Below, piece after piece: positions 1 through 64,000 of a DNA stretch of 64,000 nucleotides. Where the stretch lies: NCBI GenBank assembly GCA_023935145.1, contig CM043698.1, forward strand, positions 18,169,001-18,233,000, given 5' to 3'. The position numbers and the translations under genes were made by a program. This DNA comes from Bretschneidera sinensis (lineage: Eukaryota; Streptophyta; Magnoliopsida; Brassicales; Akaniaceae). Every line of letters begins with the position of its first letter. The first letter of the stretch is position 1. The notes below the pieces were generated by a model, which saw nothing but the letters and a program-made list of their open reading frames with translations, was not told the origin of the DNA and ran no database searches.

Positions 1-1516
1 CATCAAAACATCTATCCGGGAATTGTTTTTGAACAAATTAAGTCCTGTACCTCCTCCCATTGCAGCATGGATGGCCACAATCTTGTCGTCTCTCTCAATT
101 TCTACAATCAAAGACTCTACAAAGTACTGGGTGTTCGACTTCGACTTCGACTTCAACTGTTTCCCAGATTTTGGATCAAATTTCAGAACACCTAAAAGAA
201 AAAGCAAAACCCGTTAAGCCTAATTCTTGTATATATTAAAATGCATTCGGTTGTCGAAAATTATCCAACTTTTCAGAAAATTTTGTATTTGAAAAGCAGT
301 TTTTAAAAAAGTTTTCTGGAAGATTGAAGCGTACCGTGCATTTTGTCGGGTGCTATTTCGGCTGGAGAATACCCTTTTCCTTTCTCAGTGATAACATGAA
401 TGAGAACAGGTCTTGGTGCTGACATTTCCTTCAGATATAGACAAGGTCTTTCACATTATGCCCATCTACAAGACCAATGTAGTATAGTCCTAATTCTTCA
501 AACAGGCAAGCGCCTGAACCACCCACCATTCCTTTCATATACGAGTCAAACGTGGCAGCCAATTCACGTGCTTGGCCTCCTATTTGCTTTGTGATGCCCT
601 GTTTCATGTGTCAAAATAACTTGGTTAATTTGTTGTGGAAATTGGACTAGTCATAAAGTAGAAAATAACTTTTCTAGCTGAAAATTACATAATGATGTTA
701 ATTTGTGTAATGTTTACAATTAGGAAAAATTCAAACCTACACCTAATCCATAAGATTTTCCTCCACCATAAGTACTCTCGAGCGTCAGATGAGTAGAAGG
801 GCAACATAAATTCTCCTTCTCGTAAAAAGTTTCTTTAGTTAAAATAAATCTCACGAACCAAGTTTAGGAAAGAAAAGATTAGGACAGTTAAATACCTTTG
901 CGACTCCACGAAAATGGTGAAATTTTCTGCTGGATTGTAGCTTTGAAAGAGCTCCACTTAGAGCTCTAACCGGAGGAGAAGGGCCGTCAATGGTAGCCGT
1001 GGGCAAGGAGACTTGTTTGTTATCATTTAAGATGATAATAAGTTTAGTGTCAAGACAACCTGCATTGTTCATTGCCTCGTATGCCATTCCGGCCGTCATG
1101 GCTCCATCGCCTATCACTGAAATTACATGATTGTTCTTCCCTAACAAGTCTCTACCAACTGCCATCCCTGAAAGGCAACATAAAAGGGTATTTTATTTTT
1201 TTCCTTTAAGTCCAACGATAGATTTGAACCTATCACTATTCCCCCAACTAACACAATAATTTTGTGAGTTGTTAGCACAAGGATTCGACCCAAAAAACTT
1301 GAGTCACCCTATGAAGCAATGGCTGCCGCCTTGCTCATTACCTCAAATGTGTATTTTAAGTAAGTTACCAGTGAAAATAACCAAAAATTGAATGGTTGGT
1401 AATTGCCTGATTGGTGAAATTCCTATGGGTCTCTAAGAAAATTTCACAAGGGCTGAAACCAGTGCTCCCTTTGGTATAGGCAATCAGTATACTTTTACGT
1501 TTTAGGCTCCATGAGC

Positions 1517-1935
1517 AAGTAAACTAGTAGTTAGTTCTTGACAAATAATACTCAAAGAAGAGTGGAGGAAAAAGAATTGATATATGTACCTAAGCCTGCT
1601 GAAATGCTAGTAGAACTATGGCCAGCTCCAAAGGCATCATGAACACTGTTGATGCCAAAAATGTGCTTTGCTAAGTTGGAGGCCGAGCCTCGGATGTATC
1701 TGCACAGGGAAAGAAATGTGAGCTAAGTAAACTAGTAGTTAGTTCTTGACAAATAATACTCAAAGAAGAGTGGAGGAAAAAGAATTGATATATGTACCTA
1801 AGCCTGCTGAAATGCTAGTAGAACTATGGCCAGCTCCAAAGGCATCATGAACACTGTTGATGCCAAAAATGTGCTTTGCTAAGTTGGAGGCCGAGCCTCG
1901 GATGTATCTGCACAGGGAAAGAAATGTGAGCTAAG
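1517..1935. repeat. 208-bp tandem duplication spanning a DXS exon and its insertion junction
   Basis: Bases 1517-1724 recur as 1725-1932 with no mismatch seen. Each copy holds the exon piece ending in the HSSTSISAGL codons (minus strand 1590-1647 and 1798-1855), its GT donor, and the first ~75 bases of the inserted DNA. The duplication therefore happened after the insertion. Only one copy is needed for the DXS reading frame. Confidence 0.95.
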
Positions 1936-2651
1936 AATCGTAGGAGGGGTGCCTCTGGGGATGCTCAGAAGCTTTAGGAGCGTTCTTTTTTTAGGTTAGT
2001 AAGAGTTGGATTGTTTGAAATGCGCACTTGAACTTCTTTATAAAGCTTTGAAGGCAACATATTGCCCAAGGAAATAGTGATGTGACACCCCAACTTGGTT
2101 GGGTAATGATGCCTAGGAAGCCCAGCTAGGTGGCTGGGGGCCGTCCGCTTGGGCTTCGCCTTGCTAGCTTGATTAGGGGCCGTCCAAGTATAAGGGAGGC
2201 TGATAACCTGACGTCCCAACTTGGTTAGGCAATGATGCCTAGGAGGCCCAGCTAGGTGGCCAGCGGCCGTTCGCTTGGGCTTTGCTTTGCTGGCTTGATT
2301 AGGAGCCGTCTATGTATTATGGCGGTTGGTGACCCGGAGTCCCAACTTGGCTGGGCAATGATGCCTAGGAGACCCAGTTAGGTGGCCGGGGGCTGTCCAC
2401 TTAGGCTTCGCCTTGTTGGCTTGATCAGGAGCCATCCATGTATTGGGGCGGTTGATGACCCGAAGTCCCAACTTGATTGGGTAATGATGCCTAAGAGACC
2501 TAGCTAGGGAGGTAATGATGGCCTGGAGGACAGCGACGACGTGGAGGTCCAGTTGTCCGAGCCTGGGTCTTCTGCGTGTCTCCTTGCAACCTAGCTTTAA
2601 GATGATCCACGTGTCATCTTTTTATTGGAGGTGTGTATTTTGACAGTATCA
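1856..2651. mobile_element. Insertion inside a DXS exon, flanked by AACACT direct repeats
   Basis: The DXS coding frame breaks at 2652 and resumes at 1647/1855, and the hexamer AACACT flanks the intervening DNA (1850-1855 and 2652-2657), as expected for a target-site duplication. The ends read GTTGATGCCAAAAATG and, from the other side on the opposite strand, TGATACTGTCAAAATAC, which are only weakly similar as inverted repeats. The interior is mostly the 126-bp array. No transposase was found. The class is uncertain (a non-autonomous DNA element is most likely). Confidence 0.6.
2089..2506. repeat. 126-bp minisatellite, about 3.3 copies
   Basis: Units begin with CCCAACTTG at 2089, 2215, 2341 and 2467, exactly 126 bases apart, and each continues into AATGATGCCTA. 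The copies are diverged by substitution but have no net length change. The array is GC-richer than its surroundings and lies wholly inside the insertion that splits the DXS exon. Confidence 0.9.
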
Positions 2652-4090
2652 AACACTTTCCTCTCTCTTTGGGATTCCTGCAAGCCCACGAGTCATTCAA
2701 ATTGTATGCATTCTTGATCTCCTGCCTGTCAAAATCTTTTGTGGGTATGCCTGCAAATTATCCAAATCCAATTAGCGAGATTGATTAAATGAACAGAAAA
2801 TTAATCGTAGTAAGCAAAATGTAAAACCCTTCTAGTCACTTTTTTTTGTACAGAAACATTCTCAAATTTCTTCACTTTTGAAGGTGAAAAATAATAATTA
2901 AGCAAGATTAACTCACCTGATGGCCTACATCCCAAATGATTTTATCTTGAGGTGTGTCGAATACATGGTGAAGTGCAACCATTAGATCAGTCACTCCAAG
3001 GCTTGAACTTAGGTGGCCTCCTGTTTTTGATACTGAATACACAATCTCCTCTCTTAGCTCATCCGCTAAAAGCTTCAGTTCCTATAATCAGTATAACCCA
3101 AATTAAGTCATGAACTCCTTATTATAAAATTTAATTTCAATTTCTTTTTTATCATTAATTTATGCCTCGAGAAAGATTCTTCATGTGAATTGGATAGTTA
3201 ATAGTATCAAGAATTGGAGTGGATGGCTTTTCTCCTGAGAAATTGAGGAATCTTTTGATATTTTGTCTTGTTCTCTGACCGCTTTTGACCATTGCTTTTT
3301 TCTCATTACTTGCATTACTCTCCAGCTGGGATGCTGTCACTCCGTCAAACTAAAAATGAAAGCAAAAGAGAATCATATATGTCGTTAGTTTGTGAGTGAA
3401 TTGAAAACAAAAACCTTTGGGTTTAGCGTCTGAAAACAGAAAGAAAACCTTTTTTTTCTCTAGAAAATGAAAATATAAATGGGCTAAATTCAAAAAATAA
3501 AAATAAAGTTCTTGAAGAACTATTTTTCATTATTTGAAAATAAAAATCGAAAACAGAAAACGTTTTCCAATACACTTTTTTGCTTCCATTGTCACATAAA
3601 ATAGAAAATAAGAACTAAAATGCGTTTGGATTTGGTATTTCAAATAAAAACCATTTATCTCAACTAGAAAATGAAATTCAAAAATGAAAATAAGTTCTTG
3701 AAGAAAACGATTTTCATTCTTTGAAAATAAGAGACAAAAACAAAAAAAAAACATTTTTCAATACCGAATACATAGATTCTTTCAAAATGTGAAATAGTTT
3801 ACATGTGAGGAAGAGAGAAAGAGAAACCTTGTGGTCGCATTTTGGGAGAGTAGTAGCGGATAAATTGAAAAAGAAGGCATATCTTGAGGGGTAAAGCAAT
3901 GGAAGAAAACTTGTTCTAAGATGTGAAACCATTAATTTCCTCTTCTTAATTAGGAGAAATTAAAATGTCATATAATGTGACTAAACTCAAGTGTTTTCCA
4001 AGAGAAAAAGTATTGATATTAGTGAATCTCTAGTAATACTTCTTGTAGGCAAAGCGTGTATCTTGAGACTTGAGAATGAGAGCATTGGGG

Positions 4091-4100
4091 TTTTTATAGG
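4091..4100 (-). promoter_or_regulatory. Putative TATA box of the DXS-like gene
   Basis: On the minus strand this reads CCTATAAAAA, a good plant TATA box, about 160 bases upstream of the ATG at 3930-3932. It would place transcription start near 4060. No other promoter element was identified with confidence. Confidence 0.5.
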
Positions 4101-4498
4101 AAGAGAAGCTGTGTAGGGGTGGGTTTTGTCAAAGTTTGGAGCTTTGAAAAGTCTTCAACATGTGAAAAACTTTGCATGCATGGGCAGCATCATGACGTAT
4201 ATAGTCCATGAATGGGTAGTTAAAAAATATTTAATTACTATTATTAGTAACTGACTACAGAGTAATCGAATTGAAAAAAATAAACATTTAGAGGTTCTTG
4301 TGACTAATCAATTAGGTTGTAAGCACAAAAATAGTGAAAATTAGCTTAGTTAATTGATAAAGTTATTTTTTGATACAAAAAAAAAAAAGTAGTCTGAGAT
4401 TAAATCTTGCTCGTACCAAAAATTAGAAGATAAAGAAGAATTCTTGTATACAACCGATCGATCCAAGTGAAGAGAACGTGCATCAGGTGTCTCTCGAT

Positions 4499-4660
4499 CG
4501 TTCAAGAAGAGAGAGAAATAGAAAAGAAGTGTTTTCTTTGTTTTGGACTCGGACGAGATGCACTCGGTGCAAGTGAATCGTTCAAGAAGAAAGAAATAGA
4601 AAAGAAGTGTTTTCTCTACTCTGGACTCGGATGAGATGCACTTGGTGCACTCTCTTTCTT
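4499..4660. repeat. 80-bp tandem duplication
   Basis: CGTTCAAGAAGA starts at 4499 and again at 4579. The units share GAAATAGAAAAGAAGTG and a GATGCACTCGGTGCA-like dyad at their 3' ends. It lies upstream of the DXS promoter. Function unknown. Confidence 0.8.
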
Positions 4661-4661
4661 T

Positions 4662-7600
4662 TCACAGTGCATCTAAGAATTTTTTGAGAATAAAATAATG
4701 GAGAAAACTACCTCTCATTATATAATCTATAAATCTCATGGATCTCCCATGAAAACAAAATAGTTATCACTGCTAATCTACAAATTAGTCAATAATATTA
4801 TAAGCACAATAATGTAACTTTTGCTACAATTAAATTGTATCTTTTAGTTTAATGGTCATTATTCGGATGTTCATATAAAATACTTGAGTTTGATCTCTTC
4901 GTCAAACTAATGTGAAAAAAATTATTGCACTTTGATTGGACTAGATAACAAAGAAGAAGTACTAATTAAGGGGTTGTTAGTTTAATTGAATTAAAGCTTA
5001 AAATGAATGATAATAGGAAAAATTAATAGGAGTCCGTTGGTAACCACATGAAAATGAAATTTAATTTTTTAAAAATAAATTAAAAAATAAAATTAATTCA
5101 TAAATGAATTGAAATGATTTTTTATGTATTTTTTTATTATTTTAAACTATAAAATTCATTTGAATTCTTATGTGTTTAAAATTTTGAAATAAATGAAAAT
5201 TTCAAAAGTACTAGAGAGAGTGAGAGAATTAGGAGGAGGGAGAGAGAGAGGGAATTAGGGTGAGGGAGAAAGGAAAAATAGAGGAAATTTTGGGTATTTC
5301 AGTCAACATAGTTTTTTACTTTTTATTTTGTAAAATTATTTGTTTTACAACAAATAAACTCAATTCCATAATGAATTTATTTCGAACTGAACTTCATAGT
5401 TTTTTTTTTCCAAACATAACTATAGAATTCATTTGTTTCAAACATAGTGTAATTAAACGAGTTGTTAAACTAATTAAGTGGGTTCTCATTCGATTTTTCA
5501 ATTAATATTGCTGATATCGATTTTTGGTTTAGCCCTCTTTGGTTTAATTCGAGTCATTCTCCTAATTTAGGTCAGGTTTGAGTCAATCAATTTAAGTCAT
5601 TCTTTGAGCTTGAGCTAAATTTTAGTGTTTTTCCACGTTAATCCAACTCGAGATACTTGAAAAGATAATTATTTGAAGTATTGTGTTCTGGAGAGGACAT
5701 TTCGTTACTTAAGTTAGTGAATGACTTAAAAAAAAAAAGAGGAGAGAGAATATCTTTAAAAAAGAGTGTAAAGAATTAATGTGTCATTTATATAAGCTTT
5801 GAAATCTGACCTTAATGAAAAAAGGAATGTGATGAGTTTTTTCTTAATGAACTTACCATTTTACCTTTAAATGGTGTGTAGGAGATAAACCTCCACTATA
5901 AGACAAGTGTCCCCTTCTATTTGGGATGTGAAACTCCTTTAACACCTTTAGAAATTATCACGTATCAATTTAATATTGAGATGATATGTTTTACCTTCGT
6001 CAAATATATAGCTATTTCTTTTCTTTTCTTTCTTTTTCTCCATTATTCGTGCGCATACGAAACAATTTTATTGGTGGTCCATGGTCAATTTTATTGGAGG
6101 TCCACAGTTTGGACCACATAAAAAGTGATAATTATCTCTATTTTCTTTTTTTTTTGGGTTATAAATTTATTTATTACGTATATTCATGGTATTAGTTGTA
6201 GTATTGATGTACATATAGTTCAAAAGGCATAAATTTTTTTATTTGAAACGAGTGTAAAACAAAATTTTTGTATCGAGTGAAAGTTAAAAATGGGTTGAAA
6301 AAATCTCAATCCAACTCAATTTATAAACTCATCCGATTCCATTCAAATTAGTTTGGGTCGACGGTGAAACATATTACATAAAAAAATATTAATCTATTAC
6401 AATAATTTTTCGTTATATCCAAAATCAAATCCGTATAAAAATTCATAATGATTCGTTTGGAAACATAAATTCATACAAAAGTAAATAAAAATAAAATTTT
6501 AAAAGTGCTTAATCAATCAAATTCTTCAAAACATTAACACCACTATAAAATAAAAAATAAATATAATATATCAATTAATAATTACATATAATAAATATTA
6601 AATATATAATATAATTATATAATAATTGAGTTACCGATTTGAACTAAATTAAAAAAAAATTTAAACTAATAACTCAATCTAATTTATTGATTTTCATAAT
6701 TTTTCAACTAAAATCCAATCAAACTCTTAAAAAATTCAATTCAATTAAATTTATTAATTACATCGATTTGTATCGGACTTAGGAGTTCAATTTCTTGGGG
6801 CAGTCAGGTTCGTAAAGACAAGAACAGGACAGGTGTCTAGGCCTGTCAAGCTTCCTATAAAATTGATCTAATGTTATCATACATTAGTTATGTAAATAAA
6901 ATCCCATCTTTTCTGTTGTGCAAAAGAAAAATCTTTATCTTTCTCATTTATAAATGTTATTTCATCGCTTTTAATTTTTTTTCTTCTTAAATTTAATGCA
7001 GCAAATTACCAATCAAGCACTAATAACTAATATAGGACTAGGACAAATACTGTAGGACTTTTACTTGTTAGACAAAGCAAATCACATGCGGCGTGTACCA
7101 TGCACTAAGAAGAAAACATGCGTTGATATGTCAACCATCGTTTTTAACAGTCTAATAACGTTGTAACACGTTTTCAACAATCAAGTAAGAGGCGACAATC
7201 GGTTAGATACGATCATTTTGGGATCCAGTTAATTTGGTTCACGTATCATTTTGAGTTACGGATAAGATCTGAGTTATATCGATCTCAGATTATATTAAGT
7301 CTCAAGTTATCTCAAATTAAAATAAGTTGAATTTGGATTGTATTGGATCTTAGATCATTCGAATCTGATCATCTCGAGTCGGATTATATTTTGAGTTTGA
7401 ATTCTTTCGGTTCATATCGTTTTAAGTTTTCGAGTATGCTCGATAAGATCCATCAGATTTGCTCTATTTTTTATTTTATTTTTCTTCAATTTTTAAGGAA
7501 ACCGTTTGAACTCAATTTTAATTTTAGATTACTATGCTATTTTTTATGCTTCGATGTAATTAAGTTCACAAAACTATGTTAGTAATAACTTAAAATATTG

Positions 7601-7799
7601 TTTTCTCATTTTAATATATTTAATTAATTATGGTTTGATTAAATGCAAATCAAAATTATATATAAAAATAATATAAATATAAATAATCTGATAAGTTAAT
7701 AATAAAAGATAAAATTAATTTTTCAACATATATATATGTATTAATAAAACTTATTAATAAAGCCAGAAACCTCATTTGGTGTCCACCCCTCCCATAAAC
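4662..7799. other. AT-rich intergenic DNA without a recognisable gene
   Basis: No supported coding region was found on either strand. Around 7180-7450 there is a degenerate, repetitive stretch built from variants of GGATC and TTTGAGTT words. Short open frames here have no domain content and are low in complexity. Confidence 0.6.
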
Positions 7800-7800
7800 T

Positions 7801-8355
7801 TCTATTTAAATATATATATAAAACAAATATTTAAATAGGGTTATATATGTAACTTAATTGACCCCTACATCTTTCTCCCATGTTTTTTCTCCTATTATCT
7901 CATTCAAACTTAGCTTCTCCACCCTCCTTATCTCTTTTATCTTCAACCCATATTTTTCTCTCCCATTATCTTATTCATACTTAACTTCTTTTATCTCTCT
8001 TATCTTCAACCCATGTTTTTTTCTCCAACTATTCCACTCAGACTTAACTTCTTCGCTCTCCTTTATCTCCCATTCTTCAACCCATGTTGATCTCCACTCT
8101 CTTTATCTCTTCTATCTTCAACTCATGTTGATTTTTTGTTTGTTCTTCTTTATCTTCTCCATATTTTCAATTGTTCTTATTTTTTTGGTAATTCTAACAT
8201 GATTGTTTTTCTCTTAAGGTTTCATTGCAGGTTCAGTTTTATAATAGAGAATATGTGACCATTATGTTTGACATGCTTGAAGATAATTGTTAATATTTTG
8301 TTTTATCAAATAAAATAGCATATCAATACACGTGTAGCGTGTATTGAAATGCTAG
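7801..8355 (+). mobile_element. Helitron-like non-autonomous element (3' terminus clear, 5' end tentative)
   Basis: The 3' end shows the Helitron signature: a perfect 8-bp stem, AATACACG (8325-8332) and CGTGTATT (8338-8345), with a 5-base loop, then six bases, then CTAG (8352-8355, fits CTRR), followed by T. Helitrons insert between A and T and lack terminal inverted repeats. The 5' end is placed at TCTATTTAAATATA only because it resembles plant Helitron starts; the preceding base is T, not A, so this boundary is weak. The interior (about 7870-8140) is a degenerate repeat of TTATCTCTTTTATCTTCAAC-like units. Confidence 0.4.
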
Positions 8356-9153
8356 TATATGATGATGGGAAAGTTGACGTGCATGATCTATATGAATATA
8401 ATATTAAATCTAATCATCGTTTTTCTGTAAAATAAAAAATATATAATAAATTATATATATATATATATATAGTGTGTAAGATACATTAACATTATTAATT
8501 TATTACACTAGATATCAATTGATAACGTGACACATATATATAATTATGTGTTATCATGAAATGTTGTGGAACGGTTAAAATATGTTAAGCTCATAACATG
8601 TTACATATAACTAAGAAAAATGGTTTTACAAAAATGATAAACAATTGCACATTTACACATTTGTTAATTATATGTAACATTAATTAGTTATTATTATTTA
8701 ATAAAAAAATAAAATTAAAGATATTAATACTGAAAATTAAAATATAATATAATAAACGATCTATTTATATTATTTCATACTAAATTGAACTTTTATAATG
8801 ATTGATGATTCATTTATATTTGCTATATTTTATTAGTCTTTTTGTTATAAAAAAACAATGTTCTAAAAATATTAAAAAATTAGTTTACATGAGAGATAGT
8901 GAGCACTCGAATGGTCAAAACCATAAATCCAAAATTAAAAAAATTCTCATTTTTTCCATGTTTGATCTAAGTCATTTCGGGTTTGAATCGTTTTAGATTC
9001 GGGTCATATTTAGTTTGAGTCATATTAGGCTTGAATTGTTTAGAGATTTTAGTTTTAGATAATTTCAGGTTTGAATCAAACCATTTTAAATTTAGATTAA
9101 TTTGAATTTCGAATAACTCAGATTTAGATCGAATCAGATTCATGTCATATTAT

Positions 9154-9199
<46 letters not shown>

Positions 9200-9600
9200 T
9201 TTCGCTAGGATGAGTTCGGTTCCGGATCAGGTCTGAACCTTTTTGATATCCAGGAAAGTTACTGATATTGACGCACTGCCTCTGTTCCACTAATAATGAA
9301 CCTTTTTTGGTCCCATCTGTATTTTTGATGGAAAACTTTTTTTGTCCTAAACTGAACTAATTAAAGTTTGATTGTCTTTCCATAAAAGAAAATTTCCTTA
9401 TATACATCCTATTAATTTTTTTATTAAAATATTTCAAAAAATATCTATCATATATTATCACATTCACAGCAATATTTGTTATTTTTTAGCAATAAATTTC
9501 GAATGGATAAATTACATTCATATCTTCAAGTATTGCATTTTTTTTCCTAAATGGTAAAAGTAAAAAATAAAAAATGCAACCAATGTGACAACCCTCTCTG
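8356..9600. other. AT-rich intergenic DNA with degenerate repeats
   Basis: No gene seen. 8451-8471 is an (AT)n run. 8975-9150 is a degenerate array of words like TCGGGTTTGAATCGTTT. Confidence 0.6.
9157..9196. repeat. (TA)n microsatellite
   Basis: About 20 uninterrupted TA dinucleotides. Confidence 0.95.
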
Positions 9601-10600
9601 AACATGACTATGAGAATCCTTACCCGCTAAAGAACCAATGCAACACGACAGGTTAAACCGCCTGACCCCAACAACACTGAAGATTTATTGTCCAACACGT
9701 TATATGGGAGAAAACCCATAATTACTTGGAATCCCTGGCACCTTCAACCTTCGAGTATTGCATCTAATTACAACCAAGTAGGCCCTGCTGTTCAGGCAAA
9801 ATTTAATAACAGTCGAGCTTCAACAGCTTCGGCAGTAGAGTTTAAAGAACAGGACTAAGGACAAGGCTAACAGACTCAATTTATGTTTCGAACTTCCTGC
9901 ACCAATTCAAAGATAATCCATACATGGAGCCTCCTGAAAAGATCTCCAATCATTTTTCTTACCTAAGCTTACAGAGAAAATAATAATACACCCAAAAATT
10001 TTCCTAACTCCTAAATGATAAGACATCGATCATACCCCTTAGCAACAAATAATAAACCTGAACAAGGAGATGGAAAGGTGAGACAGTGAACGGGAAATCA
10101 GCCATCGAATAGAATAGACTTGATTACTAAACAGAAACAACATTCCAGTGATATCAGTTCCATTTTACATCAAAGGTTTAAATTACATAAACTTATAATG
10201 TTCTCATTTAGTTTAACCAGAGGTTTTCATCCAAACTAAAAGGAATTTAACAAAGAAAGAAAGAAATAGAGAAATAAATTTAAGTCATCCTTGCATTTCC
10301 AACAAAGATGGAAACTAATACACTGCAGTGAAATGTACAACACCATGAAGAAAGATTACAAACATAGATATCTAAAGGAAAGAAACTGACATAAGCGCGG
10401 AACGTTCATATCTTTAATCAATTTTTTACATGTATATCAGTGGTCTACCCCAGACAACTAAAAAAAATCAGAGAAGGTCAAATGACATAACTGCGCCCAT
10501 GAATTATGTTTCTATAACAAGTCATATCAAGTAAACAGTGTCCCCACTTCCTTGTTCTGGCTTGTCTCAGCAGCACACTTCTAGTTCTTCTTCAATAGAG
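9601..10600. other. Downstream flank and 3' UTR of the ARL1 gene
   Basis: No coding frame is supported. The 3' UTR of the minus-strand ARL1 gene must lie at the right end of this stretch, but no unambiguous polyadenylation signal was singled out. The left part may hold transposon remnants. Confidence 0.4.
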
Positions 10601-22013
<11,413 letters not shown>

Positions 22014-25000
22014 CTACAATGCAGAATGAAAAATCATCTCGGCAAGTTCCTGCAACATCCAAAAAAAATCCCTTTAGATTCAATTGACATCACGTTAGCT
22101 GACCTATGTTACTCAAACTCAAGTTGAGTATCGGATGTGGGTACATATCCACATGGGTACTCATATTTATTTTTGCAAGTTTTTCCATTGATTTGAAGGT
22201 TCAGAAGTTCATACCCAAATTTTCGGATACGTGTCCAACGAGGATACTTACAAGTAAAATGAAAAATCCCAGCAACATAGTCACTGACTATCTAAGTTTT
22301 AAGGGCAGAGAAGATGGATCTAATTTAACAATAACAGTAACATCTCAAGAAAGAATGAAAGTGGGGGAAAGGTAAGGAAAGTGAATGAAAGTGAGGAGAT
22401 TATAAAAATTTAAAGGAGATGATTTTGAACAAAATAAAGGCCTTCTAGAACAAAGCATGGCATATATTATAGAGCAGTTAAAGAGAAAAATGATCATTAT
22501 TCTGTAATATTTACCCATTTTAGGATAGTTCCCTTTGAGCTATAGTTTGTATTGTAGCATACAAGAAGTTGGTATATCAGTTGTTTTTACCACATAAAGA
22601 GAGATGAGAGTAATTTTTCTTAATATTTTCTGGCTGTTTAATTGAGGGAATATATACATACCTGCTTTGCAGAAGGAACCTTGGGCTCTCCCCATTCAAT
22701 AGCTTTCTTCTCAAGCATTTCCAAATCAGCCTTACCAGCCTGTTCAAAGATCCATAATTAAATAAGTGTGAGAAGGAAACTAAAATCTAAGCAAAAAGAA
22801 TGGTAATGCAATGATGTGACCTCTATTAGAGCCCCAATTTCTGAGTCCCAACTATCATATCTCTTGCGAACAAGGTCAGCCAAGGAACCATCCTTCAATT
22901 CGCAGCAAGAAAATCTAGTTAATAGCAAAATTAGGAGAAAAAGAAACTCGTGTAATATTAACAGTTCATAGAAAAGGGAAAGTATATTGGTAAATGACCT
23001 CGATCAGCTTGACAGCATTTCGTAGTCCACGGGCCATCGTATCCATTCCACTAATATGAGCAATGAACAAGTCCTCAACATCTGTGCTCTCTCTTCGTCT
23101 GTAATAAATAAGTCAATATGGTTTCCTTAAATGGCTTATAGGAAGTAAGAAAGCGAAAACAGAAGTACAATCCACTAAGAATATCAGTAAGGAAGACACT
23201 GACAATTTTGCATCAAAGTTGAACCCTCCTGGAGCCAATCCACCCTGTGATAAACAAAAGTGAAACCAGATTGAGAAAATCTCATCTGCAATTATGAAGT
23301 TTTTGCAAAGTGAACTAGAGGTTTACACACATTTTTTATCACACTGAACATAATCATAGTTGCCTCTCCAATATCAGTGAGAAATTCATCAGTATCCCAA
23401 CCTGTACGATGACAAGAGCTCTATATTAAGATTTCGAATGCAATGAAAATTAATTAGATAAGTTTACAAAAGTTAAAATATCCCATACCGGTCTGCGCAT
23501 CGCCACTGTTTGCATCAATGTTTCCCAGCAAACCATTAATTCTTGCAGTTTCAAGCTCATGATGGCAGCTGCAAAGAACACAAGCATGGCAGGTTGGAAA
23601 AGACAACAATTTCATTTGTGCTTCAAAAATTTTAGTTTGAACAAGTAAACAAGAATAAAAAAGAAGGGCTTAAGCAAAGATAAGCCATACGTGTGACCAG
23701 ATAGAGTGGCATGGTTGCATTCAATGTTAAGTTTGAATTCTCCTGCAATACAGGAAATCAAAAAAAAGAGGCTGATATAGCACATAATTGAAAGAGTAAT
23801 TACAATTTCTATAAATAGTGCTAACAAAATTACAGTTTAAAAGCCAACAAATGTAAAATATGCAGTATAACCAAACTGCTTTTGACCATATATATTATGG
23901 CAGCTTTGAGACATAAGCCTTCAGCTTCTGCATGTGTCCCTTTTTTATGTTGTATTTGTATGCACATGTTTTATTAAGTAAATAAAATGTTATCAATAAC
24001 AAATATAGCTATTTATTTATTTAAAAAATTCAATGAATCACATAAGAAAATCTTGACAACATTAACTAAATCTATTTATGGATACTTCAAGGTCTATTGT
24101 TCAATGAGCTATTTATAAACTTATAAATCTTTGTGGATTGCACGGGCCATGCTGACTAGTTTTACTTGAGAATAAAATATGTGCTACAAGGACAGTAGCT
24201 CTGTTTGTTATAGTGTATGACGAAAAAAAATACACAGAAAATAACGACTGGAAACCAAGTCTGCATTAGAACTTGCTTCCCAATTTGAAGATATCGCAAC
24301 TAGCCCTGAATCTTTTAACAATTATAACAACCACTAATGCTACTAAGGATTCAATCACTTATAACTATGAAAAAAAACACATTTGGGAAATTTTGAGATG
24401 CAATTGCAATTGATGTCAAAAAATTCTAATCCAATTATCATTACTCATGAAAAAATCAGTAAGTTCCAGACTTTGTCAGGTCATTTTGGTGTGACCCTGA
24501 GCTGAAAAGTAATTTTGCTCATCACTTATGAGCATATAATCAGGTCCAATACATAGGCATAGGTGATAAACATTTTATAGATCTAAAAACAAAATTTGGG
24601 ACGTATCAAATATCCACACATACAAAAGAATTATATAAAAATAATAAGGAAAATGCAATCTTTAAGAGAACTAAAATGTAACAATGAAATAAATAAGAAT
24701 GCATTTACAGTTACAAACAAGTAACAGCTAATAAACCACAGATATTAATGAGTAAGATTTGGACAAAGAAAAGAGGTGCTTCCTTATCTTCTTGCAGTCT
24801 TAAGTGTAGAAAAAGTAAAGTGTACGACATAGATGAGTGCAACACTATCATAGATTAGAAGAGAAGTAAAGATGCCTCACCTAGAAGGCCATATTTTCGC
24901 AAGAAGTTAGCTGCTGTTGCAGCATCCCAATCATACCTGACATAATGAAATACATAAAATTCAGGGGATGTAAACTAAAAATTACTAATGTCAAGAAATT

Positions 25001-27839
25001 CAGGGGACTGTAAACTTAGTCGACATGCATACTGGTGTTTGGTAGGTTCTTGAGGCTTAGGTTCAATCAAGAGAGTCCCTGAAAACGGGCAAAGTAGAAA
25101 TGAGTTCCCATTAAAATTGTGGCAAAGTGAGAAACACAAAAGCAGATAGGAAGAAACAAAAGCCTTAATGAGAAATAACATAATGGAAAACATGGATACC
25201 ATTGAATCCAATCTTTTTCTTGTAAGCAACAGCAGCTTCAAGAAACCTTGCCTGTGAATAGATAACCAAAGGAAGGTAAATTGAAGAAACATATTAACTT
25301 ATAGATCAGATTATCTAAGTGTGTGCATTCAACATACCAAATGATCAAGCTCTCTTTCCATATCTGTGTTCAAGAGAGACTGATAACCCTCACGACCACC
25401 CCAGAAGACATAATTTTCACCCCCTAAATAATGTGTCACCTGTAGTATGCGTGGATCAATGCACATAACAATTAATATAAGAGAAAAAAATGTTATTTAT
25501 ATGCACAAAATATCCATTTTAAGATCAAATGCACACAGAAACCCACCTCTATGGCTTTCCTTACTTGAGCAGCAGCATATGCAAATGCACCCACTTCAGA
25601 GCTGTAGTGCATGAGCCCAAAAAGTACTTAGTCCATGAACAGACAGACTGATTGCATTCTATCACGGAAAGACCAAAGAGTTACCTGGTAGCAGCACCAT
25701 GCATGTAACGAGGATGCACAAATAACTGAGCTGTACCCCACAAGACACGTTTTGTGGTTCCCTGCGTGGACAAACAACCAACGAATTAAAGGGAGACACA
25801 GGACACTTAATCCCAGTAGGTCTATAACTGAACCAAGCATTGCTATCTGAGTGTACCAATCTCCAAAGAAAATGATTGCACACTTAGATCTGACATCCAT
25901 GCATGTTGTAGTGTCCAACACAACAAAGTCAAAATGCAGGTACCCAAATTACATGATTTAGAAAATATATAGGTGATCTTTTAAAGATGTTATGGACTTC
26001 ACTGAGCTGTGGGATAGGAGTTCCTTGGGTCACTATTGTATTTTCATGCACCATTATTGTCCAAACAAACGGAAGGAAGAATAGGAATTGGATCAAAGGA
26101 TATATAGAGATTCAACACAGATAAACAATACTACAGATTTCCTCTTCTTTCCCTTCACCAACTTGGCAACCAAGCACAAAACTAACAACTAAAAATGCAA
26201 TGTATATTTTTTGTGCATACTATCTATCTTGTAAACATTATATTTTATGCAATATTATTCATTAGAATATACTACTTTATAATCAATGAGCTCTGAAGAA
26301 ATTGAATATGAGGAAATGCAGAGGTCACACTCCCAGTCTCTGATGTCTATGAAATTATTAAGGCCTTAGTGATATGAATCATACTTTTGGAAAAGGAGTT
26401 TAAGTACATGAAGAACTACATGTAAACAAAAGGTTACAGTTATATACATTTAGACTCGTAAAGATGACTATTAGCATCCACAAAAAATTACCTGAAGCTC
26501 TTTGGCAAGGGCAACCACTTCATCCAAGTTTTTATGGGCTTCCTGCAGCAAGTATCGCAAGACGCAGGGAATTGATTCAGTGGGTAGAATGATTAAAGAC
26601 AACAATGAAGGCCATCACAAGAAAGTATGGGTATGGGAGACATCATTCCCAATGAAAAGTTTTAGTTTCTTTACTTCGTAACAAATCTCAATAAAAGCAA
26701 TACATTTTGGTAACCTTACAAGATTAACTCACCTCAAGGGTTTTGCCATCTGGGGCTATATCCCTATCATGGAAACACCACCAATCAACTCCAAGCTTGT
26801 TTATGAACTCGAAGTTGGCTCTCACTGTAGTTTGCATCAAAATAACATAAGCACGTTACTGCCGATCAAAAAATAATATTACATGGAAAACAATGGACAT
26901 TACTTATCAATCTTACTTCTTCTTTTGGCCATAGCCAATGAATTGGTACCATCTTCCCATGGCCAAAACTTTGTAGGTCCACCAAATTGGTCACCTCCAG
27001 TGCCACGGAATGTGTGCCAAAATGCAACACTGAATCTAAACCAATCCTATGACCATAAAATACTTTCATCAGTCACTATCATCAACTTTAACATAATAAA
27101 ATCTATTATATGATATAAAGGATGGTAACTATTTACCAACCTTCATTTTCTTCCCAAGGATCTCCTCTTCCGCATTATACCATTTGAACGCAAGTGGGTT
27201 TTTGCTAGAAGGACCCTGAAATTCAATAAACACACTTAAGCAGCCATTATAACATTCAAAAATAAATTTTGAAAAAAAACACCTCCATTCACCCTGAAAC
27301 TTATTTGAAGACATGCTGAAAGTTGTAAAATATCCTGGATTAAGGAAAGATCTTCCTAAAAGCATCTTCAAGTAAAACGAATCGAGTGGAATAGAAAAGA
27401 GTACCAACAAATTTACATGAATAGATATTGCCCCCAGTCCAATTTGTTAAAGAATATACATGAACCAAAAATAATGTAAATTTAAATGAAGCACTTTGCA
27501 GTTTGCACCAACGGGAGAAATAAAAAAAAAAGGCGACATTTTTGTATGATTAAACACAAAATTAAAATCGGGAAATAACCCTTTTTACCTCATACTTAAT
27601 GTTGGGAATTCCAGGGAAGAATTCGCCTTCCCATTCATCTGACTGAGAGCATTTCCCGCCCAGATCAGAAGGGCATGTTGGTGGAGCAGCGAACTGCATA
27701 CAAAACAATTCAATTAATTTAAGGAACAATATTATTATACAGTAATTATAACAAATATATACAAAGTAAGCTGCATTACCACTACAAACAAGACGACATT
27801 TAAACAAAGAAGAATCAACAAAATCCCCTGTGTCTTCAT
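22014..27839 (-). CDS. XYLA: Xylose isomerase, secretory-pathway type
   Basis: Twenty coding exons on the minus strand: 27780-27839, 27589-27693, 27141-27215, 26917-27046, 26733-26824, 26492-26542, 25685-25761, 25547-25601, 25338-25439, 25200-25251, 25033-25078, 24881-24936, 23691-23742, 23489-23568, 23331-23401, 23204-23244, 22999-23098, 22821-22892, 22662-22739 and 22014-22049. All borders are GT-AG with consistent phases, and they total 1431 nt (476 codons plus stop), matching plant xylose isomerases. Exon 1 encodes a hydrophobic signal peptide. Family motifs: [11 protein letters not shown] and [10 protein letters not shown] (active-site His and Asp), [16 protein letters not shown] (metal-binding Glu), [12 protein letters not shown], and [10 protein letters not shown] (metal-binding Asp). 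It interconverts D-xylose and D-xylulose using divalent metal. No break seen; the gene appears functional. Confidence 0.97.
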
Positions 27840-27862
27840 CTTTCTTATCTCATGAAAAATAC

Positions 27863-28190
27863 CTGTGCAATATACAGTATAAAGTACCAAACGATTACTA
27901 TAATCATCAATCATCAAGCAACAAACACACACATATTATACTGTAAAGTTTTGATGAATTCCCATCATCAGAATTAGCTCATAGAATCATGGGTCAATAA
28001 CAAAAATCAACATATAATCAAATGAAACAAAAAAGAGAAATCACAGTGACAAAGGTATAATACTAACACTCAATTACACTATTTTTTTCCCAAACAGAAT
28101 TAAATCAAAAGAGAAATCAAGCGGTAAAATAATTTGTACATGAAGCGAAGACACTTGCTCAGCAATCAGAAGAAAGAGGGAGAGACTTAC
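27863..28190 (-). other. Probable intron in the 5' UTR of the xylose isomerase gene
   Basis: On the minus strand a donor GTAAGTC begins at 28190 and an acceptor TTGCACAG ends at 27863, 24 bases before the start codon at 27839. Leader introns are common in plants. RNA evidence is needed to confirm it. Confidence 0.55.
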
Positions 28191-28241
28191 TGAAACGTGG
28201 CTTCAGCGATCGCGATAGAGTCAAAAAGTCTATCAAAGAGC

Positions 28242-28269
28242 ATATATATATATATATATATATATATAG
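28242..28269. repeat. (AT)n microsatellite in the xylose isomerase promoter
   Basis: An uninterrupted AT run about 50 bases upstream of the predicted leader exon. It may serve as the TATA element, in which case its length could affect expression (inference). Confidence 0.85.
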
Positions 28270-30179
28270 AAAGCTCATTTCAGAAAAATTGGATAAAGTT
28301 TGATTTAAATGAGGATTATCACGACATATCATGTACACGTAATTCACTAAAACTAGAAATTCTTATTTTACCCTGACCATATCCGCAAGGCGCAAACTCC
28401 TGCGGCTTCATAGCATAAATTGTGTAGGGCATCTCAGGTAACAAAATCCCTTTGCTTTTAGAAAAATCAGAACAGAAATAGTCATGTAGCAGCAGTGGTA
28501 ATCGAACTAGAAAACTAACAGATGAAATTTCACTGGTGGTAGAAGTTAAAAAGTTAAGATTGTCATGGTTTGACTTTATATCTTCTACAATATCGAGGGA
28601 TTTCATTGGACAGTTATTTCTTGATTTATTGATTGAGGTAACACAACTACACTCAAGTCATTCTGTTTTATCCAAAATGGGAGTTTCTAAAGATGACGCA
28701 AAAGATGAGGTGGCAACCTCGTAATTTAGATGAGGATCTGAGTCAGCAGTTATACTTTCAAAGCTACCTTGGTTTTAAAAGCAGAAAGAAAGAAAAAAAC
28801 TATATTGAAGTTCCAAAATTAGTTTTTAACATTTTAAGAGTTTGTTTGAAACAATTTTTTGTTTTTTTTTTTCAAAAACTGTTTTTAAAAATAAAAAATA
28901 GAAATTATTTTTCAGATTTTGCAATAAAAAATATGTTTGAATAATTATAATTTGAAAAAAAATTTCAAATACAAAGAGTAATAAAAATTCGTTTGGATAA
29001 CTAGGTTGGGTACGGATGAGTCGTTTGAAATTTTAGTTATACGGTTTCTCGATTGTTCAGGTGGTGCTTGGGACCCGTATTGCTCGAATCTCAAGACGTT
29101 CGGTTCTCAAAACAATCGGGTCTTGAGATGCTAAAGTTTCAGGACATTCAAAATCTAAAACGCTCGGATCTCGAAAATGAAATAAAATAATTATACGTAA
29201 GACTGATTACACACATTAATTTTAAAAAAATATCCAAGTTTTAGACCGCATATTAATATGTATATGTATTTCTCATTAATCACTTCGATGTGGTCATTAA
29301 GAACTTTTTTGTTCATTTTTATTTTTTGTATATTTATTCTTTGCTAAATAATTTGTTCCACATTTTTGTTTATTTCTTTCTAAGTCATGGTATTTATGAT
29401 CTTAAATCAAACTAACAAATCTACTCAATCAAAGATAAAAAGCAGATTAAAAAATGAAATTAATCAAATATCAGATATCCATATAGTATAATTTGAGGAT
29501 TAAATTCACAAAATCTATGTATTGATGAAGAACTCATTCTTACAGCTCCTTTTGAGTTACCGAAGAAACTAACATATTATTTAATGAATATTATATTATA
29601 ATTTGTTGATTGAATAATTTTTAAAAAAATAAATATTTTTAGTGTTTGAGTAATTATGTTTAAAATTCTAAATAAGGTGTGAAAGTGTTTGGCAAAAGGG
29701 TGTTGAAATCAATTTATAATTGTCAAAATGATAAAAAGGGCATGGATAATTTGATTTTTATTCTTTCTTTGTTTTCAACTTAATTTTGATTAAATATTTT
29801 TTCTAGACCTATTAAAATATAAATTAATATATTAAACTTATAAAACTTTAAATTACTACATAATTAATCACGAACATGTACACGTCTCTTTTACTCCTAC
29901 GTGTTTCTTGATTAAATATAAAAAAATGATCATGTACATGTTTATATTTGATGGAATTTTATTTTAAATGATCAGAAAAATTGTATTACATATTAATGTT
30001 TATTAAAATATTCTTAAAAATCATAAATAACATACTATTTTATGAGTAATATAATAATTAAATAGTTTATTCAAGTTATTATTTAATTAATAATATAATA
30101 ATTAAATTTTTTAAGGGTGGAAGATAATACTTTTCTTTAATGAGTAATATTTTAATTTTAAAGTAAATAGCTGCTATCT

Positions 30180-30600
30180 GATGGTGCTTGTGTTATGGGC
30201 GGTTAGCTTAAGTCGCCAACCGTGCGGCCTTAGGTTCGGAAATACTTTCGTGGGAATATCTAAGTCAGCCTTCCTCTTTGCACAGGGTCATTTTATCAGC
30301 ATGACACTCGGCCTGTGCGGCGCCCCACCTCTACTAGGACAGCCTTCAATCTGCATGGTACCTTATCTTGAGACCAACTGGTTTCGTCCTGCCTTGGGCT
30401 CATCAGGGAAGCGACTCCAGCCCCCGACCAGTTTGTGCAGGGTGGCCTAATCCCTCTCACACTCTTGCGAGCTCCCGCATTGCTACTCTACTTCGCAACA
30501 CGACTCTCTGCACCCATTGTATCCCGAAAGCCATTCCCTCCAGTCAATCCCGATTTTAGGGAGTGTCACATAGTCTCGATTTTAGGGTCGTGACACTTGT
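30180..30600. repeat. Unclassified GC-rich repeat fragment
   Basis: This block is abruptly GC-rich in AT-rich surroundings and ends with two related sentences, GATTTTAGGGAGTGTCACA and GATTTTAGGGTCGTGACAC. This suggests a transposon or LTR remnant. No protein domain was recognised in any frame. Confidence 0.35.
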
Positions 30601-31049
30601 AGTTGGTTGAAGCACTGCACATGGAATCGTGTTTGGCCGGTATTCTTCATCATGAAGGGGTGTGGTTTCAATTTCGAAAGGATTAAAAATCCTTTAAGGC
30701 AAACATATCATATCATATCAAATCAAATAATTAATTATTTAATTATTATTAATAAAATTTAATTTAATGTAACTAAATTTTTGACAAATTTTTTTAAAAA
30801 ATAAACTTTAATTTTAAATTAACTTCAAATTTATCCAAAAATTTGATATTGTTCAACTAAATCAAGTGGTTGCATCTAATTCAAAGCAGATGAGAGAAGA
30901 AGAAAGATAGGGTTCACAAAAGAAGATAAGAGAAGAATGATGCATAGATCGCGTAAGACTAGACCATTTGTGATTTGTGGAAAGAAACATTGGTATTGTT
31001 GACATTGTGCACGGTCAACTCAACTTTTAGTCTGACACTAATTTTTTAG

Positions 31050-31102
31050 GGTCATGTTTGGTTGTCATTTAAATTAACTTAAATAACAACCAAATATGAT
31101 CT
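31050..31102. mobile_element. 53-bp foldback element
   Basis: Arms GGTCATGTTTGGTTGTCATT (31050-31069) and, inverted, GATCATATTTGGTTGTTATT (31102-31083) face each other across a short AT-rich loop. It is probably a minimal MITE derivative. Confidence 0.55.
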
Positions 31103-33149
31103 AAGTCAGTGGAATGCAACTTCTAAAATTATACTCAAATCCACTTAAATTATCCCAGCTTATGTTGGGAAGTTGAACCAAACGCCATTATCCCTTTCTA
31201 GTTTTACTAGTTTGATCAATTTATAAGTGAAACAAAACATGCTCTAATACACGAAAGCGCAAAGTTCGACTAATCCGATATCCTTAGTGGATTAGGAGAT
31301 TAGAGCACCCAGCTAGCGCCCAACATTTTCTTATTTGAGTGAACCTGGCAACCAACTTCCAATATCTAAACTTGGGGTTGTTAATTTACCGCATTTGAAG
31401 GCATGGACAATTTTACTTGACCAAAATTATTTGTTACTAGATTGAAATTTGTTTATTTGATTTTTTTTTTCTCTCCTCCATGTTAGTGGGACGTATGACC
31501 TTTTTTAACGGATGTCCACCTTTAGTTTCGGAGTTTGTCGATCGACGATGCAGGTCATTAGTTGTGCGAACAGATATTCTGTCAACCGATCATAATTGGC
31601 AAGGATGCTCTCAATTGACATCTCTAAATCAATAAAATTTACACACGTTTTTTTAGTTCGTTATCTTATCGATAAATCATGAGATTTACACAAATCTTAT
31701 TATTAACTTATTTGACTCGTAATAATCGTGAGATTGTGTTAATCTCATTGATAATGTAATTTGTATTTATATCCCTTTATTCTTAATGCAATATACCAAC
31801 ACAGATTTTTCCAATTTTAACAACAAAAACGGGGACGGGAACTTTGATCATACATATATTTTTTTTCATGTCCTACAAATTCTGCTATTCCTTCTCCGAG
31901 CTAAGCCCTCAACAACTTGTTGAAAGCGAACTTGAGAGAATTGCTTGGGACCTTATCTTTCATGGTCAATTCTGCATTTCCCTAGTCTATGAGCTTAGTA
32001 CTAAACAAAACCTGTGTGAGCATCAAAATGAAAAAAATTAATTGAAGTTGGATAATAAAAATTATTCTTAAATTCAAATTGTTTCTTTGGCTCAATGTTT
32101 GCAACAAACTCCTTAGCATGCAATCTCCCTTCCAAATGATGGAAAAATGTTGAAAACATTAACATTGTCGGTGTTTGCACGAAATTAAAACTTTGAAAAT
32201 AAAATTAGACGTAATTATAGCTTTTTTTAAATGGTAAATTTGTAATGAACAAGAAATTTTCATTTCCATATAATTTTATGCTACCAAACAACTATATTTT
32301 GAAAAAAAAGACATGGTTAGAATTTTGGAAAAAAGTTGACACCCACTTAAAATAGGAAAAATAATATTTAAATCGTACAAATAAGTGCTCTTCTTATCCA
32401 ATTATAAGTGCAATTATAACTGTTTACTGTAATTTCTCCGTCATGTGAATCCATAATTCAGCCTTAATGTACAATTCACAACTCACAGATTTGGAAATGG
32501 AGACCACAGTTTACAAATCATGCGCTTGGTTGATTTGAATCTAGGGAGAAAATAAAAATAGGCTGTCAAAAATCAAGCCTCCTTCACTTCACGCGAGACC
32601 CTAATATCGAAAAGTGGAAGGAAGGAAAAAAAAATCACATTTATAATGATTGGTAACCAAGAGAGAAATACCGGAGGAAAGAAGATGAAATAATTCATAT
32701 TTTCTTTTAAGTTTTTCTCTTCAAGTTATAACTTTCAATTCTTGCAATATTAAATTTATTTTAGAGAAAAACAAAACAACCTATTTTGATGTGAATAAGT
32801 CTCAAACAATTAATAGTGGTTTATCGAGCTCCTCCCATTGATTTGGAAGGGCATTTCCTAACTAGTTGATGTACGTCCGAGATTGTTGTACCATAATAGC
32901 TTTTTTTTTATAAATATATTGATGAGGAAAATAATCAAATTCAAGTTTTTTATATGAAGAATTCGAAAATAATCACTAAACCAAAAGATTTAATCACCCT
33001 AATGGTTCTTTGTTGCTTTATTTTTCATTACATTTCCCTCTTAACAACCATAACCTAAATAATGGTCATTGTGGCAAGCGTAAAAGCAAATGATAATTAC
33101 CATTTCAAGAATCAAACTTCACGCACTAAACCACCGAGACCCAATAACT

Positions 33150-33250
33150 TTTAGGCACAATAGTTGGGCACTTACCGGCGTGGGTTCAAGTCGTAGGTTG
33201 AATGGGTTTCTTGTAGTTGTTTGTATAATTTGAAGTTGTGTTTGTTGTAA
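33150..33250 (+). mobile_element. Possible tRNA-derived SINE head
   Basis: GGTTCAAGTC near 33183 fits the RNA polymerase III B-box exactly. TAGGCACAATAGTTGG about 30 bases upstream resembles an A-box with an insertion. The segment ends in a TTGTTTGTTGTAA-like tail directly before the copia LTR. Weak evidence. Confidence 0.25.
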
Positions 33251-33561
33251 CCTGTTGACCCTCGCCCGTATTTTAATGATGGCAAAACACAACTGTTATT
33301 TGACTAACAAGTTTAAACTAAGTTGTATTAAGGATCAAACACATTCAACCAAGGAACAAAATGCAATAACTCGAACCAAATCAAGTATCAAGTGAAGACT
33401 GAAGATCTAGTATAGGTCTTAAGGTTTAGAACCAATGTAAGTCTCACTTATGGTATTAGCTTGTTCAATGGCTCGAACACAAAAGGTTTTCTAAAGCCGT
33501 TAATTTTAAAACAAATGTTTTTTTTTATGAAAAACATAAGAAAAACTGGGTTAGAAGACAA

Positions 33562-33823
33562 CCCAGTCGACTGGGTACATATACCAGTCGACTGGTATAT
33601 GGGATAGAAGGTCCCCAGTCGACTAGATGAATCAACCCAATCGACTGGTAATTGGACAGTAAGTCCCCAGTCGACTAGATGAATCAACCCAGTCGATTGG
33701 TAAAAGGGATAGAAAGTTCCTAGTCGACTGGATGAAATATGCCAGTCGACTAGATACCCAAAAGGTCTGAAAACGTGATTTTTTCAAGAGAACCCAGTCG
33801 ACTGGTATCTCGACCCAGTCGAC
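33562..33823. promoter_or_regulatory. Array of ten CCAGTCGACTGG palindromes, copia 5' LTR
   Basis: Ten sites lie in about 260 bases. Four are the perfect 12-bp palindrome; the other six differ from it by one C-to-T or G-to-A transition. They sit in the U3 part of the LTR, upstream of the TATA box. Dense dyads in this position look like binding sites for a dimeric protein (inference). Confidence 0.8.
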
Positions 33824-33921
33824 TGGTAGTTCAAAAATATGACCGTTGGACTCCAAATCTGAACGTTTTAAAGTAAATCTTTTTCAAATTAAAGTCCTAA
33901 ACGGCCATATTAATTGATTGC

Positions 33922-33929
33922 TATATAAA
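33922..33929 (+). promoter_or_regulatory. TATA box, copia 5' LTR
   Basis: TATATAAA, conserved in the 3' LTR at 43008-43015. Confidence 0.75.
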
Positions 33930-34506
33930 CCCATTCAGTTAAGCATTCAATAACAAGCTGCATATATTCAAAAAGAGTTGATCTCACATAATCAAGTTTT
34001 TATACTCTTGAAACACAAAAAGCTTTGAAATAATCTTGTTGAGCCATTTCTTCAAGCTTTACTTTGAAAGAGAGACATTTCTGTTATAATAAGCTTTCAT
34101 TTGCTGTCTCTCTACCTTTTACTTTACACCATCTTTGTAAAGGGATTACTTCCGAGAGGAAGGGGAAACTTTCAAAATGAAGGGGATTGTTCGGTTCAAG
34201 CAACTCCTGTAATTTGCTTATGTACGGTTTGTGCAATACCCAGCTAATTTGTGCGACTAAGTTTTCTTAGTGGATTACTTCAAGGTGTTCCCTGAAGAGA
34301 GTGGACGTAGGGTCGGAACAAATCCGATATTGCCGAACCACTATAAACTGTGTTTGCATCATCTTTCCTTAAACTCTTTATTTACAGCACTTTACTTGTA
34401 TTAATTGTTTGCTGCTTATCAGTTTTTATAAACTTGTATTAATTCCGTAAAAAGTTTTTAAAAGCCCAATTCACCCCCCTCTTGGGTTGAAACCTCAAGC
34501 TACAAT

Positions 34507-34518
34507 TGGTATCAAAGC
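34507..34518 (+). other. Primer-binding site of the copia element
   Basis: TGGTATCAAAGC, one mismatch from the initiator-methionine tRNA complement TGGTATCAGAGC used by plant copia elements, two bases after the LTR end. Confidence 0.88.
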
Positions 34519-34559
34519 TTCGTTCTCTTAATTAGGCTTAAAATCCTTGAGTTGATCCA

Positions 34560-36623
34560 ATGGCAACAAATAGCTACTCTGAGGGACACTCTTATACTAG
34601 ACCACCATTGTTCAATGGCTCAAATTATAACTACTGGAAAAATAGAATGAAAATCTTTGTCGAAGGACAAGATTACAATCTATGGAGAATCATAGAAGAA
34701 TGACCTAAAATTCATTCAAAAGAAATAGTTATTGGAGAGACTCTTCATACAATGCCTAAACTCAAAACTGAGTTTACTGACGAGGATTGTAAAACGATGT
34801 CTCTCAATAGCAGAGCAACAAGCATGCTACATTGTGCATTAGATATTTCTAAATATAACAAAATATCTGCATGCGTTTCTGCTAAAGAAATATGGGACAA
34901 ATTACAAGTCACATATGAAGGAACTAGTGAAGTAAAAAAATCTAAAATTTATATGCTAATTTCTGAGTATGAATCTTTCAAGATGTCTCCTAACAAAACC
35001 ATTTCTGAAATGCACTCACGGTTCACCACTATTATAAATGGTTTAAAATTACTTGGTAAGAATATTGAGGAAGTTGAACTAACCAGAAAAATCTTGAGAT
35101 CTCTGCCACCAGAATAGAAACCAAAGAGGACAGCCATTCAGGAGGCCAAAAATCTTGACAAGCTTGATGTTGAGACGCTGCTTGGGTCATTATTGACATA
35201 CAAGATGGAAGAAATGACTCCCATCGTCAATGATGATGAGAAGAAGAAAAAGCAAATTGCTCTCAAAGCTTCTACGAGCAACAAAGAAAAGGAATTAGAA
35301 CAAGAAGCAGAGAGCAGTGAAGAGGATGGTGAAATGGCCTTAATCACCAGACGATTCCATAGGTTCTTGAAGAAAAGCAAGAAACCTTACTCAAAAGATC
35401 CCACCTCAAAAAAGGAACCACTTATATGCTATGGCTGCAAGAAGCCAGGACACATAAAAGCTGACTGTCCTGTTTCAAACAAACCGTACAAGGGATTTAA
35501 GAAGAAAGCTATGATAGCAACTACCTGGAGCGATGACGAAGAAGATGAATCATCAGACAAACAAATCGGATATGAGGAAATTGCCAACCTTTGTTTGATG
35601 GCAATCGATGATGAAAGTGAGGTAATATCTTTTCCCTCTTCAAAAAATAATATTGTTACTAGTAGTGAAGAACTGCTAGAAGTTATAAATGAAATGCATG
35701 AAGAATTGAAGAAATTTGATTCTAGAAATTCTGTTCTTAAAAAAGAAGTATCATCTCTTTCTAAAGAAATGATAATTCTTAGAGAAGAAAAAGAAAAATT
35801 ATCATCTTTACTGTATGATTCTTCTCAAGATTTTCTCAAAGATGAAAATGAGAATTTGAAAAATAAAATTTCTGAATTAAATAGCACTATATCAAGACTT
35901 ATGCTTGGTAAAGAAAAACTTGATGAAGTGCTTTCTTCCCAAAGATTAAGTGGAGAAAAATCTGGTGTATGATATTCTCCATTGGGAAAACAAAAAACAA
36001 AAGAGAGCTTATTCATGAAAGCCTCTTGTGTAGATGGAGCTTCTACTTCAAAAGCTCCTAGCATGGTTAAAAGCACTCCCTCGATGAATACTAGGAAGTC
36101 TAAAAATTTAAATGTTCATACTAAATTGAAGCATCCTAAAAATACTCATGCTTATATGTATGCTCATTCTAGAAATGCTCATACACATCATAGAAATAAT
36201 TATCATGCTCATTCTAGGAACAATGTGTATAATCAAAGAATGCATTCTGCTCTTGCTCATCCTAGGAATTACCATCATGGTTATCCTAGAAATAATATGC
36301 ACACACAAAATAACGCTAGTATGTATCCTAGAATGCATCATCATACTCTTTATAGAAATGACATGCATTTTCATACTCCTTACCATAGAAACATGTATCC
36401 TATGAACTATTATCCTAAGGATTATAGGAATGCATATGTAAGACATCCTAGAAATTTCTATGACTATCATGCTAGGATTGTGTATCATCAACTTGTTCAT
36501 AGAGCACCACATGTTAAGAAAGTATGGGTCCCAAAAGGAACCGTATTTTCAAGGACTAACCCCAAAGGACCCAAGAAATTTTGGGTACCTAAAAGTGCTA
36601 TCGTATATCCTTGTGTGATGTAG
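34560..36623 (+). pseudogene. Copia gag region with zinc knuckle, coiled coil and His-rich spacer
   Basis: One reading frame from the ATG at 34560, shared with protease and integrase. It is interrupted by stops at 34701-34703, 35115-35117, 35970-35972 and 36621-36623. In order: the capsid-like N-terminus (PPLFNGSNYNYWK; the copia gag family UBN2), a CCHC knuckle CYGCKKPGHIKADCP near 35428, a Glu/Lys-rich coiled coil (35650-35950), and a spacer at 36112-36520 with repeated HxRN words. Gag forms the particle that packages element RNA. The stops prevent full-length product unless they are read through. Confidence 0.9.
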
Positions 36624-39600
36624 ATTTGCCTCCACACCAAGGAGAAAGGTAACTGTTGGTACCTTGATAGCGGATGCTCGAAGCACATGACCGGTGATAA
36701 AAGTGTATTCAATGAGCTAACTCTAAGAGATGGTGGACTTGTGACCATTAGAGACAATACTAAAATAAAGATCATCGGGCATAGAAAAGTCGGTAATGAT
36801 TTCTCAACCTTAGATAATGTATTGCTAGTACAAGGCCTTAAGCCAAATTTACTTAGCATTAGTCAATTACGTGACAAAGGATACAAAGTCACATTTGAGA
36901 CCTCTCATTGTCTAGTTATAGACATCAAGGGCAACAAGATCAAATTCATCGGCCATAGACATAAAAATGTTTACATAATTGATTTGAAATCCTTGCATTC
37001 TGATAATGAAAAATGTTTTCCTGCTTTTAGTGGAAATCCATGGCTATGGCATAGAAGGCTTGGTCATGTAAACATGAACTTGCTAAAAATTGTTTTAAGA
37101 AAAGATTTAGTTATTGGACTTCCTAAAATCAATTTTGAAAAAGAAAAAGTTTGCAATGCTTGTCAAATGGGAAAACAAACTAGGATTTCTTTTAAAGCAA
37201 AAAATGTAGTCTCAACTACTAGACCTTTGGAACTTTTGCATATGGACTTATTTGGTCCAATTAGTACCATTAGTCTAGGTGGCCATCAATATGCTCTTGT
37301 TATTGTTGATGACTATTCAAGATATACCTTTGTTATTTTTATTGCTTACAAGGATGAAGCTTTCAAAGTATTTGAAAAGTTTTGCAAAAAGGTACAAAAT
37401 GAAAAAGGAATTTGTATTTCAAGCATAAGAAGTGATAATTGCAAAGAATTTGAAAATCAAAGCTTTTCAAAATTTTGTGATGAAAATGGAATTAATCACA
37501 ACTTTTCAGCTCCTAGAACTGCTCAACAAAATGGAGTTGTTGAGAGAAAAAATAGAGTTCTAGAAGAATTTTCAAGAACTATGCTTTGTGAAAATAGTTT
37601 ACCAAAATACTTTTGGGCTGAAGCCGTGAATACTTCTTGCTGTATATTAAATAGAATTTTGATAAGGTCTTTGCTTGATAAAACTCCATATGAACTTTGG
37701 AAAGGGAGAAAACCCAATATTTCCTATTTTCGTGCTTTCGGTAGTAAGTGCTTCATCTTAAATAACAATAAAACTAACTTGGGTAAATTTGATTCCAAGA
37801 CCGATGAAGGAATATTTTTAGGATATTCAACTACTAGTAAAGCTTATAGAGTTTTCAATAAAAGAACTCTAGTAGTAGAAGAATCTGTGCATGTAACCAT
37901 TAATGAATCTAATCCAATGAGTAGTAGAGAAGTTTCCTTTAAAGATGATGCAGATTTTATTCCAAGAATGGAAACTCCTACTCCCATTGTTGACCCAAAA
38001 GAGAGATCTCCTCAAGCAAATGAAGGGATGGCAACTCCCAATTTGGACCAATCATCCTTAAGTCAACAAGAGGAAAATCTACCCAAGGATTGGAGGTATG
38101 TAAATCATCATCCAATTGATCAAGTGATTGGTGATCCTTCACAAGGGGTAAGAACTCGCTCTTCCATTAGAAATATTTGCAATTTTGTAGCTTATTTGTC
38201 TCAAGTAGAACCTAAGACGTTTATAGAAGCTGAAAAAAGATAATGATTGGATAATTGCAATACAGGAAGAGATAAATCAATTTAAGAGAAACAATGTATG
38301 GAAACTAGTTACAAGACCAAAAGATCATTCAATAATTGGAACTAAATGGGTATATAGAAATAAAATGGATGAAAATGGTATAGTAACTAGAAATAAAGTT
38401 AGATTAGTTGCTAAGGGATATAACCAAGAGGAAGGAATAGATTTTGATGAAACCTATGCTCTTGTAGCTAGATTAGAAGCTATTCGAATGTTATTAGCCT
38501 TTGCATGCTTTAATAAATTCAAGCTATTTCAAATGGATGTGAAAAGTGCCTTTTTAAATGGCTTTATAGAAGAAGAGGTTTATGTTGAGTAACCTCTTGG
38601 ATTTGAAAATCCTAGTCTTTCAAATCATGTCTACAAGCTTTCTAAAGCTCTATATGGGTTGAAGCAAGCTCCAAGAGCATGGTATGAAAGACTAAGTAAA
38701 TTTTTGATTGACAATGATTTTGTAAAAGGTAGAATAGACACAACTCTCTTCACAAAAACTCACAAAAATGACACTTTGATAGTTCAAATATATGTTGATG
38801 ATATTATATATGGTGCTACTAATGAATCTATGTGTCAAGAGTTTGCAAAGTGGATGCAAGGTGAATTTGAAATGAGCATGATGGGAGAACTTGCCTACTT
38901 CCTTGGACTACAAATCAAGCAACTAAAAGGAGGTATCTTCATCAATCAACAAAAGTACATCAAAGACCTACTAAAGAGGTTCGGGATGGAAAGCTCAAAG
39001 CCAATTGGAACGCCTATGAGCACAACTACTAAACTTGATCTTGATGAAGGAGGTAAAAATGTAGATTCTAAATATTATAGAAGCATGATAGGTGCTTTAC
39101 TTTATTTGACTGCAAGTAGACCTGATATAATATTCAGTGTATGCATGTGTGATAGATTTCAGTCTAATCCTAAGGAATCACATGTAGTTGCAGTAAAAAG
39201 AATCCTTAGATATCTACAAGGAACCCAGACCATAGGATTATAGTACTCTAGAGAATAATCTTTTGAGCTAGTAGGATATTCAGATGCTGATTTTGCTGGA
39301 TGTAGGTTAGATAGAAAGAGCACAAGTGGAACATGTCAATTCTTAGGTGCTATGTTAACATCTTGGTTTTCCAAGAAACAGAATTCCGTTGCACTATCAA
39401 CCGCTGAGGCGGAATATGTAGCAACTGGAAGTTGTTGTGCCCAAGTATTATGGATGAAACAACAACTAGAAGACTATGGCATGAATCTAAAAAATATTCC
39501 TATATTTTGTGATAATATTAGTGTCATCAACCTAACCAAAAATCTTATTCAGCACTCTAGAACCAAGCATATAGAGATTAGACATCATTTCCTAAGAGAC

Positions 39601-39684
39601 CATGCTAAAAAAGGTGATATAAGATTAGAATTCATACCTTCAGAAGATCAAATAGCTGATATTCTTACAAAACCCTTAAGCTAA
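36624..39684 (+). pseudogene. Copia pol: protease, integrase, reverse transcriptase, RNase H
   Basis: It continues the gag frame to about 38243, then shifts frame in an A-run near 38230. Protease WYLDSGCSKHM; integrase zinc finger HRRLGH with CNACQMGK, core HMDLFGP and a conserved Glu in NGVVERKN; reverse transcriptase [12 protein letters not shown] and YVDDIIYG; RNase H YSDADFAG and ALSTAEAEYVA. Further stops lie at 38590-38592, 39241-39243 and 39256-39258. The integrase site usually read as DNGGEF is altered to SDNCKEF. All domains are recognisable, but the polyprotein is broken. Confidence 0.93.
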
Positions 39685-39885
39685 GCTAGTTTTTGTAAGA
39701 TTAGAATGTTGATGGGATTGCTTGATTTTGATAAACTGAATGTTTGATTGTATCTCATTTCATCATTTGCATATTTAACATTGAGTGAAAGAATATTAAT
39801 CATTGTTTAATTATTTTCCTCACTCAAAAATGTCATAGATGAACAAAATCGTGCAAAAATTCAAGACTAGAAATTTTACTAAGGG

Positions 39886-40180
39886 TCTAGTCGACTGATA
39901 AATGTTCTCCAGTCGACTGGTAATTCACTGCCAGATCTTCCAGTCGACTGGTACCTCTGACCCAGTCGACTGGAAACTCTCTGCCAAATATTCCAGACGA
40001 CTGGTAAGTCTTTTCCAGTCGTTTATTAGGTCGAATCCTTGTTTGGCGCCAATTTTTGAAAAATCCTTGTCCTCTAGTCGACTGGTAAAGATAGCCCAAT
40101 CGACTGGTAAATAACTACTAGTTTATCTAGTCGACTGGTACGTAAACTATTCATCTTATCAATGGGACCCAATCGACTGG
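39886..40180. promoter_or_regulatory. Internal palindrome array directly upstream of the copia aORF
   Basis: A second set of about ten CCAGTCGACTGG-type sites, three of them perfect, lies between the pol stop and the aORF. Like the LTR array it is followed at once by a TATA box (40192-40200). It is not a copied LTR: spacing and intervening sequence differ. Confidence 0.75.
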
Positions 40181-40191
40181 TAACGCGATAT

Positions 40192-40200
40192 TATAAATAG
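40192..40200 (+). promoter_or_regulatory. Putative internal TATA box for the copia aORF
   Basis: TATAAATAG, a near-consensus plant TATA box, 210 bases upstream of the aORF ATG and just after the palindrome array. This suggests a dedicated internal promoter (inference). Confidence 0.55.
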
Positions 40201-40409
40201 AACTGTTCATTTTTCTGAAATTTTACGCCATTTTCAAGCTCCCAAATTTTCTCTCTCTAGAAAAATTCACCATTTTGATCCAAAAACCATCCAAACTTCA
40301 TCTAAACACACCGATCTACTCATCCATAAAGAGATTTTTGACTTTCTATGGTTAAAATCTCTTATTTTCGCCAAAATCCATTTTTCCCAAAAACTTATTT
40401 TTCTTCAAA

Positions 40410-41666
40410 ATGAGTGATAAAATCCGTATAAAACTCACAACAAGTGAACCTAATGCGCCTAAAAAGCCAAGGTCTTCAAAACCTTCGGCTTCGAAGTCGA
40501 AAGGAAAGGGAGCAGCGGGCTCATCCAGCAAGGAGCCCAGAACAGAGTTGGAGCAGACTCTGTTTTACAGTCCAGCGGCTTATGCAAGGTATAATTCTAT
40601 AATCCGTCACAAGAAAATCATGACGGGTAGAGTCATTGATTTCGACTCTATTCTCCATGGAAATTTCGATATTCTACCAGCCTTTGAGGCAATAAATCTG
40701 ACCCCACTGGTCAGAATTCATGAGAAATATTACCCGCGACTGATTCACCAGTTCTACGCGAACTTGGTGAAACCAAGTCCTCTGGCTCTGAGATTCAGAA
40801 CCAGAGTTAGCGGTGTGGAGTTTGAGGTCAACACTGACCTCTTGATGAGCATTATGAGAATCCCTGTAAGGGGGGTTCAATGGAGTCTGGATGGATGGCC
40901 AGACAATTTTGAGGTTGAGGAGGCCTGTCAGATAGTCAGGGGTGACCCTAACTATGTGTACAGACCCACTACATTTCATACATGTAGTGACTTGCCCCTC
41001 GACTCAAAGATGTTTCAGCTGATTGTCAGTTGGACCATCCACCCGAGACTCGGGAGTCGAGGGTATCTATCTAAAATAGATACGGTATTGATTTGGTGCC
41101 TAAAATCTGGGCACCACTTCAATATATATCCTCTGCTGCTCGTCAACATGATAAATGGCGAAGTAAACGACTCCGGGTATCTTCCTTATAGGATGCTATT
41201 TACGCTCATCCTCTAGCACTTCCGGGTATTTTTGCCTGCCTCCGAGGCTCAAGATATCAGATTGACGGACATCATCAACATTTCATCACTGAAGAAGATG
41301 GGATGTACTGTTCGTGAAGGGTTCCTTTATCCGAAGGCCGAAAAGTGCCTGAGGATCTGAGAGGATGCGAGCGACAGTGATGAGGATGCTGATACGACTG
41401 CTGAGATGGAGACAGATACCCGAGCACCTCCCATTGGTGACTCCAGTACTGGTCAGACTGGTTACGGCAACATCCTATGAGCTATCACGAGCCTCCAGAT
41501 GATGATAGAGTCCGGTTTTCAGTCCATGCAGTCTGATTACCAGAGACTGAGCTCCTCCATAGACCACTTACGGGACGACTTCGAGTTACATCGAGAGCAC
41601 ACCGAGGGTTCCCTAGCTAAGATTAGGGATCTTCTTCATGACAGCTCGGACTCTCCCGCACCTTGA
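40410..41666 (+). pseudogene. Additional ORF (aORF) of the copia element, plant-transposon-protein-like
   Basis: The frame runs 419 codons from the ATG at 40410 to TGA at 41664, with internal stops at 41214-41216, 41358-41360 and 41478-41480. The N-terminus is basic and Ser/Lys-rich (disordered). The middle (YYPRLIHQFYANLV, TDLLMSIMRIPVRG, MFQLIVSWTIHPRL) resembles the family called putative plant transposon protein, found in extra ORFs of plant LTR elements. An acidic stretch follows, then a C-terminal coiled coil. Its function is unknown in the family. It is in sense orientation downstream of pol, where Sireviruses carry their env-like ORF, but no membrane segment is evident. Confidence 0.7.
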
Positions 41667-42324
41667 GTCCATATCTTTATCATGTACTTAGTGTTTTCCA
41701 GTTCTTATCATATGGCACAGACATACCATGATATTATTTTGTCTTAGTTATGGCTCTGTGAAGCCCGTTTGTGTATTGACTTTTTATATATGATGATGTA
41801 TTTCTATTAGCCATATTTCTTGCCTCTATTTAAGCTATTTATGATATGTTAGCTCTATTTTAAAACTCTGTTTAGCCACTAAACTGCTCTAAAATGCTTA
41901 TACGTGTATGAAAACTTTCAGTTTTTCTCAAGAAGGCTTTCGAAACCAGAATGAAGCCAAATTTTCGCGTACAAGTTTGTTTTCTTATACTCTAGATGAC
42001 TGTATTGGCTAAATAGCTTACTTTTCGTGTTATGCCCCCTTTGGTTACTGTTGTCAAAACGGGGAAAAAATGAGAAAAACGAGAAAATCTAAGTAAACGC
42101 AACCAATGCATAGTTTTAGGGGGAGCATTGCTCCATAGCATTATAAAAATGTTTATTGATTGGTTGAGTTTGATTCTGGATTGGTTGACAGATATATAAA
42201 CTGTGTTTGCTTATTTACAGGGTGGTTTTTACTCGAAAAATAGAGGAGACTCTGTCCAATTTTTTGTAAAATCCTAACACTTAGTTTTTTATACTGTTTT
42301 CACATTATTAGTTTTGTCATCATC
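41667..42324 (+). other. Copia 3' untranslated region
   Basis: No coding frame. Moderately AT-rich sequence between the aORF and the polypurine tract. Confidence 0.6.
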
Positions 42325-42337
42325 AAAAAGGGGGAGA
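42325..42337 (+). other. Polypurine tract of the copia element
   Basis: AAAAAGGGGGAGA one base before the 3' LTR; primes plus-strand DNA synthesis. Confidence 0.88.
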
Positions 42338-42338
42338 T

Positions 42339-43473
42339 TGTTGACCCTCGCTCGTATTTTAATGATGGAAAAACACAACTGTTATTTGACTAACAAGTTT
42401 AAACTAAGTTGTATTAAGGATCAAACACATTCAACCAGGAACAAAGTGCAAGAACTCGAACCAAATCAAGTATCAAGTGAAGACTGAAGATCTAATATAG
42501 GTCTTAAGGTTTAGAACCAATGTAAGTCTCACTTCTGGTATTGGCTTGTTCAATGGCTCGAACACAAAAGGTTTTCTAAAACCGTTAATTTTAAAACAAA
42601 TGTTTTTTTTTTATGAAAAACAGAAGAAAAACTGGGTTGGAAGACAACCCAGTCGACTGGGTACATATAACAGTCGACTAGTATATGGGACAGAAGGTCC
42701 TCAGTCGACTGGATGAATCAACCCAGTCGACTGGTAATTGGACAGTAAGTCCCCAGTTGACTGGATGAATCAACCCAGCTGACTGGCAAAAGGGACAGAA
42801 AGTCCCCAGTTGACTGGATGAAATATACCAGTCGACTGGATACCCAGAAGGTCTAAAAACATGATTTTTTCAAGAGAACCCAGTCGACTGGTATCTCGAC
42901 CCAGTCGACTGGTAGTTCAAAAATATGACCATTGGACTCCAAATTTGAACGTTTTAAAGTAAATTTTTTTCAAATTAAAGTCCTAAACGGCCATATTAAT
43001 TGAATTCTATATAAACCCATTCAGTTAAGCATTCAATAACAAGCTGTAAATATTTAAAAAGAGTTGATCTCATATAATCAAGTTTTTATACTCTTGAAAT
43101 ACAAAAAGCTTTGAAATAATCTTGTTGAGCCATTTTTTCAAGCTTTACTTTGAAAGAGAGACATTTCTATTGTAATAAGCTTTCATTTACAGTCTCTCTA
43201 CCTTTTACTTTACACCATCTTTGTAAAGGGATTACTTCCGAGAGGAAGGGGAAACTTCTGAAAGGAAGGGGATTATTCGGTTTAAGCAACTCCTGTAATT
43301 TGCTTGTGTACGGTTTGTGCAACACCAGGCTAAGTTGTGCGACTAAGTTTTCTTAGTGGATTATTTCAAGGTGTTCCTTGAAGAATGTGGACGTAGGGTC
43401 GGAACAAATCCGATATTGCTGAATCACTATAAACTGTGTTTGCATCCTCTTTCCTTAAACTCTTTATTTACAG
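42339..43473 (+). repeat. 3' LTR of the copia element, truncated
   Basis: Matches the 5' LTR from TGTTGACCCTCGC to TTTATTTACAG, then stops. The last ~118 bases of the 5' LTR are absent and unrelated GC-rich DNA follows. It carries ten palindrome sites (five perfect; several others C-to-T changed, as in CCAGTTGACTGG) and a TATA box at 43008-43015. Differences from the 5' LTR are scattered, so the insertion is not recent. Confidence 0.93.
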
Positions 43474-44514
43474 TTTAAGGGGGTGCAGGCGGCTGTAAGG
43501 CGGCGTAAAGGGGGTGCAGGGCTATGTGCATAGAGGAGGCCCAGGTGTGGGTTTACTGGGCTACTCTTCATTGGCCAGAGTGTTTACTGGGCCACTCACA
43601 GGGCCAAAGAGTTTATTGGGCCGGAGTATTTTGGGCCACATCACAGGCCCCCCACTTCCTTAAGTATATTTATGTACTTAAGGAAGTATTGTGTGGCACG
43701 GGCTTTTAATGGAGCTGAAGGTGTACGCGTGAATCAGGCTTGTGTCCGGATGGCTGTCTTTGGGAGCTGATTCATCTTTCTCGGGAAACGAAGAGTCGTC
43801 TGGAGAAGCGCAAGTAGCCTCAAAACCATAAAGTCTCATCGTTTTTCCTTTTTTTTTTGCATTTAATCCTCTCGTTGAGCGTGTTTTCCCTTCTTATAAA
43901 AGGAGCCTCTGACATCTTTTCCCTTAAACTAAAACAAATCTTGTTTCTCGAGAAGAGAGGGATTTGGTCGTGTCTTCTGACTGAGGGGTCTCGTAGAAAA
44001 TTCTGATGGTGAGGGTCCCAGCGAGAGAGAAGAGTTAGTAGTTTCTTGAGGGATTTATGGAAGCCAAAAGGGTGGATGGGCCCACTCTGGAGGGGGAATG
44101 TCATTCAACGAGTAAGAACCTTCTCCTGATTCCAAGCGGGAGTCAAGACCTCTTTCGTATTTCGAGTGGGGACAAAGACCTCTTCTAGATTCCGAGTGGG
44201 AGCGGTTAAGGAGATTCCCTGGGTCTGGAGCTGCTCATGGCAGGTGAGGGCTTTCAGGCTCAGGAGGGAAACCGAAGAAGGCTGAAGAGGGTGAGGTAGC
44301 TTGTGTACTGGGGTGCCTAAAAGCTTGGTGTTTCGGTTTTCCCTTTATACTTCGAGGTTGTTAGGGCCATATTTTCCTTGTACTTCGAGGTTGTTAGTTG
44401 TAATTCTCTTGAATTAATAAAATGTCTTTCTTTCAATCTTTGTCTTGCATGATATCATTGCCTTTCATACTTACTCAGTAAAATGAACTTGATTTTGGGC
44501 ACAATGCGGGGGAG
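43474..44514 (-). mobile_element. Left end of a Tat-lineage gypsy element, probably including its 3' LTR
   Basis: Non-coding, GC-richer than the host DNA. A plus-strand TATA box, TATAAAAG, is near 43895 and an AATAAAA signal near 44415. Given the minus-strand integrase at 63762-64000, this should be the 3' LTR side of that element. Exact LTR borders could not be fixed because only one copy is in the window. Confidence 0.45.
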
Positions 44515-45450
44515 GCTTCAAATGCTTGAACTAGGAGAAGTCTTGGCCGAGTGTCTGACAACTGTCTCGCGATGCTCGAACCTGGAGAACTTGTCCGAGT
44601 GTTTGCGAAGCAGCTCAAACGCTCAGACCTGGAGAACTTTTCCGAGCGTTTGATAAGCAGCTCAAACACTAGGTCCTGGAGAACTTGTCCAAGCGTTTGT
44701 GAAGTAGCTCAAACGCTTGGACCTGGAGAACTTGTCCGAGCATTTGGCAAGCAGCTCCAACGCTCGGACCTGGAGACTTTGACCGAGCGTTTGACAAGCA
44801 GCTCAAACGCTCGAACCTGGAGAACTTGTCCGAGCATTTGTGTAGCAGCTCAAACGCTCGGACCTGGAGACTTTTTCCGAGCCTTTGACAAGCAGCTCAA
44901 ACACTCAGACCTAGAGAACTTGTCCGAGCATTTGTGAAATAGCTCAAACACTCGGACCTGGAGAACTTGTCCGAGTGGTTGACAAGTAGCTCAAACACTT
45001 GAACCTGGAGAACTTGTCCGAGTGTTTGACAAGCAGCTCAAACGCTCGGACCTGGAGGACTTGTCTGAGTGTTTGACAAGCAGCTCAAACGCTCGGACCT
45101 GGAGAACGTGTTCGAGCATTTGACAAGCAGCTCAAATGCTCGAACCTGGAGAACTTGTCCGAGCGTTTGACAAGTAACTCAAACGCTCAGACCTGAAGAA
45201 CTTGTCTGAGCATTTGACAAGTAGCTCAAACACTCGGACCTAGAGAACGTGTCCGAGCATTTGACAAGCAGCTCAAATGCTCTGATCTGGAGAACGTGTC
45301 TGAGCGTTTGACAAGCAGCTCAAACCCTCGGACCTGGAAAACTTATTCGAGTGTTTGACAAGCAGCTCAAACGCTCGGATCGGGAAGATGTGTCCGAGCG
45401 TTTGACAAGTAACTCAAATGCTCGGACCTGGAGAAGTTATCCGTGTGACC
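44515..45450. repeat. 47-bp tandem array with an internal inverted repeat
   Basis: About 19-20 units. From 44580 to 45426, ACCTGG recurs on a 47-base grid with 18 intervals and no net length change. Each unit contains the dyad TCCGAGCGTTTGA / TCAAACGCTCGGA separated by about 8 bases. The array sits between the element's aORF and its 3' LTR. Hypervariable tandem repeats at this place are known in Tat-lineage elements (the 3' UTR repeats described for PIGY-like elements). Open frames through it are artefacts. Confidence 0.92.
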
Positions 45451-45703
45451 AAGACTTGGAGAAATTATGCTCATGTTGTTTCTTCCTCCTTGCGCACGTG
45501 CACTTTTTCCTTTGGGCCCACCGGATTTCCCTTTTTGTAGGCACAACAAACAATGGTGGCGCATTAGTGACAGCAGGAGGCATGCTTAGATTTATATCTG
45601 TCACATCAGGGTACGAAAAATGGTACCTCGGTGGCAGCAAAGGGCATGTCGCTTCGTTTGGAGAGTTTGAGTTAATGCTTCTCGATTCTGTTGCCCAAGC
45701 TTC

Positions 45704-45710
45704 TATAAAA
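45704..45710 (+). promoter_or_regulatory. Putative TATA box of the Tat antisense aORF
   Basis: TATAAAA, 127 bases upstream of the ATG at 45831 and about 260 bases downstream of the 47-bp array, in good promoter position for the plus-strand aORF. Confidence 0.6.
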
Positions 45711-45830
45711 GAGGATCCGTGCTTCTTTTATCTTTCACTTGCATTTTTTAGAGTTCATAGCTAGAGAAGAATCTTGGGAACGCTCGGTTTTTTTAAGAGT
45801 CTTTCTTAAAAGCTTTCCTAGGTAAGTAGG

Positions 45831-46600
45831 ATGTCTGTAGATAGTAAGGATTTGTCGAGGGAGTTGGAGGAAGCCATGGGTGTTTCCTCTAGCGACGAAG
45901 TCTCTTCCTCGGAGGCTGCCTCCCAGGATAGAGCCCTCGCACTGGTGCCTTATGTCTCAGAAGGAGGAGATGGGGAGGGCGATGATGGAGAGTCCTTTAG
46001 AGATGAGGATGTCCGAGCGTCAATGATAATTAAAGACGATGCCTTGGATATAGAAAAAGAGAAGTGGACTTTTAAAGCGAACTCCATCCCAAGTGTGGTG
46101 GAGGAGGCCAGTCTCATGGGGATAAGGATTAAGTATAGAATCCTCTTGGATTACCATATGAGGGTCCTGGAAGGAGGGGAGAGGGCCTGCGATGCCCTAG
46201 CGAGCCAGTTTCCCTATGAGCTGTATGTTTACAAACATCAGCTGAAGGCTAGGCTTAGGCTCCCTCTTCACTTGTTTTTCTGCTCGGTGCTTAGATACTT
46301 CGGTATCGCGCTGAGTCAGCTGGTGCCCAATTCGATCAGGTTGATCCTAGCGTTTATTGTAGTATGCCAGGAGGTTGGAGGGGTAATGAACCTCAACGTG
46401 TTCAAAGCCCACTTCCAACTAGCCCGGCTTGGCCACACGGGGTGGGTGATCGTAAGTTCGAGGCGGCGGAAGAGGGTACTGAAGGATAAGCCTTCTTCCA
46501 TAAAGAGGTGGAAGGGGGGATTTTTTTTTGCTTCAGAGTGCTGAGAGCTTTGATGTCCCCCTCAATTGGAGCCTGAAGCGTGTTGAAAAGTGCAAGAGGC
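45831..46600 (+). pseudogene. Antisense aORF of the Tat-lineage element, 5' part (putative gypsy-type transposon protein)
   Basis: Opens with an acidic Ser/Glu-rich N-terminus. A globular region follows with YELYVYKHQLKARLRLPLHL and LARLGHTGWVIVSS, typical of the family called putative gypsy type transposon (Transposase_28 in Pfam). Despite that name it is not a proven transposase. The frame ends at 46544 after a T-run, and family-like sequence (SWSLKRVEKCKR type) continues in another frame to 46600, where the Athila-like element interrupts it. It lies opposite to the element's pol, as in Grande-like elements. No host gene function is implied. Confidence 0.75.
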
Positions 46601-47699
46601 TGTGATAGACGCTTAAATATACATATTTAAGTTCCCTTATTTATACTTGTTAGGACCTTTATTACGTTAATTTGGTCTCTTTTACTCCATTTGTGTGTTT
46701 TACATGTTTTTATAGGGTCTTGGAGAAAAAGAAGCAGTTTTGGCACTTTAAGGAAGAAATCTAGAAGCCCTGGAGCACTCTCTGGACAAAGTGCGATCAA
46801 GCGCACCATGCAAAGCGATCGAGCGCACATGCGATCGTGCGCACACTTGAAGGATCGAGCGCATACTGCGATCGAGCGCAAGGACACATGCGATCGAGCG
46901 CACATGTACGGGCGTGAACAGTAAACTGCAGAACCCTATTTTGGAAAGTATGGGATTTTCGTTTTAGGAAGGTTTAGGACTCATGGGTCTCTTAGAACTT
47001 CTCAAAGACCTATAAATACACTTGTAACTCACAAACAAAAACAGACCTTAGATAGAAAACACTTCTTTCTTTTCTTTTACTTGGAGTTGAGGGCTTGGGA
47101 GAGAATTGACGCCTCTTCTCTCAGGTTTATTCTTCTCCTTTATGTTTAGTTTATTTATAATGTTTACTTCAGTTAGTATGTGTAACTAACTCTCTTATAG
47201 GGCTCGATTGAAGCCCTAGTTATGCATTCCTATATTTTTATTCATTGATTAAATCTTTGCCTATAGTTTATTATGTTACTTTACTTGATTAACACCTGTG
47301 CTTATTTAAATTCCTCATATGTATGTGTAAGGCCAACATATGCATGTGGTATGGATGTGTTAGTAGATCAATTTGGATGACCGAGTCCTGGGTTTAACAT
47401 TAGTAACAAGGGACCATCTTATCCGGATACCCGGGTTAATCAACATAGGAAACCGGGAGTAGATACCATGCCCTAGGTCTCATGTGGTTGTCGATTTCCA
47501 CAATACCTATGTTTTCTTAAGGAATAACTCAAGCAGATACCATGCTGAATCCCTTAAGGAAGAAAAGAGTTAGAGTAGATACCATGCCTAACTCGTTGCT
47601 TAGGGAAATCAATAGCTTAAGGAGTAGATACCTTGTGCACTTGCAAGTATAACTAGTACGATTATTCACCTATTTATTTAGGTAGATAAACGCACAACA
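46601..47699 (+). repeat. 5' LTR of the outer Athila-like element
   Basis: TGTGATAGAC to CGCACAACA, 1099 bases. Palindrome-type motifs (GCGATCGAGCGCA and variants) lie at 46790-46912 and the TATA box TATAAATA begins at 47011. It lacks ~204 bases present in the 3' LTR, between AGGAGTAGATACC and TTGTGCACTTGC. Confidence 0.93.
46788..46912. promoter_or_regulatory. CGATCG-type dyad cluster in the outer Athila-like LTR
   Basis: At least five variants of TGCGATCGAGCGCA in about 125 bases, ending about 100 bases before the TATA box at 47011. The 3' LTR has the matching cluster at 61277-61352. Confidence 0.7.
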
Positions 47700-47705
47700 A
47701 GTTTT

Positions 47706-47723
47706 TGGCGCCGTTGCCGGGGA
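47706..47723 (+). other. Primer-binding site, outer Athila-like element
   Basis: TGGCGCCGTTGCCGGGGA, the site used by plant Athila-type elements (tRNA-Asp type), just after the LTR. Confidence 0.88.
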
Positions 47724-47954
47724 TTGCGCTAAAAGTTCCTTTTAGGATTGCTTTCATTTTATCATTATTATTATTTTATTTTTTACCATCTTTTATCAAA
47801 ACTTAATCAAAGTTGTTTTCTCTTTCAGGCACTTCAAAAACCCTACTTGGACTTTCTGTGGTATTTGCGATCGATCGCAAGCTCCTGTGCGATTGAGCGC
47901 ATTTAGGGCAGAGAGCACCCGAGCAGCAGAGTTGCACTGCTGCACTGAAACTGG

Positions 47955-49073
47955 TTGTTCTGCTTGATGCACGGACTTCGATCCCAATATCCGAAATTCT
48001 TTTCCCTCGATCCCGAGCTTGAACGGACCATCCGACAAAGGCTTAGGGACAACTTCGAGGAGAATGAAGAAGAAGTCAAGAATGAAACACAAATGGCGGA
48101 ACAGCTCGAAAACCAGCAACCACCTGCACGAGTTCCAATGAAGCAATCCTTCATCCCTCGGAACATAGATCAACCATCATGCATCGCATATCAACCTGAG
48201 GTGGCAGGAAATTATTACATATCTTCGCAAATCTTGAATGCCTTGACGCATTTTAGGGGAACTCCTAATGAAGATCCACACTTACACCTCCAAGAATTTT
48301 TCGATCTTTGCAAGTTCTAGCACATACAAGGCCTAGATCAAGAAAGAATAAGGTTAATTCTATTCCATTTTTCCTTGAAAGATAATGCTAAACTTTGGTA
48401 TAATTCTTTGCCTGCAGTTTCCATCCACACTTGGGAGGAGTTGGCAAGCAAGTTCTTGAGGAAGTTCTTCCCAGCCCAAAAGACAAGACAAATGAGAAAG
48501 GAGATCCAGTCCTTCCAACAAAAGGATGGGGACCTCTTCTTCGAAGCATGGGGACACTTCAATGAATTGCTACTCAAATGCCCACTTCACAACCTACCTC
48601 AAGATGAACTGGTACAAGCATTCTATGAAGGTTTAAATGATACTAATAAATGTATTGTTGATTCAGGTTGTGGAGGAGTCCTTATGGAGAAAAGCAGCGA
48701 AGAGGCAATGGAACTGTTTGAAACCCTCAGCGAGCACACCCAGCAATTCTCCTCTCAAGGTAGGCATGTAACCAAAGGTAAAAGAGTGTATGCGGTAAAT
48801 ATGAATGGAGGATCTTCCCCTCAAATGGCAGCAATGGAAAGGAAACTAGATTTATTTGTAAAAGCCATGGCTGCTCAGACTACCTCAGCTACACCACTAC
48901 AGGTATATGCAATATGCTCTCAATATGATCACAATACTAATGATTGTCCTTTATCTGCAGATCCAGAGCAAGCGAATTATGTGGGACCCAACAACTATCC
49001 GCCAAAGAATAACCCATATGCAAACACCTACAACCCTGGATGGCGGAATCACCTGAATTTCTCATGGAGTAAC
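47955..49073 (+). pseudogene. Gag of the outer Athila-like element, N-terminal part
   Basis: One frame with a stop at 48318-48320. The retrotransposon gag core is clear (LFHFSLKDNAKLWYNSLP, ASKFLRKFFPAQKT, LVQAFYEGL). The CCHC zinc knuckle (near 48900-48950) has Tyr in place of its first Cys (YAICSQYDH..DC). Just upstream, at 47864-47902, lie two CGATCG-type dyads. The frame is cut at 49073 by the inner element and resumes at 56350. Confidence 0.9.
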
Positions 49074-50350
49074 TGTTGTGAGTTTTAATTTACTTGCAAG
49101 CGCACGAGTCGTTTGCAATATAGTGTGTGCAAGTGCGAGGTCGAATCCACAGGGAATTGCGTTGTGAAAATATAATATTTAATCTAAACTAACTCTATTT
49201 TAACCTAGTTCCAAATTGTGAATGATATTGCAAAACAAATTAAAACTAAATTAAATTGATTTAAAAACTAATAAAAAAGGCACTAAGGTTTCCGAATCCA
49301 CCCCACCGAAGTTAAGCATACATGTTCTAAAAATATAGCCTATCAAAACATTCAATGAATCCAACTATAAGACAAAAAACAAAGAATATCCCAACTAAAC
49401 CAAAAGCACCCGATGTATCCGCTCTTAACAAATCACAAAGGGAATCCAATTTAATCGAAAAGCATTCGATGTATCCATCAGATGAAACACAAAGAAAATC
49501 TAACAGACAATTTAAACTCAATCAATTATAAGATTAACTCAAATAATTGACAGAACATTTATACTAAAAATTGTCAGATTTGTACAAGCAAATCTGAACT
49601 ACTACGCCAAACAACGGCGGGGCTTCATCTTCAACCTTAGCTGAAGAGTCTAGCCACTCATAACTATAAAACGATAATAAAAAGTGCTAAACATTTAAAC
49701 TAAAACAACTGAATATAAAGAAATAAATAAACAACTTTACATGGGAGAAATTCCACTCGCTGACGGGCGGCGCTTCCCCTCGTGGTAGCAATGCCTTCGG
49801 GATCCACCAGAATGCTGACGAACGTCCACCAGTAAACACCAAAGTGGCTCAGGAATTGTACATTGAATTATGAAGTCAGGTGGTGTTTATATAGGGGGAG
49901 ACCCGGAGTAATGTGGCTTGCAGAAACGATGTGGGATACAAGCCCGTGTGCGCTCGATCGCAGTGTGGTGCGATCGATCGCAGGTACGATCGATCGCAGG
50001 TACGATCGATCGCATGTCTTGTGCGCACGATCTCATGTGCGCTCGATCGCATGTCTGCTGCGATCGATCGCAGATGCACTGAACTTCAAATATTTCGATA
50101 TGGGATGTTGACCTTGCGCTCGTTCATAGGCAGGTGCGCTCGAGCGCTTGTGCGCTCGATCGCATATCTGTTGCGATCGAGCGCAATGTCTCCAGAAGCT
50201 TCAAATATCCTGAAATGCTTCATTTTCTCCACAAAGCTGTAAAAACACACAAAACACAAGAAAAACGTAAAATAAAGTAAAATACTACTAACTAAGAGCA
50301 TAACAAATGTAAATTAAGGGTCTAAAATATGCAATATTTAAGACTCATCA
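49074..50350 (-). repeat. 3' LTR of the inner Athila-like element
   Basis: On the minus strand runs TGATGAGTCTTAAATATTGC to CTCACAACA. TATA box at 49886-49893 (minus strand TATATAAA). Eleven CGATCG-type dyads at about 49943-50186 lie directly upstream of it in transcription direction. Confidence 0.95.
49943..50186. promoter_or_regulatory. TGCGATCGATCGCA dyad cluster, inner element LTR
   Basis: About eleven sites of the 14-bp type TGCG[A/C]TCGA[T/G]CGCA, two of them the perfect palindrome TGCGATCGATCGCA, 50-300 bases upstream of the minus-strand TATA box. The other LTR has the matching cluster at 55943-56180 with different copy numbers of two submotifs. Confidence 0.78.
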
Positions 50351-51620
50351 AATACCCCCAAACTTATATTTTGCTAGTCCCTTAGCAAAACAAAATACAA
50401 GACTCAATGAAAAACAAAGAACATAAAGATAAAGTCATCACTCATGGTATCCAAAAATTTAAGGAGCACACATCACCATGATATTCATTCATAAGCAAGC
50501 TTAAAAAGGTAAACCCATCTTCACAATGAATAGAAATGTTAAAATCTAATTACTTACAAAAGGCAGGATAAGGCATCACAAGCTTGAATCAGTGTAAGGT
50601 GAATTAGCATATAAAAATGAAGCTTCCAAGTAACTCTAATGTGTAAGGTCTCCATGTCTCAAGATTCACCGAATTTCCCATAAAAAATGAACGAAAAGGC
50701 ATAGTTTTTATTTTATTTTATTTTATTTTTTTTTAATAAGGCACGGTTATGTTTAGTTCCCTTAAGCTTTCTAATTGACCCATGTAGCGAGTGTTGAGTC
50801 AATGACTCCCAAACCAGATAGTTTTAGGGCATTAGGTGTACAGACACCCTAAGGACTTACTAAATCGAGTCAAAAAGGCTACGAAAATAAACCGGCCTTA
50901 ATACTACCAAGCAAAATTCCACCTTTTGACGTGAACACTCACTGCTTACTGAGGCAAGAGGTCCAGTTACTCAGCGAAAAGTTTATTGATAATAATTTTT
51001 TTTTTAATATTTTTTTTCCTATGCCCAAGAGTTCATCCAACGAGTCATCCAGTTTCAGTTAAGATAAGGAAAAATACACATTAAAATCACATGTCATACC
51101 TCACATAATTTGTGCTAATGTGCTCGTGTTAGATTAGATCAAACATGTGAATTCTCAAAATGCCTAAAGTAAGTAACTAAATTTTAAAAATTTATCACCA
51201 GATCATGTGTTCAAAATGTTAAGCTCACCAATGACATCACATCACAGAAAATGTTTAGATCAACTAAAATTTCACGATAACATGAGCATGCATTTATCTC
51301 TATAACGAAAAGACAACAAATTAGGACAAAGTGTGTGATGTGTCTCCCATACTCCCAAACTTAATTACACATTGACCCCAATGTGTGACTAATATGGAAA
51401 GAGCTGACCTGAGATATGGAGAACTATCTGGACTGGTATGGCTCATAGCATACCCCCAAACTTGAACTGAAGTACGCTTTATCCCTGAAAAATAAAAACT
51501 GGAAAACAAAAAATACTGGAAACAAACATTAATCATAAAAATGCGAAATAATAAATAAACAAAAGAAAAGATAAGCTGTGGGGTGCCTCCCATGAGCGCT
51601 AAGTTTAACGTCTTCAGCCA
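50351..51620 (-). other. 3' untranslated region of the inner element
   Basis: Non-coding. A polypurine-like tract (minus strand GTTTGGGGGTATT) abuts the LTR at 50351-50363. Blocks around 50900-50990 match the outer element near 60390-60540. Confidence 0.7.
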
Positions 51621-51662
51621 GACCCAACATTAGTAATCGTGCCCAACGAAATGCTCCGCCAT

Positions 51663-53318
51663 CTAATCAATAAATGGGAATGAAAAATGATCAGGCCTAG
51701 TGGCAGCATTCAATTTACGGTAGCTGATACACACTCTCCAAATTGACTGAATACGAGTTGGAACCAACTCATCGTCCTTATGCTGCACTACCATTAATTC
51801 AGCACGTTTGGGCACAACATGAATCTGGCTCACCCACTTGCTATCAGAGATGGGATAAATGATCCCTGCCTCTAACAGCTCAATATCTTCTGCCCTCACA
51901 ACCTCTTGCATAGCAGGGTTGAGCCTTCTGTGTGGCTCCCTCGATGGCTCAGCATTCTCCTCTAAATGTATCATGTACGTCACCACCGAGGGGCTAATCC
52001 CCTTGACATCCTCAATAGTCTAGCCTATAGCTTCCTTATGCTCTCTTAAGACATCCAATAATTTCTCCTCTAGAGCATCACCCAGATCTGAAGGTATAAT
52101 CACAGGCAAACTATCGACTGAACCTAGGAACTTATACTTAAGATTATCTGGTAAAGGCTTAAGTTCCTTCTTGGGGGTTTCAGGTGCGGCGGTCTCCTCT
52201 GTCTTATTGCTCTTCCGAGGAGGAGACTCCAAAATGGCATTCGCTTGCTCAAGTAATTTATCTAAATCCATATCCTCTCCAAATTGAGCAAAGCATGCCT
52301 CTAGGGGGTCCTTAGTGTGGGAGTCATCCACAATCTTCTTTGTCTTATTGCTCTCCCGAGGAGGAGACTCCAAAATGGCATTTGCTTGCTCAAGTAATTT
52401 ATCTAAATCCAAATCCTCTCTAAATTGAGCAAAACATGCCTCCAGGGGGTCCTCAGTGCTTGATTCATTCACAGTCTCCTCAAGAATCTCCTCTATCAAG
52501 CATACATTTCTCACTTCATCATATTCATGTGGTTGCCTAGTGATATCAAAAATATTTAACTCCACTGTCATATTTCCGAAAGAGATCTTCATCACCCCTG
52601 TCCTACAATTTATCAGGGCGTTAGCCGTGGCTAAGAATGGTCGCCCTAGAATAACCGGTATTTGAATCCCTACATTCTGAACCGGCTCTGTGTCAAGCAC
52701 AATAAAATCCACGGGGAAATAGAACTTATCAACTTTTATCAAAACGTCTTCAACTATTCCCCGTGGTCTTTTCACTGACCTTTCAGCCAATTGAAGCGTA
52801 GTGGATGTGGGCTTCAATTCTCCTAACCCCAATTGTAAATAGACTAAGTAGGGTAGAAGATTCACACTCGCCCCTAGATCCAAGAGAGCCCTCTCAATGT
52901 GGCTGACTCCTATCGTGCAAGAGATGGTAGGACACCCCGGGTCCTTATACTTGATGGGTAGCTTGCACTGAAGGATTGAGCTGACCTGCTCGGTCAAAAA
53001 TATCTTTTTTGGGACATTCGTCCTCCTTTTGATAGTGACCAAGTCCTTTAGAAACTTGGCATATAATGGCATTTGATGGATGGTATCCAAAAATGGGATA
53101 TTGATTTGGACTTGCTTGAATACCTCCAGAATTTCCTCATACTTCCCTCCTTTCTTGGGCGCCTGTAATCTCTCGGGGTAGGGCGCTCTAGGTACAAACG
53201 ACCTAGGAGAGTCTTTCTCAGTAGGTGTGGCTGTAGATGGCTCAGCATCTCTCTTCTCTGTGTTGCCACTCCCTTGCCCTTGCTGCATAGCAGGGCTCTC
53301 TTCCACTCGATTGTCCAC
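51663..53318 (-). pseudogene. Protease and truncated reverse transcriptase of the inner element
   Basis: Continues the gag frame without shift. Retropepsin-like protease with ALLDLGASVNLLPY and VILGRPFLATANA; then two tandem 47-codon copies of an acidic linker (DPLEACFAQF, LDKLLEQANAILESPP; period 141 bases). After a stop at 52020-52022 comes the RT N-terminus (LNPAMQEVVRAEDIELLEAG, WRVCISYRKLNAAT). It stops at 51663-51665, and the homology ends near 51625, before the FLDGYSGY and YVDD motifs. It cannot give active reverse transcriptase. Confidence 0.92.
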
Positions 53319-54899
53319 TTATCTCCCAGACCTCAGTGTGACAATCGACTGCACTTGTTCCGCCCCGTGCATAGGAGTTGATGAACTCCCAACCATAAAT
53401 TGTCCTTTTGGGTTTTGCATGGGCTGACTGGGGAACTTCCCCTTCTCTCTCTCACCCAGGTGACTTGCAATTTGCCCTATTTGACTCTCCAGCTTGGCAA
53501 TTGCTTGGGTGTTTACCACTGTTGCACTCCTCACATCACTCATATTTTGGCTAGTCTCCTTCATGAACTCCTTAAGGGTGTCCTCTAGCGACTGTGAAAC
53601 TGGCGCTGGTGTTTGAGTGGGTGCATGGTAAGCAGGTGAAGGTGCTGGATGGGTAGAACGACCATGATTAGGAATTTGTGGGGCAAATCCGGGAGGATAT
53701 TGATTTTGAGCATGATGAGAGGCTCTTCCCTGATTCATTGGTTGGTTCTGCCTCCATGAAAAATTTGGGTGGTTCCGCCACCCTGGATTGTACGTCTCGG
53801 AGTACGATCCATTTGACTGCCTTCGAAAGTCATTGAAAGCATTTACTTGTTTCATAGGATACTCGGCACAAGCCGGCATTGATGGGCAATTCTGTGCTAG
53901 ATGCATGGGACTAGCACAGATGGAACAGCTTTCAACATTGAATGTGTTGGCAGCATTGATGGATTGGCTCACAGTGAGAGCGTCAATCTTCTTGGTGAGG
54001 GCATCTAATTTTATCCTTAAATCAGTGTCCTCCCTGACCTCATAGATGCCTCCCCTCTTAGGAGCATGAATGGACTTATCTCGACAGCTTGAAAAATCCC
54101 ACTGCTGTGAGTTGTCGGACAACTTGTCCAACGCCATGTATGCTTCGTCTCCTGTCAGACTCAAGAATGCCCCCCCATTCATAGACTCGATCATACTACG
54201 GTTGGGTTGAGTCAACCCTTGGTAGAAGAATTGAACGAGTCTCCACTTCTCATATCCATGTGGAAGGCATCTGATCAGTAACTCTTTAAAGCGCTCCCAA
54301 CCCTTAGAAAATTTTTCATCCTCATCCTGAGTGAAAGAGCTTATCTCCTTTCGGCACTCATTCACTCTAGACATTGGGAAAAACTTATGATAAAATTTGC
54401 TAAGCAGGTTTTCCAAAGATGTAATAGACCCGGGCGTGTTGGAATCCAACCATGCCCTAGCTCTATCGTGAAGAGAAAAAGGGAAGAGTCGCAGATGGAC
54501 TGACTCTTCAGAGAAGTTCTGGAATTTGAATGTGGCACAAATGTCTTTGAACTTCTTCACATGGCTATAAGGATTTTCAAGATCTAAGCCATAGAATGAG
54601 GGTAAGAGTTGGATGACATGTGGCTTCAAGTCAAAGTGGGTGGCATTAGTCGGTGGCAACACTATGCAAGAGGATGAGTTAGTCGCAACGGGTGCGAACA
54701 AGTCCCTAAGGGATGTAGTGGAGTCCACGTTCCAAGCTCTAGGTTGCTCTACATGTTCAGGATGATTTGCATTCCTATAATTCTCTGCCATCTCAACAGT
54801 CTCTCTCTCAACTAGCGCTCTTTTCTGTCTCCTAAGAGTTCTTTCTAAGTCGGGATCTAAATGTATCAAATCTAAGTCCAAGGATCTCCGACCAAGCAT
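53319..54899 (-). CDS. Gag of the inner Athila-like element
   Basis: Intact 526-codon frame starting near the 5' LTR and primer-binding site, ending at TAA 53319-53321. Gag core (RLFPFSLHDRARAWLDSNTP, KFYHKFFPMSRV, LVQFFYQGLTQPNRSMIE) and a complete CCHC knuckle CSICASPMHLAQNC, followed by a Pro/Gln-rich region and a short coiled coil. In a complete element a gag-pol fusion would be expected; here a stop separates gag from protease. Gag may still be made, and the element could in principle be mobilised by a relative's enzymes (inference). Confidence 0.9.
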   Translation of the reverse strand: MLGRRSLDLDLIHLDPDLERTLRRQKRALVERETVEMAENYRNANHPEHVEQPRAWNVDSTTSLRDLFAPVATNSSSCIVLPPTNATHFDLKPHVIQLLPSFYGLDLENPYSHVKKFKDICATFKFQNFSEESVHLRLFPFSLHDRARAWLDSNTPGSITSLENLLSKFYHKFFPMSRVNECRKEISSFTQDEDEKFSKGWERFKELLIRCLPHGYEKWRLVQFFYQGLTQPNRSMIESMNGGAFLSLTGDEAYMALDKLSDNSQQWDFSSCRDKSIHAPKRGGIYEVREDTDLRIKLDALTKKIDALTVSQSINAANTFNVESCSICASPMHLAQNCPSMPACAEYPMKQVNAFNDFRRQSNGSYSETYNPGWRNHPNFSWRQNQPMNQGRASHHAQNQYPPGFAPQIPNHGRSTHPAPSPAYHAPTQTPAPVSQSLEDTLKEFMKETSQNMSDVRSATVVNTQAIAKLESQIGQIASHLGEREKGKFPSQPMQNPKGQFMVGSSSTPMHGAEQVQSIVTLRSGR

Positions 54900-55044
54900 A
54901 CACCAACTAAAAAAAACCTAAAGTAAACTAACCTAGCAGAAACTTGCAGAATTAAACAAACACACAACTTAATTTTTTTTTTATAACTAACTAGTAGAAA
55001 AATAAAATCAATTCAGACCAAAAATTTTCACAAATCAAACAACT

Positions 55045-55061
55045 CCCCGGCAACGGCGCCA
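55045..55061 (-). other. Primer-binding site, inner element
   Basis: Minus strand TGGCGCCGTTGCCGGGG, six bases from the 5' LTR; same type as in the outer element. Confidence 0.88.
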
Positions 55062-55067
55062 AAAACT

Positions 55068-56344
55068 TGTTGTGAGTTTTAATTTACTCACAAGCGCACG
55101 AGTCGTTTGCAATATAGTGTGTGCAAGTGCGAGGTCGAATCCACAGGGAATTGCGTTGTGAAAATATAATTTTTAATCTAAACTAACTCTATTTTAACCT
55201 AGTTCCAAATTGTGAATGATATTGCAAAACAAATTAAAACTAAATTAAATTGATTTAAAAACTAATAAAAAAGGCACTAAGGTTTCCGAATCCACCCCAC
55301 CGAAGTTAAGCATACATGTTCTAAAAATATAGCCTATCAAAACATTCAATGAATCCAACTATAAGACAAAAAACAAAGAATATCCCAACTAAACCAAAAG
55401 CACCCGATGTATCCGCTCTTAACAAATCACAAAGGGAATCCAATTTAATCGAAAAGCATTCGATGTATCCATCAGATGAAACACAAAGAAAATCCAACAG
55501 ACAATTTAAACTCAATCAATTATAAGATTAACTCAAATAATTGACAGAACATTTATACTAAAAATTGTCAGATTTGTACAAGCAAATCTGAACTACTACG
55601 CCAAACAACGGCGGGGCTTCATCTTCAACCTTAGCTGAAGAGTCTAGCCACTCATAACTATAAAACGATAATAAAAAGTGCTAAACATTTAAACTAAAAC
55701 AACTGAATATAAAGAAATAAATAAACAACTTTACATGGGAGAAATTCCACTCGCTGACGGGCGACGCTTCCCCTCGTGGTAGCAATGCCTTCGGGATCCA
55801 CCAGAATGCTGACGGACGTCCACCGGTAAACACCAAAGTGGCTTAGGAATTGTACACTTAATTATGAAGTCAGGTGGTGTTTATATAGGGGGAGACCTGG
55901 AGTAATGTGGCTTGCAGAAACGATGTGGGATACAAGCCCGTGTGCGCTCGATCGCAGTGTTGTGCGATCGATCGCAGGTACGATCGATCGCATGTCTTGT
56001 GCGCACGATCTCATGTGCGCTCGATCGCATGTCTGCTGCGATCGATCGCAGATGCACTGAACTTCAAATATTTCGATGTTGGATGTTGACCTTGCGCTCG
56101 TTCATAGGCAGGTGCGCTCGAGCGCTTGTGCGCTCGAGCGCTTGTGCGCTCGATCGCATATTTGTTGCGATCGAGCGCAATGTCTCCAGAAGCTTCAAAT
56201 CTCCTGAAATGCTCCATTTTCTCCACAAAGCTGTAAAAACACACAAAACACAAGAAAAACGTAAAATAAAGTAAAATACTACTAACTAAGAGCATAACAA
56301 ATGTAAATTAAGGGTCTAAAATATGCAATATTTAAGACTCATCA
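55068..56344 (-). repeat. 5' LTR of the inner Athila-like element
   Basis: Same length and nearly the same sequence as the 3' LTR. Visible differences are a few substitutions and two motif copy-number changes that cancel in length: one CGCAGGTACGATCGAT unit fewer and one GCGCTCGAGCGCTTGT unit more. TATA box at 55880-55887 (minus strand). Confidence 0.95.
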
Positions 56345-56349
56345 GTAAC

Positions 56350-57765
56350 AATCAAAACAACCAAGGACAACAACGAAATCAGCATCCCACTGCTCATGCT
56401 AATTTCGAACCAAAAAGGAACGACCTTGAAAGTCTAGTAAGACAACTGGTGACATCACAAGAACAATTCATGACTCAGCAAAAACAAACCAATGCAGCAC
56501 GTGAGCAAGCAATTCAAAGACTAGAGGTACAAGTGGGACAATTAGCTAAAGAGCTCAGTAGCAGAAAGCAAGGAGAGCTCCTAGCTTAAACACTACCTAA
56601 CCCTGGGGGGCATCAACAATTAAACGCTATGATATCCCTGAGAAATGGCAAGGTGATAGGGTCCGATGAGCTTACAGTACCGTCCAAAGAGACACCATTA
56701 ACATCAAGGGTAAGCGAGACGGAGAAGGTGAATGCTCCACCTTTCCCACAAAGGTTAGTAAAACAGAAGAAAGTCAATAAACTAATTGATATTTTTGAAA
56801 CCTTGCGGAAAGTAGAGATTAATATTCCTTTGTTAGATGCCATTAAACAAATCCCTGCATATGCTAAATTTTTAAAAGAATATTGCACTAACAAAAGGAA
56901 GTTCCAGGAGCATGAGATGGTAGCCTTAACTGAAGAGGTAAGTGCTGTGCTTTTAAGAAAATTACCACCTAAACTAAAAGATCCGGGTAGTTTTACTATT
57001 CCTTGCAGACTAGGTGACCAGATGTTCGAACATGCACTATTGGATCTAGGAGCGAGTGTCAACCTGCTACCATACAGTGTATATGAGACACTAGGTTTGG
57101 GGAAGCTTCAACCAACCTCCGTCACTTTGCAACTAGCTGACCAAAGCATCAAACGACCAAGAGGTATCCTTGAGGACGTGTTGGTAAGAGTAGAAAAATT
57201 CATTATACCTGCTGATTTTATAGTATTAGATATGGAAGAATGTACTTTGCCATTACCTCTCCCCATCATCCTAGGATGCCCCTTTATGATAACTGCTGAC
57301 ACTAATATTAGTGTAAAACGGGGCATTATCACAATGAGAGTAAATGATGAGGAAATACAATTTCAAATGTTTAATACATTAAAATCGACCAGTAATGATT
57401 ATAAAAATTATAATATGAATTTCATGCAAAGTGTTGTTGAGAAAGCTTCTCAGGTCCATCGCACCACTACATTGGAGACTCTCCCCTACCATGAAAACAC
57501 ATGAGTAGACATTAGGCCGGAGGAGGATAATGTGATTAAAGATGTGCACCTTTTCAAGGACACACCAAAACCTTCAAGTAAGTGTGCTCTACAAATTAAA
57601 CCTCCTGCACTTACTCATACTACTTTTCCTTATTATGTTGACCAGATGACAAGATGGGAGATGAAGACACTATCAACAGCACTTGAATCAGTACAGTATA
57701 TAGCTGAAACACAAGTACTAGAGCTCCAAGAGGTGGACTCTAGGATTTTCTCTCCAAACAACTAG
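56350..57765 (+). pseudogene. Gag C-terminus and protease of the outer Athila-like element
   Basis: Resumes the gag frame after the inner insertion. A coiled-coil segment (LVRQLVTSQEQFMTQQKQ, IQRLEVQVGQLAKELSSR) is followed by a stop at 56587-56589. Then comes the protease with LLDLGASVNLLPYSVYETLG and LPLPLPIILGCPFMITAD, where the usual GRP is GCP. Further stops lie at 57502-57504 and 57763-57765. No reverse transcriptase follows; the sequence passes directly into non-coding DNA with CGATCG motifs. Confidence 0.9.
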
Positions 57766-57932
57766 CACGGTAGCAAGAGAGTGCTTGAGCAAAGTAAAAA
57801 TTTGATCACCTATTAAGCTTAAGCACCTCTGGTAAGGTTAGTGGTACTGAGGCCACTAACAATTGGTAAGGTTGTGTTATTTCAGTTTTTCATTCTTTTT
57901 GCTAAGGTAAGTTTTTACTTATATGCCATACT

Positions 57933-58530
57933 TGCGATCGATCGCACCCTTCAGCGCGATAGAGCGCAAGAGTGCGATCGAACGTGTCCTTAAAACATGT
58001 TCGAGCGCACAAGTGCGATCGAGCGCACTTGAGGTAGAGACAATTATAAGTTTGAAAACATTCACTCACGCCCTCACTTCATTCTCTGCACACGTATTCA
58101 CTCGCCCCCTGCACATTCTCTCTCACTCTCACACAAACCTACCCACATCTCCCGACCTCACACCCAGCCACCACAACACCTCACCACCACTTTCCCCTCA
58201 CCACCGTACTCCGCCATCACCACCGTCTACCCCCCTCCTTATTCACATTCCATCAAACATTGCACAGGGTACTCTACACACACACACAAATTTTAAATAG
58301 AAACTGTGAAATTCATTTTACATACATATTATTTTGTGTTTGAGTGTGTGGTTATTTGGTTGCAGGAGGGTTAGGAACGAGTTCTACATTGGAAAACCAT
58401 AGCTTGTCTATTTGGTGCATATAAGTTATTCGATGTAAATCCTAACCGGGTGCGATAGAGCGCACAATACTTACGATCGAGCGCATAGACAGTGTGCAAT
58501 CGAGCGCACAGCAGTGAGATCGATCGCAAA
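57933..58530. promoter_or_regulatory. Two internal CGATCG-type dyad clusters before the Athila aORF
   Basis: Clusters at 57933-58030 (five sites, for example TGCGATCGATCGCA) and 58449-58530 (four sites) lie between protease and the aORF ATG at 58554. They repeat the LTR motif. Between them is a C-rich leader-like stretch (58060-58290). No convincing TATA box was fixed; CATATAAG near 58419 is possible. Confidence 0.6.
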
Positions 58531-58553
58531 TCAGCCAGAAGCTAAGCACCAGC

Positions 58554-59680
58554 ATGTCTCAACCGTCTGTTTCCACGTCTGGCGCATCCAGCAGTCGTGC
58601 CTCCTCATCTCGGCCCAGCATCGAGCAACAAGAGTTGTTGTTCAAGACCGCTTTCGCCATTGACGACATATTCAGGCACATGGACCCACGCAATGGGTTG
58701 TCCAAGCATTTCGACTCCGAGGGTTGAAGAGGCTGTTTAAGCCGGTGTGCTTCACTACCTACTCCCAGCTCGTAGTCCAGTTTTATGAGTATTTATCTTT
58801 CGACTGCAACAGACCGGGAGTCCTCACCTCTTCAGTTAGGAGCACGCCCATCGATGTGACTAGTGCTGATATTACCACTGCTCTTCATTGTACCGATGAG
58901 TCCCATCTTGAGGACACTGATATAGAGGAGCAGCCGGAGTCCTTTTCCCTGGCCGAGATCATCACAGACATGTGCAATGGACAGTATGCCGACAGGCATA
59001 ACAATGCGGTCGATCGGTCTAAGCTGCCTCCCAGATTGTGGCTTATCGATACGATCTTTCATCGTAATGTGTGTCCGTTGGGGCACAAGACACAGCTGCG
59101 AGACCAGTTTCTCCAGACTTTATATACCTTCCATAAAGGCCACTGGTACTCCATCCCGTTTGTCATTTGGAGCCAGCTACACAAGTTCTGGGATCATATA
59201 CATGGCCATCAGACTACCACGGCCAATGCTTGGGGCCTCCCTTTCCCGTTCCTACTCACTTCCATCCTCAAGAAGAAGAGGATTAAGGGGACCCACAGTG
59301 ACGGGCCAGTACGAGAGCATCCTATCTTTATGAGGGCTCAATGGACACAGAGCATATCACACATGCCACGAGGCCCCCCAGTACCTGCTCCAGCAGCTGA
59401 GCGGGTTGAGGAGGATCACATAGAGACCGAGGCCCCGGTCATGAGCCCGGTACGGGAGGAGGACCATTCAGATATAGGACCCACCGAGTCCCAGCACTTC
59501 TTAGCTGAGCTATCCTCCTTCCGAGGCGAGGTCGCTGCCGCCACCACACTTGTACATCAGCGCATCGACAGTTTGGAAGCACGATTTACACGTCAGGAGG
59601 CCATGCTGCAGGCTATACTTGACCGCCTACCTCCAGCACCCGGTACCTCTCCGACTGCACCACTTGATGATCAGCAGTGA
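58554..59680 (+). pseudogene. Additional ORF (aORF) of the outer Athila-like element
   Basis: ATG at 58554, a Ser-rich start, then a frame change near 58715-58725 (the first frame reaches a TGA). The rest is open from about 58700 to TGA at 59678-59680. It resembles the putative plant transposon protein family (LVVQFYEYLSF, LPPRLWLIDTIFHRNVCPLG, WSQLHKFWDHI) and ends in a coiled coil (FLAELSSFRGEV, RQEAMLQAILDRL). Same overall layout as the copia aORF at 40410: disordered N-terminus, globular middle, acidic linker, coiled coil. Function unknown. Confidence 0.72.
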
Positions 59681-61084
59681 GAGAGTACCATGTCTGGCTG
59701 AAGACGTAAAACTTAGCGCTCATGGGAGGCACCCCACTGCATATCCTTTTTATAGTTATTAGTATTTTATAGTTTACTTGTTTATTATTTTGTTATTATT
59801 ACTTGTTTTCCATTTTGTTTACTTTTCTTTCTTTTTCAAGGACAGTGTTAGTGCATCCGGTTGAAGTTTGGATGCGTGCTATAAGCCATGCCAGCCATAT
59901 AGCTCTCCATCTCCCAGGTCAGATCTTTCCATGCTATTTACACATTGGGGACAATGTGCATTTTAAGTTTGGGGGTATGGGGACACATTCACACACTACA
60001 CTATGTCCTACATTTTTATTTTTGTTGCTATTTTCATAGATAAATGCATGTTCATTCTGTCCAATAAACTTTTTTTGTGATTTAAACAAAACGTTATGAT
60101 TCGACTTTATCAGTGAGCTTAACACTTTGAACATATAGGTCAATAAACAAGTTTTGAACCTAGATCACTGCCCTTTTGGCATTTAAGAATTCACAAGTTT
60201 AACTTGAACTATCACGAGCACATTAGCACATAGCTGTGTGGGGTATGACATGTTATTTGGATTGGTATGTTTCTTTTGCTTGACTGTGAACTAGATGACC
60301 TATTAGATTGACATTTTGGCATATAAAAATAGAAAAAGATTAATTAAGTGCTCAAAAAGAAAAATGCTCCTAATGATCAATAAAAACAAATCTTCCGCTG
60401 AGTAACTGGCCTTCTTGCCTCAGTAAGCATTGAGTGTCACGTCAAAAGGTGGAAAATCTTAAGTGATCATTAAAAAGGAATTTTTCGCTGAGTAACTGGC
60501 CCTCTTGCCTCAGTAAGCATTGAGTGTCACGTCAAAATGTGGAAAATTCTAAATAGTAGCATAAAAACCAGTTAGTTTCGCAGCCTTGTTGACTCGAGCT
60601 AGTAAGTCCTTAGGGGTGTCTCTACACCTAATGCCCTAAAACCATCTGGTTTGGGAGTCATTGGCTAAACACTCGTTACACGAGTCATCAAGAAAGCTTA
60701 AGGGAACTAACTTGGCAAAAATCTCGCAAATAAAAGTCTATGCCAGATGTGTTGACTCTAATAAGAAGTTTGGTGACTCTTGAGTCATTGAAACACTACA
60801 TGTTTGAATTTCTTGGAAATTCAATCTTCTATGTGCTAGTCACCACACACCAAAGTCAAACTTGTGATATCTTAAAATACCTCGTGAATATGATTTACGT
60901 TCAAAACTCTTATTCATTGCAGATATATGTTTACACTTGTTAAGCTTACTCATGAATGCGCATCATAGTTTTGTGTTAAATCTAGATTTTCGATTGACAT
61001 TATGAACATTGGATTTATCTATGTTTTCGTTTTAGTTTTTAATTTAGTATTACTAAGGGACTAGCAATATGTAAGTTTGGGGGG
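59681..61084 (+). other. 3' untranslated region of the outer Athila-like element
   Basis: Non-coding. It contains a local duplication: CGCTGAGTAACTGGCC followed by CTTGCCTCAGTAAGCATTGA occurs near 60397 and again near 60487. A weak purine tract GTTTGGGGGG precedes the 3' LTR. Confidence 0.7.
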
Positions 61085-62387
61085 TGTGATAGATTCTTAA
61101 ATATTCATATTTAAGCCCCCTTATTTACAGTTGTTAGGTCCTTAATTACGTTAATTTTATCTCTTTTACTCCATTTGTGTGTTTTACATGTTTTTATAGG
61201 GTCTTGGATAAAAAGAAGCAGTTTTGGCACTTAAATGAAGAAATCTGGAAGCCCTGGAGCATTCTCTGCACAAATTGCGATCGATCGCACCATGCAATGC
61301 AATCGTGCGCACACTGCGATCGAGCGCAAGGCACACTGCGATCCAGCGCACATGTACGGGCGTGAACAGTAAACTGCAGAACCCTATTTTGGAAATAAGA
61401 GAATTGTTGTTTTAGGAAGGTTTAGGAACTCATGGTTCTCTTAGGACTTCTCAAGGACCTATAAATACACTTGTAACTCACACACAAAAGACACACCTTA
61501 GATAGAAAACACTTCTCTCTTTTCTTTTACTTGGAGTTGAGGGCTTGGGAGAGAATTGACGCCTCTTCTCTCGGGTTTATTTTTCTCCTTTATGTTAGTT
61601 TATTTATAATGTTTACTTCAGTTAGTATGTGTAACTAACTCTCTTATAGGGCTCGATTGAAGCCCTAGTTATGCATTCCCATATTTTTATTCATTGATTA
61701 AATCTTTGCCTATAGTTTATTATGTTACTTTACTTGATTAACACCTGTGCTTATTTAAATTCCTCATATGTATGTGTAAGGCCAACATATGCATGTGGTA
61801 TTGATGTGTTAGTAGATCGATTTGGATGACCGAGTCCTGGGTCTAACATTAGTAACAAGGGACCATCTTATCCGAATACCCGGGTTAATCAACATGGGAA
61901 ATCGGGAGTAGATACTATGCCCTAGGTCTCATGTGGTTGTCGATTTCCACAGTACCTATGTTTTCTTAAGGAATAACTCAAGCAGATACCATACTGAATC
62001 CCTTAAGGAAGAAAAGAGTTAGAGTAGATACCATGCCTAACTCGTTGCTTAGGGAAATCAATAGCTTAAGGAGTAAATACCATGCCCTTAGGTTGGCAAC
62101 CAGTAGGTATATATAATAAAGCTAGTGCACTGATACCTTATACACATTGGGAATGTGTGACTAGTGGTGGATATCAAAGCCCTATGTCTTTATTATTATC
62201 AAATCACCTTACAACAAATATTTATCTCTTTTTACTTTTGAGAAACTAATTCTAAAAAACAACTTTACCAATCCCTGTGGAGATGACCTTGCTTTCGCAC
62301 ACTAGACTACACTGATGACCTTGTGCACTTGCAAGTATAACTAGTACGATTATTCACCTATTTATTTAGGTAGATAAACGCACAACA
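61085..62387 (+). repeat. 3' LTR of the outer Athila-like element
   Basis: TGTGATAGATTC to CGCACAACA, 1303 bases. Dyad cluster at 61277-61352, TATA box TATAAATA at 61460-61467. Contains ~204 bases (about 62082-62320) missing from the 5' LTR. Confidence 0.93.
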
Positions 62388-62390
62388 GGC

Positions 62391-63629
62391 CGCACCTCCT
62401 ACACCGAGAGCAGGAGACGTTGAAGGCTATGCTAGTCGTGCTTCTGGATGTCGAGGTGCTTGGGGATAATGAAGAACTCCATAGACGCAGCCTCTGTCCT
62501 CCCATCCTCTCCACGACCCTCGAGCATGGTAGCCCTTGGTTTTTTAGTTCACAAAAATTTTTATTTTCTTTCCAAGGCACTTAATGTTAACTTTTTTATG
62601 CAAATATGGAGATGACTGTGAGGGCCAAGCGTACGGCTCGTAAGAGAAAAAGGGTTGCTGAAGCTAGTGGTTCTAGTCAGGGTCAATAGAAGAAACAGGC
62701 TAAGGCTCCCACCATGGTGCCAATACCAGTGAGCAGACCCTTGAGGCCTCCAGGTTCTGAAGATTGGACGGTTCCTGTCACTCACATCCCTCATCCCGGG
62801 CCTTCTTCGTTCAGGGGAGGGCCTGAGTTAGCTACCTCTTTTGCTCTTCGGTGGGCCTTAAGGGTGGATGACTTCATGATCGCCCATCCGAAGGTCGCTC
62901 GGGAGCACCTTGTGCTGGGGATCCCTCCCCGCGATATGGTGGAGATTACGGCGAGGCCCATCGAGGCATTTTGCTCTGCTGCGGAGGTTAGCTTGTCTCA
63001 GGTAAAGCTTTATTTTTCTGCCCTTCTTTCCTTGGTTCTCGTACTGCCCACCGTTTTTATAAGGCTATTTTTTCGTTTAAGGCCAGAGTCCTGAATTGAG
63101 TACTTTTTCTTCGCGCCCTGAATATGACGGACCATTTAGCTAAGGCTGAACATAAATTGGAAGAGTCCCAGGGTCAAGTCCATGACATGACCTCTGCTCT
63201 GGAAACGACGGAGCAAGCTAAGGCAGACGTTATCTCTGAGATTGATCAAATTCAGTCTGAGCTTGGAGAGTACAGAAGGAAGGCAGCAGAATAGGACTTG
63301 ATCAGGTTCACCGTCGGGTCGCGGAGAGGGAAGAATCTTTGCTTAACGATGGAGTCGTCCAGTACCTTGAAGGTTTTAATGAAGCTAAGAGGAGGGTCGA
63401 GTTGTTTTTTTCTGAAATGGATTTTTCTGGCCTCGACTTTAGGGGTAGCTCAGGGGGATCCGGTGCTGTCGCTTTGGGAGAAGATACGAAGGACACTGCT
63501 ATGGCCATTGCCTAGGAAGCTCAAAGGAGCGAGACCCAAAAATTCCCAGAAGATGAAGCCAGGGAGGTGGGAGATAATGAGGCCTAGGAGGCTGAAGAGG
63601 GCGAGGTCCGGGAGGTTGCTACCTCTTAG
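62391..63629 (+). pseudogene. Antisense aORF of the Tat-lineage element, 3' part
   Basis: The frame broken at 46600 resumes here (PHLLHREQETLKAM type). Then follow a basic segment (VRAKRTARKRKRVAEASGSS), a globular piece (62700-63000, ALRWALRVDDFMIAHPKVAR), a coiled coil from about 63110 (HLAKAEHKLEESQGQ, SALETTEQAKADVISEID) and an acidic tail ending at TAG 63627-63629. The pieces lie in different frames; likely introns (GT near 62528 and 63001) plus in-frame stops at 62687 and near 63290 explain this. Convergent with the integrase on the other strand; an AATAAAA signal lies near 63702. Confidence 0.65.
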
Positions 63630-63761
63630 GACAAATTTTCTTATTTCTATTTTGTAGTTAAGGCCGATAGTGCCTATCTTTGTACCTCCCGCTTTAACTT
63701 AATAAAACTTTGGAGTTTTCTTAATCTTAGATTTTATTAATTCTTTTGTTTACATTACATA

Positions 63762-64000
63762 TTACTGATAGAATTTGCGGAGGTGCTCCGTATTCCAAGT
63801 ACGAGGGACTGGCTTGCCGTTCAATTCCTTGAGCTCGAAAGTGCCTGTTCGACAGACCCTTTCGGACTCTGTATAGGCCCTCTCAATTTGGAATGAGCTT
63901 TCCCGTTTGACGAGAGTGAGACACTTCACTCTTTCGCAGGACGAGGTCATGGAGTTTGAAGCCTCGGCTTTGGACCCTGGAGTTACAGTACCGAGCAGCC
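63762..64000 (-). pseudogene. C-terminus of gypsy integrase (Tat-lineage pol)
   Basis: Minus-strand reading gives the integrase C-terminal domain: SRGFKLHDLVLRK, then GPYRV, and the end ELNGKPVPRTWNTEHLRKFY followed by TAA at 63762-63764. It has a TGA just before GPYRV and a frameshift in the middle. No chromodomain follows. This sets the orientation of the host Tat element as minus; the rest of pol lies beyond the window. Confidence 0.85.

Follow-up and report, generated by a model that had tools for sequence, protein, structure and literature searches.

The 64-kb window analyzed here, from Bretschneidera sinensis, contains a retrotransposon with an accessory open reading frame (aORF) between pol and the 3' LTR. 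How is this gene expressed, and what is the role of the short palindromes found both in the LTRs and upstream of the aORF? Our answer is that a single DNA-binding factor probably drives both the LTR and the aORF promoters, both of which would be RNA polymerase II promoters of a common design.

The element and its palindrome arrays

All the coordinates refer to the plus strand. The 5' LTR (33253..34505, 3' boundary inferred) and the 3' LTR (42339..43473, truncated at its 3' end) form a direct repeat, with a K2P divergence of 0.059 over 1134 aligned columns. A Pfam scan gives the domain order Retrotran_gag_2, zf-CCHC, gag_pre-integrs, rve, RVT_2, the copia-type gag/pol arrangement of a Sirevirus (Ty1/copia). 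Sireviruses have several polypurine tracts near the 3' LTR; read by eye, one such tract adjoins the 3' LTR here, with one more purine run, and a relative lacking the aORF has several. The stop of the last open pol piece (39352..39684) ends 725 nt upstream of the aORF ATG, and in relatives the 3' end of pol adjoins the linker. The open N-terminal part of the aORF (40410..41213) codes for 268 amino acids with a Transposase_32 domain (PF20167, E 3e-11); past 41213 the frame has in-frame stops in the window copy.

Ten copies of the palindrome CCAGTCGACTGG are found in the 5' LTR (33563..33826), with spacings of 21, 31, 22, 30, 22, 31, 22, 52 and 21 nt, followed 95 nt past the last one by a TATA box, TATATAAA (33922..33929). 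The 3' LTR repeats the array in identical register (42649..42912) and the TATA box at 43008..43015. The internal array (39887..40180) contains nine palindromes and a degenerate site, with spacings of 22, 31, 22, 31, 22, 59, 22, 31 and 42 nt. Its TATA box, TATAAATAG (40192..40200), is placed 11 nt past the last site and 218 nt upstream of the ATG. The sequence-only reading had described ten palindromes upstream of a TATA box in each LTR and a second cluster of about ten leading to a TATA box and the aORF; both descriptions are correct, with nine sites and a degenerate one in the second. The degenerate site, CCAGTCGTTTAT (40015-40026), has four mismatches, yet it lies exactly 22 nt past its neighbour; it is excluded from our count of site decay (7/108). 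In the ten LTR sites, the motif letter is kept in at least one LTR at every position.

Chance is ruled out as the origin of these arrays. Allowing up to two mismatches, CCAGTCGACTGG is found 29 times in the 64-kb window (0.79 expected from shuffles): ten times in the 5' LTR, nine in the internal array and ten in the 3' LTR, with no match outside the three arrays. For the nine internal sites, the mean of 300 local shuffles is 0.013. Nor can the internal array be taken for a mere copy of the one in the LTRs: the spacers have no detectable relation, their observed similarity being reached by 28/200 and 21/200 shuffles. The earlier statement that spacing and flanks differ thus holds for the flanks; the spacing is largely alike. 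In either array, steps of 21/22 nt take turns with steps of 30/31 nt; beyond these, the LTR has a step of 52 nt and the internal array has steps of 42 and 59 nt. An E2F-like sequence, TTTGGCGCCAA at 40042, drew attention but was rejected, as it is missing from 29/29 other copies checked.

Conservation among relatives in the same genome

The exact palindrome is found 55,578 times in the genome, against 11 for a reversed-letter control. For comparison we took 69 of the 142 listed aORF matches (window copy excluded), the 142 being the best of 8398 candidates ranked by protein similarity; the 69 are close relatives, with a median identity of 94%. The array is present upstream of the aORF in 69/69 of these copies, the co-occurrence on which the earlier reading could be checked, and in 30/30 loci returned when the window locus is included. 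The sequence next to two LTRs near C1:637k and 656k (L101 and L102) matches neither the linker, the aORF nor pol. L101 resembles a gypsy-type element.

A characteristic feature of these copies is the position of the internal TATA box: TATAWA is found exactly 11 nt past the last site in 66/69 of them, and TATAAATAG has the same offset in a divergent copy of family B, whose aORF is 78% identical in amino acids. In a single copy, TATAWAW within 40 nt past the last site has a 6.7% probability by chance. The combination CAGTCGACTGG-N11-TATAWA is found at 1014 + 1015 places in the genome (control 0 + 0). In the LTRs the offset is also regular, 94-95 nt in 13/15 LTR pieces (the two in the window included). 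If transcripts start at 33953 (LTR) and 40222 (internal), as we have assumed, an RNA started in the LTR would have 164 upstream ATGs before the aORF, versus one in an RNA started internally.

The palindromes show signs of selection. Among the 69 copies, variants shared by at least four are found 2 times in 144 palindrome columns versus 66 times in 216 spacer columns (p=1e-8; p=1e-5 with C/G columns only). Singletons have similar rates (39 in palindromes, 60 in spacers), and for variants in two or three copies no depletion in palindromes is seen (22, against 27 in spacers). The nine TATA columns, too small a number for a judgement, contain 4 singletons and 2 variants in at least four copies, with no depletion seen. 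Family B and L029, in a pairwise alignment, are identical at 89/120 palindrome and 116/196 spacer positions, a weak contrast because the arrays go out of alignment where site numbers differ and family B is represented by a decayed copy.

These results bear on the possibility that the arrays are functionless products of neutral tandem-repeat amplification. Units of about 53 bp in tandem do make up part of both arrays, but palindromes hold their letters while spacers vary, which contradicts it; moreover, no relation is detectable between the spacers of the LTR array and those of the internal one, and the TATA offset is identical in the divergent family B. We consider a neutral origin extremely improbable.

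The spacing of the sites follows the DNA helix. In the 69 copies, 613/613 internal spacings of up to 75 nt are within 2 nt of whole helical turns, although both arrays consist in part of the 53-bp units and the spacings are therefore non-independent. The remaining 55 of the 668 adjacent spacings measure 80-113 nt, represent the mid-array gap in most cases and keep the phase less closely: 15/55 are off by more than 2 nt. We give counts for the 668 purely internal spacings because the 679 spacings pooled in the phasing analysis include some LTR sites from longer loci. In 16 LTR and internal pieces from C1, analyzed with no spacings above 75 nt, 106/108 are phased to whole turns. In the window arrays only the 59-nt internal step is off a whole turn.

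The palindromes might instead act as RNA, in the form of hairpins, packaging signals or structures generating siRNA. Every site is self-complementary, the internal and 3' LTR arrays would fall within the genomic RNA, and in maize Sireviruses the parts of the LTR rich in palindromes are described as small-RNA hotspots (PMC5311732). A spacing close to whole turns of B-DNA and a place upstream of a TATA box are, on the other hand, what is expected of DNA binding, and we regard action as RNA as improbable.

Two promoters and the factor that would read them

The reading that we prefer is a common plan, in which a TATA box comes after about ten palindromes of 12 bp that mostly share one face of the DNA helix. 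Genomic RNA would be driven by the LTR array, and a separate aORF mRNA, which would start about 30 nt past 40192, by the internal array. Both arrays would be read by one sequence-specific, probably dimeric factor, for which we lean towards a host origin, and the same condition would therefore bring about expression of genome and aORF. What we infer from this arrangement is that a protein binds the sites, that the internal TATA box is used for transcription and that the two promoters are co-regulated. The earlier claim that the aORF has its own LTR-like promoter is borne out in the conserved geometry and in the selection on the sites; the promoter, well supported, is predicted from sequence. 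A regulator shared by genomic RNA and aORF is a reasonable inference, which Bousios 2010 (PMC2829016) hinted at. A review counts against an internal promoter: env-like genes are described there as transcribed from the 5' LTR (PMC7264820).

A subfamily (531 candidates, 40 of them scored) in which another sequence replaces the aORF provides a natural experiment, separating the role of the array from that of the aORF. We looked at 22 copies: 20 of the 40 scored, assigned by the replacement sequence, and L017 and L019, which were followed through to the 3' LTR. In 22/22 the internal array survives in its first half, with two to six sites per copy, and variants present in at least four copies are found 2 times in palindromes versus 20 times in spacers (p=0.0016). 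Driving the aORF is therefore not the only role of the array. These data would fit an internal array that is mainly an enhancer, a boundary or an anti-silencing platform for the whole element, with the aORF expressed weakly or by splicing. Nevertheless, the numbers are small, the sites could be restored through recombination with relatives that carry the aORF, and in aORF copies the TATA box lies at an invariant distance past the last site. Furthermore, TATAAAATC is found 19 nt past the last site in 9/22 of the copies lacking the aORF, so the promoter role may partly persist there. We think that such a platform is unlikely to be the main function.

The aORF itself is conserved as a protein, with a dN/dS of 0.14-0.16 between families (two codons with stops dropped). 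Synonymous and nonsynonymous counts among 29/69 copies are biased, because the copies were picked by protein similarity. The protein has a basic N-terminal tail (net +9 in 45 amino acids), and its 268-amino acid part contains no hydrophobic segment of membrane type: the highest 19-residue Kyte-Doolittle mean is 0.98, three later aORF pieces stay below this value, and no env-like transmembrane segment is found. Transposase_32 is the sole Pfam domain in this part, DUF1985 and DUF287 being absent (E 0.01). Of the 310 candidates from a protein search with it, none reached E 0.001. Viral contigs contain neither aORF relatives nor a match to the paired motif. A structure prediction without relatives was uninformative (mean pLDDT 37.7). 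Transposase_32 is also found in other ORFs of the genome (150 scored), and the array is absent in about 0.7 kb upstream of the six of these that were fetched (0/6).

Could the aORF protein be the factor? By binding the palindromes of the LTR and internal promoters it might activate its own family or lift its silencing, as VANC and maize TnpA do; relatives lacking the aORF would use the protein in trans. The earlier reading had put forward such self-recognition, by the aORF product or a host protein, as one model after the example of VANC; for the likeness to VANC in particular we find no positive evidence. The basic tail, the lack of a membrane-type segment and the conservation as a protein agree with this. 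For the published Sireviruses, moreover, a single repeat consensus per element covers the LTR and linker copies, and it differs between most elements (PMC2829016 Table 3), as expected for a motif coevolving with a specific binder. Against it, DUF1985 and DUF287 are missing from the 268-amino acid part, the six other Transposase_32 ORFs fetched have no array in about 0.7 kb upstream, and recent copies lacking the aORF retain LTR arrays and the internal half-array. In addition, an env-like gene is missing from 4/13 published Sireviruses with palindromes, and Osr10, Osr8, Vitis and Inga, whose hosts are distant, are said to have nearly identical motifs (PMC2829016). Such a self-recognition loop seems doubtful to us, and we prefer a host-made factor.

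Relation to known elements

Arrays of this type were published in 2010; what we add is the internal TATA box at its fixed place, the spacing by helical turns and the evidence for selection. In Bousios 2010 (PMC2829016), 13 Sireviruses are described with palindromes (RM boxes) that precede the TATA box of the LTR, with linker copies upstream of the env-like gene in the 9/9 palindrome-bearing elements which have one; six more env-bearing elements have no motifs altogether, and an internal promoter was not conclusively identified. Our element is similar in that LTR and region upstream of the extra ORF share a motif. It differs in the fixed-distance TATA box, in the spacing, which is not treated in the main text of that paper, and in the relatives lacking the aORF, which retain linker palindromes while the four gene-less elements have none. 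The CGG-CCG core of 12/13 published motifs is absent from CCAGTCGACTGG; Tnd-1 also lacks it, so its absence is compatible with Sirevirus membership. By eye, the nearest published motifs are those of Tnd-1, ACAATCGATTGT, and Vitis, CGGTCGACCG (PMC2829016).

Other mobile elements offer partial parallels, and a retrotransposon with an accessory ORF is one of them. Grande, of maize, belongs to Ty3/gypsy. Its accessory gene23 (Gomez-Orte 2013) likewise lies between pol and the 3' LTR and is transcribed from an internal promoter, but it is antisense to gag-pol, and the passages that cite it mention no LTR-shared array. The VANC/VANDAL system of Arabidopsis has dense arrays of short motifs, non-coding, partly tandem and family-specific (PMC5735166). 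VANDAL is a DNA transposon, its motifs are non-palindromic, and VANC contains DUF1985 and DUF287, which are both absent from the 268-amino acid part of the aORF (PMC5735166). The VANC system works by an element protein that binds the motif and removes methylation in trans; for our element, such action would be a prediction. The role proposed for the aORF may also recall a system in maize. There, the Spm protein TnpA acts on repeated short motifs and activates a methylated promoter; Spm is a DNA transposon and our element a retrotransposon.

In summary, the expression of the extra gene of Sireviruses and the role of their palindrome arrays have been standing questions since at least 2010. About 2,000 TATA placements, a helical-phase rule and a signature of selection make the shared promoter a concrete, testable proposal. 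A bolder idea, to which we give even less credence than to the self-recognition loop, is that the whole family uses the palindrome as a recognition code. Some 55,000 sites in this genome would be bound by the aORF protein, or by a host factor that it recruits, and both promoters would thereby stay open. If so, this would be a retrotransposon counterpart of VANC, and the subfamily lacking the aORF would be a parasite exploiting the system in trans.

Two palindrome arrays in one element and its relatives

A decayed Ty1/copia element of the Sirevirus type is found at 33253-43473. Its gag, integrase and reverse transcriptase domains are present in order, the 3' LTR is truncated and the LTR divergence is 0.059 (K2P). 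Palindromes of the CCAGTCGACTGG type, with at most 2 mismatches, are found 10 times in each LTR, as counted in the sequence-only reading, and 9 times in the linker that separates pol from the additional ORF (aORF). This makes 29 in 64 kb, against 0.79 expected, and there are none outside the LTRs and the linker within the 64-kb window. For the internal cluster, described in that reading as about ten sites, we find nine followed by the TATA box TATAAATAG (40192), and a tenth which is degenerate, yet in register. This TATA box lies 11 nt past the last internal site, and from it to the aORF ATG there are 218 nt. The pol stop is 725 nt ahead of this ATG, which rules out simple stop read-through of the kind reported for SIRE1 (PMC2829016). 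If transcription starts at 33953 (LTR) or 40222 (internal), the aORF is preceded by 164 ATGs in the first RNA and by 1 in the second.

Exact palindromes number 55,578 in the 1.21-Gb assembly; a control with the letters reversed matches at 11 places. When the open part of the aORF was used as a protein query, 143 of 8398 candidates were scored as hits. The 30 loci retrieved, among them the one in the window, all have 8-13 sites ahead of the aORF, and 29 of them have TATAWAW at offset 11. With 40 more pieces, and without the window's own, the set comes to 69 copies: the expected co-occurrence of internal array and aORF is seen in all of them (69/69), TATAWA is at offset 11 in 66, and 550 of 737 sites are perfect. 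A divergent relative (family B, aORF 78% at the amino acid level, dS 0.72-0.79) has a similar, partly decayed array, with TATAAATAG at offset 11. Genome-wide, an intact site followed by N11 and TATAWA is found at 1014 + 1015 places (control 0 + 0). In 13 of 15 LTR pieces, the TATA box of the LTR, TATATAAA, lies 94-95 nt past the last palindrome.

Internal palindromes are followed by TA in 308 of 316 sites (30 loci), which makes the motif of the internal array effectively asymmetric, CCAGTCGACTGGTA. As judged by one pattern, 23 of the 30 aORF loci have a degenerate sixth internal site (40015 in the window) with TATA at its end; this site retains its spacing in the window and is perfect in L019, a copy without aORF. 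Just past the LTR array, TCCAACGGTCA (33840-33850, minus strand) is a full match to the plant M-phase activator consensus, and in 9 of 15 LTR pieces TGACCGTT is found 13-14 nt past the last palindrome. The M-phase motif may hint at expression of the LTR promoter in dividing cells. Past the truncated 3' LTR come a 47-bp tandem repeat (18.5 copies, 44574-45443) and then an ORF that matches Transposase_28 (45831-46544).

Helical spacing and conservation of the palindromes

The two arrays had been considered different in both spacing and flanks. Their spacers have no detectable resemblance, but the spacing is largely the same: both arrays alternate 21/22 with 30/31 nt. Further steps are 52 nt in the LTR array, and 42 and 59 nt in the internal array, where the 59-nt step, from the degenerate site to the next, is off phase. 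Random placement of ten sites reached this degree of phasing at 10.5 bp in 0 of 20,000 trials for the LTR and 6 of 20,000 for the internal array. The table for the 69 other copies counts 668 adjacent internal spacings. All 613 spacings of up to 75 nt are within 2 nt of whole turns; of the 55 above that length, which range from 80 to 113 nt and mostly span the mid-array gap, 40 are so and 15 are not. In 16 LTR and internal pieces from C1, 106 of 108 spacings of up to 75 nt are within 2 nt of whole turns, with no case close to a half turn. By chance, 44% of lengths between 15 and 75 nt would pass the whole-turn test and 38% would be near a half turn. Since spacers are alike within an array (tandem units of about 53 bp) and not detectably between LTR and internal arrays, the phasing may have been kept by selection or may go back to a single old unit, two origins which are not fully separable.

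Variants present in at least 4 of the 69 copies must have gone through replication; they number 2 in palindromes and 66 in spacers (p=1e-8; 2 vs 67 with other labels, p=2e-10). The depletion is also found against the leader (p=0.003), against the upstream region (p=2e-6), and when only C/G columns are used (p=1e-5). Singletons, most of which presumably arose after insertion, are equally common (39 in 144 palindrome columns, 60 in 216 spacer columns), and variants in 2-3 copies show no depletion (22 vs 27). The nine TATA columns have 4 singletons and 2 variants in at least 4 copies, which are small numbers.

At every position of the ten LTR sites, the motif letter is kept in at least one window LTR. 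Palindromes nevertheless diverge more between these LTRs than the rest of the LTR (13/120 vs 51/1014, p=0.019), with 12 of 13 differences being transitions; this excess is as methylated cytosines would give. Decay is similar at the nine internal sites (7/108 vs 13/240, p=0.80).

Copies which lack the aORF

Two loci, L017 (G000 C1:896300-899800) and L019 (C1:1407700-1411300), carry pol, the LTR arrays and, of the internal sites, the first 5 or 6, with no aORF, second half-array or aORF TATA. Identity between their LTRs (pairs assigned from position and orientation) is 99.6% and 99.5%; these copies therefore moved recently. Searching with the sequence that replaces the aORF in them turned up 531 candidates, of which 40 were scored; 20 of the 40 (L103-L122), together with L017 and L019, form a sample of 22. 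The 20 pieces cover the array surroundings, and presumably have no aORF further downstream. Internal sites (2-6) are kept in all 22 copies, with no spacing other than 22, 31 or 53 among the 83. Palindromes are again depleted of variants in at least 4 copies (2 vs 20 in spacers, p=0.0016; p=0.005 against sequence outside the array), with 17 singletons in each. Published Sireviruses with palindromes and no extra gene lack linker copies, whereas this subfamily keeps them. Either the internal array serves for more than expression of the aORF, or it is renewed by recombination with relatives that have the aORF. In 9 of the 22 copies TATAAAATC is found 19 nt past the last site, perhaps a relic or a new promoter.

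The aORF product and a possible common regulator

At the protein level the aORF is conserved, with a dN/dS of 0.14-0.16 between families and 0.175 between the window copy, which is interrupted by in-frame stops, and another locus (L029). Its open 268-aa part matches Transposase_32 (PF20167; E 3e-11, 44 bits, just below the cut-off of 45). No membrane-type segment was found in the aORF, and its N-terminal tail is basic; it is therefore a poor envelope candidate, and its product could be a nuclear protein. In a search for the protein family, 150 of 9379 candidates were scored. None of six fetched hits has the array within about 0.7 kb upstream; they belong to ORFs with different starts. The window has a second ORF with a Transposase_32 match (58724-59680, E 1.2e-9, below the cut-off), with no palindrome site nearby.

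Palindromic repeated motifs have been described in the LTRs of 13 Sireviruses (Bousios et al. 2010, PMC2829016). According to the same paper, nine of these, with an env-like gene, also have linker motifs (77 of 79 copies upstream of that gene), six further env-bearing elements lack palindromic motifs, and an internal promoter was proposed and not conclusively identified. A review attributes to the accessory gene of Grande its own promoter, and places the promoter of env-like genes in the LTR (PMC7264820). Because of these motifs and the Grande precedent, the main claim, an aORF under an LTR-like promoter, is already known in kind. Among papers on these topics and on VANC, surveyed by title and the beginning of the abstract, none reports helically phased sites, an internal TATA box at a fixed offset, or copies which carry the array and lack the aORF.

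We infer that the arrays are bound and that transcription starts from them. The sequence-only reading had suggested self-recognition like that of VANC, the anti-silencing protein of VANDAL elements in Arabidopsis; this is possible, with no positive evidence in the present analysis. The most likely reading is that a single DNA-binding factor recognizes the helically spaced arrays of both promoters in the element. Such a candidate factor, of host or element origin, would serve both the LTR and the internal promoters.
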